45,383 nucleotides of DNA from Sphingopyxis sp. KK2 (GTDB taxonomy: Bacteria > Pseudomonadota > Alphaproteobacteria > Sphingomonadales > Sphingomonadaceae), in the NCBI RefSeq assembly GCF_001990265.1, contig NZ_LYVN01000017.1, positions 1 to 45,383 on the forward strand, given 5' to 3'. Under the pieces are notes generated by a model. That model ran no database searches. It was not told where the DNA came from and saw nothing but the letters and a program-made list of their open reading frames with translations. A program made the translations under genes and the position numbers. Each line of letters starts with the position of its first letter. The first letter of the stretch is position 1. Positions 1-45,383 of this stretch are shown here, in pieces.

Positions 1-2
1 TC

Positions 3-878
3 GGGCGCGGGCGCTTCCAGGGCGCCAATGCGGCGTCGAAGAAGGGCGCGATCGCGGTCGTGATCCGCTCGATCGGCACCGACAGCCACCGTACCCCGCA
101 CACCGGCGGCACCAATTTCGAAAAAGGTGTGAAGCCGATCCCCGCTGGCGCGCTATCGAACCCTGACGCAGACCAGTTGGTGCGCCAGTGGAAACGCACG
201 CAGCGCGACACCTCCGAGCCGCTGCAGATGAAGCTGGTGCTGACGCCGCAGAACCTGGGGACGAAACATTCGGGCAATGTGATCGCCGAGGTCCCGGGCA
301 GCGATCCCGCCGCCTCGCCCGTCATCATCGCCTGCCATCTCGACAGCTGGGACCTTGGCACCGGGGCGATCGACGACGCCGCGGGCTGCGGCATCATCAC
401 TGCCGCTGCGAAGCATGTGATGAGCGCGGGCCAGCCGCGCCGCACGATCCGCCTGTTGTGGGCGGGCGCCGAGGAAGTCGGCGTGTTCGGCGGCAAGGCC
501 TATTTCGAAAAGCATGGGACCGAGAAGCATGCGGTCGCGCTCGAATCGGATTTCGGCGCCGATCGCGTGTGGCGCGTCGACTTCAAATTGCCCGCGAGCG
601 CCAAGGCGCTCGAGGACCGGATCGCGGCCGAGCTGTCCGCTTTCGGGATCGTCCGCGGCAAGACGCCCGCAAGCGGGGGCGCCGACATCGGCGCGCTGGT
701 CGCGGCAGGTGTGCCTACGATCGACCTGCAGCAGGACGGTACGCGCTATTTCGACCTCCACCACACCCCCGACGACACGCTCGACAAGGTCGATCCGGCG
801 CAGTTGCGTCAGAATGTCGTAGCCTGGGCAACGACTCTGGCGATTCTCGCGAACAGCAGCGATGCCGAGCTGCCGTAA
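3..878 (+). CDS. M28-family metallopeptidase (carboxypeptidase Q-like), 5' end outside window
   Basis: The reading frame is open from the first bases of the window, so this is the C-terminal part of a longer protein. It carries the M28 di-zinc peptidase signature: a metal-binding CHLDSWDLGTGAIDDA segment (bases about 330-380; His and two Asp), an acidic pair in WAGAEEVG (about 460-482), an Asp in ESDFGAD, and a terminal His in DLHHTPDDTLDKVD (about 750-795). The spacing and the HTPDDTLDKVD ending resemble carboxypeptidase Q/PGCP-type aminodipeptidases, which remove residues from small peptides and are normally exported. The signal peptide and N-terminal half would lie left of base 1, so export cannot be judged here. 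The first in-frame ATG inside the window (base 60) is internal. No terminator is visible directly after the TAA. Confidence 0.9.
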   Translation, partial: GRGRFQGANAASKKGAIAVVIRSIGTDSHRTPHTGGTNFEKGVKPIPAGALSNPDADQLVRQWKRTQRDTSEPLQMKLVLTPQNLGTKHSGNVIAEVPGSDPAASPVIIACHLDSWDLGTGAIDDAAGCGIITAAAKHVMSAGQPRRTIRLLWAGAEEVGVFGGKAYFEKHGTEKHAVALESDFGADRVWRVDFKLPASAKALEDRIAAELSAFGIVRGKTPASGGADIGALVAAGVPTIDLQQDGTRYFDLHHTPDDTLDKVDPAQLRQNVVAWATTLAILANSSDAELP

Positions 879-934
879 TACTCAACCAAAACGGTAGGAT
901 TTCCGCCACGCCCGTTCCAACTCAATTATTTTTG

Positions 935-962
935 TTGACGATTGGCACGGAACGGCTAAATC
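935..962 (+). promoter_or_regulatory. possible sigma70-type promoter for the small lipoprotein
   Basis: TTGACG at 935-940 is followed 16 bases later by TAAATC at 957-962. The region is AT-rich compared with its surroundings and sits about 60 bases before the lipoprotein ATG. The -35 box is good and the -10 box poor, so this is a tentative call. It is supported mainly by its position in the only intergenic gap before a gene that has its own ribosome site and terminator. Confidence 0.3.
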
Positions 963-1023
963 CCGCGGCTCGCGTGACGGGAATTTCCCCACCGCGTAAA
1001 GGCATTTTAGGGAGCCACACATC

Positions 1024-1296
1024 ATGAAGAAGTTTGCTGCTATCGCCGTTGCTGCCAGCATGTTCGCCCTCGCCGCTTGCGGTGAAAAGGCTGCTGAAGA
1101 GCCCGCCACCACCGAAGCTCCGGCCGCAGACGCCGCTGTTGAAGCCGGCGCCGACGCGACCGCTGCTGCTGCTGACGCGACCGCCGAAGCTGCTGACGCG
1201 ACCGCCAAGGCCGCTGACGCGACCGCTGAAGCTGCTCCGGCCGCTCCGGCCGACGCCGCTGCTGCTCCGGCCGCTCCGGCTGAAGAAAAGAAGTAA
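1024..1296 (+). CDS. small Ala-rich repetitive lipoprotein
   Basis: This is a 90-residue protein. A short N-terminal signal ends in a lipobox (F-A-L-A-A-C, Cys at residue 20), so the mature protein should be a diacyl/triacyl lipoprotein of the cell envelope. The rest is almost entirely Ala, Asp, Glu, Thr and Pro and includes four copies of a seven-residue D-A-T-A-x-A-A unit, followed by A-P-A-A-P-type repeats and a charged EEKK end. Low complexity and a lack of globular residues suggest an extended or disordered surface tether. The start is well supported by AGGGAG at 1009-1014. The gene appears monocistronic, with its own promoter-like sequence and a strong terminator. No function can be assigned from sequence; many sphingomonads carry similar small Ala-rich lipoproteins. 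Confidence 0.8.
   Translation: MKKFAAIAVAASMFALAACGEKAAEEPATTEAPAADAAVEAGADATAAAADATAEAADATAKAADATAEAAPAAPADAAAAPAAPAEEKK
1153..1236 (+). repeat. four tandem 21-bp units inside the lipoprotein gene
   Basis: The string gacgcgacc recurs at 1153, 1174, 1195 and 1216, exactly 21 bases apart, with synonymous and conservative variation in the rest of each unit. The period is a multiple of three, so copy-number changes would keep the reading frame and only lengthen or shorten the D-A-T-A-x-A-A protein repeat. Confidence 0.9.
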
Positions 1297-1322
1297 GTCC
1301 CTACCCTTCGGGGTAAAGACTG

Positions 1323-1367
1323 AAACGAAAGAGGCGGTCTTCCTTCGGGAAGGCCGCCTTTTTTCGT
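1323..1367. terminator. bidirectional rho-independent terminator
   Basis: An 11-bp stem (ggcggtcttcc 1333-1343 / ggaaggccgcc 1348-1358) with a ttcg loop is followed by six T at 1359-1364. On the other side an A-rich segment (aaacgaaag) mirrors the T tract, so the hairpin can also act on the minus strand. It lies between the convergent lipoprotein gene and the 592-residue hydrolase gene and plausibly ends both transcripts. Confidence 0.85.
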
Positions 1368-1379
1368 TGGGCGGGTCCG

Positions 1380-3158
1380 TCAGTCGTGGACCCAGAAACC
1401 GCTCGCCGCAAAATCGGCGCCAAGCCACCAATTGGGTTTCGACGTCCCGTAACGGAAATTGACCCGCCCCGCCTGGCTTTGCAGCGGCGAGGTCACCTCA
1501 CCCGCAGCGTTGCGCTTCGCCTTTTGCGTCGCGGTTTCGGGTACCACCATGACGATATGCCCCGAACGCCCCTCGACGGTGTTGCGACCGCAGATGATGC
1601 CGAGCCCGCCGGCATTGGCGACGTCCTGCAACTTGGTCAGCGTGCCCGTCTGGCGCCAGCCATAATCCGAGCCATAGTCGGTCAGCCAGCGGAACAGCGC
1701 GTTGGCGCGCATCTCGTCGACGGTGGCGAGGTAGGAGGGTTCGACCTTTTCCCCCGCGCGCAGCCGTTCGATCGCCTTCGACGTCCACCAGACGCGCGGA
1801 AGATAGGCGCCCGCGAGCGTGCAAAAGTCGTGCGCGTAGAGGTTGCAATAGGTCGGCCCCGCGGGCTTGTAGCGCAGGTGCGCGGGATTCTCGCTGTCGA
1901 GATAGGCGATGATCGCCGCAATTTCGGCGCAGCGCGTGGCCGCGGAGCCGTGGCCGCGGCTGGGCATGCCCGCCTCGCTGAGCGGATAGGCGCCGCCCTG
2001 GTTGGGCAGGTTGGTGCGCCTGGTCACCGCGCCGGCCTTGCGCTTGAGATGCACCTCGGGGAGCACCGATCCCGATACCGTGACGGGCCGCGACGGCACC
2101 GCGACCGGCGCAGCGGGCGTCGGCGTCACGACCGCGGGTACGACCGCAGGAGTAGGCACCGCCTTCAGCAGCGATGCCGAGGCGAAACCACGTTTCACCG
2201 CACCCTGGATACTCGCCTCGACCTCGAGGAAGCCGTTGACCGGCACGTCGCTGATCGCGCGCACCAGCGAATGGCGCGGCAGCGCAGCGAATTTATTGTC
2301 GGGCTCGCCCGCCGCCGGCTTCTTGGCGGTGCGTCGCAGTGACAGCGGATCGGACATGGTCTCGACGCGATAGGTCTTGCCGGTCGCGGTGACCGCCGAC
2401 GGCGGCGGCACGGGGGTGTTCGGCGTGATCACGGGCGGCGAGAAGGTGACCGCACGCGCCGCCTTGATATATTCGGCGATGAACTGGCCGTAATATTTCT
2501 TGCTGCCGTCGGCGAGCTTGACCGCATGCCCCTGCTTCAGCCCCTTCGCCGGATCATAGCCGCCGGTATTATAGGCGATTGCTACCGCGCATAATTCGGC
2601 ATCGGAGAGGATCGGTCGGCCGTCGAGCCCGATCCTGGTCTTCTTGACCTTGAGCTCCGACAGGCATTTGCCGAGCGATTTTTCGAAAACTTCATAGTCG
2701 CGGTTGAGGAAATAGTCCGGATCGACGCTCTTGAAGAATTGAATATCGTACTGGAAGATCCCGTAACCATGGCAGAATTTATTCTTGTTGCTGAGCACCG
2801 GCTGGTAGGCGGTGACCTTCTTCGCCATCGCCTCGAGCGCCGCGCGCGCGATCGCGAACATCTGCGTGCCCTTCGGATGCGATTCCAGCTGCGCCCGATC
2901 CTTCGGCCAGGCGCTGGAGCGCTTGGGAAAGTCGAGCGTGTCGCCGGTGCAGAGTTTCAAAATCTCCTCGACCGGCAGGCCGCGCCGCGACAGCGGCCCC
3001 CAGATTTCCTTGCCCGTTTCCTGGTAGGCAATCGCCGCGATGAGATCGAGCGTGAAGGGTGTTCCCTTGACCGCATCCAATACACGCGTTCCGAAATTGC
3101 CCTTGAACCAGGCCATGTCCTGAGAAATGCTCATGTCTTCGGATCCCCATTTTCCCAA
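1380..3158 (-). CDS. probable two-domain peptidoglycan hydrolase (lysozyme-like + SH3-like + CHAP/NlpC-like)
   Basis: A 592-residue protein without a recognisable signal peptide or membrane helix. Residues about 15-235 look like a lysozyme/transglycosylase fold: Glu47 in AYQETG, a GYGIFQYD segment at 131-138 and AIAYNTGG at 193-200. Residues about 262-333 resemble a bacterial SH3 domain. A Pro/Ala/Val linker (335-360) leads to a C-terminal part with YCNLYAHDFC (Cys438) and SGHIVMVVPE (His534, Glu541), the Cys/His arrangement of CHAP or NlpC/P60 amidases. Together this suggests an enzyme attacking both glycan strands and peptides of murein. Domain names are inferred from motifs. The start is uncertain: an in-frame ATG at 3134 (MSISQDMAW) is equally possible, and neither start has a strong ribosome site. 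The nearest neighbour on this strand is tRNA-Pro, so the gene seems to stand alone. Confidence 0.7.
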   Translation of the reverse strand: MGKWGSEDMSISQDMAWFKGNFGTRVLDAVKGTPFTLDLIAAIAYQETGKEIWGPLSRRGLPVEEILKLCTGDTLDFPKRSSAWPKDRAQLESHPKGTQMFAIARAALEAMAKKVTAYQPVLSNKNKFCHGYGIFQYDIQFFKSVDPDYFLNRDYEVFEKSLGKCLSELKVKKTRIGLDGRPILSDAELCAVAIAYNTGGYDPAKGLKQGHAVKLADGSKKYYGQFIAEYIKAARAVTFSPPVITPNTPVPPPSAVTATGKTYRVETMSDPLSLRRTAKKPAAGEPDNKFAALPRHSLVRAISDVPVNGFLEVEASIQGAVKRGFASASLLKAVPTPAVVPAVVTPTPAAPVAVPSRPVTVSGSVLPEVHLKRKAGAVTRRTNLPNQGGAYPLSEAGMPSRGHGSAATRCAEIAAIIAYLDSENPAHLRYKPAGPTYCNLYAHDFCTLAGAYLPRVWWTSKAIERLRAGEKVEPSYLATVDEMRANALFRWLTDYGSDYGWRQTGTLTKLQDVANAGGLGIICGRNTVEGRSGHIVMVVPETATQKAKRNAAGEVTSPLQSQAGRVNFRYGTSKPNWWLGADFAASGFWVHD

Positions 3159-3392
3159 GCAAAGGGGGCTGTCGCAGCCGATTAGGCGGCCAGACAGGCT
3201 TTGCCTGCTGTCCCAACTTCAACCTCTATCGGCGACCCGGAATGTTTGTTGGACCCGACGCGACGCAAGCGCACCCGGACGGCGACATGTTGGCCCATTT
3301 ATTGGCGCTGTCAATCGGGGCTATTTCGGGCGTGCGTGGGCAAGGAAGCCGCGACCGTGCCTCTGCTCTGCAATGGCAGGAATCATTCGAAG

Positions 3393-3472
<80 letters not shown>

Positions 3473-3522
3473 ACGCCGACGGGCCTTTAACAGGCTGGCG
3501 CCGGATGTCTATCCCGCCCCGC

Positions 3523-4998
3523 CTATCCCGTCGAGGTCGCGATCAACCGCGCGTAGAAGTCGATCATGCGTTTGAAGCTGTCGATCTTCATATGTTCGTT
3601 GGTGCCGTGGATCATCGCCGATTCCTTCAGTGAGAAATGCATCGGCATGAAGCGGTAGACGTCCTGCGACACGCCCTCCATGCTGCGGCTGTCGGTGCCG
3701 GCGACGACGAGCGTCGGGGTAAGCACCGCCTGCGGCGCGTCGGCGCGCGCGGCGGCGGCGATCCATTTCCACCCCTGCGAGCTGGTCGAGGACACGCGGC
3801 TCGGCTCGCGCGGCGGCTTCACCCAGGCGAGGTCGACCTTGGCATCGCCCACCGCCGCCCGCGCGCGCGCCATTACGTCGGTCGAGCGGTTCCATGGCGC
3901 GATGCGATAGTTGATCAGCGCATTGGCCGATTGCGGCAGGACGTTTTCCTTGGGGCTGCCCTCCAGCATCGTCGGCGCGATGGTGGTGTGGAAGGCCGCG
4001 GCGGTGGTGGGCGCGCCGCCGAGCTGGCGCTTGAGCAGCGGCGCGAACAGCCAGGAATTGGCGACCGCCATCTTGCTCGTGCCGCCCTTCCTGGCGGCGA
4101 GCGCCTCGATCATCGACGCACCCGGGCCGCGCAGCTCGATCGGGAACGGGTCGCCGGTGATGTCGAGTACTGCCTTCGCCAGCGTTTCGACGCCGGTTTC
4201 GGCGGGCGGCATCGAGCTGTGACCGCCGGCAGCATGAGCGGTGACCTTGAGCGTGCCATAGCCCTTTTCCGCGATGCCGATCATGATCGCAGGACCATCG
4301 ATGACCGGGGTGTCGGTGAGCACGATGCTGCCCTCGTCGAGCGTGAAGATCGCCTGCACGCCCTCGGCCTTGAGCTTGGCGGCGGCGGCGATGGCGCCGG
4401 TGCCGCCGGCTTCCTCGTCATGCCCGGAGACGAGATAGATGCCGCGTTTGGGTTTGAAGCCCGATCGCGCGAGCGCGTCGATTGCCTCGAACAACCCGAT
4501 GAGCGACCCCTTGTCGTCGACAGTGCCCCTGCCCCACACCGCCTGCTCGGCTATGGTCCCGGCAAAGGGCGGATATTTCCAGTCCTTCTCGGTCCCCTCG
4601 GTCACCGGTACGACGTCCTGATGCGCCATCAGGATGATCGGGGCGAGCGAGACGTCGCTGCCCGGCCAATGATAGACGAGCGTCCGGTTGGGCAGGATCG
4701 TGCGCGTCATCGCGGCGTGGGTCGCGGGATATGTCGCCGCAAGCCAGGCGTGGAGCTTGTCCCATTCGGCGACTTCGTTGTCGGCGGCATCCTGGTGCGA
4801 GACGGTGCGGATCTGCGCGGCGGCGCTGAGGTGCGCGACGGCGGCGGCGAGGTCATAGGAGGGCGCGGCGGCGAGCCTGACGTCGCTCCCGTCGGCGATG
4901 TCGGCCGGCGCGAAGCTCACGGTGCGCACCGCGACGGCGCTGCCAACCACCGCCAGCACCGCCAGCCCGCCCAGCAGGATCGTCCGTTTCTTCGCCAT
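3523..4998 (-). CDS. M20-family metallopeptidase, carboxypeptidase S (YscS)-like
   Basis: A 491-residue zinc peptidase. Metal ligands are visible in order: MAHQD (His126, Asp128), GRGTVDDKG (Asp161), GHDEE (Glu195/196), Asp221 of LDEGS, and IHGTNEH (His464). The WGRGTVDDKGSL and GHDEEAGG strings are typical of the YscS/PM20D1 branch, which cleaves or condenses N-acyl amino acids and dipeptides. Residues 6-24 form a hydrophobic segment after a Lys/Arg-rich start, so the protein is exported or anchored with its catalytic domain in the periplasm. An ATG 12 codons upstream (5034) is possible, but GGGAGGGA lies just before the ATG at 4998, which I therefore chose. The substrate is not predictable from sequence. 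Confidence 0.9.
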   Translation of the reverse strand: MAKKRTILLGGLAVLAVVGSAVAVRTVSFAPADIADGSDVRLAAAPSYDLAAAVAHLSAAAQIRTVSHQDAADNEVAEWDKLHAWLAATYPATHAAMTRTILPNRTLVYHWPGSDVSLAPIILMAHQDVVPVTEGTEKDWKYPPFAGTIAEQAVWGRGTVDDKGSLIGLFEAIDALARSGFKPKRGIYLVSGHDEEAGGTGAIAAAAKLKAEGVQAIFTLDEGSIVLTDTPVIDGPAIMIGIAEKGYGTLKVTAHAAGGHSSMPPAETGVETLAKAVLDITGDPFPIELRGPGASMIEALAARKGGTSKMAVANSWLFAPLLKRQLGGAPTTAAAFHTTIAPTMLEGSPKENVLPQSANALINYRIAPWNRSTDVMARARAAVGDAKVDLAWVKPPREPSRVSSTSSQGWKWIAAAARADAPQAVLTPTLVVAGTDSRSMEGVSQDVYRFMPMHFSLKESAMIHGTNEHMKIDSFKRMIDFYARLIATSTG

Positions 4999-5064
4999 CT
5001 TTCCCTCCCGATCTTTCGCTCCACAGAGCGACATGGATTGCCCATTGCAAGGGAAATGCGGCGC

Positions 5065-5298
5065 CTAGCCAGCGCGGCGGCACACCCAGTGATTGATCGC
5101 CGCGCGAAGCGCCAGCACGGGCGGTACAGCGAGCGCCATCGCGGCGAGCAGGGCAGCGATCAGGGTGAGCCCCTCATTGGGGCCGCACCCTTGTTCGAAA
5201 AGGCAGGAACCGAGGAACAGGTCGACCGTCAAGGGTAGCAGGGCAAACGCGATGAACGGTGTCAGCACGAACGCGATTTTTCCGCCCAGCGTCCCCAT
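5065..5298 (-). CDS. small two-helix membrane protein, unknown function
   Basis: A 77-residue hydrophobic protein with two predicted membrane helices: residues about 7-28 (IAFVLTPFIAFALLPLTVDL) and 44-65. They are joined by a short loop holding two cysteines (SCLFEQGC). A ribosome site, GGGAGCG, precedes the ATG. The gene sits between the CAT tRNA and the M20 peptidase gene on the same strand, 66 bases before the chosen peptidase start, so it may be cotranscribed with it. I do not recognise the family. The loop Cys pair would lie on the periplasmic side if the N terminus is cytoplasmic, and could form a disulfide. Confidence 0.6.
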   Translation of the reverse strand: MGTLGGKIAFVLTPFIAFALLPLTVDLFLGSCLFEQGCGPNEGLTLIAALLAAMALAVPPVLALRAAINHWVCRRAG

Positions 5299-5327
5299 GA
5301 TCGCTCCCTTTCCCCTGCCCAGGAAAA

Positions 5328-5402
5328 TGGTGGGCCCGGCAGGATTCGAACCCGCAACCTAGCCGTTATGAGCGGCCGGCTCTACCATTGAGCTACAGGC
5401 CC
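5328..5402 (-). tRNA. tRNA with CAT anticodon, probably tRNA-Ile2 (lysidine-modified)
   Basis: A 75-base cloverleaf on the minus strand: acceptor GGGCCTG/CGGGCCC, D-arm GCTC-AATGGTA-GAGC, anticodon stem GGCCG/CGGCT with loop CTCATAA, T-arm GCGGG-TTCGAAT-CCTGC, and an encoded CCA. The CAT anticodon fits Met or Ile2. It is not the initiator, because the 1-72 pair is G-C and the anticodon stem lacks three G-C pairs at its loop end. The C4-G69 and C5-G68 pairs and the CTCATAA/GCTAGGT context resemble bacterial tRNA-Ile(CAU), whose C34 is converted to lysidine by TilS to read AUA. Elongator Met is the alternative. Confidence 0.9.
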
Positions 5403-5454
5403 CCGAGGGGATGGGTGGGCGATAGCGGAGCGCGGCGAGCCTTGGCAAGCGCGA

Positions 5455-6489
5455 TCAGGCGGCCGCCGCGTCGCGCTGCGCCATATCGAGAATCGCCGCC
5501 GTCGTTGTTGGCTCGACCCCGCGCCGCGCGAGATGCGCGAGCACGACGTCCCACCAGCGATAGAAATCGGCGAGATCGGAGTCGGTGCGGACATAGGGCG
5601 TGTTGCCGGGCTGGAGCGACGGCGAATGAAAGGAGAAATTGAGCACCGGCAGGCGCGCGTCGATTGCGATGTCGATCGCCGCGCACGCCTTGGCGGCGGG
5701 GATACCCTCGGGCGTCAGCGCGATGCGCTCCGAAAGCCCGAGCCGCGCGAAGGCGGCATGGCTGCCCGACGAGGTACGATGATAGAGCCAGCGGCCGGCC
5801 GGGCCGAGCAGGCCGCCAAACACCGTCGTCACCGGCATCTCCAGAAGGCGGCGTCCGCCGGTCTCCACCCACCAGGGATGGAGCGGCGCGGCGCGATAGT
5901 CTGGACCGTGGCCGGGGCGATAGTCGAAGCCCGAGCGAACCGAGGTGTCGCAGCGGAAGCCGAGATCGGCGAGCATCGCCGCGCTCTCGGGACCGAGCCC
6001 ATAGCGGCCGGCGCGATAGGCGCTGGGCGCGGCGCCAAAGCGATCGCAGATCGCGTCGCGCAGCGCGGTCATCTTGGCGCGCTGCAGGTCGAGCGGGAGG
6101 TTGCCGGTGTAGCTGTTGCGGGCACTCACCTCTTCGTCGTGCGGCGGGGTGACCCAGGGATGGAGCTGCGCGCCGATGTCGCAGCGCCCCGCAGCGCGGG
6201 CAGCGCCCAGAATGGCGACCGCGCGGTCGTCGGTCACGATCGGCCAGTCGACAAGATAGATGGGCACGACCTTCGCTGCCTCGAAATAGGCCTGGCAGTC
6301 GGCGAGCGCCGGTACCGAGTCGAGCCGGTGGCCGGTGCGCGTGAAGGGCGCCGACCAGTCGAAATCCTCTTCGGTATCGATGGTGACCCAGAAGCGCGGT
6401 CGTTCGTCCGGTCGCAGCCTGACCAGGTCCGATGCCGCCGGGGGCTTCAACAGATTATCCGCCCGATCCATCGAGCCCGTCCCCTTCAC
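5455..6489 (-). CDS. polysaccharide deacetylase-family protein (WalW-like)
   Basis: A 344-residue cytoplasmic-looking protein. The NodB-type fold is suggested by TIDTEEDFDW (Asp38-Thr-Glu-Glu, the metal/base motif), GAQLHPWVTPP (His110) and a YRAGRYGLG motif near residue 160, followed by FSFHSPSL near residue 280. Family members remove acyl groups from cell-surface or capsular sugars. The start chosen is GTG at 6489, preceded by GGGAG; an ATG six codons later (6471) is also possible. The gene begins 16 bases after the stop of the upstream sensor kinase gene, so the two are probably cotranscribed, which would place the deacetylase downstream of a signalling protein. The actual sugar substrate is unknown. 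Confidence 0.8.
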   Translation of the reverse strand: MKGTGSMDRADNLLKPPAASDLVRLRPDERPRFWVTIDTEEDFDWSAPFTRTGHRLDSVPALADCQAYFEAAKVVPIYLVDWPIVTDDRAVAILGAARAAGRCDIGAQLHPWVTPPHDEEVSARNSYTGNLPLDLQRAKMTALRDAICDRFGAAPSAYRAGRYGLGPESAAMLADLGFRCDTSVRSGFDYRPGHGPDYRAAPLHPWWVETGGRRLLEMPVTTVFGGLLGPAGRWLYHRTSSGSHAAFARLGLSERIALTPEGIPAAKACAAIDIAIDARLPVLNFSFHSPSLQPGNTPYVRTDSDLADFYRWWDVVLAHLARRGVEPTTTAAILDMAQRDAAAA

Positions 6490-6505
6490 GAGGCTCCCGC
6501 CCCGA

Positions 6506-8227
6506 TCAGTCGCTGTGCTGCTGGACCGTCGGGTCCACAGCCGACGCCGGGGTGGCGGAGGGAAGATGCAAGGTCAAGGCGTTATGCCCGATGTCGAGGT
6601 GACCGCCGACCGCACGGGCGAGACTGTCGACGAGCCGCAGCGAGAAACCGAGGCTGAGAATCGCGGCGCCGGGGGCATCGCCTTCAGGGCTGTAGCTCGG
6701 GTCGAGGAGGTCGCGCGAGGGGGTGAAGCGGATCGCCATCGGGCGGACGAGGCGCAGGTGGAGCACTTCGTGATGCGCCGGGTCGGTGAGCAATTGCCCG
6801 ACGAGCGTTGCGTTCGATTCGGACACATCGACGAGCGCGGTGATCAGGCGGCCGATCATGCGCCGCGCGGCGATATCCTCGACCGCGGCGTGGAACGGGC
6901 CGCCGACGCGCGAGATGCTGATCCCGACGCCATGGTCGGCGAAAAGCGGCGCGAGGTCCTGTTCGACCTGCGCGGTGATCAGACCGATATCGCTCTGGCC
7001 GCTCGGCGGCGGGGCGGTGTCGGGCGTCGGGCTGGTCGCGGCGGCAAGATCGTCGATGATCGCCTGCACCGCCGACGCATCGGCGATGATCGTGTCGGCC
7101 ATCGCACGATAGGCACCGCTGACCGGCCCGAACATCTGGCCCGAAATGATCTGCGCGAAGCCCGAGATCGCGTTAAGGGGGCTGCGCAGTTCGTGGATCA
7201 GCTGGCGGATCGAATCACCGCCATTGTCCTCAGTCGGCAGGCCATAGGGAATTTCGTTGCGCCGCGGGCGCCTGGCGCTGCCGCGATAGCCGCGGAACTG
7301 GCCGCTCGCGCGGTCGAACCAGGGCAAGGCGGAGAAACGCCATTCGCCGGCATCGCCCTCGGCGCCCTCGAGAATCATGCGCGCGTTGATCATTTCGGCA
7401 CGCTGGCGGAAGGCACCTGCGGCGACGCCGTCCGTCCCCGGTTCGCCGCCCAGCGCCGCCTCGGCGATCGAAAGGCCGATCACCGCGCCGCGCGGCACGC
7501 CCTCGACCCAGTGGATGATGCCGTCGGGACCGGTTTCGAACAGGAAGGATTCGCGCGCCGGCACCGGACGCGGCGTGGCGACTGCGGGTTGCCCGCGCCC
7601 CGCCTGATATTTGTCGATGCGGCGGACGAGTTCGCTGATCTGGCTTGGTTCGCTCTCGGGTACGGCGGCAGGCTCGGGTTCTGCTGCGGCCATGACCTCG
7701 GGTTCGGGAACCGGGTCGGGCTGCGGCAGCGCGACCGACGCGGCGCCAAGACTGGCGAGCGCGCGGTTGACGCCATGCGGCAGGTCGCTGCGCGCGGCGA
7801 GGAAGGAACGTGCCATCGGCCCCGTCGCCGGGAGAAGCGCGAGCCAGTCGGCCTCGCTGAGCTGTGCGTCGCGCAGCATCGCGAGCGACACCGCAGGCAC
7901 GTCATTCGCGTAGAGCGCGACGATCGGGGCGAAACGGCTGTGGCGCGCGATCGCACGGGCGCAGTCGCGACGCACATTTTCGGGGATTTGCGGACGCAGG
8001 ACCGCGAGCGCATGGAGCGATCGACGAATATCGTCATCATCCAGTTGATTGCCGCGCTGCGCGAGAATATCGGAGAGCTGACGCCAGGCCGCGACACAGG
8101 AACGCCGGTCGGCCGGCTCCTGACGCAAGATGGTCGCGATCATCGTATCGGCAGTCACGCGGTGCGGGCCCCCACCCCGTTGGTTGGTTAGCAGATATTT
8201 ACCGGCTAGCGTGAATCCCCCGGTCAT
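6506..8227 (-). CDS. HisKA-domain sensor protein with degenerate ATPase region
   Basis: A 573-residue soluble protein. Residues about 30-160 form an all-helical N-terminal region resembling DUF2336-type repeats, followed by a Pro/Glu-rich linker (about 167-200), a PAS-like segment (about 225-325) and a dimerisation/phospho-acceptor helix with His345 in LIHELRSPLNAI. The C-terminal part should be a HATPase domain. However, the usual N box (N-x4-N) is replaced by a segment reading RRMIGRLITALVDVS, and no D-x-G-x-G G1 box is visible; only a G2-like SLGFSLRLVDSLA remains. ATP binding is therefore doubtful. No membrane helix is present. It precedes the deacetylase gene and diverges from the Lrp/AsnC gene across 98 bases. 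A cytoplasmic sensor or scaffold role is an inference. Confidence 0.8.
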   Translation of the reverse strand: MTGGFTLAGKYLLTNQRGGGPHRVTADTMIATILRQEPADRRSCVAAWRQLSDILAQRGNQLDDDDIRRSLHALAVLRPQIPENVRRDCARAIARHSRFAPIVALYANDVPAVSLAMLRDAQLSEADWLALLPATGPMARSFLAARSDLPHGVNRALASLGAASVALPQPDPVPEPEVMAAAEPEPAAVPESEPSQISELVRRIDKYQAGRGQPAVATPRPVPARESFLFETGPDGIIHWVEGVPRGAVIGLSIAEAALGGEPGTDGVAAGAFRQRAEMINARMILEGAEGDAGEWRFSALPWFDRASGQFRGYRGSARRPRRNEIPYGLPTEDNGGDSIRQLIHELRSPLNAISGFAQIISGQMFGPVSGAYRAMADTIIADASAVQAIIDDLAAATSPTPDTAPPPSGQSDIGLITAQVEQDLAPLFADHGVGISISRVGGPFHAAVEDIAARRMIGRLITALVDVSESNATLVGQLLTDPAHHEVLHLRLVRPMAIRFTPSRDLLDPSYSPEGDAPGAAILSLGFSLRLVDSLARAVGGHLDIGHNALTLHLPSATPASAVDPTVQQHSD

Positions 8228-8253
8228 GAAAGCGCCTTAACCAATCGCGTCGC

Positions 8254-8272
8254 ATTGTGGGACAATTGCAAT
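8254..8272. promoter_or_regulatory. palindromic operator-like sequence between kinase and Lrp genes
   Basis: A perfect inverted repeat ATTGT-GGG-ACAAT (8254-8266) overlaps a second perfect palindrome ATTGCAAT (8265-8272). Both lie in the 98-base divergent spacer, about 55-70 bases before the Lrp/AsnC start, in an AT-rich island. Lrp/AsnC proteins commonly bind imperfect AT-rich palindromes next to their own gene, so autoregulation is plausible but unproven. Confidence 0.4.
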
Positions 8273-8325
8273 CGCCTGAAATATTATTATGGTCAGCGGC
8301 ACCAGAGGGAAGCGGAAGTTACAAT

Positions 8326-8799
8326 ATGGCGAGCCAGAAATTCGATCAGATCGACCTGCAGATTTTGCACGAGCTGCAAAAAGACGGGCGAATGACCAAT
8401 GTCGAACTCGCCCAGCTGGTCGGACTGACCGCGCCGCCATGCCTGCGCCGCGTGCGTGCGCTGGAAGAATCGGGCGTGATCCGCAGCTATCATGCCGACC
8501 TCGACGCGGCGAAGCTTGGCTATGGCATCACGGTGTTCGCGATGGTCAGCCTGCGCAGCCAGGCCGAATCCGATTTGAAGGCGTTCGAGGATTATGTCGG
8601 CGCGCTCGCCGAAGTGCGCGAATGCTATATGCTGAACGGCGAGATCGACTTCCTGCTCAAGGTCGTCGCGCGCGACCTGCAGAGTTTCCAGTCCTTCCTG
8701 ACCGCGCATTTGACCTCGGCGCCCAATGTCACCAGCGTTAAGACCTCGCTGACGATCCGCACCGCCAAACAGCTCGCGGGCATTCCCGTCGAACCCTGA
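8326..8799 (+). CDS. Lrp/AsnC-family transcriptional regulator
   Basis: A 157-residue protein of standard family length. Residues about 5-52 form the winged helix-turn-helix (FDQIDLQILHELQKDGRM, then VELAQLVGLTAPPCLRRVRALEESGVI). A linker leads to the RAM ligand-binding/oligomerisation domain at about 65-145 (GITVFAMVSL, ECYMLNGEIDFLLKVVARDL). Family members form octamers that sense amino acids and regulate transport and metabolism. An upstream in-frame ATG at 8257 would add 23 residues with no homology to the family, so the ATG at 8326 was chosen. The gene is followed by a strong terminator. A perfect palindrome upstream may be its own binding site. The effector is not predictable. Confidence 0.93.
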   Translation: MASQKFDQIDLQILHELQKDGRMTNVELAQLVGLTAPPCLRRVRALEESGVIRSYHADLDAAKLGYGITVFAMVSLRSQAESDLKAFEDYVGALAEVRECYMLNGEIDFLLKVVARDLQSFQSFLTAHLTSAPNVTSVKTSLTIRTAKQLAGIPVEP

Positions 8800-8818
8800 C
8801 CGCAGCGCGGCAGGCATG

Positions 8819-8855
8819 AAAAAGGGCGCCACCCCGCCGGGATGGCGCCCTTTTC
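8819..8855. terminator. bidirectional rho-independent terminator
   Basis: An eight-base perfect stem, gggcgcca (8824-8831) / tggcgccc (8843-8850), is flanked by AAAAA on the left and TTTT on the right. It stands between the convergent Lrp/AsnC gene and the secreted repeat-protein gene and can end transcription in both directions. Confidence 0.85.
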
Positions 8856-8870
8856 GTTTTGGGTCGCGGC

Positions 8871-10199
8871 TTAGTTGGTCGTCGCCGGGGCCGCAGCGGG
8901 CGCTGCGGCGGCGGCCGGAGCGGCAGCCGGGGCGTCGATCTTCACGAGCCACAGCTGCGCGAGCCGCTTGCGCGGGCCGACGACTTCGCCAAAGCTGGCC
9001 TTGGCCGCGGCATTGTCGCCCGCGAGCGCCTGGGCGACGCCCATGCGATAGGTCCAGAGTTCCTTGTCGCCGCCCGCGGTGATCGCCGCCTTGTAGAGCG
9101 GCACCGCATCGGCATAGCGGCCATAGCCGACCATCGCGTCGCCGGTCGCGCCGGCGGTCTTCGCGACCGACAGCGTCGAGGGCTTGGCGGCATAGGCTGT
9201 CAGCGTCGATTCCTCGTCGCCGATGCGTTCGCTCTGCGACTTGAAGACTTCGTCGAGCTTGGCGTCGGGGGTCGGAATGACCTTGCTGGCGCGGCCCGCC
9301 TTGATCAGCGAAACGACTTCGCCCGGCAGCGCGGCCTCGGTCGCCAGTGCCGCATATTCGAGATATTCGGGGCGCTGGAGCATCGAGTTGGTGGCGCGCA
9401 TCAGGCGCAGGATGTCGAGCCCGACTTCCTTGCTCTCACCCGACTGCTGGAGCAGGATGAACAGGGTCTGGCGCCACACCTGCGGCTGGTTGTAGTCGCG
9501 CAGGCGAAGCGTCATCATGTCGACGACTTCGCCGTCGCGCTTGGCAGCCTGCAGCGCCTTGATCGGACGGACATAGAGTTCGTCGGAGGGACGCTGGCCG
9601 GCAGCGCGCGTTGCTTCGATCGCCGCCTTCGCCGATGCGATACCCTTTTCGACCTGGCCGCCTTGCAGATAGCTGTCCATCAGCAGCACGGGCAGTTGGG
9701 GTTCCTTCGAACCGGCGGCCTGCGCGGCTTCGAGGCGCTCGATCGCCTTGGGGTAGTTTTTGGCGTCATAGGCAAAGCTGCCGGTGTAATAATTATAGAG
9801 CGGCAGGCTCTCGGCCGGGGTCTTGCCCGAAGCGAGCATGGCGTCGAGGCCCTTTTCCTGCGCCGCCTTGTCCTTGGTCAGGATGCCGAGCTGGAGCGTG
9901 AAATGGCCGATCCAGTAGCGATCCTCGGGGGTCGTCGCGAGCGGTTCGCCTTCCGCCAGCGCCGCCTGGAGAGCGGGAACATCCTTGGCGTTCGACGCGG
10001 CCTGGATCTTCTGGACGGTCGCGTTGAAGCCCTTGCTCGGAACGATGGTGACGCCCTTGGCCTCTTCTTCCTTGCCCTTCTTCTTTTCCTTCTTCGGCTT
10101 GTCCTGCGCCGCCGCAGGGCTGGCCGACATCGCCATCAACGCGCAGCCCAGCACAGCGGCCATGGCCGTCGCGGGCATCGAGCGGAAACGGGTGAACAT
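8871..10199 (-). CDS. secreted TPR-like repeat protein, unknown function
   Basis: A 442-residue protein starting with a clear Sec signal (MFTRFRSMPATAMAAVLG..., ending ASPAAAQ) and a very Lys/Glu-rich stretch (KPKKEKKKGKEEE). The body is alpha-helical and alanine-rich, with segments typical of tetratricopeptide repeats: YTGSFAYDAKNYPKAIERLE, LMDSYLQGGQVEKGIASAKA, and near the C terminus VGYGRYADAVPLYKAAITAG and YRMGVAQALAGDNAAAKASF. The C terminus is an Ala/Pro low-complexity tail. TPR proteins in the periplasm usually scaffold other proteins. The ATG at 10199 is preceded by AAGGAGAG, so the longer frame (10241) is rejected. It appears to be a single-gene unit ended by the shared terminator near 8837. 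No more specific function can be read from sequence. Confidence 0.8.
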   Translation of the reverse strand: MFTRFRSMPATAMAAVLGCALMAMSASPAAAQDKPKKEKKKGKEEEAKGVTIVPSKGFNATVQKIQAASNAKDVPALQAALAEGEPLATTPEDRYWIGHFTLQLGILTKDKAAQEKGLDAMLASGKTPAESLPLYNYYTGSFAYDAKNYPKAIERLEAAQAAGSKEPQLPVLLMDSYLQGGQVEKGIASAKAAIEATRAAGQRPSDELYVRPIKALQAAKRDGEVVDMMTLRLRDYNQPQVWRQTLFILLQQSGESKEVGLDILRLMRATNSMLQRPEYLEYAALATEAALPGEVVSLIKAGRASKVIPTPDAKLDEVFKSQSERIGDEESTLTAYAAKPSTLSVAKTAGATGDAMVGYGRYADAVPLYKAAITAGGDKELWTYRMGVAQALAGDNAAAKASFGEVVGPRKRLAQLWLVKIDAPAAAPAAAAAPAAAPATTN

Positions 10200-10368
10200 G
10201 TGAAATCTCTCCTTACGACTCGGCCGCCGCGCGCATCGCACGCGCAGGTTCGGCCGCGCTGTAAACGCGGCTAAACCTCCGACGTTGCCATGGCAAGACG
10301 GGCCCGGTTGATATTTGATATGCCCGGAGGCGGCTGAACGGCGATTGAACCCCGTTCGGGGCGGCAGT

Positions 10369-10665
10369 TCAGGTGATTTCGTCGATTGCCCGGTTGATGT
10401 CGCGCAGCACCGCTGGGTCGCCCGGCGCGCCCGCCATCGCGGCTTCGGCGAGCTGGATCAGCGGGATGATACCGAAGGTCGCCGCCAGTCCCTTGAGTCG
10501 CAGCGCCGCGACGTTCCAATTGGCGTCGCAGCGGGCGCGGCGCATCAGGTCGGAAAGGTCGCGCGCGCTGCCGGTAAAGGCATTGCGCAGATCGAGCGTC
10601 ATCGCTTCGTCGTCGCCGACAGCGGCGTGCAGGTACCGATCGAGAGGGCCGCTGTCGAAAGACAT
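10369..10665 (-). CDS. HPt-like domain protein lacking the phospho-histidine
   Basis: A 98-residue single-domain protein. The segment ALRLKGLAATFG (54-65) matches the HPt core A-H-x-L-K-G-x-A-x-x-[LF]-G, but the phospho-accepting His is replaced by Leu55. The rest (helices at 5-20, 30-45, 48-65 and 70-97) fits the four-helix HPt bundle. HPt proteins normally relay phosphate between receiver domains; without His this one could only bind a partner, for instance a receiver domain, as a blocker or scaffold. It is divergent from the coiled-coil membrane protein gene, with 68 bases between the start codons. A short hairpin-like ccccg-ttc-ggggc follows the stop, but without a T tract. Confidence 0.7.
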   Translation of the reverse strand: MSFDSGPLDRYLHAAVGDDEAMTLDLRNAFTGSARDLSDLMRRARCDANWNVAALRLKGLAATFGIIPLIQLAEAAMAGAPGDPAVLRDINRAIDEIT

Positions 10666-10733
10666 TCCACAGCCTTGACAGCCCGTGGTTAAGTTTCCGT
10701 TTCATGGCGGCCATTTGCTGCTAAGATGCGCCC

Positions 10734-13088
10734 ATGACGGGGGATAAGAAAATCGTCGGTTTGTGGCGGGAATCCGCGGCAAATCCGGATGCGGACAGCC
10801 AGGCTGCGGAGCCGGCGGGCGCGCCTGCGCCCGAGGCCGAAGCGCCTGTGCGCGCCGAACGCGACTGGCTCGACCTTTCGGCGCTCGCCGAGGAAAGCGA
10901 AACGGAAGAGGCGATGGCGAGCCCGTCGGCCTGGCGCGACCGCATCGCCCCTGCCCTGCTGATCCTGCTCGGCCTCGGCTGGACGGTCTTTGCCGTCGCA
11001 GCCGCCACGAACAACTTCGCCGGCGCACCGACAATGGTCGAATGGCCGGGATTGATCGCGACGATCGCGATGCCGCTGACACTGCTCGCGGTGCTGTGGA
11101 TGGTGCTGATCCGGTCAGGCCGGTCCGAACAGGCGCGCTTTGCGCGGGTCGCGACGGCGCTGCGCAATGAAAATGCCGCGCTCAACCAGTCGATGCATTC
11201 GCTGGGCCTGCACCTCGCCGATGCCCAGCGGCAGCTGGCCGAACAGGCGAATATCGTCCAGCAGCTCGGCCTCGACACCGTCGCGCGGCTGACCGAAAGC
11301 AGCGACAAACTCGCCACCAATGCGTCGGTCATCGCCAACGCCCACGACCAGCTCGCGCGATCGGGCGATGTCGCGCTGCAGCGCATGGACGGACTGCTCG
11401 CCGGGCTGCCGCGGATCGACGATGTTGCCCAGCGGCTCGCCGGGAATTTCCGCGAAGCCGGGCTTGTCGCGCACCAGCAGGGGGCCAGCCTCGAAGCCAA
11501 GCTCGCGGCGCTCGCCGAGGAAGCGGTGAAGGCCGCCGAAACCGGCGAAGCGTCGGCGGCGACGCTGCACGACGCGATCGGATCGCTCGAAGCGCGGACC
11601 AAAAAGGCCGAAACCGACATGCTCGCGGTATCGGCGCAGGTCACCGGCGCGCATGAAGCGACGCTGGCGCAAGTCTCGCAGGTCGCGACCGCACTCCATC
11701 ATGAACTGACGTCGACCGTCGATGCGATGAGCGTACAGCTGGGCCAGACCTGGCAGGCGTTCCGCGATGGTGTCGCGGCGGCGTCGGGGCAGCTCGACGA
11801 TCGTCTGGCGGTCGCACGCGGCGCGAGCGACGACATCGGCGCGCAGCTTGCCGCGCATGGCGTCGCGAGCGAGGAGCTGGCGGCGCGGATCTCCGGCCAT
11901 GTGACCGAGATCGGCGACCGGCTCGAATTCCTCGATACCAGCGTGTCGGCGAGCACCGGGGTCATCGGCCGCGCAATCGACGACACCAAGGCGCAGCTCG
12001 CCGCTTTCATGCAGCAGACCGAATCGGGCAATGCCTCCGCCCGCCAGCTGATTTCGCACGCCGAGGGACTGCTGCTCGCGCTCGACGCGGTGACGCGCGA
12101 GATGGACGAGACGCTGCCGCACGCGATCGACCGCATGGCGGGACATGGCCAGGCCACGAAGGCATCGCTCGCCGACCTCAAGCCGTTGCTCGAGGCGTCG
12201 GAACTCGTCGCGCAATCGACGCTGTCGCACGTCAACGCAGTGCAGGCGACGCTGGCGTCGAACGAAACCCAGATGTCCGACCATGCCGCGAACCAGCGGG
12301 CGCTGGTCGAAACGATCAACGCCTCACTCGCCGAAGCCGAGGCGTCGCTCAACAAGCTGCATCGCGGCGCCGACCGCTTCGCCGAACAGGGCGGCGCCAA
12401 GATGACGGCGACGCTGGGCGAAGTACGGCTGACCGCCGAGTCGGCGGCAAGCTATGCGCATCAGACGCTCGAACGGCTTGTCGCGGGCGCGCAGGACGCG
12501 ATGCAGACGACCGCCACCGAAGCGATCGACGCGGCGTTCCGTACCGAGGTCATGGCGCAACTCGACGCGATCGGCGAAGCGTCCGAACGCGCGGTCGCTG
12601 CGGCGAACAACGCCACCGACCGACTGATGCGCCAGCTGATCACGATCATGGATACCAGCGCCAATGTCGAAGCGCGTGCCGCCGAGGCGCAGGCCGCGAT
12701 CGCGGCGTCGGATCGCGATTCGCTGGCCAAGCAGGTCGGCTTGCTCACCGAATCGCTGAAATCGACCGCGATCGACGTGACCAAGATCCTGTCGATCGAG
12801 GTCAGCGACACGGCCTGGGATTCCTATCTGAAGGGCGACCGCGGCGTCTTCGCGCGACGCGCGGTCAAGCTGGTCGAGAATAGCGAGGCGAAGGAAATCC
12901 TGCGCGTCTATCAGAATGACGATGCCTTCCACGCCGCGGTGAACCAGTTCATCCACGATTTCGAAGCGATGCTGCGCCTGCTGATGAACACGCGCGACGG
13001 GTCGGCGATCAGCGTGACCTTGCTGTCGTCGGATATCGGGAAGCTCTATGTGGCGCTGGCGCAGGCGATCGACCGCCTGCGGGGGTGA
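10734..13088 (+). CDS. membrane-anchored long coiled-coil protein, unknown function
   Basis: A 784-residue protein: an acidic/Ala-rich cytoplasmic N terminus (1-68), two membrane helices (about 71-92 and 106-127), then about 500 residues of Ala/Glu/Gln/Asp-rich heptad-like sequence with many Q-L, A-L and E-L spacings. A more globular C-terminal block follows (about 690-784: YLKGDRGVFARRAVKLVE, VNQFIHDFEAMLRLLM). The arrangement resembles polar or cell-cycle scaffold proteins and chemoreceptor-like signalling rods, but no signalling-tip hairpin motif is seen. No strong ribosome site precedes the ATG. A TAAGAT box only six bases upstream would allow a leaderless mRNA, which is speculative. Its divergent neighbour is the HPt-like gene. 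The function is unknown. Confidence 0.75.
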   Translation: MTGDKKIVGLWRESAANPDADSQAAEPAGAPAPEAEAPVRAERDWLDLSALAEESETEEAMASPSAWRDRIAPALLILLGLGWTVFAVAAATNNFAGAPTMVEWPGLIATIAMPLTLLAVLWMVLIRSGRSEQARFARVATALRNENAALNQSMHSLGLHLADAQRQLAEQANIVQQLGLDTVARLTESSDKLATNASVIANAHDQLARSGDVALQRMDGLLAGLPRIDDVAQRLAGNFREAGLVAHQQGASLEAKLAALAEEAVKAAETGEASAATLHDAIGSLEARTKKAETDMLAVSAQVTGAHEATLAQVSQVATALHHELTSTVDAMSVQLGQTWQAFRDGVAAASGQLDDRLAVARGASDDIGAQLAAHGVASEELAARISGHVTEIGDRLEFLDTSVSASTGVIGRAIDDTKAQLAAFMQQTESGNASARQLISHAEGLLLALDAVTREMDETLPHAIDRMAGHGQATKASLADLKPLLEASELVAQSTLSHVNAVQATLASNETQMSDHAANQRALVETINASLAEAEASLNKLHRGADRFAEQGGAKMTATLGEVRLTAESAASYAHQTLERLVAGAQDAMQTTATEAIDAAFRTEVMAQLDAIGEASERAVAAANNATDRLMRQLITIMDTSANVEARAAEAQAAIAASDRDSLAKQVGLLTESLKSTAIDVTKILSIEVSDTAWDSYLKGDRGVFARRAVKLVENSEAKEILRVYQNDDAFHAAVNQFIHDFEAMLRLLMNTRDGSAISVTLLSSDIGKLYVALAQAIDRLRG

Positions 13089-13097
13089 AGAACGCCG

Positions 13098-13355
13098 TCA
13101 GGCCCGCCCGCTCAGCACATTGGGGTCGGCCCAGCCGTTCACATAGGCGATGTAATAGAGCACGAAGCACACCGCGGCCGAGATCGTCATCTGCGCAAGG
13201 ATGCGCTTCGGGCGGAACACAGCGGGGGCGCCATGGTCCTGCCCCGCGACCTGCGGCGCTTCGTCGCCGGAGCGGCGGCCGTGGAAGGGCAGCACGAAAA
13301 AGGCGCTGAACACCCAGAAGAGCGTGAAGATCGCGAGGGCGGAGGTCCATTTCAT
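13098..13355 (-). CDS. DUF1467-family inner membrane protein
   Basis: An 85-residue protein with two membrane helices (residues about 5-24 and 58-74). They are separated by a polar loop containing VAGQDHGAPAVFRPKRILAQ, matching the small alphaproteobacterial DUF1467 family as I recall it. It begins 11 bases after the RNase J stop and is the last gene of the long nuo-birA-coaX-rnj run. Its stop lies only 9 bases from the convergent stop of the coiled-coil gene. The function of the family is unknown. Confidence 0.8.
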   Translation of the reverse strand: MKWTSALAIFTLFWVFSAFFVLPFHGRRSGDEAPQVAGQDHGAPAVFRPKRILAQMTISAAVCFVLYYIAYVNGWADPNVLSGRA

Positions 13356-13366
13356 CGCGCCGCTCC

Positions 13367-15001
13367 TTACAGGTCGACCAGCATCACGTCGACCACCGGC
13401 TTCTTGCCGGTCCAGTCGGTCGCGATGCGGCGAACGCCGAGGCGGATCGCCTCGCGCATCTTCTCGACATCCTTGGCGGGGGCGAGCGCGGCCATTTCGG
13501 CGGCGTCGCGCATCTCGTCGATGAACGCCTCGCGGTCATCCTCGACCGGTACGCCGCGATAGCTGACCGCGCTTTCGGTAAATTTGCCGGCGGTGAAGAT
13601 GACCGCGACGGTGATATGGCCGTGGAGCGACAGCTTGCGCCGTTCGTTGATCGTCTCGCCGTCGGCAGGAAGGATCACGTCGCCGTCGAGGATCAGACGT
13701 CCCGAACGAACGCGTTCGATGATCTTCGCGGGACCCGGCGCGAGGCGGACGAGGTCGCCATTTTCCTGGATCAGCGCGTCGGGCACGCCCTGTTCGAGCG
13801 CGAAGCGCGCCTGTTCGTGCATGTGGCGGATTTCGCCATGCACGGGGACGACGAGCTGCGGTCGCAGCCAGCCGTAGAGCGCGGCGAGTTCGGGCTGGCC
13901 GGGGTGGCCGCTGACATGGATATGCGCCTGCTTCTCGGTCACCGTCAGCACGTCCCTGGCGGCGAGCTGGTTCATGATGCGGCCGATCGCGACCTCGTTG
14001 CCCGGGATCTGCTTCGACGAGAAGACGACGGTGTCGCCCGCCTCGAGCTTGATCTGGTGGCCATCGGAAGCCATCCGCGCGAGCGCGGCGCGCGGTTCGC
14101 CCTGTCCGCCCGTCGCTATCACCATCAGCTTGTCGCGCGGCAACCGCATCGCCTCGTCGAAATCGACCGTGGCGGGAAAGTCCTTCAGATAACCGACCGA
14201 ACGCGCGACGCCGAGGATGCGGTCGAGCGAGCGGCCCGCGACGCACAAGGTGCGGCCCGTCGCCTTCGCGACCTCGCCCAGCGTCTTGAGGCGTGCGGCG
14301 TTCGAGGCGAAGGTGGTGACGATCACCCTGCCCTTCGCCGCGCCGACCGCAGCGCGCAGCCCGTCCATCAGCCCGCCCTCGCTGCCCGATGCCTCGGGGT
14401 TGAAGGCATTGGTCGAGTCGCCGACGAGGACATCGACGCCTTCGTCGCCGATCGCGGTCAGCGCCTTCGCCGACGACGGCGTGCCGAGCACCGGATGGTC
14501 GTCGAGCTTCCAGTCGCCGGTGTGGAAGACGCGGCCATAGGGCGTGTCGATCACCGCCGCGCTCATTTCGAGGATCGAGTGGGCGAGCGGCATCAGGCGA
14601 ATGCCGAAGGGGCCGAGCTGGAACTGTGCGTCGATATCGACGGTCTTGATCGTCACTTCATTCTGGAGGCCCTCTTCGGCGAGTTTGTGCGCGATCAGCC
14701 CCGCGGTGAAGCGGTTGGCATAGAGCGGCACGCCAAGCTCGGCGGCGAGATAGGGCAAGGCGCCGATATGATCCTCATGCCCATGCGTGAGGACGATGCC
14801 GAGCAGGTCCTTCTTGCGATCCTCGATGAATTCGAGGTCGGGCATGATGATGTCGATGCCGGGATAGTCGTGCGTGCCGAAGGTCACGCCGAGGTCGAGC
14901 ATGATCCATTTGCCGTCGCAGCCGTAGAGATTGGCGTTCATGCCGATCTCGCCCGATCCGCCGAGCGCGAGGAAGAGCAGTTCCTTGCCGGGTTTCGTCA
15001 T
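13367..15001 (-). CDS. rnj: ribonuclease J
   Basis: A 544-residue metallo-beta-lactamase/beta-CASP nuclease. The signature [10 protein letters not shown] (His73, His75, Asp77, His78) binds the catalytic zinc pair. Further ligand motifs are [20 protein letters not shown] and the C-terminal [11 protein letters not shown]. RNase J has endo- and 5'-3' exonuclease activity and matures and degrades RNA; in alphaproteobacteria it coexists with RNase E and processes rRNA. The reading frame extends much further upstream, but family alignment starts at [22 protein letters not shown]. The ATG at 15001 overlaps the coaX stop as ATGA, which indicates translational coupling. The C-terminal domain usual for RNase J is present. 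Confidence 0.95.
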
Positions 15002-15780
15002 GCTGCGGTCCGTTGATTGTACAAATGCATTAATCCATTGAGCGTGAGGTCGGGGTCGATCCGGTCGAAGAGGTGGCCCTGCTTGTCGAACAGGGTCGCG
15101 AGGCCGCCGGTCGCGATGACGGTGAGCGGCTTGCCGATTTCGGCCTTCATGCGCGCGATCAACCCCTCGATCATCGACACATAGCCCCAGTATACACCGA
15201 TCAGCATCTGGCTTTCGGTGGTGCGGCCGATGACGCTGTCGGTGGCCGGCGCTTCGATCGCGATGCGCGGCAGCTTGGCGGCGGCGGCAACCAAGGCTTC
15301 GAGCGACAGGTTGACGCCGGGGGCGATGATGCCGCCGAGATAGGCGCCGTCGGCGCCGATATGGTCGAGCGTCGTCGCGGTGCCGAAGCTGATGACGAGC
15401 TTGTCCTTGCCGGGTTCGATCGCCTGCGCCGAGATCGCGTTGACCGCGCGGTCGGCGCCGACCGATTGCGGCTCGTCGACCTTGAGCGCGATGCCCCAAC
15501 TCACCGGCGCGCGGCCGGCGACGAGCGCGCCGACGCCGAAATATTTATGCGCGAGCAGCTGGAGATTATGGAGCGCGCGCGGGACGACGGTCGAGATGAT
15601 GACGGCGTCGACCGCGCTGCGATCCTGCCCCTCGATCCGCATCAGCTGATCGAGCCAGACCATATATTCGTCGGCGGTGCGGCGGTCGTCGGTCGCGATG
15701 CGCCAGCGCGCGAGCAGCGTGGCACCGTCGAACAAAGCGAATTTGGCGTTGGTGTTGCCGACGTCGATCGCGAGCAGCAT
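14998..15780 (-). CDS. coaX: type III pantothenate kinase
   Basis: A 260-residue ASKHA-fold kinase that phosphorylates pantothenate, the first step of coenzyme A synthesis. The phosphate-binding motif [12 protein letters not shown] is at residues 6-17, GADRAVNA lies in the middle, and the second phosphate motif is [11 protein letters not shown], followed by YLGGIIAPG. Length and motif order are those of CoaX. The ATG at 15780 is the family start: it begins [11 protein letters not shown] directly and lies one base after the birA stop. The 3' end overlaps RNase J by four bases. Placement between birA and rnj is a conserved alphaproteobacterial arrangement. Confidence 0.95.
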
Positions 15781-15781
15781 C

Positions 15782-16510
15782 CTAATTCCCCTCACCAACC
15801 GGGCGGCGCAATTCGACGTCGCCGGCATGGACCAACATGGTCTCGCCGCCCGCGCGGCGCAAGCGCAGCGCGCCGTCAGGGGCGAGGCCATCGAAAAAGC
15901 CGTCGATGCCCTGTTCGGACACGCGCAGCGGCGTGCCGACCGGATGGCCGAGCGGCAGCCATGCGCGGACGATGCTGCCGACGCCTTCCTGCCGCCAGAT
16001 CCACAAGACATCCATCATCGCGACGGCCAGCGCGTCGGCGAAGCGGTCACGGTCGATGACAACGCCGGCATCGGCAAAGGCGAAAGTCGCGCGGTCGGGC
16101 AGGTCGGGCGCCGACGCCAGATTGACCCCGATGCCGACCACCACGCAGTCGCCATGCCTTTCGAGCAGGATGCCCGAACATTTGGCGCCCTCGACGAGCA
16201 GGTCGTTCGGCCATTTCAATTGCAGCGGAACCGACGGCGCGAATATCGTCATCACCTTGGCCAGCGCGACCGCCACAACAAGCGCGAGGGTCGCAGGCGA
16301 GGGATCGCTCGCGGTGAGGCGGACGACGGTCGAGCCCATGAAATTGCCCTGCCCGTCGTCCCATGCCCGCCCGAGGCGGCCGCGGCCTGCGGTCTGGCGG
16401 TCGGCGACGAGCCAATGCCCCTCGCCCACATGCTCGCCGCCGGCCAGCCGCGCCAGCAGGTCGGCGTTGGTCGAACCTGTCTGCGCGATCCGCTCGATCG
16501 GCGGGATCAG
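15782..16510 (-). CDS. birA: biotin--[acetyl-CoA-carboxylase] ligase (monofunctional)
   Basis: This enzyme attaches biotin to the carboxyl-carrier protein of acetyl-CoA carboxylase. The ligase core is evident: [24 protein letters not shown] (the biotinyl-AMP loop GRGRLGR), and [17 protein letters not shown], followed by the small C-terminal SH3-like domain. No N-terminal DNA-binding domain is present, so it is an enzyme only and not the E. coli-type repressor. The start is unusual. The homologous part begins [14 protein letters not shown], and the only nearby candidate is a CTG at 16510 that overlaps the nuoN stop as CTGA. The next standard start codon is GTG at 16585, which would overlap nuoN by 79 bases and add a non-conserved 25-residue leader. 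Confidence 0.85.
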
Positions 16511-17937
16511 AACAGCACCGACGCGGCCGCCGCAGACGCGACGGTGAGCATGGGAATGAAGAGATAGCCGACGATCGACAGCCACAGCGCGCTGACAGTG
16601 ATGATCGAGCCTTCGACGATATTCCGGCTGCCATCGATCTCGACCTCCGACTTGTCGTCGAAGTACATCGTCTTGATGATCGCGATGTAATAGAAGGCGC
16701 CGATCACCGAGGCGACGATGCCTGCGACCGCAAGCGGCACGAGGTTCGCGTTTACCGCCGCCTGGAACACCAGCAGCTTGGGCCAGAAGCCGAACAGCGG
16801 CGGGATGCCCGCGAGGCTGAGCATGAACACCGCCATCGCCGCGGCAAGGCCCGGTCGGCGCTGCGACAGGCCGGCGAGCGCGGGGATGCTCTCGACATAA
16901 TTGCCGTCGGCATCACGCAGCTGCAGCAGGACGAGGAAGGCGCCGACCGTCGTCACGACATAGACGAGCAGATAGGTCAGCACCGCCTGGACACCCGCCT
17001 GCGTACCGGCAGCAAGGCCGATCAGCATGAAGCCGACATTGTTGATCGACGAATAAGCGAGCAGTCGCTTGATATTCTTCTGCCCGATCGCGCCGACCGC
17101 GCCGAGGATGATCGAGGCGAGCGCGAGGAAGATGATGATCTGTTGCCAGGCACCGATGGCGGGTCCCATCGCGTCGATGGCGACGCGCGTCATCAGCGCC
17201 ATCGCAGCTACCTTCGGCGCGCTGGCGAAGAAGGCGGTGACCGGGGTCGGCGCGCCTTCATAGACGTCGGGGGTCCACATGTGGAACGGCACTGCGCTGA
17301 CCTTGAAGGCAAGGCCCGCGAGGACGAAGACGATGCCGAAGATCAGCCCGGGGTTGAGCTTGCCGCCCATCGCCGCCGCGATGCCCGCGAAGTCGGTGGT
17401 GCCGCTGAAGCCGTAGAGCAGCGAGATGCCATAGAGCAGCATGCCCGAGGCGAGCGCGCCGAGGACGAAATATTTGAGGCCCGCTTCGCTCGACCGGTCG
17501 TCGCTGCGCATGAAGCTGGCGAGGACATAGGCGGCAAGGCTGTTGAGTTCGAGCCCGACATAGAGCGTCATCAGGTCGCGCGACGAGGCCATGATGCCCA
17601 TGCCAAGCGCCGCGAACAGGATCAGCACCGGATATTCGGCGCGCATGCCGCCCGCGAAGAAGCGCGGGGCGATCAGGATGCTGACCGCGCTGGCGCCATA
17701 GATGACGAGCTTCGCAAAGCCGCCGAAATTATCGACCGCGAGCGTGTTCGAGAAAACCGACGCATTGACGCCGAACAGCGCGACGACCGCAACCGCCGCA
17801 GCAGCGAGCGTGAGCAGCGCGGCGAGCTGGTAGAGCCCGACCTGCCGGTCACCGAGGAAGGTGCCGAGCATCAGCGTGACCAGCCCGCCGATCGTCAGGA
17901 TGAGTTCGGGCCAGATAAGGGCGAGATCGGCGGTCAT
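16507..17937 (-). CDS. nuoN: NADH-quinone oxidoreductase subunit N
   Basis: A 476-residue antiporter-like membrane subunit of complex I, with about 14 helices. It contains the conserved proton-channel features: an acidic residue in a [12 protein letters not shown] helix (near residue 130), [13 protein letters not shown] with the central Lys/His region just before it ([11 protein letters not shown]), and [12 protein letters not shown]. It forms one of the three proton-pumping modules of the membrane arm. The start ATG overlaps the nuoM stop by four bases. The last codons (S-V-L-F) overlap the putative birA start. It is a normal-length subunit with no missing part. Confidence 0.97.
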
Positions 17938-19502
17938 TGGCTGCCTCCCGCATGATGGGCTTCGCCGGCGGGGGCCTCATGGCCCTCACCATGATCGGCG
18001 GCCGCCTTCGGCTTGCCGGCGCTGACATGCGCGTCGCTGGCGGGCTTGGCGGGGGCGAGGCGCGCGACCACGGTGGTCACGTCGCCGCGCATCGGGGCGA
18101 GGAAGCTTTCGGGATAGACGCCCATCCACAGCGCCACGGCGGCCAGCGGCACCATGATCGCCCATTCGCGGGGATTGAGATCGGGCATCGCCTTCACATC
18201 GTCCTTGGTCAGTTCGCCGAACACGATGCGGCGGTAGAGATAGAGCATGTACGCGGCGCCGAGGATGATGCCGGTAGTGCAGACGAAGGCGACCCAACTC
18301 GATGCTTCATAGATGCCCGCGATGCTGAGGAATTCGCCGACGAAACCGCTGGTCCCCGGCAGGCCGATCGACGCCATGGTGAACAGCATGAAGAACAGCG
18401 CATAGGCCGGCATGTTCACCGCGAGCCCGCCGTAACGATCGATCTCGCGCGTGTGCAGCCGGTCGTAGATTACGCCGACGCAGAAGAAGAGCGCGGCCGA
18501 GACGACGCCATGGCTGAGCATGACGATCATCGCGCCCTCGATGCCCTGCTGGTTGAAGGCGAAGAGGCCCGCGGTGACGATCGCCATATGCGCGACCGAC
18601 GAATAGGCGATCAGCTTCTTCATGTCGCTCTGCACCAGCGCGACGAGGCTGGTGTAGACCACCGCGACCATCGACAGCGCAAAGACGATCCACATCAGCT
18701 GCGCCGAGGCGTCGGGGAACATCGGCATCATGAAGCGCACGAAGCCGTACCCGCCCATCTTGAGCAGCACGCCGGCGAGGATCATCGAACCCGCGGTCGG
18801 CGCCTGGACGTGCGCGTCGGGAAGCCAGGTGTGGACCGGCCACATCGGCATCTTGACCGCGAGGCTGGCGAAGAAGGCGAGCCACAGCCAGGTCTGCATT
18901 TCGACCGGGAAATTGTAGCTCATCAGCGTCGGGATATCGGTCGTGCCGGCTTCTGCGATCATCGCGATCATCGCGATGAGCATCAGCACCGAGCCGAGCA
19001 GCGTGTAGAGGAAGAATTTGAACGCCGCATATTTGCGGTTCGCGCCGCCCCAGATGCCGATGATGAAATACATCGGGATCAGGCCGGCTTCGAAGAAGAT
19101 GTAGAAAAGCAGCAGGTCCTGCGCCGCGAAGACGCCGATCATCACCACTTCCATCGCGAGGAACATCGCCATGTAGAGGCCGACGCGCTTGGTGATCGAT
19201 TCCCAGCTCGCGAGAATGCAGAGCGGCATCAGGAAGGTACTGAGCACGATCAATAGCAGCGCGAGCCCGTCGATGCCGAGCGCATAGTCGAAGGGCCCGA
19301 ACAACCCCTTGTGCAGTTCCTGGAACTGCCATTGCGCCCCGCCGATCTCGAACTGCGACCACATGACGAGGCTGAGGACGAGATTGAGCAGCGACGCACC
19401 GAGCGCAACGAACTTTGCGTTACGCTCGCCGACGTACAGGCAGGCGATGGCCGCGACGGCGGGGATCGCCAGCAGCAGCGAGAGGAAAGGAAGCCCGCTC
19501 AC
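17934..19502 (-). CDS. nuoM: NADH-quinone oxidoreductase subunit M
   Basis: A 522-residue antiporter-like proton-pumping subunit. The key helix [18 protein letters not shown] carries the conserved glutamate. [14 protein letters not shown] is the loop after TM7, and [14 protein letters not shown] contains the conserved Lys/His. The C terminus has an additional hydrophilic tail of roughly 40 residues rich in Ala, Lys and His (for example [19 protein letters not shown]), which goes beyond the usual end of NuoM. It overlaps nuoL and nuoN by four bases each. Confidence 0.97.
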
Positions 19503-21565
19503 AGGAAATTCACCATGGCCCAGCTGGCGAGGCCGACAAGACCGAGCAGCATCACAAACGCATATCCATAAACATAACCCGATTGCAGCCGCACCGCGAG
19601 CCGCGTGCCCCCCGCGACGAGCGTCGCCGCACCATCGGGACCGAAGCGGTCGATGGTCTGCTCATCGCCGCGCTTCCAGAAGAAGCGGCCGAGCGCGCAC
19701 GCCGGCTTGACGAAGATCGCGTTGTACAGCTCGTCGAAATACCATTTGTTGTAAAGGAACTGGTGGAGCAGCTTGAACTGCGCCACGAAGCGCCCCGGCA
19801 AAGTCGTGTTGCGAATATAGCTGTTCCACGCGAGGAACAGGCCGATCGCCATCACCGTGAACGGCGTCCATTTGACCCAGGTCGGCACCTCGTGCGCGGC
19901 GTGCATCAGATGTTCATCGAACGCGAGCATGCTGCCGGCCCAGAATTTGGCACCTTCCTCCGGATAGATGAAGGGATGCGCGAAGACGAAGCCCGCGGCG
20001 ACCGCACCAATCGACAGCACGATCAGCGGGATCAGCATGGTGACCGGGCTTTCGTGCGGGTGATAGCCTGCGGTGCCGTCGCCCGAAGATTCGTGATGCG
20101 CGTCATGGGCGTGGGCATGGTCGTCGTGCCCGGCATGCGCGTGATCGTCATGGCCATGACCATGGTCATCGTGGACGGCGTGCTGGATATGCTCGCTCTG
20201 TTCCCAGCGCGGCTTGCCGTAAAAGGTCAGGAAGACGAGGCGCCACGAATAGAAGCTCGTCAGCAGCGCGGCGAAGATGCCGACCCAGAAGGCGATCGTG
20301 CCGCCGCCGCCGGCAGCGAACGCCGCCTCGAGGATGCCGTCCTTCGAATGGAAGCCCGCAAAGCCCGCGACCCCGGCGATGCCGACGCCCGTGATCGCCA
20401 GCGTACCCAACAACATGGCCCAATAGGTGATCGGGATATGCTTACGCAGGCCGCCATAATAGCGCATGTCCTGTTCGTGGTGCATCGAATGAATGACCGA
20501 GCCCGCGCCGAGGAACAGCAACGCCTTGAAGAAGGCGTGCGTGAAGAGGTGGAACATCGCCGCGCCATAGGCGCCGACGCCCGTCGCGAAGAACATGTAG
20601 CCGAGCTGCGAACAGGTCGAATAGGCGATGACGCGCTTGATGTCCCACTGCGTGGTGCCGACGGTCGCGGCGAAGAAGCAGGTCGCGGCGCCGACGAAGG
20701 TGACGACCCCGAGCGCGATCGGCGCTGTTTCGAACATCGGCGACAGGCGGCACACCATGAAGACGCCCGCGGTGACCATCGTCGCGGCATGGATCAGCGC
20801 CGACACCGGGGTCGGACCCTCCATCGCATCGGGAAGCCAGGTGTGCAGCCCGAGCTGCGCCGACTTGCCCATCGCGCCGATGAACAGCAGCAGGCAGAGG
20901 ATCGTCATCGTGTCGAGGCGCATGCCGAGGAAGGTGATCGACGACCCCGCCATGCCCGGCGCGGCGGTCAGGATATCAGGAATCGAGACGGTGCCGAAGA
21001 CGAGGAAGGTGCCGAAGATGCCAAGCATGAAGCCCAGATCGCCGACGCGGTTGACGACGAACGCCTTGATCGCGGCGGCATTGGCGCTCGGCTTCTTGTA
21101 CCAGAAACCGATGAGCAGATAGGATGCGAGACCGACGCCTTCCCAGCCGAAGAACATCTGGACGAGATTGTTCGCGGTCACGAGCATCAGCATCGCGAAG
21201 GTGAAGAGCGACAGATAGGCGAAGAAGCGCGGCTGGTCCGGGTCTTCCTCCATATAGCCCCAGCTATAGAGGTGGACGAGCGACGAGACGCTGGTGATGA
21301 CGACGAGCATCACCGCGGTCAAAGTATCGACGCGCAGCTCCCAGTTGAACTGGAGCGCGCCCGAGCTGACCCAGTGCAGCACCGTGACGACCTCGGCATG
21401 ACCCGTGCCGAACACGAACGACAGGAAGATCGGCCAGCTGAGCGCGCAGCTGGTGAACAACGCCGCCGTGGTGACGAGCTTCGACGCGAAAGGGCCGATA
21501 GCGCGCTGGCCAAGCCCTGCGACAAGTGCCGCGAGCAGCGGCAGGAAAACGATCGCCTGAATCAC
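19499..21565 (-). CDS. nuoL: NADH-quinone oxidoreductase subunit L, with His-rich loop
   Basis: A 688-residue distal proton-pumping subunit with the long lateral helix at its C terminus. Conserved strings include [19 protein letters not shown] (glutamate channel residue), [20 protein letters not shown] and [16 protein letters not shown]. Between two membrane helices (about residues 458-500) lies a hydrophilic loop packed with His and Asp (repeats of GHDDHAHA type) that is not part of the conserved core. Translation is coupled to nuoM (4-base overlap) and starts four bases after the nuoK stop. Confidence 0.97.
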
Positions 21566-21569
21566 CGGC

Positions 21570-21875
21570 TTACCCCTTCATCCGGTTGGCGTCATCGACC
21601 GCAATGGTGCCGCGGCCGCGGAAATAGATCACAAGGATTGCGAGCCCGATCGCCGCTTCGCCGGCGGCGACGGTCAGCACGAACATCGCGAACACCTGGC
21701 CGACGAGATCGCCGAGCGCCGAGCTGAATGCGACGAGATTGATGTTCACCGCGAGCAGGATCAGTTCGATCGCCATCAGGATGACGATGATATTCTTTCG
21801 GTTGATGAAGATGCCGAGCACGCCGAGCGTGAAGAGCACCGCCGAAACGGCGAGATAATGGCCGACGGAAATCAC
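21570..21875 (-). CDS. nuoK: NADH-quinone oxidoreductase subunit K
   Basis: A 101-residue, three-helix membrane subunit. Helix 2 has the conserved glutamate in [17 protein letters not shown], and helix 3 carries the second in [17 protein letters not shown]; both belong to the polar axis connecting the quinone site to the pumps. Length and sequence are canonical. It overlaps nuoJ by four bases. Confidence 0.97.
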
Positions 21876-22483
21876 AGCTCAACCCCCTGCCCGACGCCCG
21901 GATCGACCATGCGCGTTGCATCCTGCGGACGGCGCTTATTCTGTTCCGAGATATTCTGGATGCGAACCCCGCCGCGCTGGCGATGCGTCAGCACGATCGC
22001 GCCGATCATCGCGACAAGCAGGACGATGCCCGCCGCCTCGAACAGGAAGATATATTTGGTGTAGAGCAGTTCGCCGATCTGCTGGATATTGCTCTTGTCG
22101 GTGACCGCCGGCGCGGCACGCGCCGCGAGGTCGACCTTGCCCGCGCTCCAGGCGCCGACCGCGAAGACGAGCTCGACCGCGAGGATGATCGCAACGAGCG
22201 CGCCGAGCGGCAGATAACGGACAAAACCGGCGCGCAATTCGGCGAAATCGATGTCGAGCATCATCACGACGAAGAGGAACAGCACCGCGACCGCGCCGAC
22301 ATAGACGATGACGAGCAGCATCGCGATGAACTCGGCCCCCGCGAGCAGCATCAGCCCCGCCGCGTTGAAGAAGGCGAGGATCAGCCACATCACGCTGTGG
22401 ACCGGATTGCGGGCAAAGATAACCATCGCCGCCGAAGCGATCACGATGGTGGCGAAGAGCCAGAAAGCAGCGACCTGAATCAT
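21872..22483 (-). CDS. nuoJ: NADH-quinone oxidoreductase subunit J
   Basis: A 203-residue, five-helix membrane subunit. The conserved third helix with its pi-bulge is recognisable ([19 protein letters not shown], containing the critical Tyr), preceded by [19 protein letters not shown]. The hydrophilic C-terminal end is about 30 residues long. It begins 12 bases after nuoI and overlaps nuoK by four. Confidence 0.97.
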
Positions 22484-22495
22484 GTGCGCGCGCCC

Positions 22496-22984
22496 TTACC
22501 GATAGGGCGCGTCGGCGGCAAGATTCGCCGCGATCGCGCGTTCCCATTTGTCGCCATTGGCGAGCAGCTTGGCCTTGTCATAGAGCAGTTCCTCGCGCGT
22601 TTCGGTCGCGAATTCGAAGTTCGGCCCCTCGACCACGGCATCGACCGGGCACGCTTCCTGACAGAAGCCGCAATAGATGCACTTGGTCATGTCGATATCG
22701 TAGCGCGTCGTGCGGCGGCTGCCGTCGTCGCGGGGTTCGGCCTCGATCGTGATCGCCTGCGCCGGGCAGACCGCTTCGCACAGCTTGCACGCGATGCAGC
22801 GTTCCTCGCCGTTCGGATAGCGCCGCAGCGCATGCTCGCCGCGGAAACGCGGCGACAGCGGGTTCTTCTCAAACGGATAGTTGATCGTCGCCTTGGGCTT
22901 GAAGAAATATTTCAGCGTGAGGGCGTGCGCCTTCACGAATTCCCACAAGGTGAAGCTTTTGACGAGATGGGCGATGCTGCTCAT
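22496..22984 (-). CDS. nuoI: NADH-quinone oxidoreductase subunit I (8Fe ferredoxin-type)
   Basis: A 162-residue peripheral-arm subunit with two [4Fe-4S] clusters (N6a and N6b) that pass electrons towards NuoB. Cluster ligands are C63-I-A-C66-K-L-C69-E-A-V-C73-P and C102-I-Y-C105-G-F-C108-Q-E-A-C112-P. The frame could start 13 codons earlier, but the ATG at 22984 is preceded by AAGGTG, overlaps the nuoH stop as ATGA, and gives the usual family N terminus. Confidence 0.97.
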
Positions 22985-24171
22985 GAAGACACCTTGGCGG
23001 AACCTTGGATTTCGCTGCGGCAAATGCCGTCCCAGCTGTTTTTCGGGGGCGCAACGCTATAAGTCTTGCCCGTTTCCTTGTCGGCGATCTGCGTTATGTG
23101 GACACGTTCGCTGGCTTTACAGTCACCGTATCTCGTCAGCATCAGATAGCCGGAGATCAGGAAGATCCAGATCAGCGAGATCGGCAGGAATACCTTCCAG
23201 CCCAGCCGCATGAGCTGGTCGTAGCGATAGCGCGGGACGGTCGCCTTCACCCAGCTGAACACGAAGAAAAAGAAGAGGATCTTCGCGAAAAGCCAGATGA
23301 TGCCCGGAATGTCGAACCAGGGGATCAGGTCGATGTTGAGCGGCGGCAGCCAGCCGCCCCAGAACAGCACGGCGTTGAGCGTGCACATCAGAAGCACGTT
23401 GGCATATTCGCCGAGCCAGAAGAGCGCGAAGCTCATCGACGAATATTCGGTCTGATAACCCGCGACGAGTTCGCTTTCCGCTTCGGTCAAATCGAACGGT
23501 GCGCGCGCGGTTTCGGCGAGCGACGAGATCAGGAACATCACCGCGAGCGGGAAGAGCAGCAGGTTGAAGCCGAAGGCGTTGACGATGCCTAGCCCGTGGC
23601 CCTGCTGCGCCTTGACGATCTCGTTCATGTTGAAGCTGCCGGCGAAGAGCACGACACCGATCAGGATGAACCCGATCGACACTTCATAGGAGATCATCTG
23701 CGCCGAGGCGCGCATCGCCGAAAAGAAGGGGTATTTCGAGTTCGACGCCCAGCCCGACAGGATCACGCCGTAGACGCCGAGCGACGAAATCGCGAGGATA
23801 TAGAGCAGCCCGACGTTGATGTCGGCGAGCACCGCGCCCGAATTGAACGGGATCACCGCCCACGCCATCAGCGCCACCGTGAAGGTGATGATCGGCGCGA
23901 TCAGGAACAGCCCGCGGTTGGCCGACGTCGGGATGATCGTTTCCTGCAGGAACACTTTCAAACCGTCGGCAAACGACTGGAGCAGGCCGAAGGGGCCGAC
24001 GACGTTCGGACCGCGGCGCAGCGCGATCGCCGCCCAGATCTTGCGGTCGGCATAGATGATCATCGCGACCGCGAGCATCAGCGGCAGCGCGATGAGCAGG
24101 ATGCCTGCGATCGTCGCGACGCCCCACGCCCATGTCGGGTCCATGCCCCACGAGATGAAGGTCTCGGTCAT
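22981..24171 (-). CDS. nuoH: NADH-quinone oxidoreductase subunit H, with C-terminal extension
   Basis: A 396-residue membrane subunit that, with NuoB/D, forms the quinone chamber and links electron transfer to pumping. Conserved elements are [20 protein letters not shown] (first cytoplasmic loop), SISYE-type helices ([12 protein letters not shown]), [20 protein letters not shown] (the acidic quinone loop) and [15 protein letters not shown] near the end. After the last helix (about residue 346) there is an extra hydrophilic tail of about 48 residues with Cys351 and Cys384, which would be exposed outside the membrane. Its start overlaps the 45-residue small ORF, and its end overlaps nuoI. Confidence 0.97.
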
Positions 24172-24305
24172 TTCTTCGCGCCGTCCTGGTTCTTCCAGCC
24201 GTTATGCGGGCCGGGCTTCTTCGACTTGGTGGGGTTGAACCCACGCCAGACCGAATAGCCCATGCCGACGAGCAGTATCGAGGCGATGGCGTGTACCGGG
24301 GTCAT
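24168..24305 (-). CDS. 45-residue single-helix membrane protein embedded in nuo operon
   Basis: A small reading frame between nuoG and nuoH. Its ATG (24305) overlaps the nuoG stop as ATGA, and its TGA (24168) overlaps the nuoH ATG in the same way, so it exactly fills the gap. The protein has one membrane helix (about residues 5-20, [15 protein letters not shown]) and a short basic tail, [19 protein letters not shown]. The K-P-x3-N-G-W-[KR] motif also occurs in the 60-residue ORF between nuoF and the 220-residue gene. Perfect two-sided coupling and a sensible TM topology argue that it is translated. I do not recognise the family. An accessory or assembly protein of complex I is an inference. 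Confidence 0.75.
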
Positions 24306-26314
24306 TCTGCGGCCTCCGCAAAGGTGGCGCCATGGACCAGCTCTTCCGAGCAGAGCTGCATCGTCGGCGACGCGCGGCAGATGGCGTTGGTGAGATAGAA
24401 ATCCTTGATCGGCGACGGGATCGCGCGCGCCTCGGGCTTGGCCGGCAGCTTGGGCACCGTCCAGCCATAGTCGGCGAGACCCTCGACACCGAGCGCGGGC
24501 ACCGCAGCGATCATCGCAGCACGGCATTCGGCGAAGCTGTCGAAGCCGAGATTGACGCCGAGCGCATCGGCCAAGGCCCTGAAAATGCTCCAGTCCTCGC
24601 GCGCGTCGCCGGGGGCGAACACCGCCTTGTCGCTGCGCTGGACGCGGCCCTCGGTGTTGACCGTGGTGAAGTCCTTTTCGGTCCACGCGGCGGCGGGCAG
24701 GATGACGTCGGCGGCGTGTGCGCCCTTGTCGCCATGATGGCCGACATAGACCTTGAAGGTGTCAGGCAGCGCCGCGAAATCGACCTCGTCGGCGCCGAGG
24801 AAGAAGGCAAGTTTCGGCTTGGCCGCGATGACGTCCTTGATTCCGCCAGGCAGGCCATAGCCGAGCATCAGCGAGCCCATGCGCGCCGCCGAGAAATGGA
24901 CGACGTTATAGCCGTTCCAGCCGTCCTTTACCGCATTCACCGCCTTGGCGAGCGCGAGACCCGCGCCATGCACGCCGGGGACCGACAGCGCGCCGCCGCC
25001 GAAGACCAGCATCGGCCGCTCGGCACCCGCCAGCGCGTCGGTCACATGCTTCGGCAGCTTCGCGACCAGCGCGGCGTCGTCGCCGAGCCATTCGGCCTTG
25101 TAGGTGAGGTCGGTTTCGGGGCCGATCGCGAAGACCTTCGCGCCCTTCTTCCACACCGCCTTGCGGACGCGCGTGTTGATCAGCGGCGCTTCCCAGCGCA
25201 GGTTCGTGCCGACGAGCAGGATCACGTCGGCATTTTCGGCCTCGGCGATCGTCGTGTTGAAATTGACCGCCGACAGGCTGGTGACGTCATAATCGAGCCC
25301 GGTCTGGCGGCCTTCGAGCAGACTGCCGCCGAGCGCGGTCACCAGCGATTTCGCCGCGAACATCGTTTCGCAATCGGCAAGGTCGCCAGCGATCGCCGCG
25401 ACCGATGCGCCGGCGTTCACTGCCTTGATGGCTTCGAACGCCTCACCCCAGCTCGCTTCGACCAGCACGCCGTCCTTGCGCACATAGGGCCGGTCGAGGC
25501 GGCGACGCACGAGGCCGTCGACATGGTGGCGCGTCTTGTCGTTCGCCCATTCCTCGTTCACATCGTCGTTGACGCGCGGCAGCACGCGCAGCACCTGGCG
25601 CCCGCGCGCATCGATACGGACATTGGTGCCGACCGCGTCCATCATGTCGATGCCGAGCGTCTTGGTCAGCTCCCACGGACGCGCCTCGAACGCATAGGGC
25701 TTCGAGGTCAGCGCGCCGACCGGGCACAGGTCGACGACGTTGCCCGACAGCTCGCTTTGGACGGCATTTTCGAGATAGCTCGTGATCTGCATATTCTCGC
25801 CGCGATAGATCGCGCCGATATCCTCTACACCCGCGACTTCCTCCGCAAAGCGGACGCAGCGCGTGCACTGGATGCAGCGGGTCATCACCGTCTTGACGAT
25901 CGGACCCATATATTTTTCGGTGACCGCGCGCTTGTTCTCGTCATAGCGCGTCGCGCCGCGGCCATAGGCCACCGACTGGTCCTGCAGGTCGCATTCGCCG
26001 CCCTGGTCGCAGATCGGGCAGTCGAGCGGGTGGTTGATGAGCAGGAACTCCATCACCCCTTCGCGCGCCTTCTTCACCATCGGGCTGTCGGTCTTGATGA
26101 TCTGCCCTTCGGCGGTCGGCAGCGCACAGCTAGCCTGCGGCTTCGGCGGCCCGGGGGCGACCTCGACGAGGCACATGCGGCAATTGCCGGCGATCGACAG
26201 GCGTTCATGATAGCAGAAGCGCGGGATTTCCTTCCCCGCCAGTTCGCACGCCTGCAGGACGGTCGCGCCCTGCGGAACGTCGAGTTCTACGCCATCTACG
26301 GTAACTTTAGGCAT
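24302..26314 (-). CDS. nuoG: NADH-quinone oxidoreductase subunit G
   Basis: A 670-residue peripheral-arm subunit. The N-terminal ferredoxin domain binds [2Fe-2S] N1b (Cys34, 45, 48, 63). His94-Cys98-Cys101-Cys107 binds N5, and Cys146-Cys149-Cys152...Cys196 binds N4. A catalytically inactive molybdopterin-oxidoreductase-like domain fills the rest. It carries electrons from NuoE/F to NuoI. The frame stays open 36 codons further upstream, but MPKVTVDGVELDVPQG is the family N terminus, and AGGAAAG precedes the ATG at 26314. The start lies one base after the stop of the 220-residue secreted protein. Confidence 0.96.
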   Translation of the reverse strand: MPKVTVDGVELDVPQGATVLQACELAGKEIPRFCYHERLSIAGNCRMCLVEVAPGPPKPQASCALPTAEGQIIKTDSPMVKKAREGVMEFLLINHPLDCPICDQGGECDLQDQSVAYGRGATRYDENKRAVTEKYMGPIVKTVMTRCIQCTRCVRFAEEVAGVEDIGAIYRGENMQITSYLENAVQSELSGNVVDLCPVGALTSKPYAFEARPWELTKTLGIDMMDAVGTNVRIDARGRQVLRVLPRVNDDVNEEWANDKTRHHVDGLVRRRLDRPYVRKDGVLVEASWGEAFEAIKAVNAGASVAAIAGDLADCETMFAAKSLVTALGGSLLEGRQTGLDYDVTSLSAVNFNTTIAEAENADVILLVGTNLRWEAPLINTRVRKAVWKKGAKVFAIGPETDLTYKAEWLGDDAALVAKLPKHVTDALAGAERPMLVFGGGALSVPGVHGAGLALAKAVNAVKDGWNGYNVVHFSAARMGSLMLGYGLPGGIKDVIAAKPKLAFFLGADEVDFAALPDTFKVYVGHHGDKGAHAADVILPAAAWTEKDFTTVNTEGRVQRSDKAVFAPGDAREDWSIFRALADALGVNLGFDSFAECRAAMIAAVPALGVEGLADYGWTVPKLPAKPEARAIPSPIKDFYLTNAICRASPTMQLCSEELVHGATFAEAAE

Positions 26315-26315
26315 A

Positions 26316-26978
26316 TCAGCTTTCCTGAGCCGCCAACAGGCGGAAGCTTGCGGTGGCGACGATCGAGCGAAGGCCCACGACGTTCGTCTCCAATTTGGTG
26401 GGGCCGCTGCATAGTTTGACAACGGGCATCAACTGCTCGGCGACCCGATTTTCCTCGGTTGATCCGGGATCGGTCGCAAATAGCTTGGCGACGTCGTCGG
26501 GCGACGAGCGCGCGACGCACATCGCGACCTTGTCCGACGGGGCAAAGGTTGGCGCTTCCTTGCCCGTCGCGGCCTTCGCAAGCCGGACGTTCAGCGGCGC
26601 GGGGTCGCTCCGCAGCATCGCCTCGGCAAGCGAACCTGCGAAGGGAAGGCTGGCCGATCGCATGACTTCGCTGCGCACACCGACCTGCTTCGCGCAGCCG
26701 CCGTTCGCATTGACGAGATTCTTGAGGCCGCTGCGATAGGCCGTGGTCGTAAAATCGCCGCTCAGCAATTCGGTGACTTTGTCGTTGCTCTTGTCGGCGA
26801 CGCAGACGGCATAGCGCGCCATCGCGCGGCGCGCATCGGGTTCGGATTCCTTGACGCGATCGACATTGGGGCCGAAGCCGCGATCATTCTCGGGCCACGG
26901 CGCCGGGCGATCGTCCATGCGCGGCGCCTGCTCGGGAACCTGCGCCGCGGCCATGAGGGCGAATGCGAGGGTGATCAT
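26316..26978 (-). CDS. secreted protein with internal Cys-x35-Cys duplication, within nuo operon
   Basis: A 220-residue protein starting with a short signal-like hydrophobic stretch (MITLAFALMAAAQ), so it is probably periplasmic. Two segments are clearly duplicated. One runs from the Cys in ARYAVCVADKSNDKV to GGC, the other from the Cys in KVAMCVARSSPDDV to LCSG. Both have the pattern C-V-A-x2-S-x-D-x-V-x2-L with exactly 35 residues between the two cysteines, which may form a disulfide in each repeat. A GGAGG ribosome site precedes the ATG, and a 9-codon minicistron overlaps that ATG. The stop lies one base before nuoG. It is not a complex I subunit that I recognise; a periplasmic protein inside nuo is unexpected. 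Confidence 0.8.
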   Translation of the reverse strand: MITLAFALMAAAQVPEQAPRMDDRPAPWPENDRGFGPNVDRVKESEPDARRAMARYAVCVADKSNDKVTELLSGDFTTTAYRSGLKNLVNANGGCAKQVGVRSEVMRSASLPFAGSLAEAMLRSDPAPLNVRLAKAATGKEAPTFAPSDKVAMCVARSSPDDVAKLFATDPGSTEENRVAEQLMPVVKLCSGPTKLETNVVGLRSIVATASFRLLAAQES

Positions 26979-27004
26979 AGGACGGCCTCCATCACGATGC
27001 GCAT
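26975..27004 (-). other. 9-codon minicistron bridging two nuo-operon small genes
   Basis: An ATG at 27004 overlaps the stop of the 60-residue ORF (TGATG). It is followed by eight further codons (R-I-V-M-E-A-V-L) and a TGA at 26975 that overlaps the ATG of the 220-residue gene (ATGA). It also contains that gene's GGAGG ribosome site. Such a peptide is unlikely to have its own role; the likely effect is to hand terminating ribosomes across the gap by reinitiation. This is seen in sequence only. Confidence 0.4.
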
Positions 27005-27186
27005 CAATCGCCTCCCCCGACGCTCTGATCGTCGAACCAGCGACCCGAAGTCTTGGGCTCGGCCTTGCGCCAGCCGTTCTTCGCCGACGGCTTCGGCTCC
27101 GACGAACCCCAGAGGGCTCGCACGCCGAACGCCAGCATCGCCACGACGACGATGAGCAAAAGGCCGAGGCGCTCGGCGTCGGTCAC
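27004..27186 (-). CDS. 60-residue single-helix membrane protein embedded in nuo operon
   Basis: It starts with GTG at 27186, overlapping the nuoF stop as GTGA. Residues about 6-25 form one membrane helix ([20 protein letters not shown]), followed by a polar tail with [20 protein letters not shown]. The tail repeats the K-P-x3-N-G-W-[KR] motif of the 45-residue ORF between nuoG and nuoH, at the same position relative to the helix, so the two are probably paralogues. The frame ends in VGGGD. Coupled placement, a sensible membrane topology and the shared motif support a real gene. The function is unknown; an accessory subunit or assembly role in complex I is inferred from context only. Confidence 0.75.
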
Positions 27187-28472
27187 TCGGCAGCCTCGAG
27201 TGCGCCGCCATTCTCGCGGATGCGGCGTTCGATTTCGGGGCGGAAATGCTTGATCAGGCCCTGGATCGGCCACGCCGCCGCGTCGCCGAGCGCGCAGATG
27301 GTATGGCCTTCGACCTGCTTGGTCACGTCGTACAGCGTATCGATCTCGCTGATGTCGGCGTCGCCGGTGCGCAGCCGTTCCATCACGCGCCACATCCAGC
27401 CGGTGCCTTCGCGGCACGGCGTGCACTGGCCGCAGCTTTCATGCTTATAGAAATAGCTGATGCGGCTGATCGCCTGGACAACGTCGGTCGACTTGTCCAT
27501 CACGATCGCGGCGGCGGTGCCGAGGCCCGATCCGACGGCTTTCAGCCCGTCGAAGTCCATCGGGCAGTCCATGATCTCCGCCGCCGGAACCAGCGGGACC
27601 GACGAACCGCCGGGGATGACCGCGAGCAGATTGTCCCAACCGCCGCGGATTCCGCCGCAATGGCGGTCGATCAGTTCGCGGAAGGTGATGCTCATCTCCT
27701 CCTCGACCACGCACGGCGTGTTCACATGCCCGCTGATCTGGAAGAGCTTGGTGCCCTTATTGTTCTCGCGCCCGAAGGAGGAAAACCAGGTCGCGCCGCG
27801 CCGCAGGATCGTCGGGACGACCGCGATCGATTCGACATTGTTGACCGTCGTCGGGCAGCCATAAAGACCCGCACCCGCCGGAAACGGCGGTTTCAGGCGC
27901 GGCTGGCCCTTCTTGCCCTCGAGGCTTTCGATCATCGCGGTTTCTTCGCCGCAGATATAGGCGCCGGCGCCGCGATGGACGAAGACGTCGAAGTCGTACC
28001 CCGACTTGGCGGCGTTCTTGCCAAGCAGGCCGGCGTCATAGGCCTCCTGCACCGCCGCGAAGAGCGTCTCGGCCTCGCGGATGAATTCGCCGCGGATGTA
28101 GATGTACGCGGCACGCGCGCGCATCGCGTAACCGGCGATCAGCGCGCCCTCGATCAGCTTGTGCGGGTCGTGGCGAATGATCTCGCGGTCCTTGCACGAA
28201 CCGGGCTCGGATTCGTCGGCGTTGATCACGAGGAAGCTCGGGCGGTCGGCGCGCGGCTCCTTGGGCATGAACGACCATTTCAGGCCCGTCGGGAAGCCCG
28301 CGCCGCCGCGGCCGCGCAGCCCCGACGCCTTGATCGTCTCGATGATCGCGTCCTGTCCCGCGGCCATCAGATCCTTGGTCTTGTCCCAATCGCCGCGCCC
28401 CTGCGCGGATTTCAGGTTCCACGGCTGGAAGCCGTAGATGTTGGTAAAGATGCGATCCTTGTCGGCGAGCAT
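27183..28472 (-). CDS. nuoF: NADH-quinone oxidoreductase subunit F (NADH- and FMN-binding)
   Basis: A 429-residue subunit that oxidises NADH. Motifs are [13 protein letters not shown] (residues 54-66, NADH/FMN glycine loop), [19 protein letters not shown] (FMN site) and [15 protein letters not shown] near residue 350, which together with a later Cys binds [4Fe-4S] N3. The reading frame extends upstream, but the ATG at 28472 gives the family start [14 protein letters not shown]. It overlaps the stop of the 58-residue ORF as TGATG and has GGAAAG upstream. Confidence 0.96.
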
Positions 28473-28648
28473 CAGCGCTTCTTTCCGAAAAGCCGTTCGG
28501 CGAGGAAATAGATGACGAGGATGATCGCGACGACGATCGCGATCTGCGCCAGGTTGATCGCGACCTTGGCCGCGACGGACAGCAGCACGCACGCCACGAT
28601 CACGAAGACCAGCAGCACGATCAGCTGGATGAGTTTCTGAACGTTCAT
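28472..28648 (-). CDS. 58-residue two-helix membrane protein embedded in nuo operon
   Basis: This small frame lies between nuoE and nuoF. Its ATG (28648) overlaps the nuoE stop as TAATG, and its TGA overlaps the nuoF ATG as TGATG. The protein begins [20 protein letters not shown] and continues with a second hydrophobic stretch ([17 protein letters not shown]), ending in a basic ERLFGKKR. That gives two membrane helices or one long hairpin, with a positive C terminus expected to be cytoplasmic. It has no K-P-x3-N-G-W motif and so is not obviously related to the other two small nuo ORFs. The coupling at both ends and the absence of polar interruptions support expression. Its function is unknown. 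Confidence 0.7.
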
Positions 28649-29316
28649 TACCAGGCCTTCCGGTAATCATGGTTGGCCTTGACCATCTCGACGAGCGTCG
28701 TCGGACCGCCCTGCGGCTCGCTGGTGTGGCGATCGGCAAGCTGCGTTCCCGCCTTCGGCGTCTCGCCAGCGGCCAGCGCGTCGAGGATGCGGTCCATCTT
28801 GTCGTAATCGAGGTCTTCGTAATTATCGTCGTTGATCTGGACCATCGGCGCGTTGGTGCAGGTGCCCATGCACTCAACCTCGGTCAACGTGAACAGGCCG
28901 TCGGGCGTCGTCTTGCCCTTGACCATGCCGCGGTTCTTGCACGCCGCCATCACATCGTCCGACCCGCGCAACAGGCACGGCGTCGTGCCGCACACCTGGA
29001 CATGATAGCGACCGACCGGCGCCATATTGTACATGGTGTAGAAGGTCGCGACCTCATAGGCGCGGATGAAAGGCATATCGAGCTGCGAGGCGACATATTC
29101 GATCACCGGGACGGGCAGCCAGCCCTGCGTGTTCGTCTCGGCCCCGACCTGCCGCTGCGCGAGGTCGAGCAAGGGCATCACCGCCGAACGCTGGCGCCCG
29201 GCAGGGTAGCGCGCGATGACGGTCTTTGCCTTTTCGGCATTTTCGGCGGTCCATGCAAACGCGCCCCAGCGCGCGCGGACTTCGGCCTCATCGGGAATTT
29301 GGGGTGCGTCGGCCAT
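28648..29316 (-). CDS. nuoE: NADH-quinone oxidoreductase subunit E
   Basis: A 222-residue thioredoxin-fold subunit that binds [2Fe-2S] cluster N1a through Cys109, Cys114 (VCGTTPC), Cys149 and Cys153 (CMGTC). It works with NuoF in the NADH-oxidising module. The family motif [16 protein letters not shown] is present. The C-terminal 40 residues after the core ([20 protein letters not shown]...) are a longer tail than in E. coli NuoE but are common in alphaproteobacteria. Its start overlaps the stop of the NTF2-like gene as TAATG. Confidence 0.96.
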
Positions 29317-29648
29317 TAGCGGACAAACTCCACACGCGACACCTTGTCGCCTTCAAAACTATAGATGGACATGACCTCGAACGGGTCGGCCTCCGGTGAG
29401 CGGACAACCTTTTCATGCAGGACGACGAAGTCGCCCAGCGTATAGCCCGACAGGATTTCGGCGCGGTTTTGCGGAAATTCCGCGAACATCGCCTTCAGCC
29501 CTTCACGCACGCCTGCCTTACCGTCCCGAACGACCGCGCCGCGATAGCCGGCCTCCGCCGCATCGTCGGTCATCAGCGCGACATAGGCGTCGGCGTCCTG
29601 CGCATTGTAGTGCGCTATCATCGTCTCGGCGACTGCCAGCTTGCTCAC
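29316..29648 (-). CDS. NTF2/SnoaL-like protein within nuo operon
   Basis: A 110-residue protein with the cone-shaped NTF2-like fold signature: an N-terminal helix pair ([21 protein letters not shown]), [25 protein letters not shown] and a C-terminal beta part with VVLHEKVV and [18 protein letters not shown]. Such domains act as small enzymes (isomerases, hydrolases) or binding proteins; none of the known catalytic sets can be read with certainty. The start chosen is GTG at 29648, which overlaps the nuoD stop as GTGA and has GGGGAG upstream; an in-frame GTG at 29657 is possible. It sits between nuoD and nuoE and is coupled to both. A role in complex I is unproven. Confidence 0.8.
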
Positions 29649-30901
29649 CGGTCGCACTCCCCAAACACGACGTCGATCGCGCCGATGATTGCGGTGGTGT
29701 CGGCGAGCATATGGCCCTTCGACATCATGTCCATCGCCTGCAAATGCGAAAACGCCGTCGGGCGGATCTTGCAGCGGTATGGCTTGTTGCTGCCGTCGCT
29801 GACCAGATAGACGCCGAATTCGCCCTTGGGGCTTTCGGTCGCGACATAGACTTCGCCCGCGGGGACGTGGAAGCCCTCGGTGTAGAGCTTGAAGTGATGG
29901 ATCAGCGATTCCATCGAGCTCTTCATCTCGGCGCGCTTCGGCGGCACGACCTTACGGTCGAGGCTGGCAACGGGGCCCTTCGGCATTTCGTTGATGCACT
30001 GGAGGATGATGCGCGCCGACTGATAGACTTCCTGCACGCGGACCATGAAGCGGTCGTAGCAGTCGCCGCGCGTGCCGACGGGGATGTCGAAATCCATCTT
30101 GGCATAGGCGTCATAGGGCTGCGACTTGCGCAGGTCCCACGCGATGCCGCTGCCACGGATCATCGGACCCGAGAAGCCCCATGCGAGCGCGTCTTCCTTG
30201 CTGACCGTCGCGATGTCGACGTTGCGCTGCTTGAAGATGCGGTTATCGATGACGAGGCTCATCGCGTCGCCGAACAGCTTCGGCAGGCGCTTTTCGCACC
30301 ATTCGCCGATGTCGTAGAGCAGTTTCTCCGGCACGTCCTGATGCACGCCGCCGGGGCGGAACCACGCCGAATGCATGCGCGCGCCCGAGGCACGTTCGAA
30401 GAAGTTGAGACAATCCTCGCGCAGTTCGAACACCCACAGGTTCGGCGTCATCGCGCCGACGTCCATGACGTGCGATCCGATGTTGAGCATGTGGTTGCAG
30501 ATGCGCGTCAGCTCGGCGAACAGCACCCGCAGATATTGCGCGCGATCGGGCACTTCGAGATCGAGCAGCTTTTCGATGGCCAGCACGTACGAGTGCTCCA
30601 TGCCGAGCGGCGAGCAATAGTCGAGCCGGTCGAAATAGGGCAAAGCCTGCAGATAGGTCTTGTACTCGATCAGCTTCTCGGTGCCGCGATGGAGCAGCCC
30701 GACGTGCGGGTCGACACGCTCGATGATCTCGCCATCAAGCTCCATCACCATGCGCAGCACGCCGTGCGCTGCCGGGTGCTGCGGACCGAAGTTGATGGTG
30801 TAGTTGGTGACGGTCTGGTCGCCCGCGGTATCGGCGGTGTCGACCGGATAGCCGGTGAACATGTCGCTGCCGTGGTGCTTCACATAAGGGGAGTCGGTCA
30901 T
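29645..30901 (-). CDS. nuoD: NADH-quinone oxidoreductase subunit D
   Basis: A 418-residue subunit derived from the large subunit of NiFe hydrogenases but without the metal cysteines. It lines the quinone-reduction site together with NuoB. Recognisable motifs are [15 protein letters not shown] (His of the quinone pocket), [44 protein letters not shown] and the C-terminal [15 protein letters not shown] leader of about 25 residues precedes the conserved core. It is translated as a separate protein from NuoC (4-base overlap), unlike the fused NuoCD of E. coli. Confidence 0.97.
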
Positions 30902-31800
30902 GCGTCACCTCCCGTCTCGGGCTTGCGCGGCGCACGCGGCTTGGCGGGCGCCTTTTCGGCCTTCGCCGTCGCGGGCGTCTTGGCGGGCTTGGTCGCCGCC
31001 TTGGCCTTCGCGCCGTCGCGGCTCGTCTTGGCGGCCTTGATGTTAGCCTTGGCCCCTGCCCCGGTCTGTTCGGGCTTTTCGGTGGTCTTGGGGGTCGGCG
31101 GCGGCGGTGCCTTCGCCTTGTCGTCGGCGGCCTTGACCTCTTTCGCGGTCATCGGCGTCGGTGCGCCCTTGCCCGGGGCCTCACCCGTGCCGCCGGCCTT
31201 TTCGTCGCCGGGCAGCACATAGTCGGCGCCTTCCCACGGCGACATGAAGTCGAAGTTGCGGAAATCCTGCGCGAGCCGCACGGGCTCGTACACGACGCGC
31301 TTGTCCTCTTCGCTGTAACGCAGCTCGGTATAGCCGGTCAGCGGGAAGTCCTTGCGCTGCGGATGCCCCTGGAAACCATAGTCGGTCAGGATGCGGCGCA
31401 GATCGGTGTTGCCGCTGAACAGCACGCCGTACATGTCGAACACTTCGCGCTCGAGCCAGCCGGCGTTCGGCCAGACGGGAACGATCGTCGGCACCGGCGT
31501 CGCTTCGTCGGTGGTTACGCGGACGCGGAGGCGATGGTTCATGGTGACGCTGAGCAGGTGGTAGACAACCTCGAAACGCTCGGCGCGCTCGGGATAGTCG
31601 ACCCCGGCGATTTCCATCATCTGCTGATATTCGAGATTGTCGCGCAGCGCGATCATCACCGCGGCGATCGCGTCGCGATCCACCGTAATGCTGTCCTCGT
31701 CGGCGGCAAAGTCGTGCGACAGCAGGTCCTTGCCGAGCAGCGCCTTGAGCGCGGCAGCAAGGCCCGACTGCGGGGCGACCAAAGGTGCAGGATGGCCCAT
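30898..31800 (-). CDS. nuoC: NADH-quinone oxidoreductase subunit C, with 100-residue Lys/Ala/Pro tail
   Basis: A 300-residue protein. Residues 1-200 form the normal 30-kDa subunit of the hydrophilic arm ([46 protein letters not shown]). Residues 201-300 are a low-complexity tail of Lys, Ala, Pro and Thr (for example [20 protein letters not shown]) that resembles a histone H1 tail and is almost certainly disordered and strongly basic. The tail is in frame, has no stop, and ends exactly at the TGA overlapping nuoD, so it is not a sequencing-frame artefact within this window. Its role is unknown. Confidence 0.95.
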
Positions 31801-32354
31801 CAGCGTTCGATCGTCCCGGTGCGGCGGATCTTCCGCTGCAACTGCATCACGCCATAGAGCAGGGCTTCGGCGGTCGGCGGGCAGCCGGGAACATAGATGT
31901 CCACGGGCACGATACGGTCGCAGCCGCGCACGACGCTGTAGCTATAGTGATAATAGCCGCCGCCATTGGCGCAGCTGCCCATCGAGATGACATATTTGGG
32001 GTTCGACATCTGGTCGTAGACCCGGCGCAGCGCGGGCGCCATCTTGTTGCACAGCGTGCCCGCGACGATCATGACGTCCGACTGGCGCGGCGACGCACGT
32101 GGCGCGGCGCCGAAGCGCTCCATATCATAGCGCGGCATGTTGACGTGGATCATCTCGACCGCGCAGCAGGCGAGCCCGAAGGTCATCCACCACAGCGAGC
32201 CGGTGCGCGCCCAGTTGAAGATGTCCTCGGTCGACGTGACGAGGAAGCCCTTGTCACCAAGCTCGCTGTTGAGATCGTCGAAATACCCTTGGTCGGGCGC
32301 TGTGCCCGGGGCAACCGGCATCTGGCCGGGCATCAGGATGCTCGAATTGCTCAT
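31800..32354 (-). CDS. nuoB: NADH-quinone oxidoreductase subunit B
   Basis: A 184-residue subunit carrying the terminal [4Fe-4S] cluster N2, which donates electrons to quinone. Ligands are the tandem Cys63-Cys64 (GLACCAVEM), Cys128 ([13 protein letters not shown]) and Cys158 ([11 protein letters not shown]). A longer open frame upstream (to 32444) is rejected because the ATG at 32354 overlaps the nuoA stop as ATGA and gives the usual N terminus. The stop overlaps the nuoC start as TGATG. Confidence 0.96.
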
Positions 32355-32725
32355 TCCCAATCCAGCGCCCCTTTCTTCCATGCATAAACAAGGCCGAGCG
32401 CGAGTTCGGCGAGGAAAATCATCATCGTGGCCCAGCCGGCCCAACCGATTTCATCGAGGCTGACCGCCCAGGGAAAGAGGAAGGCCGCTTCGAGGTCGAA
32501 GATGATGAAGAGAATCGCGACGAGATAGAAACGCACGTCGAACTGGCTGCGCGCGTCCTCGAACGCGGGAAAGCCGCATTCATATTCGGTAAGCTTCGCT
32601 GGATCGGGCTGATGCGCTCCGGTCAGGCGCGACACGCCCATCGGCAGGAACACAAAGGCGGCCGAAAGGCCGACAGCCACGAACAGGAAGATCAGGATCG
32701 GCAAATATTGCGTCAGGTCGACCAT
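32351..32725 (-). CDS. nuoA: NADH-quinone oxidoreductase subunit A
   Basis: A 124-residue, three-helix membrane subunit and the first gene of the complex I operon. It contains the conserved loop [28 protein letters not shown], with the Cys that is accessible near the quinone site, and [13 protein letters not shown] in helix 2. It has standard length and is coupled to nuoB. The 213-base spacer upstream, shared with the divergent YbjN gene, should hold the promoter of the whole nuo run. Confidence 0.97.
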
Positions 32726-32773
32726 GGGAGCTCGCAGTCTTTTTGGGGCGCTTGGGCGCCTTTCGTTGCGGGC

Positions 32774-32802
32774 GCTTTAGGCCAGCAAGGCGCGGGTCGC
32801 AA
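32774..32802 (-). promoter_or_regulatory. possible promoter of the nuo operon
   Basis: On the minus strand TTGCGA (32802-32797) is separated by 17 bases from TAAAGC (32779-32774), about 50 bases before the nuoA ATG. The -10 match is weak, so this is only the best candidate I see in the divergent spacer (32726-32938). A 5'-end mapping experiment would be needed to place the true start. Confidence 0.25.
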
Positions 32803-32938
32803 GCGCTGCGGGCAGGAAAATAACCTCTCTGTGACCAAAAGCATATTGGACGCTGGCGACGGCGGCCAAGAGCATGTTACGCCGTCATCGGGTCGGCGGA
32901 CCGCGCGGGTCGCGGATGGCCTTATACGGGGGAAAATC

Positions 32939-33424
32939 ATGGGAAGAGTTTCGACGATGGGCGGATGGGCGATCGCGACAGCGGCAGCGCTGGCGGCGGC
33001 GCCGGCGCAGGCTGAACTGGTCAATGCGCAGAATCCCCAGGTCATCAAGCAGATCGTCGAGTCGCAGGGCTGGCCCGCCAAGATCGTCACTACCGAGGGC
33101 GAAGGCCCCTATATCGAGAGCAGCCGCGACGGCCTGAAGTTCCTCGTCCTGTTCATGAATTGCGACGATGCGGGCAAGGCCTGCAAGACGCTGCAATTCT
33201 ACATGGGCTTCGACGACGCGAAGAGCACGACGCTCGAACGGCTGAACGAATGGAACAGCGGCAAGCGCTTCGGCCGCGCCTATCGCGACGAAAGCGGCGA
33301 CCCGGTGCTCGAAATGGACATCGACCTCGATTTCGCGGGCATCCCGCGCGAGAATCTGGGCGAGGCGTTCAACACCTGGGCGGCGCTGATGGACGCCTAT
33401 CACGCGCATATTTACGAAAAATAG
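32939..33424 (+). CDS. exported YbjN-domain protein
   Basis: A 161-residue protein. Residues 1-25 form a Sec signal ending A-P-A-Q-A, so it is periplasmic. The remainder matches the YbjN domain, a fold related to type III secretion chaperones: VIKQIVESQGWPAKIV, then a strand-rich part and LNEWNSGKRFGRAYRDESGDPVLEMDIDLDFAGIP, which is the most conserved block of the family. Members are thought to be sensory or chaperone-like, but no defined reaction is known. It diverges from nuoA. The longer open frame upstream is ignored because the signal peptide defines the N terminus. A G-C-rich hairpin without T tract (33432-33451) follows the stop. Confidence 0.85.
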   Translation: MGRVSTMGGWAIATAAALAAAPAQAELVNAQNPQVIKQIVESQGWPAKIVTTEGEGPYIESSRDGLKFLVLFMNCDDAGKACKTLQFYMGFDDAKSTTLERLNEWNSGKRFGRAYRDESGDPVLEMDIDLDFAGIPRENLGEAFNTWAALMDAYHAHIYEK

Positions 33425-33463
33425 TGGGAGCGCCCCGGCTCGCGCCGGGGCCACCCCGGCGCG

Positions 33464-34282
33464 TCAGGCGTTGCGGAGCGCGCCGGCGACGAGTTTCTGC
33501 AGCTTCGAATGCACCGCAGCGCTGCCCGCGATGAACTCGCTGCGTTCGATCGCGCGGTCGCCGCCACGGAAATCGCTGACGAAGCCGCCGGCTTCGCGCA
33601 CGAGCAATATGCCCGCCGCGACGTCCCAGATGTTCAGGTCGCTTTCCCAGAAGCCGTCATAACGACCCGCCGCGACCCAGGCGAGGTCGAGGCTGGCGGC
33701 GCCGAAACGGCGGATACCGGCGACTTCGGGCGCGACGGCGCCGAACACGCGGCTCCACTGCGCCATATTGCCATGGCCCATGAAGGGAATACCGGTGGCG
33801 ATCAGGCATTCGTTGAGGTGGCGGCGCGACGACACGCGCAGGCGCCGGTCGTGCAGCCAGGCGCCGCGGCCGCGCTCGGCCCAATAGCTTTCGTCGGTGA
33901 CCGGGTGATAGATGAGGCACGAGGTGATGTCGCCCCAGCCGCCGCCGAGCTTGGGTTCCTGCACCGCGATCGAAATCGCGAAATGCGGGATGGCGTGGAG
34001 GAAGTTCGAGGTGCCGTCGAGCGGATCGATGATGAAGCGCGGCTTGCCGGGTTCGCCCTCGATCTCGCCGGCCTCTTCCATCAGGAAGCCCCAGCCCGGA
34101 CGGTCGCGGCCGAGTTCGTCGTAGAGGGTGCGCTCGGCGGCCTGATCGGCCTTCGACACGAAGTCGGCCGGGCCCTTCTGCGAAACCTGCAGATGCTCGA
34201 TCTCGCCGAAGTCGCGGCGCAGCTTGGTGCCGGCCTTGCGCGCGGCGCGTTCCATGACGGTGATGATGCCCGATACGGCCAT
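33464..34282 (-). CDS. inositol monophosphatase-family protein
   Basis: A 272-residue Mg-dependent phosphatase fold. Metal-binding motifs are visible: MEEAGE (Glu70), IIDPLDGTSNF (Asp86, Asp89) and the late WDVAAGILLVREAGG (Asp of the third site). Related proteins hydrolyse inositol-1-phosphate, and the SuhB branch also takes part in rRNA transcription antitermination; which applies here cannot be said. It is encoded downstream of efp on the same strand, with a palindromic repeat in the 95-base gap. A short hairpin (gccccgg/ccggggc) lies between its stop and the convergent YbjN gene. Confidence 0.92.
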   Translation of the reverse strand: MAVSGIITVMERAARKAGTKLRRDFGEIEHLQVSQKGPADFVSKADQAAERTLYDELGRDRPGWGFLMEEAGEIEGEPGKPRFIIDPLDGTSNFLHAIPHFAISIAVQEPKLGGGWGDITSCLIYHPVTDESYWAERGRGAWLHDRRLRVSSRRHLNECLIATGIPFMGHGNMAQWSRVFGAVAPEVAGIRRFGAASLDLAWVAAGRYDGFWESDLNIWDVAAGILLVREAGGFVSDFRGGDRAIERSEFIAGSAAVHSKLQKLVAGALRNA

Positions 34283-34300
34283 TTTGTTTCCTCCGAAGTC

Positions 34301-34372
34301 GTCATCCCGGCGAAAGCCGGGATCGCTATCGGCAATAAGAACGTTAGCGGCCCCAGCTTTCGCCGGGGCGAC
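34301..34372. repeat. palindromic dispersed-type repeat pair (REP-like) between efp and phosphatase gene
   Basis: Two inverted copies of a roughly 21-base unit: gtcatcccggcgaaagccggg at 34301-34321, and at 34351-34372 a unit whose reverse complement reads gtcgccccggcgaaagctggg (about 18 of 21 bases identical). Each copy is itself a hairpin (cccggc-gaaa-gccggg). The pair spans the intergenic gap. The unit resembles short palindromes that I recall as being scattered through intergenic DNA of sphingomonads and relatives, similar to bacterial REP/BIME elements. It may also act as an mRNA-stabilising or termination structure. Confidence 0.75.
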
Positions 34373-34377
34373 GAATG

Positions 34378-34941
34378 TCAGTCGGCGCGCCGCACATATT
34401 CGCGGTCGTAGACATGCACGACGATGCGGGTGCCGCTGGTGATGTGCGGCGGCACCATCACGCGCACGCCATTGTCGAGGATCGCGGGCTTGTACGACGA
34501 GGATGCCGTCTGGCCCTTCACCACCGCGTCGGCCTCGACGATCGTCGCCTCGATCGTTTCGGGCAATTCGACCGAGATCGGGCGCTCTTCCCAGAGTTCG
34601 AGCACGACATCCATGCCGTCCTGGAGGAATTCATGCGCTTCGCCGACGACATCCTTCGAGATGTTGATCTGTTCGAACGTGTCCTTGTCCATGAACACCA
34701 GATCGTCGCCCTCGGCATAGAGGAACTGGAAATCCTTGGTGTCGAGACGGACTTTTTCGACCGTGTCGGCGCTGCGGAAACGGTTGTTGAGCTTGCGGCC
34801 GTCGATCAGATTCTTGGCTTCGACCTGCATATAGGCGCCGCCCTTGCCCGGCTGGGTGTGCTGGATCTTGGTGACCTTCCAGATCCCCTTTTCAAATTCG
34901 ATAATATTGCCGGGACGGATTTCAACGCCGGTGATTTTCAT
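34378..34941 (-). CDS. efp: translation elongation factor P
   Basis: A 187-residue, three-domain beta-rich factor that relieves ribosome stalling at consecutive prolines. The N-terminal KOW-like domain starts [19 protein letters not shown]. The loop QPGKGGAY holds the Lys that is modified or inserted at the peptidyl-transferase centre. The central and C-terminal OB domains follow, with the end signature [19 protein letters not shown]. The frame could begin 15 codons earlier, but the ATG at 34941 is the family start. No specific modification enzyme is encoded nearby. Confidence 0.96.
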
Positions 34942-35053
34942 CGCGCACACTCGCTGGTTCAAGGATGGAAAGAGCCGCCGGCGCATCGATAGTGCCGGTC
35001 ACAGGAGCGCGCCCTTAGCCGGACGCGCGGCCAAGGGCAAGCGGTGCGTGTCG

Positions 35054-37015
35054 TCAGGCGGTCGTGGTGACCGCCTTGCGGGTCCGGGCGTAGCTGAGCG
35101 AGATCAGCGCGGCGAACAGGCCGAGGCCGATGAAGATCGACGGGACCTGGAAGCCGTCACCGACCACCGCAAGCGGCGCGTCGCTGTCGGTCGCGTAGAC
35201 GAGACCCGCATAGAACACCCCGAACAGGCTTTCGCCGACGATCATGCCAGTCGCGGTCAGCACGCCCATGCGATGCGCGAAAGCGGCATTCGCGCGGCGT
35301 TCGGCCCAGCGGTCGTAGAACCAGCCGCCAATGGCGCCGATCACCACCGGCAGGATGACCGCCATCGGCAGATAGATGCCGATCCCGATAGCCAGCGGCG
35401 GAAGCCGCAGCTTGCCCATGCGGCCGAGCAGTTCGTCGACGAAGATAAAGCCGACGCCGACGAGCGCGCCATAGCCGAGCATCGTCCAGTTGAGGTCGCC
35501 GCCGAGCACGCCCTTCGCCAGCGACGAGATCAGCCCCGCCTGCGGCGCCGCGAGCGCGTTGGGACCGGCGCCGGGGACGCCGACGAAACCGAGCGTTTCG
35601 TTGAGCACGTTGAGCACCGGCGGCACGACGAGCGAGCCGAAGATCACGCCGATGATCAGCGCGACCTGTTGCTTCCACGGCGTCGCGCCGACGATCTGAC
35701 CGGTCTTGAGATCCTGCAGATTGTCGTTCGAGATCGTCGCGATGCCGAAGACGACGCCGGTGACGATCAGCGCATAGGCGACCATCGCGGCGCTCGCCTC
35801 GGTGCCGCCGCCACGGCCGAGCAGTCCGACGAGCAGCAGCGAGGAGGCGATGATCGCGAGGATGCCGATGCCCGACACCGGCGAGTTCGACGCGCCGATC
35901 AGGCCCGCCATATAGCCGGTGACCGACGCGATCATCAGGCCGACGACCACGACGAACACCAGCGCCCCGGCGACGAGAATCACCGCCGACCCGGCGAGCG
36001 GCCCGCCCGCAAGCACCGACCAGAGCAGCGCGGCGATCGGGACGAGCACGAGCAGCGAACCGCCGAACACCCAGCCGATCGGAATATCCTGCTCGCCCAC
36101 CGCAAGCGCGGTCCCGGCATGACGCGCCTTGCTCGCCGCCATTGCCGAACGGATGCCGCCGATCACCGGTCCTGCGATCTTCATCAACGTCCAGATCGCC
36201 GCCACGGCGATAACGCCCGCGCCGAAGAAGCGCACGTCGGCACGGAAGACCTCGTTGGCGATCGTCTCGGCATCGGGACCCGCGACGCCCTGCGTCAGGA
36301 TCGGCAACAGCACCCACCAGCCGGTGACCAGTCCGACGAGCTGCGCGATGCCGACCGACAGGCCGACGAGATGGCCGACGCCGAACAGCGCAAAGCCGAG
36401 ACCCCCGGCAATGCCCGTCGCCCCTGCCCCGACCGAAAACCATTTCGACACTTCGGCGGCGGCGAGCTTCATCTGGGTGAGCAGGGTGAAGCCCGCGGCG
36501 ACAAGGCTGTTCCACAGCAGGGCGGATAAACCAGCCTTATTCTCCGCCGCGCCCTCGGCGCTCGCGGCGCCGACCTGCAGCACCTCGGCGGCGGCACGGC
36601 CTTCGGGATAGGGCAGGTCGGCATCGACGACGAGCGCACGGCGCAGCGGAACCGAGAAGAGCACGCCGAGGATTCCGCCGAGCATCGTGATCGCGGTGGT
36701 TTCGAGCAGCGGGAAGCCCTGCCAGTAACCGACCATCACTAGTCCGGGCAGTACGAAGATGATCGCGGCGAGCGTGCCCGCGGCGCTTGCGATCGTCTGG
36801 ACGATATTATTCTCAAGGATCGTCGCGCCGCTCATGAAGCGCAGCAGCGCCATCGAGATCACCGCGGCGGGGATCGAGGTTGCGAAGGTCAGCCCGACCT
36901 TCAGCCCGAGGTAGACGTTCGCGGCGGTGAACATCAAGGTCAACACGCCGCCGAGCAGGATCGCACGCAGCGTCAGTTCGCGGACGCCGGTCTTGGGCGC
37001 GGTGGCTTCGGTCAT
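35054..37015 (-). CDS. OPT-family oligopeptide transporter
   Basis: A 653-residue polytopic membrane protein with about 15-16 hydrophobic helices. Family marks are ELTLRAILLGGVLTLMFTAANVYLGLKVGLT at the N terminus, ILENNIVQTIASAAGTLAA, LPYPEGRAAAEVLQ, and late DLKTGQIVGATPWKQQ and MGLL-type helices. OPT transporters take up oligopeptides or metal-chelator complexes driven by protons; the bacterial branch is little characterised. An open frame extends about 100 codons upstream, but GGGGAG seven bases before the ATG at 37015 and the conserved N terminus fix the start. It appears to be a single-gene unit. The substrate is unknown. Confidence 0.92.
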   Translation of the reverse strand: MTEATAPKTGVRELTLRAILLGGVLTLMFTAANVYLGLKVGLTFATSIPAAVISMALLRFMSGATILENNIVQTIASAAGTLAAIIFVLPGLVMVGYWQGFPLLETTAITMLGGILGVLFSVPLRRALVVDADLPYPEGRAAAEVLQVGAASAEGAAENKAGLSALLWNSLVAAGFTLLTQMKLAAAEVSKWFSVGAGATGIAGGLGFALFGVGHLVGLSVGIAQLVGLVTGWWVLLPILTQGVAGPDAETIANEVFRADVRFFGAGVIAVAAIWTLMKIAGPVIGGIRSAMAASKARHAGTALAVGEQDIPIGWVFGGSLLVLVPIAALLWSVLAGGPLAGSAVILVAGALVFVVVVGLMIASVTGYMAGLIGASNSPVSGIGILAIIASSLLLVGLLGRGGGTEASAAMVAYALIVTGVVFGIATISNDNLQDLKTGQIVGATPWKQQVALIIGVIFGSLVVPPVLNVLNETLGFVGVPGAGPNALAAPQAGLISSLAKGVLGGDLNWTMLGYGALVGVGFIFVDELLGRMGKLRLPPLAIGIGIYLPMAVILPVVIGAIGGWFYDRWAERRANAAFAHRMGVLTATGMIVGESLFGVFYAGLVYATDSDAPLAVVGDGFQVPSIFIGLGLFAALISLSYARTRKAVTTTA

Positions 37016-37172
37016 GGTCAATCTCCCCGCCCGCTGTCTCGCGAGGTGCCGCACGATGCGCAAGCGAAAAGGCGCGCGTCTGATTGGACCGAAGCGCCAA
37101 ATGCGACGGGCCGAAATCCTTTTGACGCAACGATCCAATAGCAATGCGACCGGCGCTGGCAGAAGCGCGGCC

Positions 37173-37349
37173 ATGATGACCTGCAACCTCTCCGACGACA
37201 TGCCCCGCGCTCGCCGCGGCGGCCACTCCCTCCCTCGGCGCCCTGCGCCCTGCGCCGGCCTGTTCGGCTGGCGCAAGGACGGCGCGCCGCCGCGCAGCAA
37301 GGGCGACGATCCCGGCAAGACGCCCGGCCGCGACTATCCCGCCGGCTGA
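37173..37349 (+). CDS. possible 58-residue basic protein in the gap between OPT transporter and M23 peptidase
   Basis: The 338-base stretch 37016-37353 holds no recognised gene. On the plus strand it contains one open frame from ATG at 37173 (second ATG at 37176) to a TGA at 37349, four bases short of the convergent M23 stop. The product is Arg/Pro/Gly-rich with two Cys (MMTCNLSDD..., CAGLFGWRKDG...GRDYPAG), with no signal or membrane helix, and is of no family that I recognise. A TTGACG box lies at 37122, but no good -10 or ribosome site is visible. It could equally be a chance frame in GC-rich DNA. Confidence 0.3.
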   Translation: MMTCNLSDDMPRARRGGHSLPRRPAPCAGLFGWRKDGAPPRSKGDDPGKTPGRDYPAG

Positions 37350-37353
37350 TCGA

Positions 37354-37878
37354 TCAGGGGCGGCCGCGCCGCCCGGTGAGCAGCGGATAGGGATTGACCG
37401 GTTCGCCGACGTTCCAGCCGCTGCCCGGCTCGGTCGCGAGCAACTGGAAATGCAGGTGCGGAAAGGCCGGGTCGGCATTGCCACTCGCACCGACGGTCGC
37501 GATCACCTGCCCCTTGCGCACCGCGTCGCCCTCGGCCAACCCGCGACGATAGCCCTGCAGATGCGCATAATAGAGAATCAGCCGGCCATCGGGCGAGCGC
37601 TGGTAGATCGTCAGCCCGCCGCGGTCGGAGGCGAAGAGCTTTTCGATCCGCCCGTCCATCGCCGCGAGCACCGGCGTCCCGATCGGCGCGGGAATGTCGA
37701 TCGCGCGGTGCGACCGCCCCCCGCTACGCACGCTGGTCCAGCTGTCGACCAGTTCTGACGCCTTGATGCCCTCGACGGGGATGGCGAGCGCGTCGGGATC
37801 GGCTTCGCGCCCGCTCGATGCCGTGCCGCCGGTCACCAGCAGCGCGGCGCCGAGCGCGCAAAGCCGCCGGCGTTTCAC
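37354..37878 (-). CDS. M23-family (LytM-type) peptidase, exported
   Basis: A 174-residue protein. A short signal (MKRRRLCALGAALLVTGGTA) leads to an M23 domain with His57 and Asp61 (SHRAIDIP), His106 (YYAHLQGY) and His143 (PHLHFQ), the complete zinc/catalytic set, so it is likely an active peptidoglycan endopeptidase rather than a degenerate LytM activator. It has the usual short LytM core length, without SH3, LysM or coiled-coil regions. The start is GTG at 37878, overlapping the thiE stop as GTGA, so it is translated with thiE. Confidence 0.88.
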   Translation of the reverse strand: MKRRRLCALGAALLVTGGTASSGREADPDALAIPVEGIKASELVDSWTSVRSGGRSHRAIDIPAPIGTPVLAAMDGRIEKLFASDRGGLTIYQRSPDGRLILYYAHLQGYRRGLAEGDAVRKGQVIATVGASGNADPAFPHLHFQLLATEPGSGWNVGEPVNPYPLLTGRRGRP

Positions 37879-38510
37879 CCCGCGAGCAGTGCGTCGAACT
37901 GCTTCACGGCAGCCGCCGGCCCTTCAGGATGCGTCCAGACCGCGCCCGACACCGCGAGAAAATCGGCGCCCGCGTCGATCAAGGCCTTGGCATTGTCGGG
38001 GGCGATGCCGCCGATGGCCACGCAGGGGAGCTCGAACATGCTCTGCCACCAGGTCAGGATTTCGGGGTCGGCCATATGCTCGACCGTCTTGGTCGTCGTC
38101 GGGTAAAAGGCACCGAAGGCGACATAATCGGCACCGGCATCGCCCGCTTCCATCGCGAGATGGCGGCTGCCGTGGCAGGTCACCCCGATCTGCACATCGG
38201 CGCCGAGGATACGGCGCGCCTCCTTGGGATCGCCGTCGCCCTGCCCCAGATGCACCCCATCGGCGCCGAGTCTTTTGGCGAGCGCGACATCGTCGTTGAC
38301 GATGAAGGCGGTGTCGTGCGCGGCGCAGATCGCCTGCAGCGGCTCGGCGAGGCGCGCCGCCTCATGCTGCTCGATGTCCTTGACGCGAAACTGGAAGGCC
38401 GCGACCGGCGCGGCGCTCAACGCTTCTTCCAAGCGGGCAGGAAAATCGCCGCCGACGTCGAGCGGCGAGATGAGATAAAGCTGGCAGGGAATGCGGGTGT
38501 CGTGGGTCAT
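37875..38510 (-). CDS. thiE: thiamine phosphate synthase
   Basis: A 211-residue TIM-barrel enzyme that joins hydroxymethylpyrimidine diphosphate and hydroxyethylthiazole phosphate into thiamine phosphate. Motifs are FQFRVKDIEQHEA (substrate loop), FIVNDDVALAKRLGADGVHLGQGD (Mg/diphosphate), VTCHGSRHLAMEAGDAGADY and the phosphate-binding AIGGIAP. It is coupled to the M23 peptidase gene and diverges from the small lipoprotein gene with only 35 bases between the starts. No TPP riboswitch-like sequence fits in such a short leader. Confidence 0.93.
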   Translation of the reverse strand: MTHDTRIPCQLYLISPLDVGGDFPARLEEALSAAPVAAFQFRVKDIEQHEAARLAEPLQAICAAHDTAFIVNDDVALAKRLGADGVHLGQGDGDPKEARRILGADVQIGVTCHGSRHLAMEAGDAGADYVAFGAFYPTTTKTVEHMADPEILTWWQSMFELPCVAIGGIAPDNAKALIDAGADFLAVSGAVWTHPEGPAAAVKQFDALLAG

Positions 38511-38545
38511 GGCGGGTTCATAGCGACGCGCTTAGGTGCGGGCAA

Positions 38546-38938
38546 ATGATGAAAACAGCCTGTCTCGCCGCCTTCGGCACCCTCACCCTTTCCGCCTGCG
38601 CCGCCACCGGCGCCGCCACCCCCTTGCAGGACGGCAGCGACGTCGCCCTCGGCCAGCGCGCGATGGTCGATGGCCCGATCGTCCAGCCAGTCGAAGTGCT
38701 CGAAGACAGTCGCTGCCCGATGAACGCGCGCTGCGTCTGGGCGGGCCGCGTGCGCGTGAAGATGCTCTGGTGGCGCGGCAATGGCGAGAAGCAGCCGTTC
38801 GAAGTGACGCTCGGCGAATCGACGCCGCTCGCCGACGGCGCAATCCGTCTGGAATCGGTGCGGCCCGAGAAGATGACCAATGTGACGCTGAAGCCCGAGG
38901 ATTACCGGTTCAGCTTCCGGTTCGATGGCGGGATCTAG
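38546..38938 (+). CDS. small lipoprotein with DSRCP...CVWAG domain, first of a tandem pair
   Basis: A 130-residue protein; the signal ends in the lipobox L-S-A-C (Cys18), so it is an envelope lipoprotein. The mature part has the motif LEDSRCPMNARCVWAGRVRV (residues about 51-70), in which two cysteines six residues apart probably form a disulfide, and a beta-rich end, RLESVRPEKMT...YRFSFRFDGG. The same architecture recurs in the next gene, so the two are paralogues. An alternative start is the next ATG, three bases on. This Cys-domain is one I have seen in unannotated proteobacterial proteins; no function is known to me. Confidence 0.75.
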   Translation: MMKTACLAAFGTLTLSACAATGAATPLQDGSDVALGQRAMVDGPIVQPVEVLEDSRCPMNARCVWAGRVRVKMLWWRGNGEKQPFEVTLGESTPLADGAIRLESVRPEKMTNVTLKPEDYRFSFRFDGGI

Positions 38939-38996
38939 GCGTCCGCCCAACGATCGGTTTTGCCTGTCCGCCACGAAATCGGCTATGATGCACAGG

Positions 38997-39386
38997 ATGA
39001 CACGCCTGCTGCCGATCCTGATGCTGCCGCTGGCGATGCTCGCGACAACGGGTTTCACAACCTATCCCTGGACCGGCTCGAAGGATGCGCGGCTCGGCCA
39101 TGTTGCTGACCTCGGCGAGGTGATCGCGCAGCCGGTGGAAGTCACAGAGGACAGTCGCTGCCCCGCCGACGTAGACTGCGTATCGCCGGGACGCGTCCGC
39201 GTCCGTATCACCTATCTGAACCCGAAATGGCCCGAAGACACCGAGTTGGAGCTTGTCGCTGGCGAACCGCGACGCGTGAAGGGCGGCGCCATTCTGATCG
39301 AGGCCGTTCGTCCCGAGCGACGGCTGAACCAGCGCATAGCAATGGGCGAGTATCGCTTCGATTTTCGTTTCGACGCGGACCGCTAA
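38997..39386 (+). CDS. exported paralogue of the preceding lipoprotein
   Basis: A 129-residue protein. A signal-like start (MTRLLPILMLPLAMLATTGF) has no lipobox Cys, so it is probably a soluble periplasmic protein. The core repeats the neighbour's motif: TEDSRCPADVDCVSPGRVRVR with two Cys six residues apart, then ILIEAVRPERRL and YRFDFRFDAD at the end. The shared order QPVEV-x-EDSRCP...G-RVRV...V-RPE...YRF-FRFD indicates a tandem duplication. A start 12 bases upstream (MMHRMTRLL) is possible. The last four bases overlap the convergent O-methyltransferase gene, a tail-to-tail overlap with no room for a terminator. Confidence 0.7.
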   Translation: MTRLLPILMLPLAMLATTGFTTYPWTGSKDARLGHVADLGEVIAQPVEVTEDSRCPADVDCVSPGRVRVRITYLNPKWPEDTELELVAGEPRRVKGGAILIEAVRPERRLNQRIAMGEYRFDFRFDADR

Positions 39387-40042
39387 CGCACCCGCGCCAG
39401 CACGAACCCGTCCCAGCCCTTGGCGCCGACCGTCTGCACCGCCGTCGCATCAAGCCGCGGGTCGGCGCGCAGCATGTCGAACAGCGCGCGGGTGCCGATG
39501 ATGCGTTCGTCGGCGCTGTCCGCTTCGAGCACACCGCCCTCGCGCACGACATTGTCGACGATGATCGTCATGCCTGGGCGGCCGAGACGGATCGCTTCGG
39601 AAACATAAAGCGCGTTGCTCTGCTTGTCGGCGTCGATGAAGACGAAGTCGAACGGATCGCCGGCGGTCATTGCCGCAAGGCTGTCGGCAGCGTTTCCAAG
39701 GCGGATATCAACCTTGTCCGACACGCCCGCGCATTCCAGATTTTCGCGCGCGACCGCGGCATGGTGCGGCTCGAGTTCGAGTGTGACCAACTGGCCACCT
39801 GCCGGCAACGCGCGCGCCAGCCAGATCGTCGAATAGCCACCGAGCGTGCCGACTTCGAGGATGCGCCTTGCCCCCGCCATCTGCGCGAGCAGGAAGAGCA
39901 TCTTGCCCTGCGCCGCCGACACGTCGATCGGCGGCAGTCCCTGAGTTTCGTTGTTCGCGAGGGTGGCGGCAAGCGCGTCGTCGGCGCCGAGCAATCGGTC
40001 GGCGATATAATCGTCGACGGCTTGCCACCTCTCTCCCATCAC
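39383..40042 (-). CDS. class I SAM-dependent O-methyltransferase
   Basis: A 219-residue protein of the caffeoyl-CoA O-methyltransferase-like family (O-methyltransferase family 3). Motifs are NETQGLPPIDVSAAQGKML, the SAM loop ILEVGTLGGYSTIWLARAL, VTLELEPHHAAVARENLE, and DFVFIDADKQSNALYV followed by GMTIIVDNVVREGGV, which supply the metal ligands (Asp, Asp, Asn). Bacterial members methylate catechol-type hydroxyls, but the real substrate is rarely known. The start is GTG at 40042 or the adjacent ATG at 40039. It follows the aldolase gene by one base, so it is cotranscribed with the carbon-metabolism block. Confidence 0.88.
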   Translation of the reverse strand: MMGERWQAVDDYIADRLLGADDALAATLANNETQGLPPIDVSAAQGKMLFLLAQMAGARRILEVGTLGGYSTIWLARALPAGGQLVTLELEPHHAAVARENLECAGVSDKVDIRLGNAADSLAAMTAGDPFDFVFIDADKQSNALYVSEAIRLGRPGMTIIVDNVVREGGVLEADSADERIIGTRALFDMLRADPRLDATAVQTVGAKGWDGFVLARVR

Positions 40043-40043
40043 A

Positions 40044-40934
40044 TCAGGCCACGGAGGCCGCGTGAATTTCGTCGATCGCGCCGCCGAGCGAGGCGTTGAA
40101 TTCTTCGTCGCTCATCTGGTGACGCAGGTCTTCCAGCAGCGCGCGGCTGAAGCTCGCGATGATGCCGGGGTTCTTCGCCAGCTCGACGCAGGCTTCGGGG
40201 CGCGCGAAGCCGCCCGAAAGAGCGACGACACGAAGCACCTTGGGATGGTCGACCAGCGGCTGGAACAGCCCGGCTTCGGTCGGCAAGGAGAGTTTGAGCA
40301 TCACCGGTTCGCCGGTCCAGGCGTCGAGCGCCGCGAGCGTTTCCTTGAGCAGCAGGCGGTCGGCCGCGTCGCGCTCGGCGCTCTTGATGTTCACTTCGGG
40401 CTCGATGATCGGGACGAGGCCGTGCGCGGCGATGCGCGCGGCTTCGGCGAACTGCTGTTCGACGATCGCCTTGACGCCCGCTTCGTTGGCGAGGTTGACG
40501 ACGCTGCGCATCTTGGTGCCGAACACCCCCTTGGCGACCGCGCGGGCGCACAGATCGTCGAGACCGGGGTTCGGCTTCATCAGCTGGACGCCGTCGGCTT
40601 CGTCCTCGAGCCCCTTGTCGACCTTGAGGAAGGGCACCACGCCGCGGTCCCACAGCAGCGCCGGGACCGGCTTGCCGCCGGCATCGCCGTCCATCGTGCG
40701 TTCGAACAGGATCGCGCCGATCACCTTCTCGCCGTTGAAACAGGGCGACGTGACGATGCGGCTGCGCATGTCGTGGATCAGCCCGAACATTTCCTCGTCG
40801 TTCGAAAAAGCGTCACCCTCGATGCCATAGCCCTTCAGCGCCTTGGGCGTCGAACCGCCGCTCTGGTCGAGCGCGGCGATGAAGCCCTGCCCCGATTTGA
40901 TCTGTTCGAGCATGGCGGCATTGGCGGTGGTCAT
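40044..40934 (-). CDS. fructose-bisphosphate aldolase, class I
   Basis: A 296-residue TIM-barrel enzyme that reversibly cleaves fructose 1,6-bisphosphate. Class I (Schiff base) features are seen: IAALDQSGGSTPKALKGYG, FNGEKVIGAILFERTMDG, VPIIEPEVNIKS and MLKLSLPTEAG, where Lys214 is the likely Schiff-base lysine. No zinc-binding His cluster of class II aldolases is present. The ATG at 40934 has CGGAGAT upstream; the frame is open for another 114 codons, which lie over the pgk 3' end and are not used. It is the last of the tkt-gap-pgk-aldolase series and its product feeds both glycolysis and gluconeogenesis. Confidence 0.93.
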   Translation of the reverse strand: MTTANAAMLEQIKSGQGFIAALDQSGGSTPKALKGYGIEGDAFSNDEEMFGLIHDMRSRIVTSPCFNGEKVIGAILFERTMDGDAGGKPVPALLWDRGVVPFLKVDKGLEDEADGVQLMKPNPGLDDLCARAVAKGVFGTKMRSVVNLANEAGVKAIVEQQFAEAARIAAHGLVPIIEPEVNIKSAERDAADRLLLKETLAALDAWTGEPVMLKLSLPTEAGLFQPLVDHPKVLRVVALSGGFARPEACVELAKNPGIIASFSRALLEDLRHQMSDEEFNASLGGAIDEIHAASVA

Positions 40935-41011
40935 AACATCTCCGTGGCTTTGCATAGGTATGCGATGGCGCGCATAGCGATCCGGCGAACCGGATGCAAA
41001 TGCGCGAAGAT

Positions 41012-42208
41012 TCAGGCTTTGAGCGCGTCCACGCCCGGCAGCGGCTTGCCTTCCATCCATTCGAGGAAGGCGCCGCCCGCGGTCGAGACGAAGGTGAAGT
41101 CGGCGGCCGCTCCAGCGTGGTTGAGCGCCGCGACGGTGTCGCCGCCGCCCGCGACCGACGTCAGCGTGCCGCTGCGGGTGAGCGCCGCGGCGGTCTTGGC
41201 CAGCGCGACGGTCGCGGTGTCGAAGGGCGGGGTCTCGAACGCGCCGAGCGGGCCGTTCCACACCAGCGTACGACAATTTTTGAGCACGTCTGCCAAGGCT
41301 TCGGTCGCGGCGGGGCCGATGTCGAGGATCATCTCGTCGGCGGCGACTTCATGGACATTGACCGTGCGCGTCGGCGGATTGGCGGCGAACTGCTTCGCCA
41401 CCACGACGTCATAAGGCAAATGGATCGTGCAGCCCGCCTTGTCGGCGGCGTCGAAAATCGCATTGGCGGTATCGACCAGGTCGTGCTCGCACAGGGACTT
41501 GCCGACGTCGACTCCGCGCGCGGCAAGGAAGGTGTTCGCCATGCCGCCGCCGATGATCAGGTGATCGACCTGGCCGACGAGGTTGCGGAGCACATCGATC
41601 TTCGACGATACCTTGGCGCCGCCGACGACCGCGGCGACCGGATGCACCGGATTGCCGAGCGCGGCATCGAGCGCCCTGAGTTCGGCCTCCATCGCGCGGC
41701 CCGCATAAGCCGGCAGCCGGTGCGCGACGCCCTCGGTCGAACCATGCGCGCGATGCGCGGCCGAGAAGGCGTCGTTGACATAAAGGTCGCCGACCTCGGC
41801 GAGCGCGTCGGCGAAGGCGGGGTCGTTCTTTTCCTCGCCGGGGCAGAAGCGCGTGTTCTCGAGCACCGCGACGTCGCCGGGGGCGAGCACCGCGATGCCA
41901 GCCTTGGCGCCTTCACCCACGCATTCGGGGATGAACATCACCGAATGGCCGAGCACATCCTCGACCCCGCCCATCACGAGGCTCAGCGACTGGGTCGGAT
42001 TCTTCGCGCCCTTGGGCCGCCCGAAATGCGCGAGCAGCAGGACGATCGCGCCCTTGTCGGACAATTCGCGGATCGTCGGCATCGCCGCCTCGATCCGCGT
42101 CTTGTCGCCGACCGCGCCGTCGATCATCGGGACATTGAGGTCGACGCGCACCAGCACCTTCTTGCCGGTGACGTCGCCGATGTCGTCGAGGGTCTTGAAC
42201 GCGGTCAT
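41012..42208 (-). CDS. pgk: phosphoglycerate kinase
   Basis: A 398-residue two-domain kinase that interconverts 1,3-bisphosphoglycerate and 3-phosphoglycerate with ADP/ATP. Conserved strings are [59 protein letters not shown] and the C-terminal nucleotide loop [12 protein letters not shown]. Length is normal. The ATG at 42208 has AAGGAAA upstream; a frame open to 42283 crosses into gap and is not used. It lies 17 bases after the gap stop. Confidence 0.97.
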
Positions 42209-42225
42209 CGCTGTTTTCCTTAGGC

Positions 42226-43233
42226 TCAGAGGAACTTGGCGATCACGCCCGCGGTGTCGATCATGCGGTTGGAGAAGCCCCATTCATTGTCGTACCAGCT
42301 GAGCACGCGCACCAGCTTGCCGTCGATGACCGCGGTTTCGAGGCTGTCGATCGTCGAGCTGTGCGCATCGTGGTTGAAATCGATCGAGACCAGCGGTTCG
42401 TCGGTGAAGCCGAGCACGCCCTTGAGATCGCCTTCGGCGGCTTCCTTCAGCAGCTTGTTGACCTCTTCGGCGGTCGTGTCGCGGCTGGGCGTGAAGGTCA
42501 GGTCGACGACCGAAACATTGGGGGTCGGGACGCGGATCGACGAGCCGTCGAGCTTGCCCTTGAGTTCGGGCAGGACGAGGCCGACAGCAACGGCCGCACC
42601 GGTGCTGGTCGGGATCATCGACATCGCGGCAGCGCGGGCGCGGCGCGGATCCGAGTGGATCTGGTCGAGTATCTTCTGGTCGTTGGTATAGGCGTGAATC
42701 GTGGTCATCAGACCGCGCTCGATGCCGATCTTCTCATGCAGCACCTTGGCCATCGGCGCGAGGCAGTTGGTGGTGCACGACGCGTTCGAGACGATCACAT
42801 GCTCGGCGCCGATCTTGTCGTGGTTGACGCCATAGACCACCGTCAGGTCGACTTCCTTGGCGGGGGCCGAGATCAGGACGCGCTTGGCGCCGGCGTCGAG
42901 ATGCGCCTGGCCGCCCTTGCGGTCGGTGAAAAAGCCCGTGCATTCAAGCGCGATGTCGATGCCGTTGGCGGCATGGGGCAGCTTGGCGGGATCGCGCTCG
43001 GCGGTAACCTGGATGCGCTTGCCGTTAACGATCAGGTCGCTGCCGTCGACTTCGACGGTGCCGTTGAACGGGCCATGGACCGAATCGCGCTGGAACAGGC
43101 GGGCGTTCGCCTTGGCATCGGCGAGATCGTTGATCGACACCAGTTCGAGGTCGTGGTCGGTCCGTTCGAGGATGGCGCGCGCCACATTGCGCCCGATGCG
43201 TCCGAAACCGTTGATTGCAACCTTCACTGCCAT
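42226..43233 (-). CDS. gap: glyceraldehyde-3-phosphate dehydrogenase, type I
   Basis: A 335-residue NAD(P)-dependent enzyme of glycolysis/gluconeogenesis. The Rossmann start [17 protein letters not shown], the catalytic Cys in [17 protein letters not shown], and the [15 protein letters not shown] and [13 protein letters not shown] signatures are intact. Second only to tkt in the block, with 36 bases between the tkt stop and the gap start. Cofactor preference cannot be decided from what I see. Confidence 0.97.
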
Positions 43234-43269
43234 GTCGATATGTCCTTTCTGCGTGGGGTAAGCCGGTCC

Positions 43270-45237
43270 TTATGCGCCGAGCTTTGCCAGGATCTGGGGG
43301 GTGATAGCATCGACGGTAAGGCCGAAATGCTTGAATAGGTCTTCGATCGGAGCCGAGGCGCCGAAGCTGTCGATGCCGAAGCGCAGGCCATCGCGTCCGG
43401 TGTAGCGTTCCCAGCCGAAGGTCGTGCCCGCCTCGATCGAGACGATCAGCGCGTCGCGCGGAAGGATCGCATCCTGATAGGTGCCATCCTGCTCGTCGAA
43501 GAGTTCGGTCGACACCATCGAGACGACGTCGGCACCGTGGCCAGCAGCCTCGAGCTTCTCGGCAACCTCGATCGCCAGCGACACTTCGGAGCCGGTGGCG
43601 ACGAGCACCACCTTGCGCGCGGCAGCGGCCTCGCGAATGCGGTAACCGCCTTTCGCGCAAAGATTTTCCGTGACGTCATGACGCAACGGCGGCAGATTCT
43701 GGCGGGTCAGCGCGAGCAGCGACGGGCGATCCGTCTGCGCCAGCGCCAGCGCCCAGCATTCGGCGGTCTCGATCGCGTCGGCGGGGCGCATCACGAGCAG
43801 GTTGGGCATCGCGCGCAGCGACTGGAGATGCTCGATCGGCTGGTGCGTCGGGCCGTCCTCGCCAAGCCCGATGCTGTCGTGCGTCATCACATAGACGACG
43901 CGCTGCTGCTGGAGCGCCGACAGGCGGATCGCGGCGCGGCAATAGTCGGCGAAGACGAGGAAAGTGCCGCCATAGGGGACGACGCCGCCGTGCAGCGCCA
44001 TGCCGTTCATCGCCGCGGCCATGCCGAATTCACGGATGCCATAATAGATATAGCGGCCCGAATAATCGTCCTTGGTCAAAGGCTTGGTCGACGAAGTTTT
44101 GGTATTGTTCGAACCGGTAAGGTCGGCGCTACCGCCGATCAGCGATGCGATATCGGCGGTAAGCGCGCCGAGCGTGTTCTCCGACGCCTTGCGCGTCGCG
44201 ACCTTCGGCGGCTCGGCGACGAGGCCGTTAAGATAAGCGCTGAAAGCCGCACCCGGTGTCACGTCGCCGGAAAGCCGCGCCGAAAATTCATCCTTCTTTT
44301 CGTCGTTTGCGAGGCGAAGCTTCCACAGATTGTGGCGCTTCTTGCCTTCCTCGCCGAACGCCGCCCACGCGGCGGCGATGTCGGCGGGGATGTCGAAGGG
44401 CTCGTAGGTCCAACCGAGATTTTCGCGCGTCGCGGCGATTTCGTCGGCGCCGAGCGGCGAACCGTGGGTGGCAGAAGTACCCTGCTTGTTCGGAGCGCCG
44501 AAGCCGATCAGCGTGCGGCACGCGATCAGCGACGGGCGCGGATCGGCGAGCGCGGCGTCGATCGCGCGGCGGATGTCGGCAGGGTCATGGCCGTCGCAGC
44601 GTTCGACATGCCAGCCGGTCGCTTCGTAGCGGGCGGCGATGTCTTCGCTGGTCGACAGGTCGGTCGACCCGTCGATGGTGATCTTGTTGTCGTCCCACAG
44701 CACGGTCATGCGACCGAGGCCGAGGTGGCCGGCGAGGCCGATGGCTTCGTGGTTGATGCCCTCCATCAGGCAGCCGTCGCCCGCGATCACCCAGGTGCGG
44801 TGATTGACGAGGTCGTCACCATAGAGCGCATTGAGGTGACGCTCGGCGATCGCCATGCCGACCGCGGTGGCAAGCCCCTGCCCCAGCGGGCCGGTCGTCG
44901 TCTCGACCCCCTCGAGTTCGAAATTTTCCGGGTGGCCGGCGCACGGGCTGTGCAGTTGGCGGAAATTGCGGATGTCGTCGATCGTCGGCCGCGCATATCC
45001 GGCAAGATGCAGCGTCGCATAAGCGAGCATCGAGCCATGGCCCGCCGACAGGACGAATCGGTCGCGGTCGGGCCAGTGCGGGTCGGTCGGATCGAAGCGC
45101 AGATAGTCCGAATAAAGGACCGTCGCGACGTCGGCCATGCCCATCGGCATCCCTGGATGACCGCTGTTCGCGGCTTGTACGGCATCCATCGCAAGCGCGC
45201 GGATCGCGTTGGCGAGTTGACGTTCGGGCAGTGTCAT
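43270..45237 (-). CDS. tkt: transketolase
   Basis: A 655-residue thiamine-diphosphate enzyme of the pentose phosphate pathway, transferring two-carbon units between sugar phosphates. The N-terminal thiamine-diphosphate region (ANSGHPGMPMG, HGSMLAYATLHLAGY, GDGCLMEGINHEA, VLWDDNKITIDG), the middle pyrimidine domain (IREFGMAAAMNG, with its Glu) and the GLGEDGPTHQPIEHL substrate loop are all present. Normal length, with a C-terminal domain. The ATG at 45237 follows GGGGGA. It begins the tkt-gap-pgk-aldolase series; the 146 bases upstream hold the likely promoter. Confidence 0.97.
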   Translation of the reverse strand: MTLPERQLANAIRALAMDAVQAANSGHPGMPMGMADVATVLYSDYLRFDPTDPHWPDRDRFVLSAGHGSMLAYATLHLAGYARPTIDDIRNFRQLHSPCAGHPENFELEGVETTTGPLGQGLATAVGMAIAERHLNALYGDDLVNHRTWVIAGDGCLMEGINHEAIGLAGHLGLGRMTVLWDDNKITIDGSTDLSTSEDIAARYEATGWHVERCDGHDPADIRRAIDAALADPRPSLIACRTLIGFGAPNKQGTSATHGSPLGADEIAATRENLGWTYEPFDIPADIAAAWAAFGEEGKKRHNLWKLRLANDEKKDEFSARLSGDVTPGAAFSAYLNGLVAEPPKVATRKASENTLGALTADIASLIGGSADLTGSNNTKTSSTKPLTKDDYSGRYIYYGIREFGMAAAMNGMALHGGVVPYGGTFLVFADYCRAAIRLSALQQQRVVYVMTHDSIGLGEDGPTHQPIEHLQSLRAMPNLLVMRPADAIETAECWALALAQTDRPSLLALTRQNLPPLRHDVTENLCAKGGYRIREAAAARKVVLVATGSEVSLAIEVAEKLEAAGHGADVVSMVSTELFDEQDGTYQDAILPRDALIVSIEAGTTFGWERYTGRDGLRFGIDSFGASAPIEDLFKHFGLTVDAITPQILAKLGA

Positions 45238-45306
45238 AAGTCCCCCGGGGAATGTTGGGCGGTGGCGGGATTCGGTGGGGACAGCCCTTTGCGGGGGGAT
45301 GCCGCA

Positions 45307-45323
45307 GAGTCAACCGGAGTCAA
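45307..45323 (-). promoter_or_regulatory. direct repeat TTGACTC, 10 bases apart, upstream of tkt
   Basis: Two copies of gagtcaa (45307-45313 and 45317-45323, plus-strand reading), spaced one helical turn apart, lie about 70-85 bases before the tkt ATG. On the minus strand each reads TTGACTC, so they could serve as two protein-contact sites or contain a -35 box, but no convincing -10 box follows at standard spacing. The rest of the gap (45238-45383) shows nothing else that I can identify. Confidence 0.3.
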
Positions 45324-45383
45324 ACCTTCGGGGGCAAGAAATGCGCGCTTGAGGGCCGAATATAGCGCTGCTACGCCTTGGAC

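Follow-up and report, generated by a model that had tools for sequence, protein, structure and literature searches.

Two predicted one-helix microproteins at nuo gene junctions of Sphingopyxis: putative accessory peptides of complex I in the Sphingomonadaceae

Introduction

CydX of cytochrome bd, and CcoQ and CcoM of the cbb3 oxidase, are proteins of about 30–60 residues with a single helix, made from or near the operon of their respiratory enzyme. Mitochondrial complex I has extra subunits with one helix, which would be a parallel to the microproteins described here if our reading of them is correct. In Paracoccus denitrificans, complex I has the supernumerary subunits NDUFS4, NDUFS6, NDUFA12 and CI-PIMT; the description cited here assigns NDUFS4, NDUFA12 and PIMT to the hydrophilic domain or heel and presents none of the four as a one-helix membrane peptide (PMC11522691). 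Overlapping genes form a further point of comparison. Termination–reinitiation is reported to need short overlaps, coupling being almost abolished at about 20 nt, and short overlaps to be enriched among genes for the subunits of complexes (PMC10666635).

The present study concerns two very small genes in the nuo operon of Sphingopyxis sp. KK2, one between nuoF and nuoG (FG) and one between nuoG and nuoH (GH). The two microproteins have no sequence match to CydX, CcoQ or CcoM, which belong to other enzymes. Like the Paracoccus subunits (PMC11522691), FG and GH would be extra, lineage-limited parts of an alphaproteobacterial complex I; unlike them, they are encoded at nuo junctions of Sphingomonadaceae and predicted to have a single helix. 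Overlaps of the ATGA and TGATG kinds are found both here and in coupled gene pairs described previously, but the latter, in the studies cited, are ordinary gene pairs (PMC10666635, PMC6728339), whereas the present ORFs are tiny, specific to a lineage and inserted between core genes. No description of nuo microproteins in sphingomonads was found in searches of an open-licence literature library. The two probably belong to a small family without an earlier name, and may be unrecognised, putative accessory parts of complex I.

Results

Two microprotein genes are threaded into the nuo operon

The window, that is, the whole stretch of DNA analysed, is 45,383 nucleotides long (contig NZ_LYVN01000017.1, positions 1–45,383), and the nuo operon and both microprotein genes lie on its minus strand. 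A first-pass annotation, made from the letters of the sequence without database searches, had proposed a 60-codon ORF with a GTG start coupled to nuoF by a GTGA overlap, and this was confirmed. The FG gene (27004–27186, minus strand) starts at a GTG inside the nuoF stop codon (GAGTGACC) and encodes a hydrophobic stretch at approximately residues 7–25, followed by a tail. The upstream gene nuoF (27183–28472, minus strand) has 429 codons from MLADKDRIF, and its TGA forms the GTGA overlap with the FG start. The GH gene (24168–24305, minus strand) has an ATG start and 45 codons, and overlaps both the nuoG stop and the nuoH start by 4 nt; the sequence AATGACC is found at both of its ends, with the ATG in the nuoG stop and the GH stop in the nuoH start. 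On one side lies nuoG (24302–26314, minus strand; 670 codons from MPKVTVDG), the TGA of which overlaps the GH start as ATGA. On the other lies nuoH (22981–24171, minus strand), the ATG of which overlaps the GH stop as ATGA and the N-terminus of which is of the type that mostly accompanies GH in Sphingopyxis. The names nuoF and nuoG follow the first-pass annotation.

The nuoF–nuoG junction has a second occupant, an ORF of 220 codons (26316–26978, minus strand) with a start that by eye resembles a signal peptide, and for which a Pfam search gave no match. A 9-codon mini-ORF joins FG to it (TGATG ... CTATGATC). A hydrophobic ORF of 58 codons between nuoE and nuoF (28472–28648, minus strand; TAATG and TGATG overlaps) was rejected as a family member, the NGW motif being absent. 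A SnoaL-like ORF (29316–29657, minus strand; PF12680, E = 6e-13) lies between two genes taken to be nuoD and nuoE.

Both microproteins combine a hydrophobic stretch with an N-G-W tail

The first-pass annotation had described a single helix followed by a polar tail in both proteins. Indeed, each has one hydrophobic stretch, predicted to be helical, with an N-G-W tail after it, and the claimed motifs are present as written and at equivalent distances: KPSAKNGWR in FG, with N at residue 37, and KPGPHNGWK in GH, with N at residue 35. In the six frames of the window the pattern N[GN]W[KRQM] occurs three times, in FG, in GH and in one unrelated frame. A larger set of 23,198 distinct ORFs of at least 35 residues (2,548,313 residues), which comes mostly from nuo loci and does not give a genome-wide rate, holds 42 occurrences of KPxxxNGW[KR] and 58 of N[GN]W[KRQM][NK], all of them in FG, GH and related ORFs; a looser form of the motif had three additional matches in other ORFs of the set. 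N-[GN]-W starts at residue 34–37 in all 15 members scored, themselves found partly by this motif, and its N and W do not vary in an alignment of 16 members from several genera. The GH alignment contains 15 invariant positions among 22 sequences.

The hydrophobic stretch lies within the first 27 residues in each of the 15 scored members. Their best 19-residue Kyte–Doolittle window starts at residue 1–9 and has a mean of 1.35–2.96; the FG and GH proteins of the analysed DNA reach 2.57 and 1.44, respectively, and several GH members fall below 1.6, the usual hydropathy threshold. Since the hydropathy of GH is modest, membrane insertion is itself a prediction. An AlphaFold2 model of GH consists of a helix at residues 3–23 and a low-confidence tail (pLDDT 87–90 at residues 1–20, then 68, 55 and 51), and says nothing on docking. 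Lysine and arginine are absent ahead of the hydrophobic stretch in 12 of the 15 members, with one such residue in three FG proteins. Under the positive-inside rule this near-absence of charge before the stretch, with K/R residues after it, predicts an N-out, C-in topology.

Comparison of FG and GH with Pfam and PHROGs returned no family. The best NCBIfam matches, TatA (13.2 against a cut-off of 121 bits) and PsbN (11.5 against 70 bits), scored far below the curated cut-offs, and both identities were rejected. The best match in profile searches of the PDB had E = 0.14, and the matches listed included no chain of complex I. A HIG1 domain was rejected as not significant (2lom_A, E = 0.43 and 0.14), and the only small oxidase chain among the matches listed, 5djq_N, presumably the cbb3 subunit CcoM, was at chance level (E = 3.2–3.3).

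FG and GH are probably related

The direct similarity between FG and GH is weak and goes little beyond the short motif, and the tests of it gave mixed results. An hhalign comparison of the two returned P = 1.6e-4 with a probability of 50%, and column permutation gave one result in 4001 as good (8 GH and 3 FG rows, over a window chosen on the motif). A plain GH profile placed FG at E = 0.54 or worse, below several chance matches; for the FG profile, GH was the best non-FG match, at 0.39. A profile of GH with four diverged members and no FG was also run against the 23,198 ORFs. After its own members this profile ranked first an ORF from another genus (genome G185; E = 3.4e-4) and next four FG proteins (0.016–0.064). 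The window's own FG scored 0.25, slightly worse than an unrelated ORF (0.23), and the matches listed did not include the sixth FG.

Relatives that bridge the two groups make kinship likely, short of proof, and the first-pass view of the microproteins as relatives is thus probably right. The F-G members of genomes G185 and G325 bear a motif of the G-H type (GPHNNW and GPENGW), and the nuoG–nuoH junction of genome G007 (locus L055) holds a tandem second GH-like ORF of 73 residues with the motif GPHNNWRNPE, in which GPHNNWRN begins at residue 37, the FG spacing. This tandem copy matches GH with P = 2.5e-9 and FG with P = 2.2e-4. A GGGD C-terminus common to FG and the G185 member was set aside as a sign of homology, and is read as the translated Shine–Dalgarno-like GGAGG of the next gene.

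GH is widespread, and FG rare, within Sphingopyxis

Of 80 Sphingopyxis genomes, 51 gave a strong match to the GH profile (E ≤ 1.2e-25). Three more had weak matches and were not counted as carriers, and the 29 genomes without a strong match include incomplete ones. Fifty of the 51 strong matches were checked (G115 is the remaining one), and all lie between nuoG and nuoH. The FG profile matched six of the 80 genomes, each time with a start at the nuoF end; all six also carry GH, a co-occurrence that has no weight after tree correction. A profile scan of named genomes matched GH at 37 loci, two of them weakly and partially (L189 and L190); by title, the other 35 comprise 30 from Sphingopyxis, three from a Sphingomonadaceae or Sphingomonadales bacterium and two from a Proteobacteria or Alphaproteobacteria bacterium.

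Sixty-one loci of the genus were read, the window included, and 60 of these have both nuoG and nuoH. GH is present in 44 of the 60 and absent from 16, a share that is biased upwards because six of the 61 loci (L135, L149–L153) were picked by their GH match, so that the true GH-less share is higher. The gene begins within the nuoG stop codon at 36 of the 44 GH loci. At the remaining eight, an insert of about 270 nt stands ahead of GH; in seven of these the insert is an ORF of 91–93 residues. GH ends in the nuoH start in 38 of the 44. At the 16 loci that lack it, nuoG and nuoH overlap by 4 nt in six, are 5 or 20 nt apart in two, and enclose another coupled ORF, in most cases repeat-like by eye, in eight. 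The idea that both microproteins always occur together did not hold: 38 of the 44 GH-bearing loci are without FG, and genomes G185 and G325, from other genera, have an F-G member and no G-H member.

Relatives are confined to two nuo junctions in the Sphingomonadaceae

The region from the nuoF–nuoG to the nuoG–nuoH junction was taken from 80 further Sphingomonadaceae genera, one species each. Members are absent from most of the 79 loci that have nuoG and nuoH. G196, G136 and G181 proved to have diverged G-H members, and G185 an F-G member (MSGEQIFLAVSALFIVLVLLKVFVFTKKPIQPGPHNNWKRD...) with an ATGA start in the nuoF stop and the motif PGPHNNWKR. A broad profile (A6), made from the diverged members, with G185 as one row, and the Sphingopyxis members, was run on 397 genomes of the family and 196 of the order. 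Three strong members from outside the profile were recovered (G328, G549 and G551; E from 1e-12 to 2e-18), all at nuoG–nuoH, together with a weaker F-G member in G325 (SGPENGWMN, E = 7.4e-5; not an A6 row), where nuoG and nuoH overlap by 4 nt and no G-H member is present. All strong A6 matches (E ≤ 1e-10) in other genera lie at nuoF–nuoG or nuoG–nuoH. In the KK2 genome a search with FG gave only chance matches besides FG itself, and profiles A6 and A7 found the two nuo junction sites and nothing else. Members thus occur in eight of about 96 genera, Sphingopyxis and seven other Sphingomonadaceae, at two junctions only. They are patchy within genera as well: the first species read of genera g41 and g104 is without a member, and other species of each have one.

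In the profile search of other families of the order, the best match (E = 5.9e-4) was not beside nuo. Among 289 class-level genomes, two weak matches at E ≤ 0.001 appeared besides the own genome, neither beside nuo. Weak matches in G413, G184, G135, G238, G232, G241, G537, G640 and G793 were rejected, having no adjoining nuo gene and frames that are not member-like. The whole-genome profile search scores part of the first-look candidates (17 of 117 and 24 of 124 in the own genome), and absence from it is therefore not proof. We regard the one-helix NGW proteins as a genuine sequence family that is tied to nuo at every place checked and is limited, to date, to the Sphingomonadaceae; the searches of the order and class gave nothing convincing beyond that bacterial family. 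The earlier proposal of a group tied to the complex I operon accordingly stands for the places checked (50 of the 51 strong GH matches, all six FG matches and the strong matches in other genera); its extension to alphaproteobacterial nuo operons at large is not supported, the 289 class genomes having given two weak matches without adjoining nuo.

Both reading frames are under purifying constraint

Among relatives, amino-acid changes are fewer than silent ones in both frames. The median pairwise Nei–Gojobori dN/dS is 0.16 for GH (44 sequences, 941 pairs) and 0.34 for FG (6 sequences, 15 pairs; pooled pN/pS 0.51), the pairs not being independent in either set; the medians for nuoH and nuoG are 0.12 and 0.11. 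GH requires five state changes on a nuoFGH tree, the simplest history being a single gain with about four losses; the figure is likewise five for FG and rises to 14 for any F-G insert. When the tree is built from nuoF+nuoG (55 rows), seven changes are required for GH. FG is the weaker case of the two, because it is patchy, less conserved and located in a hot spot.

GH tends to accompany one type of NuoH N-terminus in Sphingopyxis

The first 16 residues of NuoH fall into two main, sharply different types within Sphingopyxis. The FISWGMD type accompanies 37 of 40 GH carriers compared with 2 of 15 non-carriers (Fisher p = 3.5e-8 without tree correction; five unclassed loci are left out). With tree correction, three to four of six independent pairs remain (p = 0.125), and an opposed pair arises in few of 200 pairings. 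Outside the genus the FISWGMD type is also found without GH, at junctions with other ORFs (L234, L244, L260), and diverged members stand beside other NuoH types (L231, L281, L294, L310, L330, L331). Co-adaptation of NuoH and GH as the sole reading was dropped in view of these other types, the tree-corrected value and a DNA boundary, the difference between the types fading approximately 60 nt into nuoH. Linkage or recombination at the junction accounts for the association at least as well.

The nuo junctions accept unrelated ORFs

The gap between nuoG and nuoH exceeds 60 nt in 26 of the 79 other-genus loci. In 25 of these 26, one or two ORFs form an end-to-end chain that links up with both neighbouring genes: all joints are overlaps in 24 of the chains, and the remaining one leaves 1 nt free before nuoH. 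Shuffled inserts with their ends kept gave 5.3 such chains on average, compared with the 25 observed; the count used starts at −3/0 only, accepted −1 to 9 nt before nuoH and extrapolated the start of that gene from the alignment. Several of the nuoG–nuoH ORFs in L225–L304 look like translated dispersed repeats. Copy number comes from one genus case, G002, where the junction ORF has 13 matches in the genome, including itself and its own inverted match, in about ten other places. Inserts seem to be kept only when they are translated through, which would explain the odd repeat-like ORFs. Because the junctions also admit unrelated ORFs, some of them repeat-like, a location there is not in itself proof of a role.

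Discussion

Our favoured reading, held with confidence that is about evenly balanced, is that FG and GH form one small family of single-pass membrane microproteins, most likely facultative accessory or assembly peptides of complex I. Ribosomes re-initiating at the ATGA or GTGA overlap would produce each of them immediately ahead of NuoG or NuoH, and this coupled synthesis makes an accessory or assembly peptide the simplest role. The N-terminal hydrophobic stretch is predicted to span the membrane with the N-terminus outside, leaving the K/R-rich N-[GN]-W tail in the cytoplasm beside the hydrophilic arm. The microprotein may insert beside the nascent membrane arm, and its NGW tail might dock where the arms meet the membrane and help or stabilise assembly. 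GH is missing from 16 of 60 Sphingopyxis nuo loci and from most of the 79 other-genus loci, and is therefore at most a facultative accessory; a core subunit of complex I was rejected on the same counts.

One competing explanation is that junction DNA survives only as ORFs that overlap their neighbours, the peptide itself mattering little, and that the NGW ORFs are old passengers of this kind. The 25 of 26 end-to-end chains, against 5.3 from shuffles, make such a coupling relay a live rival, chiefly for FG, where even the gap from FG to position 26978 is bridged by the 9-codon ORF. All eight GH-less Sphingopyxis loci with a longer gap hold another coupled ORF, mostly repeat-like by eye, and the near-loss of coupling at about 20 nt in the study cited above (PMC10666635) points the same way. 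A relay, however, needs no conserved peptide, and GH has a median dN/dS of 0.16 and 15 invariant positions in 22 sequences, with N and W invariant in 16 members; for the NGW ORFs we consider the relay rather unlikely. The kinship on which the favoured reading builds could also be illusory, FG and GH being one-helix ORFs of separate origin whose short NGW tails arose by convergence. The profile matches between them are weak, the VWRGFNP segment is missing from FG and the tail after the motif differs, but the F-G members with a GPHNNW or GPENGW motif (G185, G325) and the tandem G007 copy, which has FG spacing and matches both groups (P = 2.5e-9 to GH, 2.2e-4 to FG), render convergence unlikely.

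It is also conceivable that these small membrane proteins borrow the nuo operon for respiration-matched expression and act elsewhere, for instance with a different respiratory enzyme or in the response to membrane stress. Their facultative distribution would fit, as would the PDB searches, in which the best E value was 0.14 and the listed matches include no complex I chain. Against this, the strong matches checked in eight genera are all at nuoF–nuoG or nuoG–nuoH and none is in another operon, and action elsewhere appears quite unlikely. A wider proposal, tentative and itself somewhat doubtful, is that new genes are bred at the nuo junctions of Sphingomonadaceae, and that the NGW microproteins are a product that turned into a one-helix complex I accessory, moving between F-G and G-H and, within Sphingopyxis, being inherited together with a NuoH N-terminus that matches it. 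Landed DNA, dispersed repeats included, would be kept only as a joined ORF because the translation of nuoG and nuoH must stay coupled.

If the accessory-peptide reading is correct, the complex I of bacteria includes accessory peptides with one helix that are specific to a lineage and missing from the curated libraries searched, and the family offers natural presence/absence species pairs for the study of such a peptide. The rule of end-to-end ORF chains, if true, would give a concrete way for inserted DNA, including repeats, to turn into translated ORFs within a core operon.

Several other occupants of these junctions were observed. One or more ORFs of 190–270 residues with a signal-peptide-like start and spaced cysteines (by eye) are found at many nuoF–nuoG junctions (L039–L058, L114–L153, L225–L304), the ORF at 26316–26978 of the window among them; Pfam gave no match for the two tested. 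A hydrophobic protein of 77–96 residues, probably with two helices (by eye), occurs at nuoG–nuoH, sometimes before GH (L041, L046, L120, L125, L149, L153, L234, L244, L253, L257, L271, L294); the one tested, from L125, was without a Pfam match. Retropepsin-like aspartyl protease ORFs are coupled at nuoG–nuoH in L264 and L285 (PF13650, E = 4.5e-7 for the L285 protein). Finally, in L059 a DUF4160 and DUF2442 gene pair lies between nuoF and nuoG, and a similar pair is seen by eye in L062, the genomes of both loci belonging to another family of the order.
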